The notes beneath the pieces are model-generated. The model had not been told where the DNA came from, did no database searches, and saw nothing but the letters and a program-made list of their open reading frames with translations. Below are positions 1-42,569 of a stretch of 42,569 nucleotides of DNA, piece after piece. Source of the stretch: Pseudomonadota bacterium (lineage in GTDB: Bacteria > Pseudomonadota > Gammaproteobacteria > Ga0077536); contig JAQCEL010000008.1 of assembly GCA_027618655.1 (NCBI GenBank), forward strand, positions 1-42,569, given 5' to 3'. The position numbers and the translations under genes were made by a program. Position 1 is the first letter of the stretch; every line of letters begins with the position of its first letter.

Positions 1-106
1 GGATGCAGCGAATCACATGACTAACTCAGATCTTAATTCGTATAGTGAAGTCCAAAATCCAACCAGCTAAAAACTACCAGTTGGTCTGTGAACTTCAACA
101 ATTACG

Positions 107-1264
107 TCAAGCGATCTCGCGCAATAGCTCGCGACCAATAATGACTCTTTGTACCTCGCTCGTCCCTTCGTAAATGGTTGTGACTCTTACATCGCGCACG
201 AAGCGTTCGAGAGGGTATTGTTCGGTGTATCCGGCGCCGCCCATTAACTGTAAGGCGTTGTAGCACGCTTTGTTCGCCGCTTCGGTTGCGTAGAGCTTCG
301 CCATGGCTGCTTGCTTCATAAAGGGTTGGTGCGTTTCCTTCAAGTAAGCGGCGTTCATTAGCAGCAACCGCGAGGCTTCGAGTTCTGTATAGGTGTCGGC
401 CAGGCTCCATTGGATACCTTGGAACTCGCTGATCTTCTTATCGAATTGTTCGCGCTCTGTCACGTAAGCACGCGCCATATCCATTGCAGCGGTCGCGATA
501 CCTAATGCAAGTGAACCAATGCCGATGCGGCCACCCGCAAGTTCAGCAATCGCGATCCTAAAACCGTCGTTCGGTTTGCCCAATATCGCATCGGATGGAA
601 CGCGACAGTCGTCGAAGATAACCGGGTTCGTGCTTGAACCGCGTTGCCCCATTTTATGTTCGCCCTTTCCGATCGTCACCCCAGGGTTGTCCCGTTCGAC
701 TAAAAAACACGTAATGCCTTTGCCTTTTCGTACCTCAGGATCAGTGACGGCCCACACGACAAACACACCGGCATGCTCGGCGCTGGTGATCCACATTTTC
801 GTGCCATTGATTACCCATTCGTCGCCGTCGCGAACGGCCCTTGTTTTCATTCCGGATGGATCGGACCCCGCACCTGATTCAGACAAACAGAAGGAACCAC
901 CCGCATATTCGCCGCCGCATAGTTTCGGTATATAGCGTTGCTTTTGTTCTTCCGTGCCGATCGATTGAATGACTTCGGACACCAAATTCGTCACCGACAT
1001 AGCCACTGCTGTTGCCGCGCACGATTTAGCGATTTCCGTCATCGCCACACTAAACGCAACGACACCGGCCTCAGTGCCACCATAATTCGCATCGACATTG
1101 AGACCCATGAAGCCAAGTTCGGCGAGCTTGCGTAAATTCGTTAGATAGATCTCGCGTCCGCCGCCGCCGTCGAGCGCGGCCGCCACGGGTGCGAGTTCTG
1201 CTTCAGCGAATTTTCTTGCACCACTTTGAATTTGTTCCTGGATCTCGGTTAACGCCAGTTCCAT
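107..1264 (-). CDS. Acyl-CoA dehydrogenase
   Basis: FAD-dependent acyl-CoA dehydrogenase of 385 aa, the normal length for the short/medium-chain class. It oxidises an acyl-CoA to the 2-enoyl-CoA and passes electrons to electron-transfer flavoprotein in the cytoplasm. The family signatures are visible: the FAD/substrate segment CLSESGAGSD, the helix region around GGRIGIGSLALG, and the C-terminal IYEGTSEVQR, in which Glu366 matches the catalytic base of SCAD/MCAD. It is the last gene of a probable minus-strand operon with the alcohol dehydrogenase, the NAD-binding dehydrogenase and the flavoenzyme upstream (gaps 63, 68 and 34 nt). The acyl chain cannot be told from sequence; SCAD-like or short branched-chain activity is the best guess. 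Confidence 0.93.
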   Translation of the reverse strand: MELALTEIQEQIQSGARKFAEAELAPVAAALDGGGGREIYLTNLRKLAELGFMGLNVDANYGGTEAGVVAFSVAMTEIAKSCAATAVAMSVTNLVSEVIQSIGTEEQKQRYIPKLCGGEYAGGSFCLSESGAGSDPSGMKTRAVRDGDEWVINGTKMWITSAEHAGVFVVWAVTDPEVRKGKGITCFLVERDNPGVTIGKGEHKMGQRGSSTNPVIFDDCRVPSDAILGKPNDGFRIAIAELAGGRIGIGSLALGIATAAMDMARAYVTEREQFDKKISEFQGIQWSLADTYTELEASRLLLMNAAYLKETHQPFMKQAAMAKLYATEAANKACYNALQLMGGAGYTEQYPLERFVRDVRVTTIYEGTSEVQRVIIGRELLREIA

Positions 1265-1327
1265 TAATGGAAACCTCTTCGTTTAAGTTTTAAAAATGCC
1301 GGATAATAATCCGCGCGCGAGACTCGA

Positions 1328-2404
1328 CTAACGCCACGGTTCGACGAGTATTTTCGCATGATGATCCGGCGACGCTAAATCTTCGAACGCTTGCGCAACC
1401 CCCTCGACACCGATTTTCCCAGTGACAAGCGGCGCGACATCGATCAAGCCTTCAGCGATTGCGTGTAGCGACCGTGCAAATTCCTCGCCCGAATAGGCTA
1501 AGACGAACTGGATGTTTATCTCCTTGTTGATGCCGAAAATGGGCTCGATGTGATCGCGCTCCATACACACACCTGCCACGACGATGCGCGCGCCTTTCGG
1601 TGCATGTTCCATGATCAGATTTATCACACCAGGCACGCCAACGCATTCGAAAATCACCGCAGGACGTAACATCGGTCGCTTCTTCCAGGCAGGTAGCACT
1701 TGATCCGGGTTATGGATCGCGGCCGCTTCGCGCCAAGTCGTGTACGGTGATGATTCGGCCGGATCAACCACAACGTCTGCGCCCATCAAGAGTGCGAGTT
1801 CGCGTCGTCGCGAGGAATAATCTGCCGCAATGATCGGTCGCGAATCGCGCGTCTTCAGTGCTGCGATAACAGCCAGCCCTACTGGCCCGCAGCCGATCAC
1901 GAGCGGAACGTCATCGCTCGCGAGGCGCGCTTTTTCAACCGCATGCAGTCCGACGGCCATGGGTTCGGTTAGTGCGGCGTGTTCTGCTGATAATCCATTC
2001 GGTACCGGCAGCAATAGAGATTCACTGAGACGCATGTATTCTGCGAAACCGCCCGGGTGCTCGTTCGAATAGCCGACCGTGCGCGCGCCGCTGGGACGAA
2101 GTAAAACTGGCATCGCGCAAACTAGCGCTCCGGGGGTTAGATTACGTTGTGTTTCTGGACCATGGTCGGTGATCTCCGCGCAAAACTCATGCCCCATGAC
2201 CACATCACGCGACAAATCCATATCGAAAACATTACCCGTGCGATTCGACGTATCGACGAACTGCTGTCCGTGGCGCAAAGCATGTAGATCGGATCCACAG
2301 ATCCCACAAGCTAAGGTGCGCACGAGCACTTCTCCGGGACCTGGGTCGGGAAGCGGCAGATCGTCGACCACGAGTTGTTTGTTTCGCATGATGGCTGCGC
2401 GCAT
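1328..2404 (-). CDS. Zinc-dependent alcohol dehydrogenase (MDR family)
   Basis: Medium-chain dehydrogenase/reductase of 358 aa that should oxidise an alcohol or polyol with NAD(P). The N-terminal GroES-like domain carries the catalytic zinc motif CGICGSDLH and the GHEF segment. The Rossmann domain starts at VIGCGPVGLA. The four-cysteine structural zinc loop of classical alcohol dehydrogenases is not seen between GHEFCAEI and GGFAEYM, so this is a variant without the structural zinc. It lies between the acyl-CoA dehydrogenase and the 3-hydroxyisobutyrate-dehydrogenase-like gene and is probably co-transcribed with both. The substrate is unknown; threonine- or sorbitol-dehydrogenase-like enzymes are the nearest general class. 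Confidence 0.9.
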   Translation of the reverse strand: MRAAIMRNKQLVVDDLPLPDPGPGEVLVRTLACGICGSDLHALRHGQQFVDTSNRTGNVFDMDLSRDVVMGHEFCAEITDHGPETQRNLTPGALVCAMPVLLRPSGARTVGYSNEHPGGFAEYMRLSESLLLPVPNGLSAEHAALTEPMAVGLHAVEKARLASDDVPLVIGCGPVGLAVIAALKTRDSRPIIAADYSSRRRELALLMGADVVVDPAESSPYTTWREAAAIHNPDQVLPAWKKRPMLRPAVIFECVGVPGVINLIMEHAPKGARIVVAGVCMERDHIEPIFGINKEINIQFVLAYSGEEFARSLHAIAEGLIDVAPLVTGKIGVEGVAQAFEDLASPDHHAKILVEPWR

Positions 2405-2472
2405 AAGAATTTCTCGTTTAAGACGTTGCTAACGTGGATGGAATTGGTTCACGGGATTTTGAATCCGCTGGA

Positions 2473-3348
2473 TTATAAGCCGGCATCGTCTGCACAGACT
2501 TTGCCGAGCGCTGCCCAATCCAGATCTTGGTAACCTCGTTCGATGCCGACCAAAAATTGATCACGCACTGCGGTCGCGATTGGCATGGGTACGGACTTCG
2601 CACTGGCGGCTTCTAAGGCTAGGCTAATATCTTTCAGTCCTAGATTCAGTTTAAACCCAGCAGGCTCGTATTGTTGCTTCGCGATCAACGCGCCGTAGCC
2701 TTTATAGACCGGCGCGGTGAATAACGTGCTAGTTAGTAGTTCGAGCAAATCTTCGGAATCGATGCCGTACTTGCGGCTTAATGCAAACGCTTCGCCTAAG
2801 GTTTCGATCACGGAGGCGAGCATGAAATTACCCGTGATTTTCACGACGTTGGCCGCAACAGCATCTTCGCCGAGGACGAATGTTTTTTGACCCATTGCGT
2901 CGAATGCGCCTCGGCAGCGTTCGATCGCACGGGGTGTTCCGGCGGCAACGATAAATAATTTCGCAGCCGCCGCAGCATCCGGGCGCCCAAACACGGGTGC
3001 GGACACGTATGCGCGTCCTGCAGCGCTATGCGAATCGCGCAATCGTCGACCCATTTTCTCGCTGATCGTTGCCATCGACACGTGCACGCCGTCGGCCGGC
3101 AAGGCATTGATGAAATCCACCTTGCCGAAGACCACATCTTCTATTGCACGATCGTCGGCAAGCATGCTGATCACGAGTTCGTTATCGCAAGCAGTTGCGA
3201 TCGCTTCAACCACCTCAGCCCCATCCGAGGCTAGTTCTTCGGCCCGCGCGCGCGTGCGGTTGTAGACTTGTACCGTGTGCCCTGCAGTTAATAAATTGCG
3301 CACCATGCCGAGTGCCATCCGGCCGATCCCAATAAATCCAATATTCAT
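2473..3348 (-). CDS. NAD(P)-dependent 3-hydroxyisobutyrate dehydrogenase-like oxidoreductase
   Basis: Beta-hydroxyacid dehydrogenase family, 291 aa. The start is the ATG giving MNIGFIGIGRMALG; the open frame reaches further upstream, but the extra residues overlap the neighbouring gene and do not resemble the family. The N-terminal Rossmann motif is GFIGIGRMA, with Ala where GxGxMG enzymes usually have Gly. The active-site lysine is probably in VVKITGNFM. The usual sequence after the Rossmann fold, DAPVSGG, is replaced by SAPVFGRPDA, seen in succinic-semialdehyde/imine-reductase-like relatives. It probably oxidises a 3-hydroxy acid or reduces a small aldehyde or imine. Second gene of the minus-strand operon. 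A paralogue lies at 19355-20257. Confidence 0.88.
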   Translation of the reverse strand: MNIGFIGIGRMALGMVRNLLTAGHTVQVYNRTRARAEELASDGAEVVEAIATACDNELVISMLADDRAIEDVVFGKVDFINALPADGVHVSMATISEKMGRRLRDSHSAAGRAYVSAPVFGRPDAAAAAKLFIVAAGTPRAIERCRGAFDAMGQKTFVLGEDAVAANVVKITGNFMLASVIETLGEAFALSRKYGIDSEDLLELLTSTLFTAPVYKGYGALIAKQQYEPAGFKLNLGLKDISLALEAASAKSVPMPIATAVRDQFLVGIERGYQDLDWAALGKVCADDAGL

Positions 3349-3382
3349 AAATGTCCGTTCCAGTGTGATTTCGAGTAGCGAG

Positions 3383-5401
3383 TTAGATCGCGCGTGCGGC
3401 TTTTTCCGCTTCGTAAAATATGGCTTCGATCGCGCGTGGTGCAACGACGTCGCCAATTTTGACGACCGTCTTTTTGCTCGGCCGCAAGCGTTCAAGCAAC
3501 GAGTCTTTCGGACTTTTCGTCATTGCGAAAACGATCGTATCGAGATTTGTGCGTAGTACGGGATCGCCGCCCCAAATGTCATACACGAGCGCTGCGCGAT
3601 CATCGATGTGCTCGACGAAATGCTGCGCCGTAATGACAACACCGGCAGCTTTTAAGCGCGGCATGACATGCGGTAAGTCTAATGTTCGCTGAGTCTCGGC
3701 GCCGACGAACGGACGCGGAGAAAGTATCTCAACGTTTACCCCGGCCGCGCTCAGTAGTTCGGCCAGACCGAGCGAATGGTATTCGCCAGTTTCATCAACA
3801 ATGAGCACGCTTTTGCCAAGCGATTGCGGATCGGCAATCGCACGTAAAATAGCGCTACCCATATCGACGACACGGTCTGCCTCGGCGCCAGGAATACTAT
3901 CGCGCTCTGGCCGATAGGGACTATAGCCGCTTTTGTCCCAGCTCGATCCCGTGGCGCACACGATCACATCACCCGAAATATTCGGATCGATAATCTCTTT
4001 ATTACAGGTAATTCCAACCCCAAGTTTCGCGAGCGGGCCGGTTAGATTCCTAATCGCCTCGTGCCAAGCAGCGCGGGTAGGCAGCATCGCGAGTTCCGCT
4101 AAGCGCCCTCCAGGTTCATTAGCAGCTTCGAAAATTTGTACGCGGTGTCCGCGTCGCGCAGCCGTGAGTGCAAAGCGCAGACCGGCTGGTCCTGCGCCAA
4201 TCACACTGATGTCGCGCACCTGGCTGCCACTGACGCTATCTAGCGTGCCATCACCCCATTGCGCTTCGCGGCCCATCGCTGGGTTTTGAAAACACGTGAC
4301 TTCGCGATTGCCAATCAAGCGCGAGACGCAAACGTTGGCGCCGATACAGCGTGTCACCTCGTGTTCGCGTCCTTGCAAGCTTTTTCCGACGATGAACGGA
4401 TCGGCCATATGCGCGCGCGTCATCGCGACCATGTCCGCGCTGCCCGCTGCCAACACGGCTTGCGCTTTATCCAAATCGAGGAAGCGACCCACCACGAATA
4501 TCTTCGCCCGATCACCTGCCACTGCTTTAGCGCGCGCGGCATTGTCGGCGAGAAAACCTTCCGCTACGGTCCCCATCGGCGCGACGGCCACGTGTAAGGC
4601 GTGGTACCCGCCTGCGGAGATATCGAAGAAGTCGAACAGTCCCGATCGAGAAAATATTTCAATTTGTTCTTCGGACTGAGCCGGTGTGATCCCAGCGGGT
4701 CCTAGGAACTCATCAAATGAAAGCCGCAAACCAACGCACAAGTTGGGTCCAACGGCGGCGCGTACGGCCTCACCGATTTCGAGCACGATGCGACAGCGAT
4801 TCTCAAGCGATCCGCCATAAGCGTCGCTGCGCTTGTTAAATGCGGGGCTCAAAAATTCACCTAGTAGCTGACTGTGGGCGGCGTGGATTTCGATCCCATC
4901 AAGTCCGGCGCGCTGAACGTTGCGCGCCGAGCGTGCAAAGTACTGCGCCAATTCTTTAATGTCCGCTATATCCATGGCGACTGGCATTTCTTCGCTTATC
5001 GCCGATGGAATTCGCGACGCGGCCCATAATGGTCGCCAGTCGTCCATGTATTGCGTGCCGCTACCTTGCGCGCCTGCGCAAAACAGTTGCACAAATTGCT
5101 TGCAGTCGTAGGCGTGTACGGCCTCGCCCAAACGCTCAAACCAAGGAATAACTTTCTCATCCCACGCACTACACCCGGCGGTATAGTTGCGCCCAGCTGG
5201 ATGCGCAGCTTGCTGCTCCAATATTAATAATGCCGCGCCGCCTTTCGCGCGCTCTCGGTAGTAAGCGATGTGCCGTTCGGACAAGGTTTCGTCGCGGCCG
5301 TACAGTTGCGTATGACCGGTCACCATAATGCGGTGACGCACAGTCGCTGGGCCAATCGATAGGGGTTGCAGAAGATGCGAATAGCGCGCGGCGTCGACCA
5401 T
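3383..5401 (-). CDS. NADH:flavin oxidoreductase, TMADH/2,4-dienoyl-CoA reductase type
   Basis: Large flavoenzyme of 672 aa with the architecture of trimethylamine dehydrogenase and 2,4-dienoyl-CoA reductase: an N-terminal FMN TIM barrel (about 1-345), an iron-sulfur loop (352-370), then FAD/NAD(P)-binding domains starting at VIGAGPAGLRF (400-410). Barrel signatures include GLDGIEIHAAHSQLLGEFLS and NKRSDAYGGSLENR. The cluster loop should read C-x2-C-x2-C-x11-C as in TMADH, but here it is Cys352, Ala355, Cys358, Cys370, so one ligand of the 4Fe-4S cluster is missing. First gene of the minus-strand operon, divergent from the cyclase gene. It may reduce an enone or enoyl-CoA, or demethylate an amine. 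A full-length paralogue with all four cysteines is at 40387-42450. Confidence 0.9.
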   Translation of the reverse strand: MVDAARYSHLLQPLSIGPATVRHRIMVTGHTQLYGRDETLSERHIAYYRERAKGGAALLILEQQAAHPAGRNYTAGCSAWDEKVIPWFERLGEAVHAYDCKQFVQLFCAGAQGSGTQYMDDWRPLWAASRIPSAISEEMPVAMDIADIKELAQYFARSARNVQRAGLDGIEIHAAHSQLLGEFLSPAFNKRSDAYGGSLENRCRIVLEIGEAVRAAVGPNLCVGLRLSFDEFLGPAGITPAQSEEQIEIFSRSGLFDFFDISAGGYHALHVAVAPMGTVAEGFLADNAARAKAVAGDRAKIFVVGRFLDLDKAQAVLAAGSADMVAMTRAHMADPFIVGKSLQGREHEVTRCIGANVCVSRLIGNREVTCFQNPAMGREAQWGDGTLDSVSGSQVRDISVIGAGPAGLRFALTAARRGHRVQIFEAANEPGGRLAELAMLPTRAAWHEAIRNLTGPLAKLGVGITCNKEIIDPNISGDVIVCATGSSWDKSGYSPYRPERDSIPGAEADRVVDMGSAILRAIADPQSLGKSVLIVDETGEYHSLGLAELLSAAGVNVEILSPRPFVGAETQRTLDLPHVMPRLKAAGVVITAQHFVEHIDDRAALVYDIWGGDPVLRTNLDTIVFAMTKSPKDSLLERLRPSKKTVVKIGDVVAPRAIEAIFYEAEKAARAI

Positions 5402-5534
5402 CGGAGTTCACGATAAGAAAGATAAACGGAGCGCAGATATTGACACATTAAGCGCTAGGGTTCATCGACGTCTTGCGCTATCGTTGACTATAGACTCGAA
5501 CAAAACCAACAGACTCAACTGGGGAGAACGGACG

Positions 5535-6470
5535 GTGAATAGATTTCAAACGGGCATCGCCTTGTGGCTGACAATTTGTACGTCGGCAGCTGTCGCTGAA
5601 GATTGGCATCCATCCCAGTTTGGCGCTGACGATACACTTGGCGCGATCAATCACCTCAGCCCGGCCCTTGTGCTCGAAGCGGCGAAACTGATTAAAACCG
5701 GCAAGACTTACGCCCTAGGCGTCGAAACCGGGTCGAAATCGCCAGCCTATGCGCCGCGTACTTATTCCATGACCGTGCTACAACTTTCTGATGGGACCGG
5801 TACACCGTATGGCAGTAACAAAGCGACTGGCAACGACGATCTAATGGTCACGTGGATGGGAATTGGCAGTCAGATTGACGGCCTTGGCCATCTCGGTATC
5901 GACCATGTCTATTACAACGGCAACAAGGCGCAAGATTTCGTAAAGAACACGGGTCTGACGAAAATGTCGATCGACACGCTGCCGCCTATTGTCGCGCGCG
6001 GCGTCTTGCTCGACATGGCACGTTATCTCGGTAAGCCGATATTGGATGCGGGCACTGCATTCAATCAAGCGGAAATTGAGGCCGCCGCCAAAGCGCAAGG
6101 GGTGACCTTGAAAAAAGGTGACGTCGTGCTATTTCACACGGGTTGGCTAAATATCGCCGAGCAAGATCCGGTGAAGTTTATGGCCGGCGAACCAGGTCTT
6201 GGCGTCGGCGGAGCGGCGTATCTCGCGATGCTCGGCGCCGTGGCGGTTGGCTCGGATAGTTGGGCGCTAGAGGTGATGCCGGCCGAGGTAGAAACAGAGT
6301 TCGTTCCGGTTCACCAAGAGTTACTTACGAGGAACGGCGTTTATATCTTAGAGAACATGGATACCCGGGCGCTCGCCAAAGACGAGGCATGGGAGTTCCT
6401 ATTCGTGCTCGGCCAACCGCGCTTTGTCGGCGCAGTGCAAGCCGTGATCAACCCCGTCGCGATCCGTTAA
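5535..6470 (+). CDS. Exported cyclase-family (kynurenine formamidase-like) hydrolase
   Basis: Member of the cyclase/kynurenine-formamidase superfamily, metal-dependent hydrolases of amides, lactones or similar bonds. I chose the GTG start at 5535: it has a GGGGAGA ribosome site 7 nt upstream and gives 311 aa beginning with a clear signal peptide (NRFQTGIALWLTICTSAAVA, cleavage before ED), so the product is periplasmic. The upstream ATG at 5484 would bury this signal. Family marks are GIGSQIDGLGHLGID, GVLLDMARY, GDVVLFHTGW and VGSDSWALEVMP. It diverges from the flavoenzyme gene, and the selenoprotein gene follows 82 nt downstream. The substrate is unknown; a ring-opening or amide-hydrolysis step in catabolism is plausible. 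Confidence 0.88.
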   Translation: MNRFQTGIALWLTICTSAAVAEDWHPSQFGADDTLGAINHLSPALVLEAAKLIKTGKTYALGVETGSKSPAYAPRTYSMTVLQLSDGTGTPYGSNKATGNDDLMVTWMGIGSQIDGLGHLGIDHVYYNGNKAQDFVKNTGLTKMSIDTLPPIVARGVLLDMARYLGKPILDAGTAFNQAEIEAAAKAQGVTLKKGDVVLFHTGWLNIAEQDPVKFMAGEPGLGVGGAAYLAMLGAVAVGSDSWALEVMPAEVETEFVPVHQELLTRNGVYILENMDTRALAKDEAWEFLFVLGQPRFVGAVQAVINPVAIR

Positions 6471-6500
6471 ACATGGCGGATTTGCGATTCACTCGATTAC

Positions 6501-6541
6501 TAGCAGCGCAGTAGATTGTTCCTAAGTCCGACAGGCTGCTA
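6501..6541 (+). repeat. 41-bp dispersed repeat, copy A
   Basis: A 41-nt sequence with short inverted ends (TAGCAGC at 6501 and GCTGCTA at 6535). It recurs in opposite orientation at 42514-42554 with 39 of 41 positions identical. It sits just upstream of the selenoprotein gene and its last base begins the AAGGAG ribosome site. The other copy also lies upstream of a gene in the same relative orientation. Function unknown; a small dispersed chromosomal repeat is the safest description. Confidence 0.75.
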
Positions 6542-6552
6542 AGGAGAGCCCA

Positions 6553-6771
6553 TTGAGAATCCGCATTGAATATTGCATGCAATGAAACTACGAACCTAAA
6601 GCCCTCCGTGCGAGGGACAGGTTAGAGTCGCTAGGTGTTAAGGACATCGAATTAGTCCCCGGATCAGGTGGCGTTTTCGAAATAGAAGTTGACGGAACGT
6701 TGCGTTATTCGAAGAAATCGCTCGGTCGTTTTCCGAATGACGATGAGCTTGATGCCTTGATTGCGAACTAA
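6553..6771 (+). CDS. SelW-like selenoprotein (Rdx family), in-frame UGA = Sec
   Basis: A 72-aa thioredoxin-fold protein of the Rdx (SelW/SelT/SelH) family, hidden because codon 11 is TGA (6583-6585). The N-terminus reads RIRIEYCMQ-U-NYEPKAL, so the redox motif is Cys8-x-x-Sec11, exactly where SelW proteins carry CxxU or CxxC. After the UGA the frame continues with family features: IELVPGSGGVFEIEVDG, then LRYSKKSLGRFPND and a short C-terminal helix, ending at TAA. A perfect AAGGAG (6541-6546) lies 6 nt before the TTG start. A SECIS-like hairpin follows the UGA. The length matches bacterial SelW-like proteins (about 70-100 aa). The role is probably thiol-based redox; the partner is unknown. Sec synthesis genes (selA, selB, selC, selD) are not in this window and must be elsewhere. 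Confidence 0.9.
6593..6623 (+). promoter_or_regulatory. SECIS-like hairpin for Sec insertion
   Basis: The stem-loop begins 7 nt after the UGA codon. The lower stem is AACCT (6593-6597) with AGGTT (6619-6623). An internal loop AAAG/AC follows, then the upper stem CCCTC (6602-6606) with GAGGG (6612-6616) and the apical loop CGTGC. All ten base pairs are Watson-Crick. The UGA-to-loop distance is 21 nt and the loop has G in its second position. Both agree with the usual description of bacterial SECIS elements, which lie inside the coding region and bind SelB. Confidence 0.82.
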
Positions 6772-6848
6772 GCAGTGCCCGCGATCTGCGCGGCTAATTC
6801 GACTATGCCGCAAAGCAGAACTCGGTGCGCCACAGAGCAAGTGGAACC

Positions 6849-6878
6849 GACAAGCGGCTGATTAAATCTGCGCTTGTC
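6849..6878. other. Perfect 8-bp stem between convergent genes
   Basis: GACAAGCG (6849-6856) and CGCTTGTC (6871-6878) are perfect inverted repeats around a 14-nt AT-rich loop. It lies between the selenoprotein gene and the convergent broken monooxygenase gene. It may act as a transcription stop for either strand, although no T-run follows. Nothing else is visible in 6772-6951. Confidence 0.45.
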
Positions 6879-6951
6879 GAACGGCGCTGCAAAATTATTT
6901 AGGCGCTCTGCGGATCGCAAAGCTTATCCCGTGGCTGGGCTTTGGAAACCC

Positions 6952-7799
6952 TCAGCACGATCCTTGATTTAAATGATCGCGCAATGTTGTACCGCTATAT
7001 TCCTTCCGATGGACGCCGCGTTTTTGCAGGATAGGAACAACATGATCGACAAACTCGTTAAAACTATCTGGCATCGTGGTCGGGGTGATGTTGAATCCAT
7101 CACCACCTGTCTCTTCTAGAATAGATTCCATCTGGTCCGCAATTTGTTCTGGTGTGCCGACGATTTGCGGGCAGCCGATCGCCGCGCCATAAATTTTCCC
7201 GACTTCGCGCAAAGTGAGTTTCTCGCGACCGAGATCGCCAGAGCGTTTATCCGCGATTACCGCATCGGGCTCCCAGCTATTTCCTAATTTATGGCAAACC
7301 TCCCTGTATTCTTCGGCGCGTTCATAACGGAGATCCGGTGGGATTATTTCATCCAAGCCCATATTCTCCGCTTCGCCGACATAAAATGAAGTCACGATAT
7401 TCCAACCGATCCGACCGCGGGTGAGGTGATCTAAGGTGCTTAACTTGCGGACTGCCAAATACGGCGGGTAGTAGGTTGCGGACAATGTCACCGCGAATCC
7501 AATTCGTTTAGTGACGGCCGCCATCATGGGTACGACTAAGATCGGGTCATGAATCGGAAATTGAATTGCGCGCGCGAGTGATTCGTCAATTCGATCTTTG
7601 TAGTTACCATAGGCCGCGAGTTGATCGGCAAAAAAATGGCATCAAACTTACCGCGTTCTAAGGTGCGGGCCATGCCTTGCCAAATATCGGGTTGGGCGAA
7701 GGACTCGGCGATCTTATTATCTGGATGGGTCCACGAACCGACGGAGTGGTTCATGGGGCTGTGAATCACGAAGCCGTTTAAGTGCATCATTTTCTTCAC
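6952..7799 (-). pseudogene. Decayed LLM-class flavin monooxygenase (NtaA/SnaA/DszA type)
   Basis: Remnant of a luciferase-like flavin-dependent monooxygenase of the NtaA/SnaA/DszA group (normally about 440-460 aa). The N-terminus starts at GTG 7799 behind AGAGGA and reads KKMMHLNGFVIHSP to RGKFDAIFLP. The frame then shifts at a run of seven T on the coding strand (7630-7636); one more T would restore ADQLAAYGNYKDRIDESLA. The second frame continues through GRIGWNIVTSFYVGEAENMG and SWEPDAVIADKRSGD, then jumps straight to the C-terminal LTLREVGKIYG and QIVGTPEQIADQ. About 150-200 middle residues are therefore missing. The internal deletion makes a functional enzyme unlikely even if the frameshift were a sequencing error. 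Confidence 0.85.
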
Positions 7800-7917
7800 A
7801 AATAGGGATCCTCTTGTAACGACCGAAGCCGATTCACTGGGTCTCGCCCACTGTAACGCCGGAAAGATCTGGGCGCTAGCCGACGGTTCGGCGCGGCGCG
7901 CCCTGAGATACCTCTTA

Positions 7918-7956
7918 GGGTCTGATCTGCTTGTGATGGCGCGCAAGATCAGACCC
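7918..7956. repeat. 10-bp perfect inverted repeat
   Basis: GGGTCTGATC (7918-7927) and GATCAGACCC (7947-7956) form a perfect 10-bp stem with a 19-nt spacer. It lies between the acyl-CoA ligase gene and the decayed monooxygenase gene, so it may be the ligase terminator on the minus strand or a small palindromic repeat scar. No T-tract is present. Confidence 0.6.
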
Positions 7957-7970
7957 AAGTCAATTACCGA

Positions 7971-9623
7971 CTAATCGGCGGCCGCCAATGCAGCACGAAG
8001 TTTGTATTTTAAAATCTTGCCTCCGACCGTCGTCGGGAATTCGTCGACCACCACAATCCGCTTTGGTGTCTCGAATCCGGCCAAGCGTTCGCGTGCGAAA
8101 GCAATGATCGCAGCTTCGTCGATCGTAGCGCCTGCGGCTGGGATGACGCAGGCAGTCACCGCTTCGCCCCAGCGATCGTCCGGCATGCCAATGACGGCGG
8201 CGCGCATCACGGCCGGATGCTGTTGCAGTACTGCTTCGACCCGAATACTGGATACGTTCTCACCGCCGGATTTAACGATATCCTTGTATCGATCGACCAT
8301 GAGGCGGATTTCATCGTCGTGATAAACGAAACTGTCCCCAGTGTGGAACCAGTCGCCCTTTAAGGCTTCTTCTGTTGCGGGTAGGTCGCGGTAATAGCCT
8401 GAGAACATCGCCGGTGATCGATATACGGCTTCGCCAGCCACCCCTAATTGACCGCGCAGATCATTGCCATCTTCGTCAAACACGGTCGCAGCCATGATCG
8501 GGCTCGGCTTACCCACGTGATTGACGGCCGGCGCCTCGCGCATATACATGCCGACGTGTCGATCGATAAAGAAACGATGACAGGCAACCGCTTCCGTTTG
8601 GCCAATAATTTCATACACCTTGAGCTTATCAGTGCACAGGCGGCGAAACGCTGCCAACGATCCCGGTGCTAATGGTGCCCACCCAAAGTACATCACCGTG
8701 AGGTGCGTGAGGTCGTAAGCAAACGGCGTTTCGTGCACCGCATTGATCATACTTTCAACGAATTGAGGTGATCCGCCGAATAAACAAGTCGCTCGTTCTC
8801 GCGTGCAAGTTTCTGCCATTACATGGCCTTCGGGTTTGCGCGCCATGATCGCGGTGCCGCCGCAGATGAGTGGACCAAAAATGCAAATGTGATCGCCGAT
8901 GTGGAATACCATGGGGGTGAACGACGCTAAGCGAATTTCACTTTCGTGATCGAGTCCGCGCGTCATCGACAGCATATGGCTATAGGCCGTCATGTACGTA
9001 TAGGTATGCGAAATCATCACGGCCTTCGGTCGCGCGGTGGTGCCTGAGGTAAATAAAATTTCCCAAATATCATCGCCATGGATACGTACGTCGGGTTCTA
9101 CTTCGCTTTGCCCCTCGATAAATTGTTCAAACGTGGGCACCGCACCGGTTTCATCTCCGCCAATCGAGACGATGGGTTCAATTCCTAGCGGTGCTAGATC
9201 CTTGGACAATTTATTCCATAGCCCTTCATCGACGACGGCCAGCTTCGCGCCAACGTGCAACAAGGCATCGCCGATCACATCAGGCGCCATCATGACGTTG
9301 ATCGGTGCCGCGACGAGCCCGGCTTTTGCGATACCGATCTTCGTTAGCCAAGCTTCGTTCGAGTTGTCACACAGCATTGCGATTCGCGTCGAGCGCGGTA
9401 ATCCCAACGTTAACAAGCTGTTGGCAACTCGATTAATCAGCGAGTTCGCTTGCGCATAAGTCACTCTGGCGTATTGCGGGTTTACCGTGGCATCCGGGGT
9501 CGTAATTAAGGCGACCTTATCTGGTTCGTTCCACGTCATTCGCTCAATAATGTCGGCCACCGAAACTCGATTCCACCGGTCGTCGTTGCGGCGCTCACTG
9601 AAATTCTCGACGTCGATTGTCAT
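7971..9623 (-). CDS. AMP-forming acyl-CoA ligase
   Basis: Adenylate-forming enzyme (ANL superfamily) of 550 aa that activates a carboxylic acid to its CoA thioester through an acyl-AMP. The P-loop-like motif FTSGTTARPK spans 191-200. The core motif GWFAP-like segment appears as YFGWAPLAPG. The hinge and C-terminal domain show GDWFHTGDSF, VDRYKDIVKSGGENVSS and the catalytic lysine in GGKILKYKLR near the end. Long-chain, bile-acid-type and aromatic acid ligases share this pattern, so the substrate is open. It is followed on the minus strand by nothing intact and preceded by the HAD gene (27-nt gap), suggesting the operon acyltransferase, HAD hydrolase, ligase. Confidence 0.9.
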   Translation of the reverse strand: MTIDVENFSERRNDDRWNRVSVADIIERMTWNEPDKVALITTPDATVNPQYARVTYAQANSLINRVANSLLTLGLPRSTRIAMLCDNSNEAWLTKIGIAKAGLVAAPINVMMAPDVIGDALLHVGAKLAVVDEGLWNKLSKDLAPLGIEPIVSIGGDETGAVPTFEQFIEGQSEVEPDVRIHGDDIWEILFTSGTTARPKAVMISHTYTYMTAYSHMLSMTRGLDHESEIRLASFTPMVFHIGDHICIFGPLICGGTAIMARKPEGHVMAETCTRERATCLFGGSPQFVESMINAVHETPFAYDLTHLTVMYFGWAPLAPGSLAAFRRLCTDKLKVYEIIGQTEAVACHRFFIDRHVGMYMREAPAVNHVGKPSPIMAATVFDEDGNDLRGQLGVAGEAVYRSPAMFSGYYRDLPATEEALKGDWFHTGDSFVYHDDEIRLMVDRYKDIVKSGGENVSSIRVEAVLQQHPAVMRAAVIGMPDDRWGEAVTACVIPAAGATIDEAAIIAFARERLAGFETPKRIVVVDEFPTTVGGKILKYKLRAALAAAD

Positions 9624-9650
9624 GCGTAACTCCCTCGCAAATCTATGGCG

Positions 9651-10370
9651 CTAAACGAGATCAATTAGTTCTGCTAATGCCTGGATCGTGTGATCAGGAT
9701 CGACGGCCTTTTTGCCGGTTTGCAGCGGCGGCTCTAGACCGTGTTCTGTAATCAGTACGGTGCGCATACCCGCATTATTCGCGCCGACGATGTCATGCTC
9801 GGGCGAATCGCCGACAAACAATACCTGGTTGGCCTCGAGCCCCGACTTTTCCAAGGCCACGTCGAAGAATCTCCGATCCGGCTTACACGACTGTGCGGCT
9901 TCCGAACTCGTCCAATGATCGAGATAACGATCGAGTTGTTCACGCGCTACCAGTGGTTCGAGCATATCATCGTCAATATTCGATACGATTGACAAATACA
10001 GCCCTTGGGCCTTTAGCGCGGCTAAAGTTTCGATACAATCGGGTTTAATTTCGAGGCAGGCAAATAATGCCGCTTGCTGGATCTCGTGATAGCGCTGATG
10101 CACATCAGGATCATAATCTGCTTCCAATATTTCGTAGAAGCGCAGATACATTTCGTGAAACATGTCGTGATGTCGGTAGTATGATTTTTCCGCGTAACGA
10201 TGGCTCACTTCTTTGGTCGCGACCTTATAGGCTTTTTTGATAGCATCCGTGTCTGCTACTACGCCCATTTCCCGCACGCTTTCAATGAGTATTGGGATGT
10301 TCGTTCGCGCGACATTGCGGTAACTAAACAAGGTCCCGCCTAGGTCAAAAAATAGTCCGGCTATTGCCAT
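9651..10370 (-). CDS. HAD-superfamily hydrolase
   Basis: Haloacid-dehalogenase-type phosphatase of 239 aa with an alpha-helical cap. Motif I is FFDLGGTLF with nucleophile Asp9; the usual second Asp is Gly, as in a known subset of HAD proteins. Motif II is the Ser of SIVSNIDDD, motif III a Lys in SCKPDRRFF, and motif IV VGDSPEHDIVGANNAGM with the metal-binding acidic pair. Likely a small-molecule phosphatase or dehalogenase-like enzyme. It sits between the ligase and the PlsB-like acyltransferase gene (42-nt gap), so a role near acyl-lipid metabolism is possible but unproven. Confidence 0.87.
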   Translation of the reverse strand: MAIAGLFFDLGGTLFSYRNVARTNIPILIESVREMGVVADTDAIKKAYKVATKEVSHRYAEKSYYRHHDMFHEMYLRFYEILEADYDPDVHQRYHEIQQAALFACLEIKPDCIETLAALKAQGLYLSIVSNIDDDMLEPLVAREQLDRYLDHWTSSEAAQSCKPDRRFFDVALEKSGLEANQVLFVGDSPEHDIVGANNAGMRTVLITEHGLEPPLQTGKKAVDPDHTIQALAELIDLV

Positions 10371-10412
10371 CGCACGCAGTTCCTCGTTGGCCGAGCGAGT
10401 GCGCTTGGGCCA

Positions 10413-11549
10413 TCAATCATTTTGATTATCGAACAAGTGTCGAATTGAGGACGCATAATATTCGATCAGCGCGTTTTCGTCAGGATTAGCCCAGTAGCGT
10501 CCGTCTTGCTCAACGAGAAGATGTCTGATGGCCATCATTTCTATTGCCGTGTCGAGTGCAAAACTATTTGCTGCGTCGAAGATGAGGTGCCTTGCGCCGT
10601 CAATCGCCAGCGTATCCAGGCGCTGTTGTACTTGCGCTTTCAGCTCGAGTTCGGTGAAGTCCTTCTCAGACCTAAGCACGACGGTTGCGATCAGTGGTAC
10701 AGCCAACGCTGGTACGAGCTGGCCAACGGCCAGCATGAGATGTTCGGCAAGCTCCGTCACTTTTTCAAATCGGCCATCAGTATCGTATTGACGGAAATCA
10801 ATGTGCTCATCTTCGCAGTACCGACGCAACGAAATCGGACTACCAAATTGGACGGCGGCATAACCGAACCGATTCCAGCGGTGGCGAATTTTCAAGCGCA
10901 CGATATTGAAAACAAATCCGCTGGTATTGCGCAGCGCGTTCCATTTCCCGGGCTTTTGCACCTCGCTCGAACGCTCAATAAGCAAGGTACGATCTTCGAG
11001 TACGCGATCGTAATTGATACCGACCGGTACAAAAACGACATCGCGCTCGCCCTGCGGATCAAAAGACCTAACCATATAATCAACCAAGCCAAGTTTCGGC
11101 CGACGTAGCCGGCCGTCCGGGCTTAATCCGCCTTCCGGAAAAACAGCTTGGATAATTCCGCCTTCGATCGCCATTTGCACATAGCGAGCGAGGACTTTTC
11201 GATATAAATCGTCACCGGATCCGCGGCGCACGAAGTAGGCACCCATCGATCGGATCAGTTGTTGAACTGGCCAAACGCGCGCCCATTCGCCGACGGCGTA
11301 ACTAAGGGCCGCGTGGTGAACGACCATGTAGGTGGCGAGCAAGTAATCGATGTTGCTGCGGTGGTTGAGCACGAACACCAGACTCGCCCGTGGATCGATA
11401 TCGAGAAATCCTTGTTTGTCCGCGTAGACCACGCGGATCCAATACAGCATCCGCACCAAACGGCGCGCCACCCAATTGCCAATCCCGAAGTACATGTACG
11501 CGTTGAATGAAGGACAAATTTCCTTCGCATAGTGTTGCACGCGAATCAT
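10413..11549 (-). CDS. PlsB-like glycerol-3-phosphate acyltransferase, catalytic part
   Basis: The acyltransferase domain (378 aa from the first ATG after the stop) of a PlsB-like protein. It transfers an acyl group to a glycerol-phosphate-type acceptor at the inner membrane. The catalytic HxxxxD motif is NHRSNID (62-68) and the phosphate-binding motif is FPEGG (137-141) followed by LSPDGRLRRPKLG. Residues before this ATG in the same frame (AHDNGVPTDVA) look like normal family sequence and join directly to the N-terminal ORF at 11583-11831 across a single TGA at 11583-11585. The intact protein would be about 472 residues. No good ribosome site precedes the ATG at 11549, so this half is not clearly an independent gene. 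The gene is either broken by nonsense mutation or read through. Confidence 0.8.
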   Translation of the reverse strand: MIRVQHYAKEICPSFNAYMYFGIGNWVARRLVRMLYWIRVVYADKQGFLDIDPRASLVFVLNHRSNIDYLLATYMVVHHAALSYAVGEWARVWPVQQLIRSMGAYFVRRGSGDDLYRKVLARYVQMAIEGGIIQAVFPEGGLSPDGRLRRPKLGLVDYMVRSFDPQGERDVVFVPVGINYDRVLEDRTLLIERSSEVQKPGKWNALRNTSGFVFNIVRLKIRHRWNRFGYAAVQFGSPISLRRYCEDEHIDFRQYDTDGRFEKVTELAEHLMLAVGQLVPALAVPLIATVVLRSEKDFTELELKAQVQQRLDTLAIDGARHLIFDAANSFALDTAIEMMAIRHLLVEQDGRYWANPDENALIEYYASSIRHLFDNQND

Positions 11550-11582
11550 TGCGACATCGGTTGGAACACCGTTGTCGTGTGC

Positions 11583-11831
11583 TCATCGCTGTGCGGTTTC
11601 GAGTACCTCTGGATCGTAGATAAGCCGATCGATTAACACTTGGCGTCGGTTGAGTTTGAATGGTCGCACTTGAATCCGGAGGCGTCGGTTCATTTCGCCG
11701 ATCGCTTGATTTACCTTACGTCGAAAAACCCAACGAACGCTCGGCACGAGGATCCTTTCGAGCGCCAACCACGCACTAGCGATGAGTAGCGCGACGAGCA
11801 ACCAGATGAGAATTGAGACAGTGTCTGTCAC
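11583..11831 (-). CDS. PlsB-like acyltransferase, N-terminal part ending at in-frame UGA
   Basis: N-terminal 82 residues of the same PlsB-like protein. I chose the GTG at 11831 (AAGGCGAG just upstream), giving TDTVSILIWLLVALLIASAW, a single membrane-anchoring helix. The family stretch RIQVRPFKLNRRQVLIDRL and IYDPEVLETAQR follow. Codon 83 is TGA and the frame then continues without shift into the catalytic part. A hairpin follows the UGA (11552-11577 on the plus strand). Homologues, as I remember them, have a variable aromatic or His residue here, not Cys, so a nonsense mutation is the simplest reading. Confidence 0.7.
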   Translation of the reverse strand: MTDTVSILIWLLVALLIASAWLALERILVPSVRWVFRRKVNQAIGEMNRRLRIQVRPFKLNRRQVLIDRLIYDPEVLETAQR

Positions 11832-11912
11832 GTAGTGCTCGCCTTGATTATCGAAAGATGAGCAATGATACACTCCTCCTCGGCGCAATACGGGGCACTC
11901 AGATGGACAACA

Positions 11913-12068
11913 ATGAGCGAGATAGAATGGGAACCGTGTTTAATAACGCAGCGTCCGGCACCAGAACTCGAGCGACGATTCCAGCAAGAAACTGGCCGAC
12001 CAGGGTATTTGATGCGGTTGGTAATCAGAGGAACGAAAGATGAACACATCATTAGACTGCACCGTTAG
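11913..12068 (+). CDS. Possible small or truncated ORF (51 aa)
   Basis: Short frame starting MSEIEWEPCLITQRPAPELE, overlapping the first 29 nt of the serine-hydrolase gene in another frame. The composition looks protein-like and recalls N-termini of some carboxymuconolactone-decarboxylase-type proteins, but no domain can be confirmed and the ribosome site is weak. It could be a leader ORF, a truncated gene remnant, or chance. Confidence 0.2.
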   Translation: MSEIEWEPCLITQRPAPELERRFQQETGRPGYLMRLVIRGTKDEHIIRLHR

Positions 12069-13302
12069 CGCCGGTGAATTGCGTGGCACTGTCGATCCGC
12101 GTTTTTCAAGGGTTGCAGACGAATTCGAACGAAATTTTCGCGAGCGTAATGAACTTGGCGCATCCGTATGCGTGATGCTGAACGGCGCTCCGGTGGTGGA
12201 CTTGTGGGGCGGAACGGCGCGCGTCGATTCTGCAGCGCCCTGGAATTCCGATACTTTATCCGTTGTGTGGTCGTCGACCAAAGGTGCGGTATCAATGTGT
12301 GCCCATATACTCGCCACGCGCGGTGATCTGGATATCGATGCGTTGGTGACAGACTATTGGCCAGAGTACGGCCAAAACGGTAAGGCGACGACGACCGTAA
12401 AAATGTTGTTAAGCCACCAATCCGGGGTCTGCGCGATCAGCGAACGCTTACCCGCGAATGCCTATGCGGATTGGGACTTAATGATTAAGGCCATTGAGAA
12501 ACAAGCGCCTTTTTTCGAGCCCGGATCCGCGCATGGTTATCAGGCATTAACTTATGGTTGGTTGGTCGGCGAAGTTATCCGCCGGGTGAGCGGCCAATCG
12601 CTTGGTGAGTTCTTTCGCCAAGCGATTGGTGATCCCTTGGATCTCGATTTCTGGATAGGTCTGCCAGACACGCATGAGTCGCGCACCGCGCGCATGATCA
12701 TGCCGGAGATGAATCTCGACGATCCGTCGCCGTTTCTCTACGCAATGCGCGACCCCAAGAGCGTTCAAGCGCTAGCGATGGGAAATAGTGGCGGCTATAT
12801 GGATCTGAACAAAGACGGTGTTCGCGGGTTCGATACGCGGCTCGCCCATGCCGCTGAAATTGGCGGTGCTGGCGGACTTGCTAACGGTCGAGGATTGGCT
12901 GGCTTGTATGCGCCGCTCGCCTGCGGCGGCCGGTTAAACGACATCGAATACGTGTCGCCAGATATCCTAGCGCGGATGGCTGCGGTTGCGTCCGCCAGCT
13001 CGCGCGACGTGACCTTGCTCGCGCCAATGCGATTTTCCTTAGGGTTCTTTAAGGCGATGGACAACCGACGTTCCGTACCTGGTACACAGGACTCGATGTT
13101 TATACCAGAGGCGGCTTTCGGTCATCCAGGCTACGGCGGTAGCATTGGCTTTGCGGATCCCGAGTCCGGCATTTCATTCGGATACACCATGAATCGAATG
13201 GGCCAAGGCATGTTGTTGAACGAGCGCGGCCAAAGCCTGATCGACGCAGTCTATCGGTCGCTCGGCTACCGATCGCGGGAGTCAGGTAACTGGCTGAAAT
13301 AA
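12040..13302 (+). CDS. Serine hydrolase of the beta-lactamase/EstB family
   Basis: A 420-aa class C beta-lactamase-like hydrolase (EstB, CubicO group), typically an esterase or peptidase rather than an antibiotic-resistance enzyme. The nucleophile motif is SSTK (Ser78, Lys81). The second motif is in the HGYQALTYGWL segment, where Tyr serves as base in this family. A C-terminal glycine-rich GHPGYGGSIGFADP stands where beta-lactamases have KTG. No signal peptide is seen, suggesting a cytoplasmic enzyme. GAGGAACG lies just before the ATG and supports this start. It is divergent from the PlsB-like gene and followed by the MATE gene. Confidence 0.9.
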   Translation: MNTSLDCTVSAGELRGTVDPRFSRVADEFERNFRERNELGASVCVMLNGAPVVDLWGGTARVDSAAPWNSDTLSVVWSSTKGAVSMCAHILATRGDLDIDALVTDYWPEYGQNGKATTTVKMLLSHQSGVCAISERLPANAYADWDLMIKAIEKQAPFFEPGSAHGYQALTYGWLVGEVIRRVSGQSLGEFFRQAIGDPLDLDFWIGLPDTHESRTARMIMPEMNLDDPSPFLYAMRDPKSVQALAMGNSGGYMDLNKDGVRGFDTRLAHAAEIGGAGGLANGRGLAGLYAPLACGGRLNDIEYVSPDILARMAAVASASSRDVTLLAPMRFSLGFFKAMDNRRSVPGTQDSMFIPEAAFGHPGYGGSIGFADPESGISFGYTMNRMGQGMLLNERGQSLIDAVYRSLGYRSRESGNWLK

Positions 13303-13434
13303 GTCATGAAATGTCCAGCAACTAGTAAGGCGCGAACCGGCATGTGTCTTCCACAGCTGCCAAGGCATGCATTTAGCGCTCAAGTGCGTAGACGGCTTCC
13401 GTGGCGACGAAAATAATGCGACCCTCTGCGCCCC

Positions 13435-14763
13435 ATGTGGAGCCATAACCCCAGACGCGCGCGAATCCTTAGCTTATCCTTACCGATTATCGGCGGCATG
13501 ATGTCGCAAAATCTCCTGAATTTGGTCGACACGGCCATGGTCGGACATCTCGGCGACGTGGCGCTCGCTGCCGTTGGGCTTGGCGGGTTCGTTAGTTTTA
13601 TGTCGATGGCAATCGTGCTTGGCATTGCGGTTGGCGTGCAAGCAACCGCGGCGCGACGCAAAGGGGAAGGGCGCTACGCAGAAATGGCCGTCGCTTTAAA
13701 CGCCGGCTTGTTGGTCGTGTTTTGCGTTGGTCCGGTATTGTCCGCCATTCTTTATCAGCTAGTGCCCAACTTCTATCCCTATTTGAGTTCTGACCCGGAA
13801 GTCATTGCAGCGGGAATTCCGTATTTGCAGTTCCGCATCCTGGCGATCATTTTTGTCGCGAGTAACTTTGCTTTCCGTGGCTACTGGAATGCAGTCGATC
13901 AATCGCGGCTTTACATGTTCACCTTGTTGATCATGCATGCGTGCAATATTTCGTTGAATTATTTGCTCATATTCGGCAAGTTTGGATTTCCCGAATTAGG
14001 GACGACGGGAGCAGGGATCGGTACGGCAGTTTCGACTGCCATTGGCACTACGACTTATATCTTTCTGGGATTTAGACACGCTCGCGGCGAAGGTTTTTTC
14101 CAAAAAAGACCGTCGCGAAAAGACTTCGGTCAAATCATTCGATTGTCGTTGCCGAGTGGCATTCAGCAGTTCTTTTTCTCCGCTGGCATGACCGCGATGT
14201 ATTTAATCATCGGGCGGATCGGAACCTCAGAACTCGCGGCCGCGAACGTGTTATTAAATATCACGCTGGTTGCGATGCTGCCGGGCATGGCGTTCGGTCT
14301 CTCTTCTGCGACCCTAGTCGGACAGGCCTTAGGACGAGGCGATTCGGCTGACGCGAAGCAGTGGGCTTGGGACGTGATGAAGGTCGCTTTGGTATTACTC
14401 GGCGTAATGGGCATCCCAATGTTTCTCGCCCCTGATCTGATCCTAGGAATATTTCTCCATGATCCGACGACGTTGGATCTCGCCCGCGCACCGATGCAAC
14501 TGATCGGCGCAACCATGGCGGTCGAGGCGACAGGTATTGTAATGATGCATTCGCTACTCGGCGCAGGGGACGTGCACCGGGTGATGCGGATCTCAATCTC
14601 CTATCAATGGTTATTTTTTTTACCCGTGGCCTATCTTGTTGGTCCCATCATGGGTTACGGATTGATGGGCGTTTGGACCTTGAATATTATCTATCGCACT
14701 TTGCTCGCTGGAACATTCGCGCTCTTATGGCGTCGCGGAAAATGGGCTTCGATCAAGATTTAG
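13435..14763 (+). CDS. MATE-family efflux transporter
   Basis: Integral inner-membrane protein of 442 aa with about 12 hydrophobic segments in two halves, the typical MATE size. The N-terminal signature PIIGGMMSQNLLNLVDTAMVGHLGD is characteristic, and GLSSATLVGQALGRGD marks the second half. It should export a cationic or otherwise toxic compound in exchange for Na+ or H+. The start at 13435 has no strong ribosome site, so a slightly different start is possible. The flanking 13303-13434 holds nothing recognisable. Confidence 0.9.
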   Translation: MWSHNPRRARILSLSLPIIGGMMSQNLLNLVDTAMVGHLGDVALAAVGLGGFVSFMSMAIVLGIAVGVQATAARRKGEGRYAEMAVALNAGLLVVFCVGPVLSAILYQLVPNFYPYLSSDPEVIAAGIPYLQFRILAIIFVASNFAFRGYWNAVDQSRLYMFTLLIMHACNISLNYLLIFGKFGFPELGTTGAGIGTAVSTAIGTTTYIFLGFRHARGEGFFQKRPSRKDFGQIIRLSLPSGIQQFFFSAGMTAMYLIIGRIGTSELAAANVLLNITLVAMLPGMAFGLSSATLVGQALGRGDSADAKQWAWDVMKVALVLLGVMGIPMFLAPDLILGIFLHDPTTLDLARAPMQLIGATMAVEATGIVMMHSLLGAGDVHRVMRISISYQWLFFLPVAYLVGPIMGYGLMGVWTLNIIYRTLLAGTFALLWRRGKWASIKI

Positions 14764-14770
14764 TGTCGAT

Positions 14771-14784
14771 CAAACGCGCGTTTG
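14771..14784. other. 14-bp perfect palindrome after the MATE gene
   Basis: CAAACGCGCGTTTG is a perfect palindrome 7 nt after the MATE stop codon. With a one-base bulge the stem extends to GAT/ATC on both sides. It could be the MATE terminator stem, although no T-run follows, or an operator for the downstream DUF1330 gene. Confidence 0.4.
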
Positions 14785-14912
14785 GATCGAAAGCGCACGA
14801 CGCCTAACGACATAAATCGCACTGTTGCGTGATGCGATCGCAACGCTAGCACCAGCGACCAATATTGTATCGTTCGTGCCTCCCTTCGAACGATCGTGCA
14901 AAAGGAAAAAAC

Positions 14913-15395
14913 ATGGATCTCAATCCGCTAGCGAATCTCGGTGAGGTACAACCAGAGAACCTGGGTGCTCGACCGGTTGTCGTACTCAATTTATTGAAAT
15001 TTAAGTCCCCCGAGTCAATTTCAACATACCTTACCTACGTTAAAGGGGTGCTCGAGCAATGCTCGGATAGTGGCGCCGAACTGATCTACGCCGGCAAGCT
15101 ATAGGAAAAAATCCAAGGAAATATCGGTGATTGGGATGTCGCTATATTAGGTCGCTATCCAAGCCGCCGACATTGCTATGCGATGTTTCGTTCAGCACAA
15201 TACCAGGCGCTCAGTCCGCTTCACGAAGCAGCGCTCGATAACGCAATATTTTGGCCATCCGAACTGATTCTCCCGTACAAAACTCAAACGGTAGAGTTCG
15301 AAGGTGGGGAATGGTTGGGGTTGCTTGCGGCGCTATGCGTATTCGAATTGCTGGGCGCCGACTCAGCAAAGTTCTTTGCAATGTCGTTGGAATAG
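14913..15395 (+). pseudogene. DUF1330 protein gene interrupted by amber codon
   Basis: The start at ATG 14913 follows AAAGGAAA. The N-terminal part shows the DUF1330 fold sequence (GARPVVVLNLLKFKSPESI, then LEQCSDSGAELIYAGKL), after which a TAG at 15102-15104 stops translation. The same frame continues with the expected second half, IGDWDVAILGRYPSRRHCYAMF and YQALSPLHEAALDNAIFWPS, followed by an atypical 40-residue tail. The full frame would encode 160 residues, longer than the family's usual 95-130. One point mutation to TAG explains the break. DUF1330 proteins are small ferredoxin-like alpha/beta-barrel-type proteins of unknown function. Confidence 0.8.
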
Positions 15396-15429
15396 CTGAG
15401 ATAGTCGTCAAAAAGCTAGGTCTAAATTT

Positions 15430-15816
15430 ATGACTGATTACGAGCTCGCAGATATTTTCGTCACACACGCGCAAGTGTTACTGACTTACTTCATGGGGTT
15501 TATCTCGGCGACCTCGGCCTTGCTTGTTGTTGCGCACGTTACCGGCTCGACATTACCGGCCGCACTGGTCAGAGTTGTCATTGCGATCTACACGATCACG
15601 TCGGTTTTTTTGATCGCATCGTTTCAACGCTTGAGCGCCGTCGTTCTGGGCATACGGGGCCAAATGGGGGAGTCACTTAACTGGCATGCCGTTGTTCACG
15701 AGGACCCGCGGATTTTAGAATTATTAACGTCCATCGGTGTTTTCGCCATGGTCGTCATTTACGTCAGCGGTATTTGGTATTTACTCAGGGTGCGCAGACT
15801 GATGGGTACGGAGTAG
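15430..15816 (+). CDS. Small integral membrane protein, hypothetical
   Basis: I do not recognise the family. The 128-aa product has three clear membrane segments: around LTYFMGFISATSALLVVAHV, LVRVVIAIYTITSVFLIASF and LLTSIGVFAMVVIYVSGIWYLL. It ends in a short basic tail (RVRRLMGTE), suggesting a cytoplasmic C-terminus. It is in line with the broken DUF1330 gene 34 nt upstream. The role is unknown. Confidence 0.7.
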   Translation: MTDYELADIFVTHAQVLLTYFMGFISATSALLVVAHVTGSTLPAALVRVVIAIYTITSVFLIASFQRLSAVVLGIRGQMGESLNWHAVVHEDPRILELLTSIGVFAMVVIYVSGIWYLLRVRRLMGTE

Positions 15817-15923
15817 GCGAACAGTATGGAGCGGGACGAAGACGTAATTAACAATGGTCCTAATCGAATAAGTCTGACATTCCCAAGCGAAGCAAAGCCG
15901 AGTTCGATGGCGGAGGTCTCGAA

Positions 15924-16352
15924 ATGTCGAAGAATATTTATAGCGGCGCGTGCCAATGCGGTAGTCTGAAATTCCATTTTTCGACTGCGTTGGCGCCAGC
16001 GGATTGGCGAGTCCGTCGCTGCACGTGCTCTTTTTGTCGGCAACATCCCAAGCATATCCACGTGTCCGATCCTGAAGGTTCGGTACGCTACGAATTTCTA
16101 CACAAAGAACGAGTTTCTCGATTTAGGTTTGGGACGAAAACCGCGGATTTCATCACCTGTAATCATTGCGGCTCCTATATCGGCGCGGTGATGCTCCATG
16201 AGAATGGAAACTTCGCCGTGCTGAACGTTGAGCATTTGTCAGCGGATCTGCGCTTACCAACACCACCGGAGGTTTCTTTCGATGGAGAAGATCTCGAGCA
16301 GCGACTCGCGCGCAGGAACAGCGGATGGACGCCAGTAGAAGGGGAGGTCTAG
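15924..16352 (+). CDS. GFA-family zinc-binding protein
   Basis: A 142-aa protein of the GFA (glutathione-dependent formaldehyde-activating enzyme-like) family. The zinc ligands are visible: Cys10 and Cys12 (ACQCGSLKF), Cys33, Cys35 and Cys38 (CTCSFC), and Cys79 and Cys82 (CNHCG). Despite the family name, most members have no proven formaldehyde activity, so only a zinc-binding, possibly glutathione-linked role can be given. It is convergent with the Rieske dioxygenase genes. Confidence 0.88.
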   Translation: MSKNIYSGACQCGSLKFHFSTALAPADWRVRRCTCSFCRQHPKHIHVSDPEGSVRYEFLHKERVSRFRFGTKTADFITCNHCGSYIGAVMLHENGNFAVLNVEHLSADLRLPTPPEVSFDGEDLEQRLARRNSGWTPVEGEV

Positions 16353-16401
16353 TTTCTCGTTCCGTTAACCCGCAGCTGTGCCGTTCAAACACGTTTTCAA
16401 A

Positions 16402-17661
16402 CTAAGGCGCAATCCCCAGCATCGATTTGTAATGCTGCCAAAAACCGATAATGGCCGACTCCGTCACGAGATGATCGGCGTCTTCGGCGACACCGCCACC
16501 CATTGCAATGTATGAACCCGCGCCGCGATCGCGCCGCACCGCCTTCTGAACGATTTCAACGGCTTCGCCGTCCTCCATCGACACATAGCCGGCCGGTCCA
16601 ATCAGATTCGATTGTTTAATTCGAATATTGCGCATTTCTTCGTCGTCATCGAGGTAACCGAAATGCGTCCACACGAGTTCGAAACCATCCGCGCCATCAG
16701 TCACAGACTGCCGTACTGCCAGGGTATTTGCGATTTGTTGGATGACAAGATTCGGGAATAACGCCATGATAACTAGGGTAATGCCATCGTCGAAATCCGG
16801 GCGGCCTTGGAGCACGGAGGAATCGGCGAGCTTGAAGTTCTCGTCATAACTACGTACGTCTTTAAACACCTCGCGCTCGAGCGCCGTGTTACTCGATGAG
16901 GCCTTCGCGTAGAGCATACTGTGACGGTGGGCACCGTCCATTAAGCACTCGCCGGTTTGCGAGGACCGATACAAGCCGAACGTGGTGTGAAACAAATGCA
17001 GCAGGCTCGCATGATAAGGATCCCGAGTATTCTCCGCGTAGAGCTTCCAATTACCATGGATGTACTGGCGTTGGTCGCCAAGAATTTCAATAGGGCGATT
17101 AAAAATGCGCTGAATACTCGCGATGATCATCGGTCCGAGGAATTCCTCTAAGGACACAACTGCTCTCGAGAAGGTTGCGAAGATCAAACCGTTGATGCTG
17201 GCCGAACGCAGACGATTCAAACCATGTTCCGTCAAATCGAAACCTTCTGGCATGCCACCTTTGCCAGCAATGCCGGCGCGAAACGGCACACCGCGCAATT
17301 GCCCTTTCAGATCATATGCCCACTGGTGGTAGACGCATTGCAGGCGCCGCGTATTGCCGCGTCTTTCGCGGCATACGAGTGCGCCGCGATGAGCGCAACG
17401 GTTTTGCATGACATTGATGTTGCCGTCGTTGTCCCGCGTGACGAGCACGGGTGTCTCGCCGATGAAAGTCGACTTATAGTCACCGCTGTTTGGTAGTTCG
17501 GCCTCAAGGCCGACGAAGCTCCAAGCGTCGCCGCGAAAGATCGCTTCTTGTTCGCGGTCGTAATAGGCTTTGTCAGTGAAAACTTCGTAAGGCACGCAAA
17601 ACCCGCTAGCCGACGTTGGCCAAACGTCATCGGGCGTCGAAATATTTTCGGAGATGGTCAT
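16402..17661 (-). CDS. Rieske non-heme iron dioxygenase, alpha subunit
   Basis: Large catalytic subunit (419 aa) of an aromatic-ring-hydroxylating oxygenase. The Rieske [2Fe-2S] motif is complete: Cys89-x-His91 and Cys109-x2-His112. The mononuclear iron site is recognisable in NTRDPYHASLLH, with His217 and His222, and the Asp214 that bridges to the Rieske centre. It takes electrons from a ferredoxin or reductase, which is not encoded nearby. The beta subunit gene lies 11 nt upstream on the same strand. The substrate is probably an aromatic or other ring acid, but the C-terminal domain cannot be assigned more closely by eye. Confidence 0.93.
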   Translation of the reverse strand: MTISENISTPDDVWPTSASGFCVPYEVFTDKAYYDREQEAIFRGDAWSFVGLEAELPNSGDYKSTFIGETPVLVTRDNDGNINVMQNRCAHRGALVCRERRGNTRRLQCVYHQWAYDLKGQLRGVPFRAGIAGKGGMPEGFDLTEHGLNRLRSASINGLIFATFSRAVVSLEEFLGPMIIASIQRIFNRPIEILGDQRQYIHGNWKLYAENTRDPYHASLLHLFHTTFGLYRSSQTGECLMDGAHRHSMLYAKASSSNTALEREVFKDVRSYDENFKLADSSVLQGRPDFDDGITLVIMALFPNLVIQQIANTLAVRQSVTDGADGFELVWTHFGYLDDDEEMRNIRIKQSNLIGPAGYVSMEDGEAVEIVQKAVRRDRGAGSYIAMGGGVAEDADHLVTESAIIGFWQHYKSMLGIAP

Positions 17662-17672
17662 ATGCGTTCTCC

Positions 17673-18161
17673 TTAGAGTGGGGTGACTAATAAAGTATCA
17701 ATACGGTCCGTATCGTAGATGACAATTTTTTCTTCTAATAGTAAGCAGTCGTCGACAACAACGACCCGGTCTTCGTAGATCCCGGCGCTATACAACTCCG
17801 TCACGCCTTGTCCGCGCGTTCGGTATACCGCGTAGTTGCTGCGCATCTTCGCAGACCTTGTCGTTACGCCACTGATGATCGTCGAACTGACGATATGGCG
17901 GTATTGATGTCGTTCATAAATGTTTGCTTTGCGCAGTGATACCACACGATCGACCAGCATGTTTTTCGAATCGCAGAAAATTGCGGCGACCGGCATGCCG
18001 CGCGCCGCATTCTCTAGCGCTAGAATCTTGTAAACACACCGATCAACAAAGAATTCTGGCCACTGTTCCAAGCGATCGTCGTCTATGCATTGGACGTACT
18101 CGGCCAACAGTCGCTCAAGTTTGAACTGGAGTTCAATTTCGGATAAAGCAGTTAGATTCAC
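17673..18161 (-). CDS. Rieske dioxygenase, beta subunit
   Basis: Small subunit of the alpha/beta dioxygenase. I chose the GTG at 18161 (GAGG 8 nt upstream), giving 162 aa that begin NLTALSEIELQFKLERLLAEY and then CIDDDRLEQWPEFFVDRCVYKI, the normal family N-terminus and length. The open frame reaches an ATG at 18260, but those 33 residues do not resemble the family and would cover the palindrome at 18254-18268. The fold is the NTF2-like cone that supports the alpha3beta3 hexamer. It is co-transcribed with the alpha subunit, whose start is 11 nt downstream. Confidence 0.9.
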   Translation of the reverse strand: MNLTALSEIELQFKLERLLAEYVQCIDDDRLEQWPEFFVDRCVYKILALENAARGMPVAAIFCDSKNMLVDRVVSLRKANIYERHQYRHIVSSTIISGVTTRSAKMRSNYAVYRTRGQGVTELYSAGIYEDRVVVVDDCLLLEEKIVIYDTDRIDTLLVTPL

Positions 18162-18253
18162 CAGTCGACCTCGGGGTTTGATTCGGTTAATTTGCGGGCA
18201 TGCTGTGCCATGATCTGAACTAACCGCGTAAAAATCAATCGGGGTCAGGCAGT

Positions 18254-18268
18254 GCAACAAGTTGTTGC
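18254..18268. promoter_or_regulatory. 15-bp palindrome in divergent promoter region
   Basis: GCAACAA-G-TTGTTGC is a perfect palindrome between the divergent dioxygenase genes (minus) and the DUF1272 gene (plus). A regulator binding site is the natural reading; no regulator gene is adjacent. Confidence 0.45.
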
Positions 18269-18325
18269 GCTAGCCGACTGGTGTCGGGATCAAACCATCG
18301 TCAATTCAAATGCGAGGTGAGCGCA

Positions 18326-18634
18326 ATGCTACAACTGAGACCCGGGTGCGAGCACTGCAATCGTGAACTACCCCCTGCTTCGACGGATGCGTTGATCTGC
18401 AGCTTCGAATGCACTTTCTGTCGTGATTGTGTCGAACAGCACTTCGGTAACGTCTGCCCGAATTGCGGTGGCAATCTGACCCCTCGGCCGATTCGCCCGG
18501 CGCAGGATCGGCGCGGTGGCAACTATCTTGGTAACTACCCTGCGGCTAAGGACGTCGTTCACCGGCCGAAAGATCTCAAGGCGCATCAGCTCTTGCGTGC
18601 GAATATCGAATCGATTGGACCCGAGCACCGCTGA
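18326..18634 (+). CDS. DUF1272 zinc-ribbon protein
   Basis: Small protein of 102 aa. The start at ATG 18326 has GAGGTGA directly upstream; the longer open frame from 18281 has no support. The N-terminal 50 residues are the DUF1272 domain with eight cysteines: Cys8, Cys11, Cys25, Cys29, Cys32, Cys35, Cys44 and Cys47, around CSFECTFCRDC and CPNCGGNL. It probably binds two zinc ions, RING- or ribbon-like. The C-terminal half is basic and low in structure. The function of the family is unknown. Confidence 0.88.
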   Translation: MLQLRPGCEHCNRELPPASTDALICSFECTFCRDCVEQHFGNVCPNCGGNLTPRPIRPAQDRRGGNYLGNYPAAKDVVHRPKDLKAHQLLRANIESIGPEHR

Positions 18635-18675
18635 TTCAGCCGGTCGGAAGCGGAATTTACGGCACACTATTAATT

Positions 18676-19326
18676 ATGAATAAGGCACCAGAGCGGTATC
18701 CAATTGACGGCTACGTCGTTATCGACGCATTGATGAGCGACGATGAAATCGCACGCATCGATGAGGAGCTTGCATCTTCCCCGCCCGAAGTTGCCGCTGA
18801 TCGGCGTTTTCTCGATCGCGAATGGTGTCGCTTGGTCGCCCAGGTGTTGCGCCATCGATTGCTAAAACGTCGTTTGCTGTATTTAGCGTCGCAACCCGTC
18901 TTATGTACTTATTTTGGTAAAGACCTTCAGACGGACAGGGGCGAAGGATTGCATCGTGATCTACACCTGCCATTGAGCGCGCGAATCGAAGGGAAGCCGT
19001 GGCAGAACTGGAGAGAAAAGCAAAACATTCCGCATGCGCAAGCACCCAGTGATTTGCTTGCGACCATGGTCGCGCTACGAATTAACTTGGATGATTGCGC
19101 GAATGACGAAGGTGGTTTGTGCGTCGTGCCAGGCAGTCATTTGACTGCCGACGTGACGAATACGCGGATCGAATGCACTGGCGGAAAGGGGAGCGCGGTA
19201 GCCATGAGTCCTATGCTGTTACATTCGTCGTCAAAGTCAACATTGGGCAACGAGCGTCGCGTGTTGCAGTTTCTGTTCGGGCCACGCAGTTTGCCGGGCG
19301 GTGCCGAGTGGTACTATCGCGGCTAA
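18676..19326 (+). CDS. Phytanoyl-CoA dioxygenase-like Fe(II)/2OG oxygenase
   Basis: A 216-aa non-heme iron, 2-oxoglutarate-dependent oxygenase of the PhyH type. The iron triad is visible as His93 and Asp95 (GLHRDLHLP) and His183 (MLLHSSSKS). An arginine in NERRVLQF (194 or 195) would bind 2-oxoglutarate. The double-stranded beta-helix core includes LRINLDDCANDEGGLCVVPGSH, a very typical stretch. It should hydroxylate a small molecule; the substrate is unknown. It lies 41 nt after the DUF1272 gene on the same strand. Confidence 0.88.
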   Translation: MNKAPERYPIDGYVVIDALMSDDEIARIDEELASSPPEVAADRRFLDREWCRLVAQVLRHRLLKRRLLYLASQPVLCTYFGKDLQTDRGEGLHRDLHLPLSARIEGKPWQNWREKQNIPHAQAPSDLLATMVALRINLDDCANDEGGLCVVPGSHLTADVTNTRIECTGGKGSAVAMSPMLLHSSSKSTLGNERRVLQFLFGPRSLPGGAEWYYRG

Positions 19327-19354
19327 GTCTCGGACAATAACGAGTGGGCGATCG

Positions 19355-20257
19355 TCACGATTTATTCGGTTTGCGCAACGGTGGGACTTCGATACCCGCC
19401 GCTGACTCCAGCACTTTCACGGTCGCGAAAAAGTCGTCCTTACCGAACCCGGCATCCAACGCTTTCGTGTAAACACCATGCGCGGCTTCCGTCATGGGCA
19501 TTGGCGCGCCAATTTCGCGACCCGATTCTAGCGCGACGCCGACGTCTTTCGCTGCGATCGCTAATGAGAAAACATCAAGATCAAATTTGCGTGATAGCGC
19601 GAGCGGTGCACTTGCCATGTGCGGACCTGCGGAACTGCTTTTTAGTACTTCCAACAGTGCGCTCGGATCCATTCCGGCCTTTGCACCCATGACGAACCCT
19701 TCTTGGATCAGCACGCTCGTGCATAAAAATATTTGATTGTTAACCAACTTCGTTAAAGTGCCGGATCCTGACGGACCCATATAAAATAAATTTTCGCCGA
19801 TGCATTCCAACAAGGAACGAACATCGTTGAACGCAGACTCATCACCGCCAATCATAATCGCCAAGGATCCCTTAAGCGCCGCTCGCTTTCCGCCGGATAC
19901 CGGCGCATCCAGATAACGAATGCCTTTCGCCGCCGCGAGTTCGGCAATCTTTCGATTTAAGGATACGGAATTCGTGGATAAATCGACGATGGTCGCTCCA
20001 GACTTAAGACCGTTAAGCAATCCTCTCTCGCCGAGGACGACAGTTTCAATCTCTGGTGGTCCCGGTAGAGACAAAAATACGGTTGCGCATTGCTCTGCGA
20101 TGTCCTTGATCTCAGCTGCTTGCGCACCTTTGTCCAACAAAGCTTGCAGCGCTGAGGCATTCTTGTCACACACCAACAGCGCATGTTGATGTTCGACTAA
20201 CTGGGCAGCCATGGGGCCGCCGATTGTGCCTGTACCAATGAATCCAAGTGATGCCAT
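19355..20257 (-). CDS. NAD(P)-dependent 3-hydroxyisobutyrate dehydrogenase-like oxidoreductase
   Basis: Beta-hydroxyacid dehydrogenase of 300 aa. The start is the ATG at 20257, with GGAG 6 nt upstream and the Rossmann motif LGFIGTGTIGGPM immediately after. The open frame extends about 79 codons further, but that part is translated REP repeat sequence (repeated SWKTCPLEN-like residues). The substrate motif LDAPVSGGKRAALKGSLAIM and active-site lysine (LTKLVNNQIF) are standard. It probably oxidises a 3-hydroxy acid or reduces a tartronate-semialdehyde-like compound. It is convergent with the PhyH-like gene. Confidence 0.9.
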   Translation of the reverse strand: MASLGFIGTGTIGGPMAAQLVEHQHALLVCDKNASALQALLDKGAQAAEIKDIAEQCATVFLSLPGPPEIETVVLGERGLLNGLKSGATIVDLSTNSVSLNRKIAELAAAKGIRYLDAPVSGGKRAALKGSLAIMIGGDESAFNDVRSLLECIGENLFYMGPSGSGTLTKLVNNQIFLCTSVLIQEGFVMGAKAGMDPSALLEVLKSSSAGPHMASAPLALSRKFDLDVFSLAIAAKDVGVALESGREIGAPMPMTEAAHGVYTKALDAGFGKDDFFATVKVLESAAGIEVPPLRKPNKS

Positions 20258-20282
20258 GCCGAGCTCCAGAGTTTGTCGTCGC

Positions 20283-20313
20283 AGTATACGAAATGTTTCG
20301 CCACGGCGGTCAA
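20283..20313 (-). promoter_or_regulatory. Candidate promoter for the 3-hydroxyacid dehydrogenase gene
   Basis: On the minus strand TTGACC (20308-20313) and TATACT (20283-20288) are separated by 19 nt, about 25 nt upstream of the ATG at 20257. The boxes are good, but the spacer is longer than the usual 17. Confidence 0.35.
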
Positions 20314-20350
20314 TCGACCCTATTTTTCTATTTTTCCAGTTTTCCAGAAG

Positions 20351-20472
20351 CAAGTTTTCCAGGGACAAGTTTTCCAGAGGACAAGTTTTCCAGGACAGGC
20401 ACAGATCAGGACACTTTTTCACATTTTTCAAGGGACAAGTTTTCCTGCACTTTTTCCAGGACAGGCACAGAT
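20351..20472 (+). repeat. REP-like repeat array upstream of the RAYT gene
   Basis: Four copies of CAAGTTTTCC (20351, 20366, 20382 and 20436) and two of the 17-mer CCAGGACAGGCACAGAT (20390-20406 and 20456-20472). The GGACAGGCA core is the reverse complement of TGCCTGTCC in the array on the other side of the transposase, so the two arrays are inverted relative to each other. The array ends 58 nt before the RAYT start. Confidence 0.8.
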
Positions 20473-20530
20473 TGTAATCATTCGAAACGGTCACTAGTAT
20501 TCACCGTACATCTATCGCAGGAGGTCAAGG

Positions 20531-21535
20531 ATGACCCGAGCAAGAGCCACCCTGGTGTCTGTTGAGGACACGCCTTACTACCATTGTCTGGGTCGCTGCG
20601 TCAGACGCGCATTTCTGTGCGGCTTCGACGCACAATCTCAAGCATCGTTCGAGCACCGCCGGGTGTGGATGCAAGAACGTCTCGCGTTATTGACCGACAC
20701 GTTCGCTATCGACGTGTGTGCCTACGCCCTGATGTCAAATCATTATCATCTCGTGCTCAGGCTCGCGGGCGAACGATCCAAGGCGTGGTCAGACCGAGCG
20801 GTCATCGAACGGTGGACGGCGGTGTATGCGGGTACCGACGCGGCCCGCCGGTATCTCAACCATGAGTCGCTCGAGGAGGCAGAAAATGCGGCGTTAAACG
20901 GTCATATCCAACTCTGGCGGGCACGGCTGGGAGATTTGTCTTGGTTCATGCGCTCACTCAACGAACACATCGCCCGCAAAGCCAATGCGGAAGATAAATG
21001 CACCGGTCACTTCTGGGAGTCGCGCTTCAAGTCCCAAGCCCTCCTCGATGAGACCGCACTCATTACCGCCATGGCCTATGTCGACTTGAACCCGATCCGC
21101 GCTAAGCAGGCAATATCGATCGACGCCAGTGACTTCACCTCAGGTCAAGCGCGCTACGCTCAGCTCACATCGGCGGATGGCGTCTCCAGCCCGTTAATAA
21201 AACCTCGTTTGGTGCCGTTCATTGAGGCTGACCATCGACAGGCACTCGACCACTTGCCGTTTCATCTCAACGACTACTTAGACCTGATTGATACCACGGG
21301 ACGACTCGTGGTCAACGGTAAGCGAGGGTTCATCCCGGGACACCAACCAAGCCTCCTCGAGGCGCTGAACGTCGCGCCACAACACTGGTTTGATACGACG
21401 ATCCAGTTACACGCTCGGTATGAACTCGCGCTCGGGACACCGACGCAGTTAACGCAACTCGCGAAACGCTGGGGTAACCGCTGGCTACAAGGCATACGAC
21501 ACGCCAGACGGCTGTACCCCGTGCCGAGTGGATAA
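20531..21535 (+). CDS. REP-associated tyrosine transposase (Y1/HUH type)
   Basis: A 334-aa single-strand-specific transposase of the RAYT/IS200-IS605 Y1 superfamily. The HUH metal motif is MSNHYHLVLRL. The helix with the probable catalytic tyrosine lies in the C-terminal half of the domain, near ALITAMAYVDLNPIRAKQA. The N-terminal YHCLGRCVRRAFLCG and GHFWESRFKSQALL are typical. AGGAGGTCAAGG precedes the ATG at 20531, a strong ribosome site. It is flanked by REP-like arrays on both sides, as is usual for these domesticated transposases, which are thought to mobilise REP sequences. The frame is intact. Confidence 0.9.
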   Translation: MTRARATLVSVEDTPYYHCLGRCVRRAFLCGFDAQSQASFEHRRVWMQERLALLTDTFAIDVCAYALMSNHYHLVLRLAGERSKAWSDRAVIERWTAVYAGTDAARRYLNHESLEEAENAALNGHIQLWRARLGDLSWFMRSLNEHIARKANAEDKCTGHFWESRFKSQALLDETALITAMAYVDLNPIRAKQAISIDASDFTSGQARYAQLTSADGVSSPLIKPRLVPFIEADHRQALDHLPFHLNDYLDLIDTTGRLVVNGKRGFIPGHQPSLLEALNVAPQHWFDTTIQLHARYELALGTPTQLTQLAKRWGNRWLQGIRHARRLYPVPSG

Positions 21536-21689
21536 CGCCCCGATCGCATTCACCTGATTAATTCTTTGAGTCGCACGATGCTCGCGGCACGGGCAGGTGT
21601 GTGCTGTCGGCACACGCGGGTGTCAATCCGCGCTACAACCACTTGTTCCTTGCCGAATTGGCCCGCCTGCTTGCAGAAATATCTGCGTC

Positions 21690-21791
21690 GATGTCGCCAA
21701 TACATGCCTGTCCTATTGTTTCTTTCTATTGTTTCTTTCGATGTCGCCAATGCATGCCTGTCCTATTGCTTATCCTATGCCTGTCCTATTG
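21690..21791 (+). repeat. REP-like repeat array downstream of the RAYT gene
   Basis: Three copies of ATGCCTGTCCTATTG (21704, 21754 and 21777). The first two lie inside a longer 29-nt near-identical unit starting GATGTCGCCAAT at 21690 and 21740, a 50-nt period. The TGCCTGTCC core is inverted with respect to the upstream array. The array ends next to the truncated AlaX gene. Nothing else is visible in 21536-21689. Confidence 0.8.
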
Positions 21792-21805
21792 TTTTACTAT
21801 TGTTT

Positions 21806-21900
21806 TATCGTTTCACCGCGATCCCATCGTCACCGACCGACACCACCGTTGCGTCGCAAGTTTTTAAGTAGGCGTCCTCGCGCAATAGCTCGATCGTCAT
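21806..21900 (-). pseudogene. AlaX-type alanyl-tRNA editing protein, N-terminal fragment
   Basis: The first 31 residues (TIELLREDAYLKTCDATVVS, then VGDDGIAVKR) match the N-terminus of AlaX-type trans-editing proteins, which hydrolyse mis-charged Ser- or Gly-tRNA(Ala). A ribosome site (TAGGAAC) precedes the ATG at 21900 and the gene follows the cupin gene by 7 nt. Coding resemblance stops at about 21808, where REP-type sequence begins and an in-frame TAA follows. The zinc-binding HxxxH and CxxxH part is absent and does not reappear on the other side of the RAYT. Confidence 0.65.
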
Positions 21901-21907
21901 AGAGTTC

Positions 21908-22237
21908 CTACTTCGTCTCGACCAAGATTTCTCGATACCGGTTAGGACCTCCATTGCGCGCCGAGTGAGTTGCGGGGATACGTTGCGACTCATTGCCAAT
22001 CACCACGAGCTCGTCGCCTTCCAAATGCAGGGGTACGACGTCACCGTCGGCAACTTCGATATTGCTCAAGAACTTATTGTCCGCATCGAATACTTCCAAG
22101 GTTGTGCCATTGATCACGTAAAAGATGTAGTCCATATCATGCGTGTGTACTGGCGTTTGCTCGCCCGGTTCCAAATTGAATTCCCAGACCTTAATTTTGT
22201 CGTTCTCGAACACGACATTTGTTCCTACTCCCGCCAT
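21908..22237 (-). CDS. Small cupin-domain protein
   Basis: Single-domain cupin of 109 aa. Of two adjacent ATGs the second (22237) has the better spacing, 7 nt, to AGGAG; the first at 22240 is also possible. The first cupin motif is GEQTPVHTHDMDYIFYVINGT with metal-binding histidines, and the second is a weakened VVPLHLEGDELVVIGN. It may bind a metal and act as a small dioxygenase, isomerase or sensor; the function is unknown. It was probably co-transcribed with the now-truncated AlaX gene. Confidence 0.82.
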   Translation of the reverse strand: MAGVGTNVVFENDKIKVWEFNLEPGEQTPVHTHDMDYIFYVINGTTLEVFDADNKFLSNIEVADGDVVPLHLEGDELVVIGNESQRIPATHSARNGGPNRYREILVETK

Positions 22238-22337
22238 CATCGTTCTCCTGTTGTGTTGTCTAGCTAAGCTCGCGCGACGATTAGTCTGCCAAGTTCAGGT
22301 CGGTAATTTCTCGAATGCGCAAACTTCCGTCGCAACT

Positions 22338-23333
22338 TTAAATCGTCACGACGATTTTGCCCATTGCGCGACGCTCCGCCAAATCGCTGATCGCCGTACC
22401 AGCTTGCGCTAAAGGATAGTGTGCTGAGACGTAAGGCCGGATCTTTTTCGCTGCGTACATTTCGAACATCTCTTTACCATTTTTCTGATTCTCGGCTGGT
22501 TCGCGATCGGCGAAGGAACCCCAAAACACGCCAACGATCTGACAGCCTTTTAGTAACGCCAGATTGAGCGGAATACTTGGAATGCCGGCTGGAAATCCGA
22601 CCACTAGGAAGCGCCCTTCCCAGGCGATGGCGCGTAGCGCGGCTTCAGCATAATCCCCGCCTACAGCGTCGTAAATAACGTTCGCGCCGCCAGACCCGCA
22701 GGCTTCTTTAAATTCGTTAGACAAGGCTTTTGCCGCGTCCTTATCCAATGCACCGGTTGGATACACAACTCCCGCGGTCGCGCCATGTTTCATCGCTAAG
22801 TCGACTTTTTCTTGACTAGAGGCAGCCGCAACAACTCGTGCGCCCATCGCGACCCCGAGTTCAACAGCGGCTAGGCCGACACCCCCAGCAGCGCCCAAGA
22901 TGAGCAGCGATTCGCCGGGCTGCAAGGCCGCGCGTTGTTTTAGCGAGTAATAAGAAGTGCCGTAGGTAAAAATAAACGCCGCTGCTTCATCGAACGGCAT
23001 GGCGGCTGGCATCGGTAAGCATTTATGCGCTTTAGTGACGACTTTTTCGGCCATTCCGCCCCAACCAACCAGCGCGATCACGCGGTCGCCGATTGCGAAA
23101 TTCTTGACCTCGCTACCGAGCGCATCGATAACCCCAGCGACTTCGCCACCGGGCGAAAAAGGTCGTGGCGGTTTGAATTGGTATTTGTCCACAATGATCA
23201 GCGAATCAGGGTAATTCACCCCGCACGCATGGACTCTCACCCGGACTTCGTCAGCGGCCGGTTGGGGCTCTGGTATATCTTCGACGGTTAGAGTGTCGGG
23301 CCCACCGACGGCGTTGCTGACGATCGCTTTCAT
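22338..23333 (-). CDS. NADPH:quinone oxidoreductase-family protein
   Basis: Zinc-free medium-chain dehydrogenase/reductase of 331 aa, quinone-oxidoreductase-like. The GroES-like N-terminal domain carries VRVHACGVNYPDSLI and PGGEVAGVIDALGSEV. The nucleotide-binding motif is LGAAGGVGLAAVELG. No catalytic-zinc cysteine/histidine set is present, consistent with NADPH-dependent reduction of quinones or enoyl/enone substrates. Located upstream of the cupin gene on the same strand and divergent from the PQQ dehydrogenase gene. Confidence 0.9.
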   Translation of the reverse strand: MKAIVSNAVGGPDTLTVEDIPEPQPAADEVRVRVHACGVNYPDSLIIVDKYQFKPPRPFSPGGEVAGVIDALGSEVKNFAIGDRVIALVGWGGMAEKVVTKAHKCLPMPAAMPFDEAAAFIFTYGTSYYSLKQRAALQPGESLLILGAAGGVGLAAVELGVAMGARVVAAASSQEKVDLAMKHGATAGVVYPTGALDKDAAKALSNEFKEACGSGGANVIYDAVGGDYAEAALRAIAWEGRFLVVGFPAGIPSIPLNLALLKGCQIVGVFWGSFADREPAENQKNGKEMFEMYAAKKIRPYVSAHYPLAQAGTAISDLAERRAMGKIVVTI

Positions 23334-23475
23334 TTAGACTCTCCTAGTGTTGACTACGCGTCGTAGCCAGATTTATTGCGGAGCAGGATTGTAACGCGAA
23401 GCTTCGGTGAGCGCCTGCGGCGTCGGCAGGTTAGAATAGCCCGGCCTCAACAATCTAACCCAGGAGATTTGGCTA

Positions 23476-25317
23476 ATGGCATATCACCCACTCGTAACCG
23501 TCATCACAGCGATAAGCTTGCTAATGGCTAGCGAAATTTTTGCCGAAGATCGCGACATTGGACGCAACGCATTCGAACGCACCTGTAGCGGCTGTCACAG
23601 TGAAACACCAGTGCCGAGGGCAATGAGTCCGGCGCAGATGGCAGAATTACCGCCTGAGAAAATCTTCAAGGTACAAACTGAAGGGCTGATGGTGCTCCAG
23701 GCTGCGGCGCTAACTGAGCTAGAGAAACGTGCGTTGGCCATTTATATATCGAAAACCCCGTGGGGGTCCGTACCGGATGAGAAGCTCGCCGAGACCTTGA
23801 AGCAATGCGATAGCCATCCAAACTTAGCGAGTGACTCCCTGGAAAAACCGCATTGGTCGGGTTGGGGACTCGATTTAGACAACACGCATTTCCAACCGGG
23901 TGACTACGCCGGGCTAAAGGCGAGTGACTTAGAAAATCTCGAGTTTAAGTGGGCGCTCGGTTACAGCGGCGCTACGACTGTCACAACGCAACCAGCCGTG
24001 GCTGGTGGGCGAATTTATATCGGCGGACCGAACGGCGGCATTTATGCTTTGGACGCGAAGAGCGGTTGTGCACACTTCAAATTTGAAACTGAAGATGCGG
24101 TGCGCGGCGCAATCACCCTAACGAAGTTGTCGGATGGACGTTTGATATTGTTAGCCGGTGATCGCAAAGCTTGGTTCTACGCAATCGATGCGAACAGCGG
24201 CGAACTACTGTGGAAAGATAAAGCGGACGAGCACGCGTGGGCGATCATCACGGGTTCTCCGTCGCTGTATAAGGGCGTCGTCTATGTGCCCTTGGCATCG
24301 TTTGAAGAGCTCGCCGGCGGTTCCGAGAGTTACGAATGTTGCACGTTCCGCGGCAGCATCGTCGCCTACGATATCGGATCCGGCAAACGGCTATGGAAAA
24401 GTTCACTTGTCCAGGAGCCACTCGTAAAAACCAAAAAGATGACGAACGGTGTGCAGTTGTGGGGCCCCTCAGGTGTCGCGGTGTGGTCGCAACCAACCAT
24501 CGATCCGAAGCAAGGCGTTTTATATCTCACCACCGGCGATAGCTATTCAAGCCCAGCCTCGGCGACTAGCGACTCAATCGTCGCGATGGATCTCGTCACG
24601 GGTGAGATTAAGTGGCATCTACAAACCTCCGCAGACGATGCGTTCACTGCAGCCTGCGCTGCACCTAACGCTGATCCCGTAGCACGTGAAGACTGTGGAC
24701 CTGACGTTGATTTCGGATCATCGGCAATCCTGAGAACTTTGCCTAATGGCCGACGGGTCTTATTAGCGGGCCAAAAATCGGGTGTTCTGCACGCCATCGA
24801 TCCAGACAACAAGGGCGAAGTCCTCTGGCAAAAACGCTTATCACCAGGTGGCGTGCTTGGTGGTATTGAGTGGGGGTTCACGGCCGACGACAAACGGGTC
24901 TACGTACCGATTTCAGATGTTTGGGAAACGCGCACGACCCCAGGTCATGCGGGTGGTATCTACGCGCTAAATTTTGCCGACGGCAGCGAAGCATGGAATA
25001 CGCCAGCGGCGAAACCTGATTGCTTGGAACGGCCCGGATGTAACGCCGGACAACCTGCAGCTGCGACCTTAATTCCCGGTGTTTTGTTTTCTGGTTCCAT
25101 GGACGGCCATATGCGTGCCTACGATCCTGACACTGGAAAAGTGATTTGGGATATCGATACAAAACGTGAATACCCGACCGTAAACGACGTGCCTGGCGTT
25201 GGTGGGTCGATCAAAGGCGCTGGCGTGACAGTGGTCGATGGCTGGATTTATTTCGGATCAGGTTACGGATTGTGGGGTTTGCCGGGTAACGTGTTCTTAG
25301 CTTTCGGGCCGAAGTAG
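23476..25317 (+). CDS. PQQ-dependent alcohol dehydrogenase with N-terminal cytochrome c (PVADH type)
   Basis: Periplasmic quinohemoprotein of 613 aa resembling polyvinyl-alcohol dehydrogenase (cytochrome). It has a signal peptide ending ASEIFA, a haem c motif CSGCH (37-41), then an eight-bladed PQQ propeller with repeated Trp-docking strands such as SGELLWK, TGEIKWH and TGKVIWD. The adjacent cysteines Cys288-Cys289 (SYECCTFRG) correspond to the vicinal disulfide that packs over PQQ. It oxidises an alcohol, possibly secondary or polymeric, and passes electrons through its own haem to the respiratory chain. An AGGAG ribosome site precedes the ATG. The SDR and acyl-CoA dehydrogenase genes follow with 66- and 30-nt gaps. 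PQQ synthesis genes are not in the window. Confidence 0.9.
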   Translation: MAYHPLVTVITAISLLMASEIFAEDRDIGRNAFERTCSGCHSETPVPRAMSPAQMAELPPEKIFKVQTEGLMVLQAAALTELEKRALAIYISKTPWGSVPDEKLAETLKQCDSHPNLASDSLEKPHWSGWGLDLDNTHFQPGDYAGLKASDLENLEFKWALGYSGATTVTTQPAVAGGRIYIGGPNGGIYALDAKSGCAHFKFETEDAVRGAITLTKLSDGRLILLAGDRKAWFYAIDANSGELLWKDKADEHAWAIITGSPSLYKGVVYVPLASFEELAGGSESYECCTFRGSIVAYDIGSGKRLWKSSLVQEPLVKTKKMTNGVQLWGPSGVAVWSQPTIDPKQGVLYLTTGDSYSSPASATSDSIVAMDLVTGEIKWHLQTSADDAFTAACAAPNADPVAREDCGPDVDFGSSAILRTLPNGRRVLLAGQKSGVLHAIDPDNKGEVLWQKRLSPGGVLGGIEWGFTADDKRVYVPISDVWETRTTPGHAGGIYALNFADGSEAWNTPAAKPDCLERPGCNAGQPAAATLIPGVLFSGSMDGHMRAYDPDTGKVIWDIDTKREYPTVNDVPGVGGSIKGAGVTVVDGWIYFGSGYGLWGLPGNVFLAFGPK

Positions 25318-25383
25318 ATTCGTTCGCAAGGCAGCTTCAAGAAGCATAAACGCACAATGATTTAGTGGATGGGAATTATCGAT

Positions 25384-26109
25384 ATGAGTAGAACAGTGTG
25401 TGCGATCGTTGGGGCAGGTGATGGTTTAGGTCAATCCTTAGCGCGACATTTCGCGGCCAACGGATTCGATATTGCGTTGTTGTCGCGCTCCGCAGCAGGC
25501 AGTGCGGCGGCGCTCGCGGCGGCCGGTGCAGCGGATCCCTCGGCTGCTGTGAAGTACTTCCAAGTTGACGCAATGAAACCGGATACTGTCGAACAAGGAC
25601 TCGGTAAGGTCGCGAAAGACATGGGCCAAATCGACGTGCTCATTTATAACGTACGCGGCGGCATGCAGGCGAAGGCACCGCTCGACGTCAGTTTCGAAGA
25701 ACTCCGCGATATCTATGAAATTGAAGTGGTTGGCGCTTACGCTGCGGCGCGCGCAGTGATGCCAGGCATGATCGAACGCGGGCACGGTTCGGTGATTTAT
25801 TCGAGCGCGACAGCAGCGTTACGCGGCTCTGGAACGAATCCTTTGTACGCCATGGGTAAGTTCGGATTGCGCGCGCTCGCACAAAACTTGGCTAAAGCCT
25901 ACGCGCGCGACGGCGTGCACGTTGCGCATGTGCGTCTCGATTGCGCACTCGATGTACCGATTGTACGTAAGCACTACGGCCTGAAGACGGAGGAGATGTC
26001 CAATACAGATGATGTTGCCGAGAGTTATTTATGGATCCATCGTCAACCGAAGTCTGCATGGAGCAACGAAATAGAAATTCGCCCTTACACGGAAAACTGG
26101 ACGTTCTAA
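25384..26109 (+). CDS. Short-chain dehydrogenase/reductase
   Basis: SDR-family NAD(P) oxidoreductase of 241 aa from the ATG at 25384; an ATG at 25369 would add five residues. The cofactor motif is GAGDGLGQ near the N-terminus. The usual NAG is replaced by NVRGG. The active site is YAMGK in SGTNPLYAMGKFGLRAL, with the catalytic serine in YSSATAALRG. It probably interconverts a hydroxy and a keto group and lies between the PQQ alcohol dehydrogenase and acyl-CoA dehydrogenase genes in one plus-strand run. Confidence 0.87.
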   Translation: MSRTVCAIVGAGDGLGQSLARHFAANGFDIALLSRSAAGSAAALAAAGAADPSAAVKYFQVDAMKPDTVEQGLGKVAKDMGQIDVLIYNVRGGMQAKAPLDVSFEELRDIYEIEVVGAYAAARAVMPGMIERGHGSVIYSSATAALRGSGTNPLYAMGKFGLRALAQNLAKAYARDGVHVAHVRLDCALDVPIVRKHYGLKTEEMSNTDDVAESYLWIHRQPKSAWSNEIEIRPYTENWTF

Positions 26110-26139
26110 GGCATTCGATAGTTCATGGGGCGAACACTA

Positions 26140-27279
26140 ATGACATTTGCAAATGATTCTCGGGTAGTCGCGGCGCAAGCGTTTGCTGATGAGGTGATCG
26201 CACCGAATGCCGAACACTGGGAAACCTTGGGCCGAGTTCCCTACGATTGCTTCGAACAGGCTGCTAAAGCGGGATTGTGTGGATTGCTGGTACCTGAAGC
26301 TTTAGGTGGTAGTGGTCTTGGCGTTGGGGCGATGGCCGCAGTGATGGAATCGATGGCGAGTGCGTGTATGTGTTCGGCATTTTCTTTTGCCGTACACAAT
26401 AATCTCGCTGGCTACGTTGCGCGTTACGGCAGCCCAAGCCAGATCGATCGTTATCTCCCGGATTTAATTGCGGGCCGCAAGATTGGCGCGTTCTTGCTTA
26501 CCGAACCAAGCGTCGGCAGTGATGCGCAGTCGATCAAGACCTTCGCTGAACGAACCGCGAGCGGGTGGATTATTAACGGTGAAAAAGCCTGGGTGAGTAA
26601 CGGTGTATTCGCTGATCTAATCAGCGTTTACGTACAAACCGAACACGGATCCGGCGCCGAGGGCATCGCCGCGTTTTTGATCGATGCGAATGCGCCTGGC
26701 GTGATTCGAGAGGATGCGTACAAGCTAATGCGCGGACACGCACTAGGTACTGCCGGGTTTCGATTCGATCAATGCGCAGTGATTGACGACGCGCTCGTGC
26801 TAGCGCCAGGGGCAGCGTTTAAGGCCGCAATTGCTGGGATCAATATCGCGCGCATTTGCGTTGCGGCCATGTGTTGCGGGACCTTGCACGCGAGTCTCGC
26901 GCAAGCCATCGATTACGCGGACAAGCGCCGTGCGTTCGGCCGATCGACGCTAGAATTTCAAGGCGTTCAATTTATGCTCGCGGACGCAGCAACGAACTTA
27001 GAGGCCGCAAAATTGCTCACCGCATCCGCAATTGAACAACACGACGCGGGTGTGGATGCGACGATCAGCGCCGCACACGCAAAGAAGTTTGCCACTCGAG
27101 CTGCGTTCGAAGGGATCGGCGATTGCATGCAAGCCATGGGTGCGGCGGGTTACTCGGCCGAATATTCACTAGGCCGCCATCTTGCCGCCGCGAAAATGGC
27201 CCAGTTCCTGGACGGCACAAGCGAGATCCAAAATGTCGTGATCGGACGCGGATTAAAATCAATTTACGGGCGTAGTTAG
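26140..27279 (+). CDS. Acyl-CoA dehydrogenase, active-site variant
   Basis: Acyl-CoA dehydrogenase family, 379 aa from the ATG at 26140 (an ATG at 26125 is possible but has no ribosome site). Family motifs are LLTEPSVGSDAQSIKT, GEKAWVSNG, DKRRAFGRSTLEFQGVQF and MGAAGYSAEYSLGRHLA. The C-terminal motif is FLDGTSEIQN instead of YEGTSEIQ, so Asp358 stands where the catalytic Glu is expected. The alternative Glu position of isovaleryl-CoA dehydrogenase (GINIARI region) is Ala. Asp could still act as base, or the enzyme may have altered chemistry. Last gene of the plus-strand run, convergent with the MFS gene. Confidence 0.88.
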   Translation: MTFANDSRVVAAQAFADEVIAPNAEHWETLGRVPYDCFEQAAKAGLCGLLVPEALGGSGLGVGAMAAVMESMASACMCSAFSFAVHNNLAGYVARYGSPSQIDRYLPDLIAGRKIGAFLLTEPSVGSDAQSIKTFAERTASGWIINGEKAWVSNGVFADLISVYVQTEHGSGAEGIAAFLIDANAPGVIREDAYKLMRGHALGTAGFRFDQCAVIDDALVLAPGAAFKAAIAGINIARICVAAMCCGTLHASLAQAIDYADKRRAFGRSTLEFQGVQFMLADAATNLEAAKLLTASAIEQHDAGVDATISAAHAKKFATRAAFEGIGDCMQAMGAAGYSAEYSLGRHLAAAKMAQFLDGTSEIQNVVIGRGLKSIYGRS

Positions 27280-27310
27280 ACGTTTGCCGTAGAAAATTAT
27301 ATTAAGGGAT

Positions 27311-27361
27311 AAAAAAAAGGCCGCTAGTTTCGAACCGAGGGACCCTTGGTCTTCGCGGCTT
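27311..27361 (-). terminator. Rho-independent terminator of the MFS operon
   Basis: On the minus strand a stem GCCGC/GCGGC (27355-27359 with 27320-27324) encloses a second hairpin, roughly CCAAGG/CCTCGG with one G-U pair, and is followed by eight T (27311-27318 as A on plus). It lies between convergent genes and may also slow transcription from the plus strand. Confidence 0.72.
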
Positions 27362-27364
27362 AAT

Positions 27365-28633
27365 TTATTGTATGCACTGCTCGCTTAAGCCCCATTTGGA
27401 TCGCGTGAGCCAGATCAGAACGATCGCCGCCACGAGACCTAGCAACATAATCCCCGTCAGCATGAGAAAGTAGTCGTGATGTCCGACAATACCGGGTGAT
27501 CGATCAAGCAGGCGGCCACCGATGCTCGCGAAAAAGATATCCGGGGTGAATCCGATCAGTGAGATCAAGCCGACGGCCGTACCGGTCATTGACCTTGGTA
27601 TTTGAGTTTCTTCAAGCAGCGCAAAATACACTGCACGAAGCGCGTATACACCAGCAAAGCTGACCAGGATGTTCGCTGTCACCAGGACGTGGGTACCCGG
27701 GCTCGGGACGGCGAAGCCGAGAAATGCGGAACTCGCCGCGAGCACCACAAACAGCACAGTCATGAGGCCGCTTGGACTGTAGCGATCGGCCAGGACGCCA
27801 GCCGCAATCGCAGCGATTGGACGAAGGTATGCGCAAAATGCGGTGAATTCGGCCGCGCGGATTTCGTTCATACCCAATACTTCTACGGCATAGAGTGCGT
27901 AGTTATCTAGACCTTTGTAGCCGCAATACGCGGTCACCACAATCAGCGCTTGCAACCAAACAACTGGTTGGCGCATGACTTCGCGTATTTTGGCCATGGA
28001 ATCACTGGTTCGAGTTTGTCTCACATTCGGCGACTCTGGCACGAGGAACCAGGTGACGATTCCCGCCGCCAAGGTAATACTCGAATAGAAATAAATTACG
28101 TTAGTGAGTGCTATGCGGCGCGATGCTGGATCGACAACGTTGAGCTCGTCGACCAAAAATCGCGAAAATACCAGGACCGCGATGCTTCCAAGCCCTGCTG
28201 CGACTAAGCCGCGACCGCCATCCAATATTCCAAAAGCGCGACCTTGAGAACTATCACCGCCCCATTCGCGGGTACCGCGAATCATTGCCGCCCAAAACAT
28301 CAAGATACTCGTCACGCCCCAGTATCCGAACAAACAAGACATACCAATGATGCCGGGTATCGTAGCCATGTACAGACCGCCCGCAGCCGTACACAACAAC
28401 GATGCAGCCATGAGTTTACGTGCCGAGAAACGATCTGCGATCGCCCCGCCAGGGAAATACGCGATCATCGCGGTCACGCCGTAGACCGCAAAAACGTCGC
28501 CGAGATTCGCATTCGAAAACTCGAATACATCGAGGAAGCTGGCGCGGAAAAATCGCGCGACATGAAACGGCAGGCTGAATATGGCTTCGCCGGCCAGGAT
28601 CAGGCTGAACATGGCGAGATAGCGACCGGACAC
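27365..28633 (-). CDS. MFS transporter
   Basis: Major-facilitator transporter of 422 aa with about 12 membrane segments. The loop 2-3 motif appears as GGAIADRFSARKL, and the equivalent in the second half is GVLADRYSPSGLM. The size and pattern suit a secondary carrier for organic acids or sugars. It starts 23 nt after the enoyl-CoA hydratase gene and is likely in its operon, so uptake of an acid that is then degraded through CoA esters is a reasonable inference. Confidence 0.88.
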   Translation of the reverse strand: MSGRYLAMFSLILAGEAIFSLPFHVARFFRASFLDVFEFSNANLGDVFAVYGVTAMIAYFPGGAIADRFSARKLMAASLLCTAAGGLYMATIPGIIGMSCLFGYWGVTSILMFWAAMIRGTREWGGDSSQGRAFGILDGGRGLVAAGLGSIAVLVFSRFLVDELNVVDPASRRIALTNVIYFYSSITLAAGIVTWFLVPESPNVRQTRTSDSMAKIREVMRQPVVWLQALIVVTAYCGYKGLDNYALYAVEVLGMNEIRAAEFTAFCAYLRPIAAIAAGVLADRYSPSGLMTVLFVVLAASSAFLGFAVPSPGTHVLVTANILVSFAGVYALRAVYFALLEETQIPRSMTGTAVGLISLIGFTPDIFFASIGGRLLDRSPGIVGHHDYFLMLTGIMLLGLVAAIVLIWLTRSKWGLSEQCIQ

Positions 28634-28656
28634 GATAGTTCTGATATTGGGCTATC

Positions 28657-29448
28657 TCAGTCGTCCGAATACTCGGCTTGGCGTTGTTCCATGAAGGCGG
28701 CGATGCCTTCGTCAAAGAAACCAGCGCTAGCGCAAAGAATTTGACCGCGGTCTTCGAGTGCGACGGCTGCTTCAAGACCGCCCGCATCAATCGCGAGCCG
28801 CAAGCCTTCTTTGGTTAGTCGTAAGCCCAGCGGAGAAGTCTTAAGCATGTCATTAGCCAGCGCGCGGCCGCACGATTCTAACGCTTCTGGTTCCACGATT
28901 TCCGAAATTAGACCTAAGCCCAATGCGCGTTTGGCATCGATAAAGCGACCCGTCATCATGAGTTCGGCGGCGACCGAACGTCCAACGGCACGGGGTAGGA
29001 AATAACTGATCCCGACGTCGCAGCCCGTGAGGCCGACTTTAACCATCGCGACGTTCATTTTTACGTCCGGTGTCGCGATCGTGACATCCGACGCTAACGC
29101 AAACGCGAATCCGCCACCGGTTGTTGCGCCATGGGCTAGACAAATAATCGGTTGCGGCGCCCGATGCATGCGCAAGTATATTTCGCTCACTTGCCGCTGA
29201 AATCTCATTCCCGGGACCGGACCGGCACTGACGCCAGCTGCGTCTTTCAAATCATAGCCGCCACAAAAAGCACGTCCGGCGCCACGCAGAATCACGACCC
29301 GCACGGCATGATTAAATTGGAGTCGGCCGAAGTAGTCTTGTAGTTCGTCGCACATGAGCGGGTTCATGACATTTAAGCGTTCGGGACGATTTAACGTCAG
29401 CCAATCAATCGCGCCTTCTTTCTTTATCTCAATCGTTTCGTAGGACAT
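28657..29448 (-). CDS. Enoyl-CoA hydratase/isomerase family protein
   Basis: Crotonase-fold enzyme of 263 aa. The oxyanion-hole strands are LRGAGRAFCGGYDLKDAAG and AHGATTGGGFAFALASDV. The common catalytic Glu of hydratases, around residue 115-140, is not evident in the segment GLTGCDVGISYFLPRAVG, so isomerase, hydrolase or decarboxylase chemistry is also possible. The C-terminal FDEGIAAFMEQRQAEY is normal. It is co-directional with RidA upstream and MFS downstream. Confidence 0.88.
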   Translation of the reverse strand: MSYETIEIKKEGAIDWLTLNRPERLNVMNPLMCDELQDYFGRLQFNHAVRVVILRGAGRAFCGGYDLKDAAGVSAGPVPGMRFQRQVSEIYLRMHRAPQPIICLAHGATTGGGFAFALASDVTIATPDVKMNVAMVKVGLTGCDVGISYFLPRAVGRSVAAELMMTGRFIDAKRALGLGLISEIVEPEALESCGRALANDMLKTSPLGLRLTKEGLRLAIDAGGLEAAVALEDRGQILCASAGFFDEGIAAFMEQRQAEYSDD

Positions 29449-29561
29449 TTTTTCTCCCGGTGGATTTAAGCTTGCTGTAGATAGTGGCGATTAAAAATAT
29501 GTTTTAAGGATAATCGTGATGCTCGGCGGCGCATGTCTTTAAAGATGCTGACTATCAAGAT

Positions 29562-30035
29562 TTAGATTTCAATCTCCATAATCGCTTCAATTTCCACTGC
29601 GACACCAATCGGCATCGTCGTCGCACCGACTGCGATGCGCGCGTGCGCGCCACGTTCGCCGAAAATATCAAGAAATAATTCTGATGCTCCGTTAACGATT
29701 GCGGCAACCTCGGTGATCTCCGGTGCGCAATTAACGAATCCGGAGATTTTTGCAATTTGGATAATTCGATCTAAATCTCCGTCTAACGCGTTATACGCTT
29801 GGGCAAGTACGTTAAGCGCGCTCAAACGCGCCGCCTCACGACCTTGTTCGATTGAGAAGTCGACTCCAACCTTACCAATGAAACGCACATCACCTTCCCA
29901 CTGCGGAATCATCCCGGAGATATACAAGGTGTTGCCGATGATAGACCAGCCTTTTATTTTCGCGACCTTGGGTTGCTGCGCTTTCGGGATGATGATGTTG
30001 AGTTCCTTCAAGCGCCGTTCGATTCGACCCGCCAT
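29562..30035 (-). CDS. RidA (YjgF/UK114) family protein
   Basis: Rid-family protein of 157 aa. The start at ATG 30035 has GGAGA 7 nt upstream; the longer open frame has unrelated N-terminal sequence. Family features are LYISGMIPQWEGDVRFIGKVG, LNVLAQAYNALDGDLDRI and the C-terminal HARIAVGATTMPIGVAVEIEA with the conserved Arg. Members deaminate reactive enamine/imine intermediates. It is about 30 residues longer at the N-terminus than classic RidA, typical of a Rid subfamily. It is upstream of the enoyl-CoA hydratase gene. Confidence 0.88.
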   Translation of the reverse strand: MAGRIERRLKELNIIIPKAQQPKVAKIKGWSIIGNTLYISGMIPQWEGDVRFIGKVGVDFSIEQGREAARLSALNVLAQAYNALDGDLDRIIQIAKISGFVNCAPEITEVAAIVNGASELFLDIFGERGAHARIAVGATTMPIGVAVEIEAIMEIEI

Positions 30036-30291
30036 CGCGTATTCTCCGTGGATGCTAAGTGTGTTGGTGGCGCTATCTGATGCCCGCCGCGGCCAACATC
30101 TTATAACGGCAAGGACGTTGTGACCGAAAATTTGTGATGAAATCGTCGTTATTGGCAAGTCTTCGCGTATGCGGCCGCTGCCTTATCCGTCGGATTCAGC
30201 ATTTGTTCACCTAGTTCGCCCTAATCTAAGCCTGCACGCAAAGGTCCCATCAAACCGTGCAAGTCATGACAACATGGCAAAGGAGATCGAA

Positions 30292-30798
30292 ATGAAAACG
30301 AATAAACGGATTAAGACTTTAATTTCCGGAGCAGTGGCTATTGGAGCCATCTTAATGATGTCCGCGACTCCAGCGCTTGCCGGTGGTAACAATGGTCATC
30401 GTGGCAAACATTACGATGGTGGCGATCGCGACCATCGTGGTCACCACGACAACCGTCGCCATCAACGACACTATCATCAACGACACTATAGGGATCACGG
30501 ACCGCGCTATTATTCGGATCATAGAGTCCACTTCAACTATGTGCCCGTGCCAGTTGTTCGCCAAACGGTAATCTATGAGCAACCCGTACAAGCTTATTAT
30601 TCGGCGCCAAGTTCCTACGGAACTGGCTACCGAACTGGCTACCGAACGAGCACGGTTAACGGGGGAAATCTTGTCGGTGGCGCGATTGATGGTTACTTGG
30701 GTTCAACTGTTGGACATGGTTCCACTCGGTTGGCAGCGACTGCGGCTGGTGCAGTGATTGGCTATTCACTTGGTGGCCAAGTGGGTTCCCGCTATTAA
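30292..30798 (+). CDS. Exported His-rich protein with C-terminal glycine zipper
   Basis: A 168-aa exported protein. The start at ATG 30292 follows AAAGGAG. A signal peptide with a hydrophobic core (LISGAVAIGAILMMSA, cleavage after ALA) is followed by a His/Arg/Asp-rich stretch, then a Tyr/Pro-rich linker with a short tandem GYRT repeat. The C-terminal NLVGGAIDGYLGSTVG and AATAAGAVIGYSLGGQVG form a glycine-zipper 2TM-like region, as in Rickettsia 17-kDa-antigen/SlyB-type envelope proteins. It probably sits at the outer membrane or periplasm; metal binding by the His-rich part is possible. Confidence 0.82.
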   Translation: MKTNKRIKTLISGAVAIGAILMMSATPALAGGNNGHRGKHYDGGDRDHRGHHDNRRHQRHYHQRHYRDHGPRYYSDHRVHFNYVPVPVVRQTVIYEQPVQAYYSAPSSYGTGYRTGYRTSTVNGGNLVGGAIDGYLGSTVGHGSTRLAATAAGAVIGYSLGGQVGSRY

Positions 30799-30846
30799 AT
30801 AAGCAATAGATAAACGTGCGGAATTACGTCTTTCGCACGCTTGCTG

Positions 30847-30872
30847 CCCGCCCATTTGGGCGGGTTTTTTTT
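30847..30872 (+). terminator. Strong Rho-independent terminator
   Basis: The perfect 7-bp stem CCCGCCC/GGGCGGG with loop ATTT is followed by eight T (30865-30872). It ends the glycine-zipper protein gene. The group II intron begins 2 nt after the T-run, so the terminator is also the intron's insertion target. Confidence 0.92.
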
Positions 30873-30913
30873 GGTGCGCCCGGCAGGGCGCACTTACCCG
30901 GTTTCCGGCGGAT

Positions 30914-31435
30914 AGGCTCAAGCTCACGGTCAATGCGGCCAAGAGCGCGGTGGCGCCGCCGTGGACAAGGAAGTTTCTGGGCTACAGTTTGAGCTGGCAC
31001 AAGGTCCCGAAACTGAAGATTGGGCCAACCAGTGTGAAACGACTGGAAGACAAAATCCGCGAAGTGCTCCAAGGCGCGGGAGGGCGCAGCCTGAGGAAGG
31101 CTATCACCGAACTCAACCCGATCCTTCGTGGCTGGATGGCGTATTTCAAGCTGACCGAGACCAAGCGGGCCCTGGAAGAGTTGGACGGCTGGATCAGGCA
31201 CAAGCTACGCTGCATTTTGTGGCGCCAGTGGAAACGCCCCTATACTCGCGCAAAGAACCTGATGCAGGCAGGACTAACGGAAGAACGGGCGTTTCGCTCG
31301 GCCTTCAATCAACGTGGGCCGTGGTGCAATAGTGGCGCGAGCCACATGAACCAGGCATTCCCGAAGTCCTTCTTTGATCGATTAGGCCTGGTGTCGCTGC
31401 TCGATATAATGCGACGACTCCAGTGTGTTCAATGA
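30914..31435 (+). pseudogene. Group II intron reverse transcriptase/maturase, C-terminal fragment
   Basis: The open frame runs from about 30914 (RLKLTVNAAKSAVAPPW) to the stop at 31435; a GTG at 30950 is the first start codon. It contains the end of the RT palm (TRKFLGYSLSW), the maturase X domain (LNPILRGWMAYFKLTETKRA and LDGWIRHKLRCILWRQWKRP) and the C-terminal GPWCNSGASHMNQAFPKSFF. The catalytic YADD region and everything before it are missing, so the fragment cannot reverse-transcribe. Confidence 0.85.
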
Positions 31436-31436
31436 A

Positions 31437-31506
31437 CAGCCGGATGCGGAACCGCACGTCCGGTGGTGCGGGAGGACGGCGGGGGTAACCCCGCCTCCTA
31501 CCCGAT
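31437..31506 (+). ncRNA. Group II intron domains V and VI
   Basis: Domain V: AGC (31438-31440) begins the stem, whose GCCGGA pairs with TCCGGT (31459-31464). A two-base CG bulge and an upper TGCG/CGCA stem capped by GAAC follow. Domain VI: GGCGGGG/CCCCGCC with loop GTAA, an AGGA/TCCT stem, then an unpaired A at 31500 (the probable branch point) and a GGG/CCC base. The intron ends CCCGAT about 6 nt after that A. Confidence 0.78.
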
Positions 31507-31605
31507 CCATTTTCATCATTTCCCGAGGTCGAAGGTTTCTGCGGTTCGAGACCAACGACTGATCTACAATCCCGGGCAAGCTTTAGTTGCCGACAGTTGA
31601 ACACC

Positions 31606-32082
31606 ATGGCCGAACCCAGGAATTATTTTTTCGACGATGTGGTTATTGGCGAAGGCCAATCCTACGGACCCTATGAAGTGACTGCTGAAGAGCTGATCCC
31701 ATTTAACCGCAAGTGGGATCCGCTGCCGATGCATTTAGATGATCAAGCTGCCCGCGAGAAAGGCCATCGGGGTTTGACGGCATCCGGGCAATATACTTTG
31801 TGCGTAAAGCAACTTTTTATTAACCAAACTCCATGGCGTGATTGCGTGATCGGCGCATTAGGCTTTGATGAAGTGCGCTTCCCGCATCCGGTTTATGTCG
31901 GAGATCAATTGTCAGCGACGATCGAATGCATCGACAAGCGAGCGTCACAGAGCAAATTGGATCGCGGGATCGTCAAATTCGTTGTTCGCGTGTTCAACCA
32001 GAACGACGAGACGGTGTTAAGTTATATCGATACGGTCATGTTTAAGCGCCTCACCGAAAAACGGATCGGAGACGATCCATGA
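31606..32082 (+). CDS. MaoC-like hydratase/dehydratase
   Basis: Hot-dog-fold protein of 158 aa (ATG 31606). The hydratase-2 type active-site segment is visible as FNRKWDPLPMHLDDQAAREKG, with Asp and His in the expected DPxPxH arrangement. It should hydrate an enoyl-CoA to an (R)-3-hydroxyacyl-CoA, or catalyse a related dehydration. It overlaps the next SDR gene by 4 nt (ATGA), so translation is coupled. First gene of the MaoC-SDR-GST operon. The 99 bases between the intron end and the start show nothing clear. Confidence 0.88.
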   Translation: MAEPRNYFFDDVVIGEGQSYGPYEVTAEELIPFNRKWDPLPMHLDDQAAREKGHRGLTASGQYTLCVKQLFINQTPWRDCVIGALGFDEVRFPHPVYVGDQLSATIECIDKRASQSKLDRGIVKFVVRVFNQNDETVLSYIDTVMFKRLTEKRIGDDP

Positions 32083-32924
32083 AGCACCTAGAGGGCGCAG
32101 TCGCAGTGATAACTGGTGCGGCTAGTGGTATTGGTCGTGGCACTGCGCAAGCATTTGCCGAGCGCGGTATGCGCTTAGTGCTAGCAGACATTGAGCCCGC
32201 TGCATTACACAAAGTGGTCGCCGAATTTGAAGCCAAGGGTGTGTCTGTCGTGTCGAGTTGTGTCGATGTGTCAGATGCTAACGCGGTTGATAGTCTTGCC
32301 GATTTTGCCTACGCGAGTTTCGGACAGGTCAATGTCGTTTGTAACAATGCTGGGGTTATCGAGAATAATCTCGCCATTTGGGAATATTCAACAGACGACT
32401 GGAACTGGGTCCTCGGGATTAATCTAATGGGCGTTGCGCATGGCATTCGATCGTTCGTACCGCGCATGATCGACGGCGGCGAGCCAGGTCACGTCGTTAA
32501 CACAGCATCTTTTGGTGGATTGATCTGCGGGAGTGCGACGCCAATTTATATCGCGAGCAAACATGCCGTCGTTGCGATGTCGGAAAGTTTGTACCACGAT
32601 CTGAAGGCCCGGGGCAGCAAGTTGAATGCATCCGTTTTGTGTCCAGGTTGGGTTCGAACCAGCATCGTCGAATCGGATCGAAACCGCAACAACGCACCGC
32701 CACTTTCGGAGAAACTCAGTCGCACGAGACAGCGCTTTCAACAGGGCGTTAACACCGGCATAGATCCGCATGAGGTTGGCGCAATGGTCGTCGACGGGAT
32801 CATTGAAGAGCGGTTCTACCTACATACTCACCCCGAGTGGCTGGACCAAGTGAGCGCGCGTTTTGATGCGATCAAGGATGGCAAAAGCCCGGCATTGTGT
32901 CGCATTCCGAATCCAAAAAAATGA
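32079..32924 (+). CDS. Short-chain dehydrogenase/reductase
   Basis: Classical SDR of 281 aa. The cofactor motif is VITGAASGIGRGTA, followed by LADIEP, in which Asp suggests NAD preference. The structural motif is CNNAGV and the active site YIASK in SATPIYIASKHAVVAM. It is coupled to the MaoC gene upstream and the GST gene downstream through 4-nt ATGA overlaps. It probably oxidises the 3-hydroxy product of the MaoC step or a related alcohol. Confidence 0.92.
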   Translation: MKHLEGAVAVITGAASGIGRGTAQAFAERGMRLVLADIEPAALHKVVAEFEAKGVSVVSSCVDVSDANAVDSLADFAYASFGQVNVVCNNAGVIENNLAIWEYSTDDWNWVLGINLMGVAHGIRSFVPRMIDGGEPGHVVNTASFGGLICGSATPIYIASKHAVVAMSESLYHDLKARGSKLNASVLCPGWVRTSIVESDRNRNNAPPLSEKLSRTRQRFQQGVNTGIDPHEVGAMVVDGIIEERFYLHTHPEWLDQVSARFDAIKDGKSPALCRIPNPKK

Positions 32925-33853
32925 AATGGATCCTGCACCACTACGACTTCTCCAATTTTTCTGAGAAAGTTCGCCTCATGCTGGGCTACAAAGGTATCGC
33001 GTGGGACTCGGTTGAAATCCCTGCGCATTTACCGAAGCCTGATTACACGCCGCTGACGGGTGGTTATCGACGGACGCCATCGTTGCAGGTCGGTGCGGAT
33101 GTGTACTGCGATACGCGCTTGATTGCCGAGTATATCGAGCGCGCCTGCCCGGAGCCGAGTTTCTACGGCGGTTCACCACGCAATAAAGTGCTCGCGCGCG
33201 CAATTGCCGACTGGACAGAGTCGCGAATGTTATGGCCGACCGCGCTATATATCACTGGCATTAATGCGGAGCGTTTTTCTCAGGATTTTCATAGCGACCG
33301 AGCAAGTTTGCACGGCAAACCGGTCCCCAATGTAGCGCAAGTAAAAGCGTCGGCGACAAAGTATTTAGCGCAAATGCGCTCTGAGCTTCACACGATAGAA
33401 GATCTATTCGTTGATGATTCTGCGTATGTGCTCGGCGACGAACTAAGTCTTGCGGATATTTCGCTGTACCAAATACCGTGGTTTCTCGACACCATCGCGC
33501 CGGGTCACTCGTTTCTTGATCAAATGCCGCGCACCCGCGAATGGATGGCTAGAATTGCGACGATAGGACATGGCGAGGTGACCGAGATCAACGCCGAGCG
33601 CGCCATTGAGTGGGCTAACCAATCAACACCCGTACCCGTTGTGCGCTCTGGTTTTAACGCACCCGAGGGCTTAATTGTTGGGGATCCTGTATTAGTCTCG
33701 CCGATCGGAGAGCTGTCGCCAGCAGGCGGCACTTTGGCGTTTGTCGACGATGCAAGCATTATGATCGACGTGTCAAACGAACGGGTAAAACATGTCAGAG
33801 TTCACTTGCCACGTTCCGGTTATCGGCTATCGAGAAATCGCGCTGACAAATGA
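32921..33853 (+). CDS. Glutathione S-transferase family protein with extra C-terminal domain
   Basis: A GST-fold protein of 310 aa, about 90 residues longer than a typical GST. The ATG at 32921 overlaps the SDR stop by 4 nt. The thioredoxin-like domain begins WILHHYDFSNFSEKVRLMLG and contains RTPSLQVGADVYCDTRLIAEY. The all-helical domain includes VDDSAYVLGDELSLADISLY. After about residue 240 a short beta-rich tail (EGLIVGDPVLVSP to KHVRVHLPRSGY) follows that I cannot name. Such tailed GST-like proteins occur in catabolic operons; glutathione-dependent isomerisation or cleavage is possible. Confidence 0.87.
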   Translation: MKWILHHYDFSNFSEKVRLMLGYKGIAWDSVEIPAHLPKPDYTPLTGGYRRTPSLQVGADVYCDTRLIAEYIERACPEPSFYGGSPRNKVLARAIADWTESRMLWPTALYITGINAERFSQDFHSDRASLHGKPVPNVAQVKASATKYLAQMRSELHTIEDLFVDDSAYVLGDELSLADISLYQIPWFLDTIAPGHSFLDQMPRTREWMARIATIGHGEVTEINAERAIEWANQSTPVPVVRSGFNAPEGLIVGDPVLVSPIGELSPAGGTLAFVDDASIMIDVSNERVKHVRVHLPRSGYRLSRNRADK

Positions 33854-33944
33854 TCGGCCGGGTCTAAATAGCGTCGCCGAAAAAGACCCTAAACTTCACC
33901 GTGAAATAACCCTATTAGCCGAGGATACATTCCGATCCTGCAGC

Positions 33945-34427
33945 CTAGTTGACACCGCGTTGACATTGCAGCGCGCCTCGTTGTTGTTCCCAGGCGCCAC
34001 GTAAATCGGCCATGGTTAAGGTGGCCAGAACGTGCGCGTCGTCGTCCATAATTTCAAACAGATTCTCGTCGCCATGCCCGCGCACGCTATAGAACACGAT
34101 GGCGCCATCTGCGCCGCCGCCTTCGCTATGCACATCATTGCGCTTGCCGCGCGTGTACGTGCCGGCCGGTCGGACTTCCTTTAATGTTCCATCAGTTTCG
34201 TACATGCGCAACTCGCCACGAATAACCATCATGTTGGTTTGGGCAAGGTGGTTGTGCAAGGCGACGATTTTATTCGGCTCGAATTTCACGATGAGATCGA
34301 TTACTTGCCGCTCGACGTCCAAGTCGTACAAGCTAAATTCCAGATAATCGATGCCTGCAAACGGGTGCCAGGCGATTTTGCTGTCGTCGAATGCGTACAC
34401 TGACGCTGACTGAGTGGCTGCTACCAT
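33945..34427 (-). CDS. Cupin-domain protein
   Basis: A 160-aa single cupin. The first motif is IVALHNHLAQTNMMVIRGELRMY, with metal-binding histidines, and the second is RNDVHSEGGGADGAIVFYSVRG, also with His. The pattern resembles acetylacetone-dioxygenase/ChrR-like cupins, so an iron-dependent dioxygenase is possible but unproven. It is convergent with the GST operon and divergent from the NUDIX gene. The 225 bases between it and the NUDIX start carry no recognisable gene. Confidence 0.83.
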   Translation of the reverse strand: MVAATQSASVYAFDDSKIAWHPFAGIDYLEFSLYDLDVERQVIDLIVKFEPNKIVALHNHLAQTNMMVIRGELRMYETDGTLKEVRPAGTYTRGKRNDVHSEGGGADGAIVFYSVRGHGDENLFEIMDDDAHVLATLTMADLRGAWEQQRGALQCQRGVN

Positions 34428-34652
34428 TGCTGTTGCTCCGCAGTCTGTTGAAGGGCTGGTCGAAGTATACGGTCAACGTTCGGGCACCGCACTTTCTACT
34501 GCCCGAGAAACAGGCTGTGTTCAGCTTGGCCAGGATCTTGTCGATCAGGACTTCCTGATCACGGCAGAGCGAGTGAATGATGAGGGATGGCCGGAACTGC
34601 CGCGACGAGCTAGAAGAGGAGCGAAATCTTGACACATGATGAGGATAGGAAA

Positions 34653-35219
34653 ATGAGTGAGTTGGATTGGGAGCATTTGGATTCCCGTTACGATGACACA
34701 GCGGATCTTATGTTGTTCGAGAAACGCATCGATCGATTGCGCAATCCACGTAATGACATGGTGTTCGAACGACTCGTTCTGGAATCGACGGATTGGGTGA
34801 ATATGGTCGCGTTGGATGTCCAACGGCGCTGCGTGATGATCCGTCAATATCGATTCGGCGTTGGATACACGACCTTGGAGACGCCTGGTGGAATGGTGGA
34901 CCCTGGTGAAGATTCATTCACTGCAGCATCCCGCGAGTTGCGTGAAGAGACCGGTTATGTTTCGAGCAAATGGACCTACCTAGGTGCAGTCGAGCCTAAT
35001 CCTGCCTTCCATAATCACTTGTGCCATCACTGGCTCGCCGAAGACGCAACCGTTGATCATGCACAAGATTTGGGCGAGGGTGAAATGATCAACGTCGAGC
35101 TGATGTCGGAAGACGAAGTGCGTCGTGCTGTGGTTAACGGTGAACTGAAGCATGCGCTCGCGCTGTCTGCTTTAGCGCGAGTCTACCAATTGTGGCCGTT
35201 GCCATTCGTTCATAAATAG
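34653..35219 (+). CDS. NUDIX hydrolase
   Basis: A 188-aa NUDIX hydrolase. The start at ATG 34653 follows AGGATAGG. The NUDIX box is complete: Gly80, Glu86, then Arg94-Glu95-Leu96 and Glu98-Glu99-Thr100-Gly101. The N-terminal beta region with VALDVQRRCVMIRQYRFG is typical of ADP-ribose/sugar-nucleotide pyrophosphatases (NudF-like). It hydrolyses a nucleoside diphosphate linked to another moiety. Confidence 0.9.
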   Translation: MSELDWEHLDSRYDDTADLMLFEKRIDRLRNPRNDMVFERLVLESTDWVNMVALDVQRRCVMIRQYRFGVGYTTLETPGGMVDPGEDSFTAASRELREETGYVSSKWTYLGAVEPNPAFHNHLCHHWLAEDATVDHAQDLGEGEMINVELMSEDEVRRAVVNGELKHALALSALARVYQLWPLPFVHK

Positions 35220-35397
35220 TTCGATTAATGTAATCAGTAATGTCCTTAAAGTGTCTTGAGCGAGACGAAAGTTAACAGCGCGAAGCGATAAATACTTGCG
35301 TTGCACCGATCAGGTCTTCTACATTGCCGTTCCCCACGGCCGATGGAACGTGTCGGTTTCTAGAAAATTGCCGAAAATTGACGAATAGAGAAATCAG

Positions 35398-36996
35398 ATG
35401 AATACAAAACAATTCACCGAGGATAACGCAGGTCAATCACCAAGCCATTTCGACGTGGTGATAGTCGGCGCCGGATTTTCTGGCTTGTTGTGCACGAGTT
35501 ATCTAAGCGAAGCCGGTATCGACAATGTACGGGTGTTTGAGATGACACCGTCAGTTGGCGGCGTGTGGAGTCACGGCGGTGTCGGCGCCTACCCTGGAGC
35601 TGCCTGTGACGTACCGTCATATATGTATCTGCCGTTTCTCGATCGCACGGGATTTATTCCGTCGAAGAAATATGTGAGTCAACCTGAGATTGCCAACTAC
35701 GCGGAAATGCTCACAGACCACGTCGGCATCCGCGATAAAATCCGCTTTTCGCGCAAAGTCGTTGAGCTTAGATATCTCGGCGACGGCCTTAACGTCTGGC
35801 AGATCACCACCGTCGATGCGCAAAGTGGCGAGCCCGCAGAGATCGTGACGAGCCAGCACGTGGTGAGCGCGAACGGTCCGCTGTCGAGCCCGCGTATGCC
35901 GGAGTTCGGCGGCATGGAATTATTCAAAGGCGAGAGCTTCCATACGGCCAAATGGGACAAGAGCGCACAGCTTACGGGTAAGCGAGTTGCCGTTATTGGT
36001 ACGGGTGCATCAGCTGCACAAGTGATCACAACGATTGCCGATGACGTCGAATCCTTGCATGTGTTTCAGCGCACCCCAACGTGGTGCATGCGTCGAGATG
36101 ATGAGCCGACGCCGCCGGATATCGAAGCGCAGTTCCAGGCTGGCGGTTACGGTGAAAAGCTACGCTATGTCGACTGGAAAGGCGAATTCCCACCTGGCGA
36201 GGTCCTCATTGATTTCAACGCACTCCATGACGAAAAGCAAAACGAGGCGATTTGCGCGCAGCTTAGAGAATTCATTACCAACGATGTAGACGATCCGAAA
36301 CTCGCCAAGTTGTTAACGCCGGATTATCCGTTTTTCTGCAAGCGCGCACTGTTTATCGATGATTACTTCACCACGTTCAATAAGCCGAACGTAACATTAG
36401 TACACGATGACGGTGGTGTCGTTCGGGTCGATGAAACTGGTTTGTGGATTGCACGCGGCGAACATTTCGAGTTTGACGTGATCATTTATGCAACCGGATT
36501 TGATAGCAATTTCATCCCGTTCCCAATTTACGGGCGCAATGGCGCGAGTCTGGCGGATAAGTTTGGTGCTTCCCCGTCCAATAAATTTCAGATGACCCGG
36601 CCGCATTCGTTGTGGGGGATCCATGTCGAGGAAATGCCGAACTTCTACATGATGATTGGACCGCAAAGCTTGAATCCCGTAACGAATGTGACGTTGCTCT
36701 GCGAGCAACAGTCTAAGTACATCGCCGAGCTTGTGGCGAAGATGGCGAAATCGAATCACCGTGAAGTCGAACCATTGAAGAAAGCAGTGGATCAGTGGAG
36801 CGATCTTTGTACGTCCACGGCCGAAGGTAAGGTCTGGCTACGTTGTAATAATTGGTATTTGAAAACCACGAAAACCGATGCGGCTGCAGGGCGCGAACGA
36901 TCTTCCGGAATGTGGATGGACACGTACGAAGAGTACTTACACCATGTCCTCGGCGGTAAAGGCGGGTCGCTGGACGAGTTGCTCGAATATTCGTGA
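35398..36996 (+). CDS. Baeyer-Villiger monooxygenase / flavin-containing monooxygenase
   Basis: FAD- and NADPH-dependent monooxygenase of 532 aa, the size of type I Baeyer-Villiger enzymes. The FAD motif is GAGFSG (24-29). The fingerprint FxGxxxHxxxW is present as Phe176, Gly178, His182 and Trp186. The NADP motif is VAVIGTGASAAQ near 197-208. A second FAD/NAD segment, IIYATGFDSNF, lies near the C-terminal third. It would insert oxygen next to a ketone to give an ester or lactone, which fits the ring- and ketone-oxidising setting. It is followed by its own terminator. Confidence 0.93.
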   Translation: MNTKQFTEDNAGQSPSHFDVVIVGAGFSGLLCTSYLSEAGIDNVRVFEMTPSVGGVWSHGGVGAYPGAACDVPSYMYLPFLDRTGFIPSKKYVSQPEIANYAEMLTDHVGIRDKIRFSRKVVELRYLGDGLNVWQITTVDAQSGEPAEIVTSQHVVSANGPLSSPRMPEFGGMELFKGESFHTAKWDKSAQLTGKRVAVIGTGASAAQVITTIADDVESLHVFQRTPTWCMRRDDEPTPPDIEAQFQAGGYGEKLRYVDWKGEFPPGEVLIDFNALHDEKQNEAICAQLREFITNDVDDPKLAKLLTPDYPFFCKRALFIDDYFTTFNKPNVTLVHDDGGVVRVDETGLWIARGEHFEFDVIIYATGFDSNFIPFPIYGRNGASLADKFGASPSNKFQMTRPHSLWGIHVEEMPNFYMMIGPQSLNPVTNVTLLCEQQSKYIAELVAKMAKSNHREVEPLKKAVDQWSDLCTSTAEGKVWLRCNNWYLKTTKTDAAAGRERSSGMWMDTYEEYLHHVLGGKGGSLDELLEYS

Positions 36997-37003
36997 CGCA
37001 ATA

Positions 37004-37036
37004 AACGCACAATAATGGGGTTCCGTGCGTTTTTTT
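37004..37036 (+). terminator. Rho-independent terminator after the monooxygenase gene
   Basis: AACGCAC (37004-37010) pairs with GTGCGTT (37025-37031) across a 14-nt loop and runs into a T-tract to 37036. It starts 8 nt after the stop codon of the Baeyer-Villiger monooxygenase gene. Confidence 0.85.
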
Positions 37037-37173
37037 GAGTAAGTTTTCAGCGGCCGGATAGAGGCGCCGCTATACGTATCTATGCCAATTTTACGAACCG
37101 AGCATGTTGGTTGATCTGATCTGCGAAGCGAATTCGGCAAATACAGCTGAGCGTCGATCCTAGCGAACGGCAA

Positions 37174-37560
37174 TTACTCTGCGCGTTTCTTCTCAGATCT
37201 CTCTCGTGTTGCTGATAGTCCAGCGTTCAGAAAATTGTTCAGCATTTTGCTGTGCCAGCTGAGTAGTGAAAACCAATTATCCAAAAACGCGGTTCCAGCC
37301 CGCGTTACAGAATACACGCGCTTCGCTGGGCCGGAACTCGTGGTATCCCAGGTCGAAGACACGAGTCCCGTTGCTTCCATGTTGCGTAACGCCCGATATA
37401 TCGAGCCCTTATTGTAATTACCGAACCCCGCATCGTTCAGTTGTTGTGCTAGCTCATAGCCGTACGCGGACCAGCCCTTCAGCATAGCCAGCAACTGCGC
37501 ATTAAGCATGTCACCCGTGGGATGCCCACCAATCGGCTTGCCCGGTTCTTGATCTTTCAT
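37174..37560 (-). CDS. PadR-family transcriptional regulator
   Basis: Winged-helix repressor of 128 aa. The start at ATG 37560 follows AAGGAGA by 8 nt; upstream residues in the open frame would be translated promoter DNA. The PadR domain is clear: LNAQLLAMLKGWSAYGYELA, NYNKGSIYRALRNMEATGLVSS and the wing GPAKRVYSVTRAGTAFLD. The C-terminal helix mediates dimerisation. It is divergent from the phasin-like gene, and a related PadR-type repressor, PhaQ, controls phasin genes in Bacillus. Control of the neighbouring phasin gene is therefore a reasonable inference. Confidence 0.9.
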   Translation of the reverse strand: MKDQEPGKPIGGHPTGDMLNAQLLAMLKGWSAYGYELAQQLNDAGFGNYNKGSIYRALRNMEATGLVSSTWDTTSSGPAKRVYSVTRAGTAFLDNWFSLLSWHSKMLNNFLNAGLSATRERSEKKRAE

Positions 37561-37623
37561 GGGATGTTCTCCTTGGACGACTAATTGTCCGCTGCCGCTC
37601 GCACATAAGCAAGGCGGGCGAAT

Positions 37624-37640
37624 AGGTGCATATTGCATCT
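37624..37640. promoter_or_regulatory. Candidate PadR operator
   Basis: AGGTGCA (37624-37630) and TGCATCT (37634-37640) form an inverted repeat with one mismatch around TAT. It lies in the 173-nt region between the divergent PadR and phasin genes, the place expected for a shared or autoregulatory operator. Confidence 0.4.
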
Positions 37641-37733
37641 ATATTCAAACCCGTCTAGCATGCGCGCTGCAACATAAACACATTACCGCGAACACCCGCG
37701 AAAGAATGATTACTATTTGGAGAAAATAACAGC

Positions 37734-38174
37734 ATGGACAAGACGAACGAAGCGATTAGCGATATTCCGAGAAAAATTGCCGAGTCGGCGGATCAATTAC
37801 TGGAGCGCGTGACAGCTCGACAAGAGCGAGTGGCTGAAGTCATCAGCACAACTCGTGCCCGCAACACGCGGATTTCGGAAGAACTTTTCAAGACGGTCAT
37901 TGCCGGTCAGCGCGAAGCCCTCGCTTTAGGCAAGACCATTGCAGCGGAACCGATGGCCTATAACAAAAACATTAGTGCGTTTGTGAACTCGATGACGGCG
38001 GCGCAAGAGCGTGCGTTGGAAGTCAGCAAGCTCGTTATCCGTGAGCAATCCGAAGCACTGGCGGAAACGCGTGCGGCAGCTGAAAAAGCATTCTCAGGGT
38101 TGAAAGCACTAACACAACCATTTGAAAAAATGACATCGATGTGGTTTCCGGCCGCTAAAGCTAAAGCTAAATAA
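37734..38174 (+). CDS. Phasin-like protein
   Basis: A 146-aa protein that is almost wholly amphipathic helix and coiled coil, rich in Ala, Glu and Lys, with a Lys/Ala tail (PAAKAKAK). Segments such as ELFKTVIAGQREALALGKTI and MTAAQERALEVSKLVIREQ are typical of phasins, which coat polyhydroxyalkanoate granules. TTTGGAGAAA precedes the ATG at 37734. It is divergent from the PadR gene and followed by a truncated hydrolase gene. No PHA synthase is in the window. Confidence 0.75.
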   Translation: MDKTNEAISDIPRKIAESADQLLERVTARQERVAEVISTTRARNTRISEELFKTVIAGQREALALGKTIAAEPMAYNKNISAFVNSMTAAQERALEVSKLVIREQSEALAETRAAAEKAFSGLKALTQPFEKMTSMWFPAAKAKAK

Positions 38175-38216
38175 GCGTAGCTGAATCATCAAGCACAAAA
38201 ATAAGCAGAACCCCTG

Positions 38217-38385
38217 ATGAATTTAGGTTCCGGAATATCAATCGAAGAGCAGCAGGCTGCATTGGCAGCCTTGTTGCAACACGATGAAGCGATCGAACGC
38301 ACATTAACGCCGTTATGGAGAGAAGCGAGCTGGATGTTGGAGTGGGGGCTTCTTCGGACGAGCCCGTTGTACTACGGCGTCGGTC
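38217..38385 (+). pseudogene. Alpha/beta-hydrolase N-terminal fragment cut by an IS remnant
   Basis: The frame from ATG 38217 gives MNLGSGISIEEQQAALAALL and later EASWMLEWGLLRTSPLYYG, resembling the N-terminal lead of large alpha/beta hydrolases just before their first strand. Resemblance stops at about 38385, where truncated ISAs1 transposase sequence begins on the other strand. The catalytic core is not found elsewhere in the window. Its place 42 nt after the phasin-like gene hints at a former PHA-related or lipase operon. The family assignment is tentative. Confidence 0.45.
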
Positions 38386-39056
38386 GTTTCCGTTTGACCG
38401 GCTTTAATCAACTCAGGCGCCTCGCGATGGGTGTGCGCAAAATAAGCCTTCACCTGTTGATGCAAATTACCTTGGTTACCCTTCAACGAAAGCACGTAGT
38501 TCGCACCCTTATCTACAATCTTCTTCGCGATCTTGCGCTGACAACTCATTGCATCCAAAGTCACCGTCGCGCCTTTTAATTCGATCAATTCCAATAGCGC
38601 CATCACCGTCTCAATTTCATTCTTCTTGCCTACAGAGCGGCTTTGCCCTAAGACCAACCGGTTCTTGCAAGACCACACCGACACCCTGTGCAACGCGCTT
38701 GTGCGATGGCCGTCCCGTGAACGCCGCAGCGTCTTGCCGTCTATCGCCAACACATCCTTGCCGTCGGCGGCACGAAGCTCATTCACCCAACTCATAAAAC
38801 AATCCAAAAATTGCTCTGGCACCAACGCGCTGATCACCCGCGCTATCGTGTCATCAACGGGGATCCCCGCCTCAAAACCCCGAAACTGCTTTAACCAATC
38901 CAGTTTCGCGTCACCAAATTCCTTAATGTCTTTCCAGCCTTCCGCACCTGACATGATCGCCGATACGGTCAAAAATAGAATGTCATGCAGATCGTGTCGT
39001 TGGTTGATGTGGGAACGCGGATCTGCCAAATCGCCAAAGTGATCCATAAACGCCAT
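38313..39056 (-). pseudogene. ISAs1-family transposase, C-terminally truncated
   Basis: N-terminal two thirds of an ISAs1-type DDE transposase. The start at ATG 39056 (GGAG upstream) gives MAFMDHFGDLADPRSHINQR, the usual N-terminus. LAIDGKTLRRSRD and VTLDAMSCQRKIAKKIVDKG carry the first two catalytic acids. Family sequence ends at about TETTDA (near 38385); the remaining 24 residues are read from the interrupted hydrolase gene in reverse. About 110 residues, including the third catalytic acid, are missing, so the element is inactive. The upstream part of the IS probably runs to about 39184. Confidence 0.85.
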
Positions 39057-39184
39057 CGCTCGTTGCTCCATTATTCGGATAATCAAAGATCCGATCGACT
39101 CAACGACCCGCAGTTCCCCGTGCTTTTAGATCAATTCGTGATCGATAGACTTGTTCTTATAACTGGATGTGTGATCTTGCCCTG

Positions 39185-39208
39185 GCGAAACCATTGGCAA
39201 GATTGAGT
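39185..39208 (+). repeat. 24-bp direct repeat, left copy
   Basis: A 24-nt sequence starting GCGAAACCATTGGCAAG that recurs exactly at 40236-40259 in the same orientation. The two copies bracket the toxin-antitoxin operon and the integrase remnant. On this side CTTGCC at 39176 also pairs with GGCAAG inside the repeat. Confidence 0.8.
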
Positions 39209-39226
39209 CTTAGTTAGAATTGTGGT

Positions 39227-39255
39227 GGATCTAAATAAGGTCTATATTTAGGTCC
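39227..39255. promoter_or_regulatory. Palindromic operator of the toxin-antitoxin operon
   Basis: CTAAATA (39231-39237) and TATTTAG (39245-39251) are perfect arms, extended by GGA and TCC across one mismatch. The site ends 29 nt before the antitoxin ATG, the usual place for the site bound by a Phd/YefM-type antitoxin and its toxin complex. Confidence 0.65.
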
Positions 39256-39284
39256 ATCTACTACTGCTCAACTATGGAATTAAA

Positions 39285-39566
39285 ATGAAACTAAGTGAAC
39301 GCGTTAAACCGATTAGTTACCTGAAGAGTCATACCGCGGAAGCGTTACGCGATGTTAGCGTCGGGCGCCAAGCAATGATTATCACCCAACACGGCGAAGC
39401 AAAGGCTGTGCTTCAAGATATCGATAGTTACGAAAGGAACCAAGAGTCGATGGCAATGCTGAAGCTTTTGGCGATAAGTTCAAAAAGTAAGAATGAGGGT
39501 CGAAGTAAACCGGCAAAAAAAGCTTTTTCTGACATCCGCAGAAAAATCAAGGAATCCACTAGGTGA
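39285..39566 (+). CDS. Type II antitoxin, Phd/YefM family
   Basis: A 93-aa antitoxin. The N-terminal Phd/YefM DNA-binding and dimerisation domain is clear: RVKPISYLKSHTAEALRDV, then RQAMIITQHGEAKAVLQDIDSYE. The C-terminal half is Ser/Lys-rich and probably disordered until it wraps the toxin. The last four bases overlap the toxin start (GTGA), the standard coupling for these operons. It likely represses its own promoter through the palindrome at 39227-39255. Confidence 0.9.
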   Translation: MKLSERVKPISYLKSHTAEALRDVSVGRQAMIITQHGEAKAVLQDIDSYERNQESMAMLKLLAISSKSKNEGRSKPAKKAFSDIRRKIKESTR

Positions 39567-39889
39567 AACGATATCAGGTTCAGATAATCGACGATGCTGA
39601 GCATGATTTATTCGATATATTCCAGTACGTTGCCTCACACGACTCGTTCGAGAATGCGACGAACTTACTAGATGAATTGCAGGCACTGTGCCTTAGTCTA
39701 AGTGAGCAGCCACTTCGTGGGCATATCCCACCTGAATTAGATCACGTTGGTATCACTGATTACCGCGAAGTACATTTCAAACCTTATAGAGCAATCTACG
39801 AGGTAGTGGGAAATTATGTCTACATTCACTGCGTCTTAGACGGGCGTCGCGATATTCAATCGATTCTTCAACAACGCCTAATCAGATAG
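39563..39889 (+). CDS. Type II toxin, RelE/ParE family
   Basis: A 108-aa RelE/ParE-fold toxin starting at GTG 39563. Typical features are the N-terminal IIDDAEHDLFDIFQYVASHDS, the central LRGHIPPEL and the C-terminal strands DYREVHFKPYRAIYEVVGNYVYIHCVLDGRRDIQSIL. RelE-type members cleave ribosome-bound mRNA and ParE-type members poison gyrase; the sequence does not clearly decide between them, but pairing with a Phd/YefM antitoxin is common for both. The frame is intact. Confidence 0.9.
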   Translation: MKRYQVQIIDDAEHDLFDIFQYVASHDSFENATNLLDELQALCLSLSEQPLRGHIPPELDHVGITDYREVHFKPYRAIYEVVGNYVYIHCVLDGRRDIQSILQQRLIR

Positions 39890-40024
39890 CACACGGCGGT
39901 TGTGGCTCTCGAAAATTCATGCGGCAGGAAATCAGGCCGCTATTCGTTCGTAATGGTGATGTAATCCACCGAGATCGGGAAACTCAACAACGACCCCCGA
40001 TCCCTGTGGGTGGCGAATTCGCAG

Positions 40025-40198
40025 TCACGCCGCCAGCGGAGTCTGAAACAGCCCACCGCAGTGGCGCCGCCAAGTGTAATTTTCGAACGTAACAGGCGTG
40101 CGAGTCGATAACCCGGCGTAGTGATCGGGCGCGGTGCCGTCGAGCGAGCGATGCACGCGATGCCCATTGTAATAATCAAGGTTCCGAGCGTTCGACTA
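40025..40198 (-). pseudogene. Integrase-core transposase, C-terminal remnant
   Basis: The minus-strand frame ending at the TGA (40025-40027) reads SNARNLDYYNGHRVHRSLDG, then TAPDHYAGL and a tail YTWRRHCGGLFQTPLAA. This is the C-terminal end of an rve/DDE integrase-core transposase, with the common YNxxRxHxSLDG motif. It is preceded in frame by a TAG at about 40196-40198, and the catalytic domain is absent. It is a small remnant of an insertion sequence. The rest of 39890-40386 shows only this and the direct repeat. Confidence 0.7.
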
Positions 40199-40235
40199 GC
40201 GGTCACGGCGGACGGTTGGCAAGCAAGAACAGACC

Positions 40236-40259
40236 GCGAAACCATTGGCAAGATTGAGT
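40236..40259 (+). repeat. 24-bp direct repeat, right copy
   Basis: Exact copy of the 24-nt sequence at 39185-39208, in the same orientation. Together the copies mark out a 1.07-kb segment carrying the toxin-antitoxin operon and the integrase remnant. The 127 bases after it, to the next gene end, hold nothing recognisable. Confidence 0.8.
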
Positions 40260-40386
40260 GTTAGCAACTACAGATAAGTCCACCGTGTGGGTTATCGAAA
40301 TTTGCGCTATGAATTCCGAGCTCCATGTCGCTGATCGTCCGCAACCAGCTACGTGTTTTTCAACGTGCTCGGATTCCGCTATCTCG

Positions 40387-42450
40387 TTACAATCTACGTC
40401 CGAGTTCCTCGCCGTCGTAAATCACTGCCGTCACTTCACGTGGCGCCGCTGCGTCGCCAATTCGAGTGACGTTAGCGAGTTCAGCGTGCGCAGTGTGATA
40501 CAGATCGTCATTGGGAATGCGTAGGATCGACATCACGACGCTATCCACTGCGGTGCGCGTTTCTGTCGCGGCAGGACCCGCCCAGATGTCATACACATCA
40601 ACCTCACCGGGGCGGATTGCTTCGACAAAATGCTGATGGGTAATGCGTACCCCAAGTTGTTTCAAACGGGGGAAGATATAGAGGATATCGAGATTCCGGT
40701 AGATCCGTTCACCTGCATACATGCGCGGGCTTAATACCTCAACTGCAACACCAGCGGTGGCAAGCATCTCCGCGACTGCAAACGGTAAGTGGGAACCGGT
40801 TTCGTCCAATATCAATACGTTCTTACCGAGCGCACGCGGATCATCTAGTACCGTTCGCGCTGCCGTACCGACATCCAATACATGCTTCAGATCGCTGCCC
40901 GGGATCGTTTCTCGCTCTGGCCGATATAAGCTTAAGCCGGTTCCTTCATACGCCGATCCAGTTGCGATAACGATCTCGTCGGCGCCGGAGGCGCGTAACG
41001 AGTCCATAGTCGCGGCTGAATTTAACGCGACCTCGACCCCTGCATGCGCGACTTCACGTTCGAGGTTATCAATCGCGGTTCCCCAAGCGCTCATTGCAGG
41101 CAGCTGTTCGTAGAGACGCAGATGGCCGCCGAGCCGAGCGTGCTGTTCCATCAGCTTCACCGCGTGCCCACGTTTCGCCGCAATGGCTGCGACTTTCATC
41201 CCGGCGGGCCCGCCGCCGACCACCAAGATGTTTTTTTTCTGTCCTGCAGACACCATCTTGAGGGTGCCGTCACCCCAGTAGGATTCGCGTCCACTCACTG
41301 GGTTCAATGCGCACACAAGCTCGCGATGTTCCCACAAGCGCCCGGCACATTCATTGCAGCGGTTGCACAGAATAATTTCGTCTTCGCGTCCTTCTAGTGT
41401 TTTCTTAACGGTGAACGGATCGGTGAGCAATTGCCGCGCCATGGCGACCATGTCCGCCGCGTCGTCCTTTAGGATCGCTTCGGCCGTGTGTAAGTCGCGG
41501 ATCTTGCCGACGACGAAAACTTTTGCGCGATCCCCGACAATTTCCTTAGCCAGTTTGCTGAATGGCGCCAACCAACCCTCGGGCGATTCGTCTTCCATGC
41601 CCGGTAAGGCCAGATGAATGGTGTGATAGCCACCGGCCGAAATGCTGAAAAAATCGAACAGTCCGGTATCCGCCAGCACGGCTAGCTGTTCTTCGGACTG
41701 CTCTGGGGTGATGCCGCCCTCCGGGCCCATAAATTCATCCCAAGACAAGCGCGCGCCGACAACGAAATCGGGGCCGACGCGTGAGCGTACTTGCTCCGCG
41801 CAATCGATCATCAAGCGACAACGCTTCGCCGGAGTTCCGCCGTAGGCATCTGTGCGCTTGTTGTAGGTCGGGCTAAGAAACTGGGCGAGACCGTAACTAT
41901 GGGCACCATGCAATTCCACACCGTCGAGCCCAGCGCGCTGCACATTCGCGGCCGAGACCCCAAAGTCATGCGCCAATTCGGCAAGTTCCTCCGGACCCAT
42001 CACTTGTGGCATTTCGTTGTGCATGAGTGACGGAATACGTGAGGCGCCCCAGATCGGCTTTGGTCGGTCGATAAACATTCGACCTTTGTCGTGTACGCCC
42101 ATCGAGGCCAACTGCACCATGATGCGTCCGCCGTGCTCATGCACTGCTTCACCCAGGCGTTCCATCGATGGGATACAGGCTTCGTCGTACACGTCGACAA
42201 CGTTGAAAAAAGACCCCATCGCACTGCGAGCTGCGGCTACTGTCTCGGTTACGCTGAGTGCGACCCCGCCTTTAGCGCGCTCGCGAAAATAGGCAATCTG
42301 CCGATCTGAAAACACATGATCGCGCGGGTCGCCGTGCTGTGAACTGTGCGCCGGCTGCAATATTCGATTCCTAAGTTCCAGTTTACCAATTTTGAGTGGC
42401 TCCCAAACGCGCTTAAGATCACTCGACTTACTCTGTGCCGTGGCAGCCAT
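40387..42450 (-). CDS. NADH:flavin oxidoreductase, TMADH/2,4-dienoyl-CoA reductase type
   Basis: Paralogue of the flavoenzyme at 3383-5401, 687 aa from the ATG at 42450; the frame also allows a GTG at 42483, but neither has a strong ribosome site. The FMN TIM barrel (to about 350) shows LRNRILQPAHSSQHG, GLDGVELHGAHSYGLAQFLS and NKRTDAYGGTPAKR. The iron-sulfur loop has all four cysteines (362, 365, 368 and 380; CNRCNEC then C) in the C-x2-C-x2-C-x11-C spacing of trimethylamine dehydrogenase. The FAD/NAD domain starts ILVVGGGPAGMKV. It probably reduces an enone or enoyl-CoA, or demethylates an amine. The gene stands alone behind repeat copy B. Confidence 0.9.
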   Translation of the reverse strand: MAATAQSKSSDLKRVWEPLKIGKLELRNRILQPAHSSQHGDPRDHVFSDRQIAYFRERAKGGVALSVTETVAAARSAMGSFFNVVDVYDEACIPSMERLGEAVHEHGGRIMVQLASMGVHDKGRMFIDRPKPIWGASRIPSLMHNEMPQVMGPEELAELAHDFGVSAANVQRAGLDGVELHGAHSYGLAQFLSPTYNKRTDAYGGTPAKRCRLMIDCAEQVRSRVGPDFVVGARLSWDEFMGPEGGITPEQSEEQLAVLADTGLFDFFSISAGGYHTIHLALPGMEDESPEGWLAPFSKLAKEIVGDRAKVFVVGKIRDLHTAEAILKDDAADMVAMARQLLTDPFTVKKTLEGREDEIILCNRCNECAGRLWEHRELVCALNPVSGRESYWGDGTLKMVSAGQKKNILVVGGGPAGMKVAAIAAKRGHAVKLMEQHARLGGHLRLYEQLPAMSAWGTAIDNLEREVAHAGVEVALNSAATMDSLRASGADEIVIATGSAYEGTGLSLYRPERETIPGSDLKHVLDVGTAARTVLDDPRALGKNVLILDETGSHLPFAVAEMLATAGVAVEVLSPRMYAGERIYRNLDILYIFPRLKQLGVRITHQHFVEAIRPGEVDVYDIWAGPAATETRTAVDSVVMSILRIPNDDLYHTAHAELANVTRIGDAAAPREVTAVIYDGEELGRRL

Positions 42451-42513
42451 TCGGTTTTCCCGTTGCGGTAATGCGGACTCCACGATAGACGATCAGCGGG
42501 CGCACTCCAAACC

Positions 42514-42554
42514 TAGCACCCTGTCGGACTTAGGAACAATCTACTGCGCTGCTG
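42514..42554 (-). repeat. 41-bp dispersed repeat, copy B
   Basis: Reverse-complement copy of 6501-6541 with two differences. It lies about 64 nt upstream of the flavoenzyme ATG and has the same orientation relative to that gene as copy A has to the selenoprotein gene. The window ends 15 nt later, so any larger element reaching outside cannot be seen. Confidence 0.75.
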
Positions 42555-42569
42555 GGACAACGGCCCAAA

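Follow-up and report, generated by a model that had tools for sequence, protein, structure and literature searches.

A predicted SelW-like selenoprotein with an in-frame UGA codon and a SECIS hairpin in a family of uncultured Gammaproteobacteria

Introduction

SelW-like proteins carrying a CxxU motif form an established and abundant family that has been known in bacteria for some 20 years. The bacterial members described from the Sargasso Sea and GOS (PMC1088965, PMC2398784) are small Rdx proteins with an N-terminal CxxU, and the SECIS element of their genes lies directly after the UGA and has a small apical loop containing a G. The function of SelW-like proteins has been called unclear; a redox role has been inferred from the CxxU motif, and an interaction with glutathione has been noted (PMC1088965). 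In bacteria SelB binds the SECIS element and brings Sec-tRNA(Sec) to the UGA (PMC1794560). The bacterial SECIS model comprises an apical loop of 3–9 nt on an upper stem of 4–16 bp, with a G at one of the first two positions of the loop, the loop lying 16–37 nt after the UGA, and a minimum free energy (MFE) ≤ −7.5 kcal/mol (PMC13188914).

The gene described here differs in nothing essential from the Sargasso Sea and GOS sequences, its own family having for the most part a strongly conserved loop and stem of the form CTC-CGTGY-GAG. What is new is a further lineage of SelW-like selenoproteins, an uncultured gammaproteobacterial family. The SelW-related Rdx proteins of the Cys type (2fa8, which is Atu0228, 2ojl, 3dex, 2obk and 2p0g) share the predicted fold (TMq 0.83–0.90) at 28–39% identity. 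However, the Cys-type relatives whose genes were inspected have CxxC and lack a TGA, whereas the protein studied here has CxxU and its gene a SECIS element. Mouse SelW (2npb) and MIEN1 (2ljk) are also members of the Rdx family with the same fold, but are distant in sequence (26–37% identity in the fold alignment), and eukaryotic SECIS elements are found in the 3′ untranslated region rather than directly after the UGA.

Results

The gene and its product

We have analyzed a stretch of 42,569 nt of DNA, which we call the window. The selW-like gene occupies positions 6553–6771 of its forward strand. It begins with a TTG codon at 6553, which aligns with the ATG of its relatives, and is preceded by a Shine-Dalgarno sequence AAGGAG (6541–6546, forward strand) placed 6 nt upstream of the start. 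The putative selenocysteine codon TGA is codon 11 (6583–6585), the last codon of a redox motif Cys8-Met-Gln-Sec11 (TGC ATG CAA TGA; 6574–6585, forward strand), and beyond it the frame remains open as far as the TAA at 6769–6771. The initial annotation had proposed this arrangement of ribosome binding site, TTG start, TGA and uninterrupted downstream coding, together with SelW-type residues in the product, and all of it is borne out. A list of open reading frames of 80 aa or more, made with translation table 11, contains nothing in this stretch. We also looked for a promoter-like site at the gene, and found none.

With the TGA written as Sec, the product is MRIRIEYCMQUNYEPKALRARDRLESLGVKDIELVPGSGGVFEIEVDGTLRYSKKSLGRFPNDDELDALIAN (72 residues). 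It is recognized by the Pfam model Rdx (PF10262) with E = 2.7e-17 (63.2 bits, cut-off 22.6) and by TIGR02174 CXXU_selWTH (52.2 bits, cut-off 34.2). The NCBIfam model giving the highest score, NF041051 SelTWH_Campy '(seleno)protein', reached 86.5 bits; as this is 1.5 bits below the cut-off of 88 bits, the product falls formally outside that equivalog. A phmmer search of the PDB returned the SelW-related chains 2fa8, 2ojl and 3dex together with mouse SelW 2npb, the best match being the Selenoprotein W-related 2fa8 (2.2e-10). The AlphaFold model has a mean pLDDT of 92.9 and the thioredoxin-like fold of the Rdx family, and when it was compared with known structures using Foldseek the best 23 matches were all SelW-related, Rdx or SelW/MIEN1 structures, with TMq up to 0.90 (to 2fa8). 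C8-M-Q-U11 follows the first strand, where the CxxC or CxxU of these proteins is found, and the columns of Cys8 and Cys/Sec11 are invariant in the alignment.

A hairpin follows the UGA

The sequence after the TGA can form a two-part hairpin. A lower stem, AACCT (6593–6597) paired with AGGTT (6619–6623), begins 7 nt past the TGA, and an apical stem CCCTC (6602–6606)/GAGGG (6612–6616) closes the loop CGTGC (6607–6611). The apical hairpin (6602–6616, forward strand) conforms to the rules for bacterial SECIS elements, having a 5 nt loop with G at its second position, a 5 bp stem, and a distance of 21 nt between UGA and loop. The calculated MFE is −13.8 kcal/mol for 48 nt.

Could the hairpin simply follow from the conservation of the peptide ALRARD, without any role of its own? 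The peptide around the hairpin is indeed well conserved. We therefore compared the sequence with trials in which the peptide was held fixed and the codons were redrawn from the codon usage of the window itself. By MFE alone the hairpin does not stand out (−13.8 kcal/mol, the mean of the trials being −9.6; P = 0.10), which would be consistent with such a by-product. Yet just 0.30% of trials produced the five apical Watson-Crick pairs (P = 0.003) and 0.009% both stems at once, and 0.13% gave a rule-obeying two-part stem of any kind with 10 pairs or more. For most of the relatives, taken individually, the corresponding P for the apical stem is ~0.005–0.011. The choice among synonymous codons is thus constrained in a way that keeps the stem. 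The rare arginine codon AGG (8 of the 236 Arg codons in the window) is found at codon 21 (6613–6615), within the 3′ arm of the stem, in 76% of near relatives.

Comparison of 26 distinct Sec sequences, in an alignment free of gaps, leads to the same view of the apical stem. It is paired in 96.2% of cells, and at three of its five pairs both sides have changed in a compensatory manner, giving 10 such cells compared with 2.2 in shuffled alignments; six sequences have a C-G to U-A change at the pair 6603/6615. Its covariation score exceeds those of all 500 shuffles and of every slid version of the stem, although the sequences are related and the shuffle figures are therefore not strict probabilities. 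RNAalifold returned the apical stem alone. More distant taxa have stems of differing sequence at the same place, for example CTTCCA-GTT-TGGAAG (L054) and GCTGTCA-GTT-TGGCAGC (L057), and a further case in L056. Only 3–4 of the apical pairs are left in one branch, whose genomes are small.

A free search for rule-obeying hairpins downstream of the UGA or Cys codon failed to distinguish the Sec homologues from those with Cys (mean −6.1 and −4.8 kcal/mol respectively), hairpins that satisfy loose rules being found after the Cys codons too. This is a further point in favor of a by-product, and because of it we relied on the tests of a stem in a fixed place and of synonymous codons. Given the results of those tests, we consider it very unlikely that the hairpin merely reflects the peptide.

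The initial annotation had described a two-part hairpin of ten pairs. All ten are present in the window at the spacing proposed (7 nt from TGA to stem and 21 nt to the loop, with G at loop position 2), but of these only the apical 5 bp are conserved. The possible lower stem (6593–6623, forward strand), while perfect here, is paired in 64.6% of cells across the family, and in most relatives it is no more frequent than coding alone would yield. We have therefore discarded the ten-pair stem as a conserved unit. On the sequences compared, compensatory evolution is seen in the apical and not the lower stem, and the conserved putative SECIS element is the 5 bp apical hairpin.

The genome contains the machinery for selenocysteine insertion

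The window is one contig (C93) of an assembly of 4.36 Mb that is 94.5% complete. The initial annotation had supposed that the organism possesses the Sec machinery, and the absence of selB or selC would have refuted its proposal of a selenoprotein. Both were found. A tRNA-Sec on another contig (C161) scored 61.8 bits and was identified by ARAGORN as tRNA-SeC with the anticodon tca (UCA), and it is adjoined by matches to selB (434.7 bits) and selA (588.5 bits) in the order selA-selB-selC. A match to selD (300.5 bits) completes the set of selA, selB, selC and selD that marks a Sec-decoding organism. The selD sequence is the C-terminal part of a fused frame of 783 aa (L018:178-2529, contig C324), the N-terminal part of which is a pyridine nucleotide-disulphide oxidoreductase domain. 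A second match to the tRNA-Sec model (contig C105, 48.3 bits) was rejected, being a tRNA-Ser according to ARAGORN.

An open frame past a TGA cannot by itself distinguish selenocysteine from an ordinary amino acid inserted through an altered code or general read-through. However, TGA terminates 7 of the 24 long open stretches of the window, the genome has all four sel genes, and the TGA falls exactly at the position of the redox Cys, with a covarying SECIS hairpin after it. The chance of an ordinary amino acid being inserted at this UGA is accordingly minimal.

The UGA and the downstream frame are conserved

We searched 36 genomes of the same order as the window organism, all belonging to one family. 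SelW-like relatives are present in 26 of these, as 27 copies, and every copy contains a single in-frame stop, which is TGA. After the UGA it is the third codon positions that vary most (identity 0.25–0.45, compared with 0.58–0.80 at positions 1 and 2), and therefore the downstream frame is translated. Related genomes without a conserved frame after the UGA would have refuted the initial annotation, but the frame is kept in them. In the GTDB species set we found 13 loci, comprising 12 Sec loci and one Cys copy (Shimia); the former are titled Gammaproteobacteria, Granulosicoccaceae, Minwuiaceae, Rhizobiales, Desulfobulbaceae, Gemmatimonadota, Melainabacteria and others. A search of 369 genomes of the class gave 47 matches outside the family, none of which has a stop; the 24 of these that were inspected have CxxC, as does the Shimia copy. 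The in-frame UGA is thus at the position of the Cys of homologues, with the frame conserved beyond it, as is the case for bacterial selenoproteins. No SelW-like relative was found in the phages searched, and matches in plasmids were all <60% identical, those with a family annotation being called 'Rdx' or 'SelT/SelW/SelH'.

An alternative is that a nonsense mutation or a sequencing error has put a TGA into what was a CxxC Rdx gene, which would then be a pseudogene or contain a wrong base. In its favor, distant relatives of the class have Cys here, and a single base separates TGA from TGC or TGT. Independent genomes have already refuted this alternative, however, and its probability is negligible: all 27 family copies and the 12 Sec loci found in the species set share the TGA, and the frame beyond it evolves as coding sequence.

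Within the family, SelB is above cut-off in 29 of the 36 genomes, in at least two others it is divided between pieces, and strong matches to tRNA-Sec (59 bits or more) are found in 32. Two genomes (G018, 100% complete, and G022, 62%) have none of the three, neither SelB over cut-off nor a strong tRNA-Sec match nor the SelW-like gene. Of the 26 carriers of the SelW-like gene, 24 have a strong tRNA-Sec match. The remaining two carriers (G012 and G029) have neither SelB over cut-off nor a strong tRNA-Sec match. Their assemblies are 81% and 87% complete, and because selA, selB and selC adjoin in the window organism, one missing contig could explain each case.

Genomic neighborhood

The gene beside the SelW gene depends on the genus. 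It is OYE-like in the genus of the window organism, and in 15 loci of other genera (L027, L022, L037 and 12 more) it is CinA-like, with MoCF_biosynth and CinA domains in L027. Several of these CinA-type loci have an amidase gene on the other side, which was tested with Pfam in L037. A conserved operon was rejected as the neighbors vary between genera, and for the same reason we deduce no functional partner.

Elsewhere in the window, a luciferase-like monooxygenase gene (6952–7958, reverse strand) seems to be split over two frames near 7530, possibly by a frameshift, a pseudogene or an assembly error. A group II intron fragment at 30803–31506 (forward strand) comprises a GIIM maturase-specific domain (9.1e-24) directly followed by the RNA domain RF00029 (41 bits), and no open reading frame of 180 aa or more is listed around it, from 30798 to 32079.

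Further candidate selenoproteins

Besides the SelW-like gene, no convincing gene with an in-frame TGA in a CxxU or UxxC motif was seen when a scan of the window was judged by eye. In the genome as a whole, 6 of 14 members of the AhpC/TSA family and 4 of 14 members of the CMD family have one in-frame TGA. The AhpC/TSA candidates have UxxC or UGC (contigs C26, C297, C100, C248, C11 and C306; L104–L109) and the AhpD/CMD candidates have CxxU (contigs C48, C49, C58 and C118; L110–L113). In all ten the TGA is found at the expected catalytic Cys, in the contexts WUPYC, WUPFC, WUGC and YUGC, or CHYU, CHLU, CPFU and CFYU. Four were confirmed by Pfam as AhpC/TSA or CMD members when Cys was written for Sec. 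Folding shows a candidate hairpin at the distance of a SECIS element in most of them; the gene on C58 lacks a clean SECIS-like hairpin when folded, and that on C118 reaches the end of its contig. A search for formate dehydrogenase in the same genome gave no match over cut-off, with no TGA in any partial match, and this enzyme was therefore rejected as the main user of Sec.

Discussion

The homology and predicted fold of the product, the conserved UGA and frame, the covarying hairpin and the presence of the Sec machinery together support the original proposal that the UGA is read as selenocysteine. The window gene almost certainly encodes a bacterial SelW-like selenoprotein, with the UGA at codon 11 read as Sec by means of SelB and the hairpin to give an Rdx product with CxxU. 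By analogy with E. coli, SelB carrying Sec-tRNA(Sec) would bind the hairpin just 3′ to the UGA, so delivering selenocysteine at codon 11 of a 72-residue thioredoxin-like protein. The CxxU would then most likely act as a selenenylsulfide/dithiol redox center connected with small thiols, glutathione for example. By analogy with the family such a thiol/selenol role in redox chemistry is likely, because the literature infers redox activity from the motif and notes the glutathione interaction.

A selenoprotein-rich organism is one with six or more selenoproteins; in one survey such organisms were mostly Deltaproteobacteria, Clostridia or Synergistetes, and 78.3% were anaerobes (PMC5029168). Including SelW there are at least 11 candidates in the genome studied here, above that number, and therefore the lineage is probably selenoprotein-rich without a recognizable formate dehydrogenase, spending its Sec on thiol and peroxide proteins of the SelW-, AhpC/TSA- and AhpD/CMD-like kinds. 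Annotation may have cut short or overlooked some of the additional genes with in-frame TGA. In the window, an apparently empty gap of 480 nt contains a real gene that is absent from plain ORF calling, and with it is added a lineage whose SelW-like copies, as far as found, are all of the Sec type.
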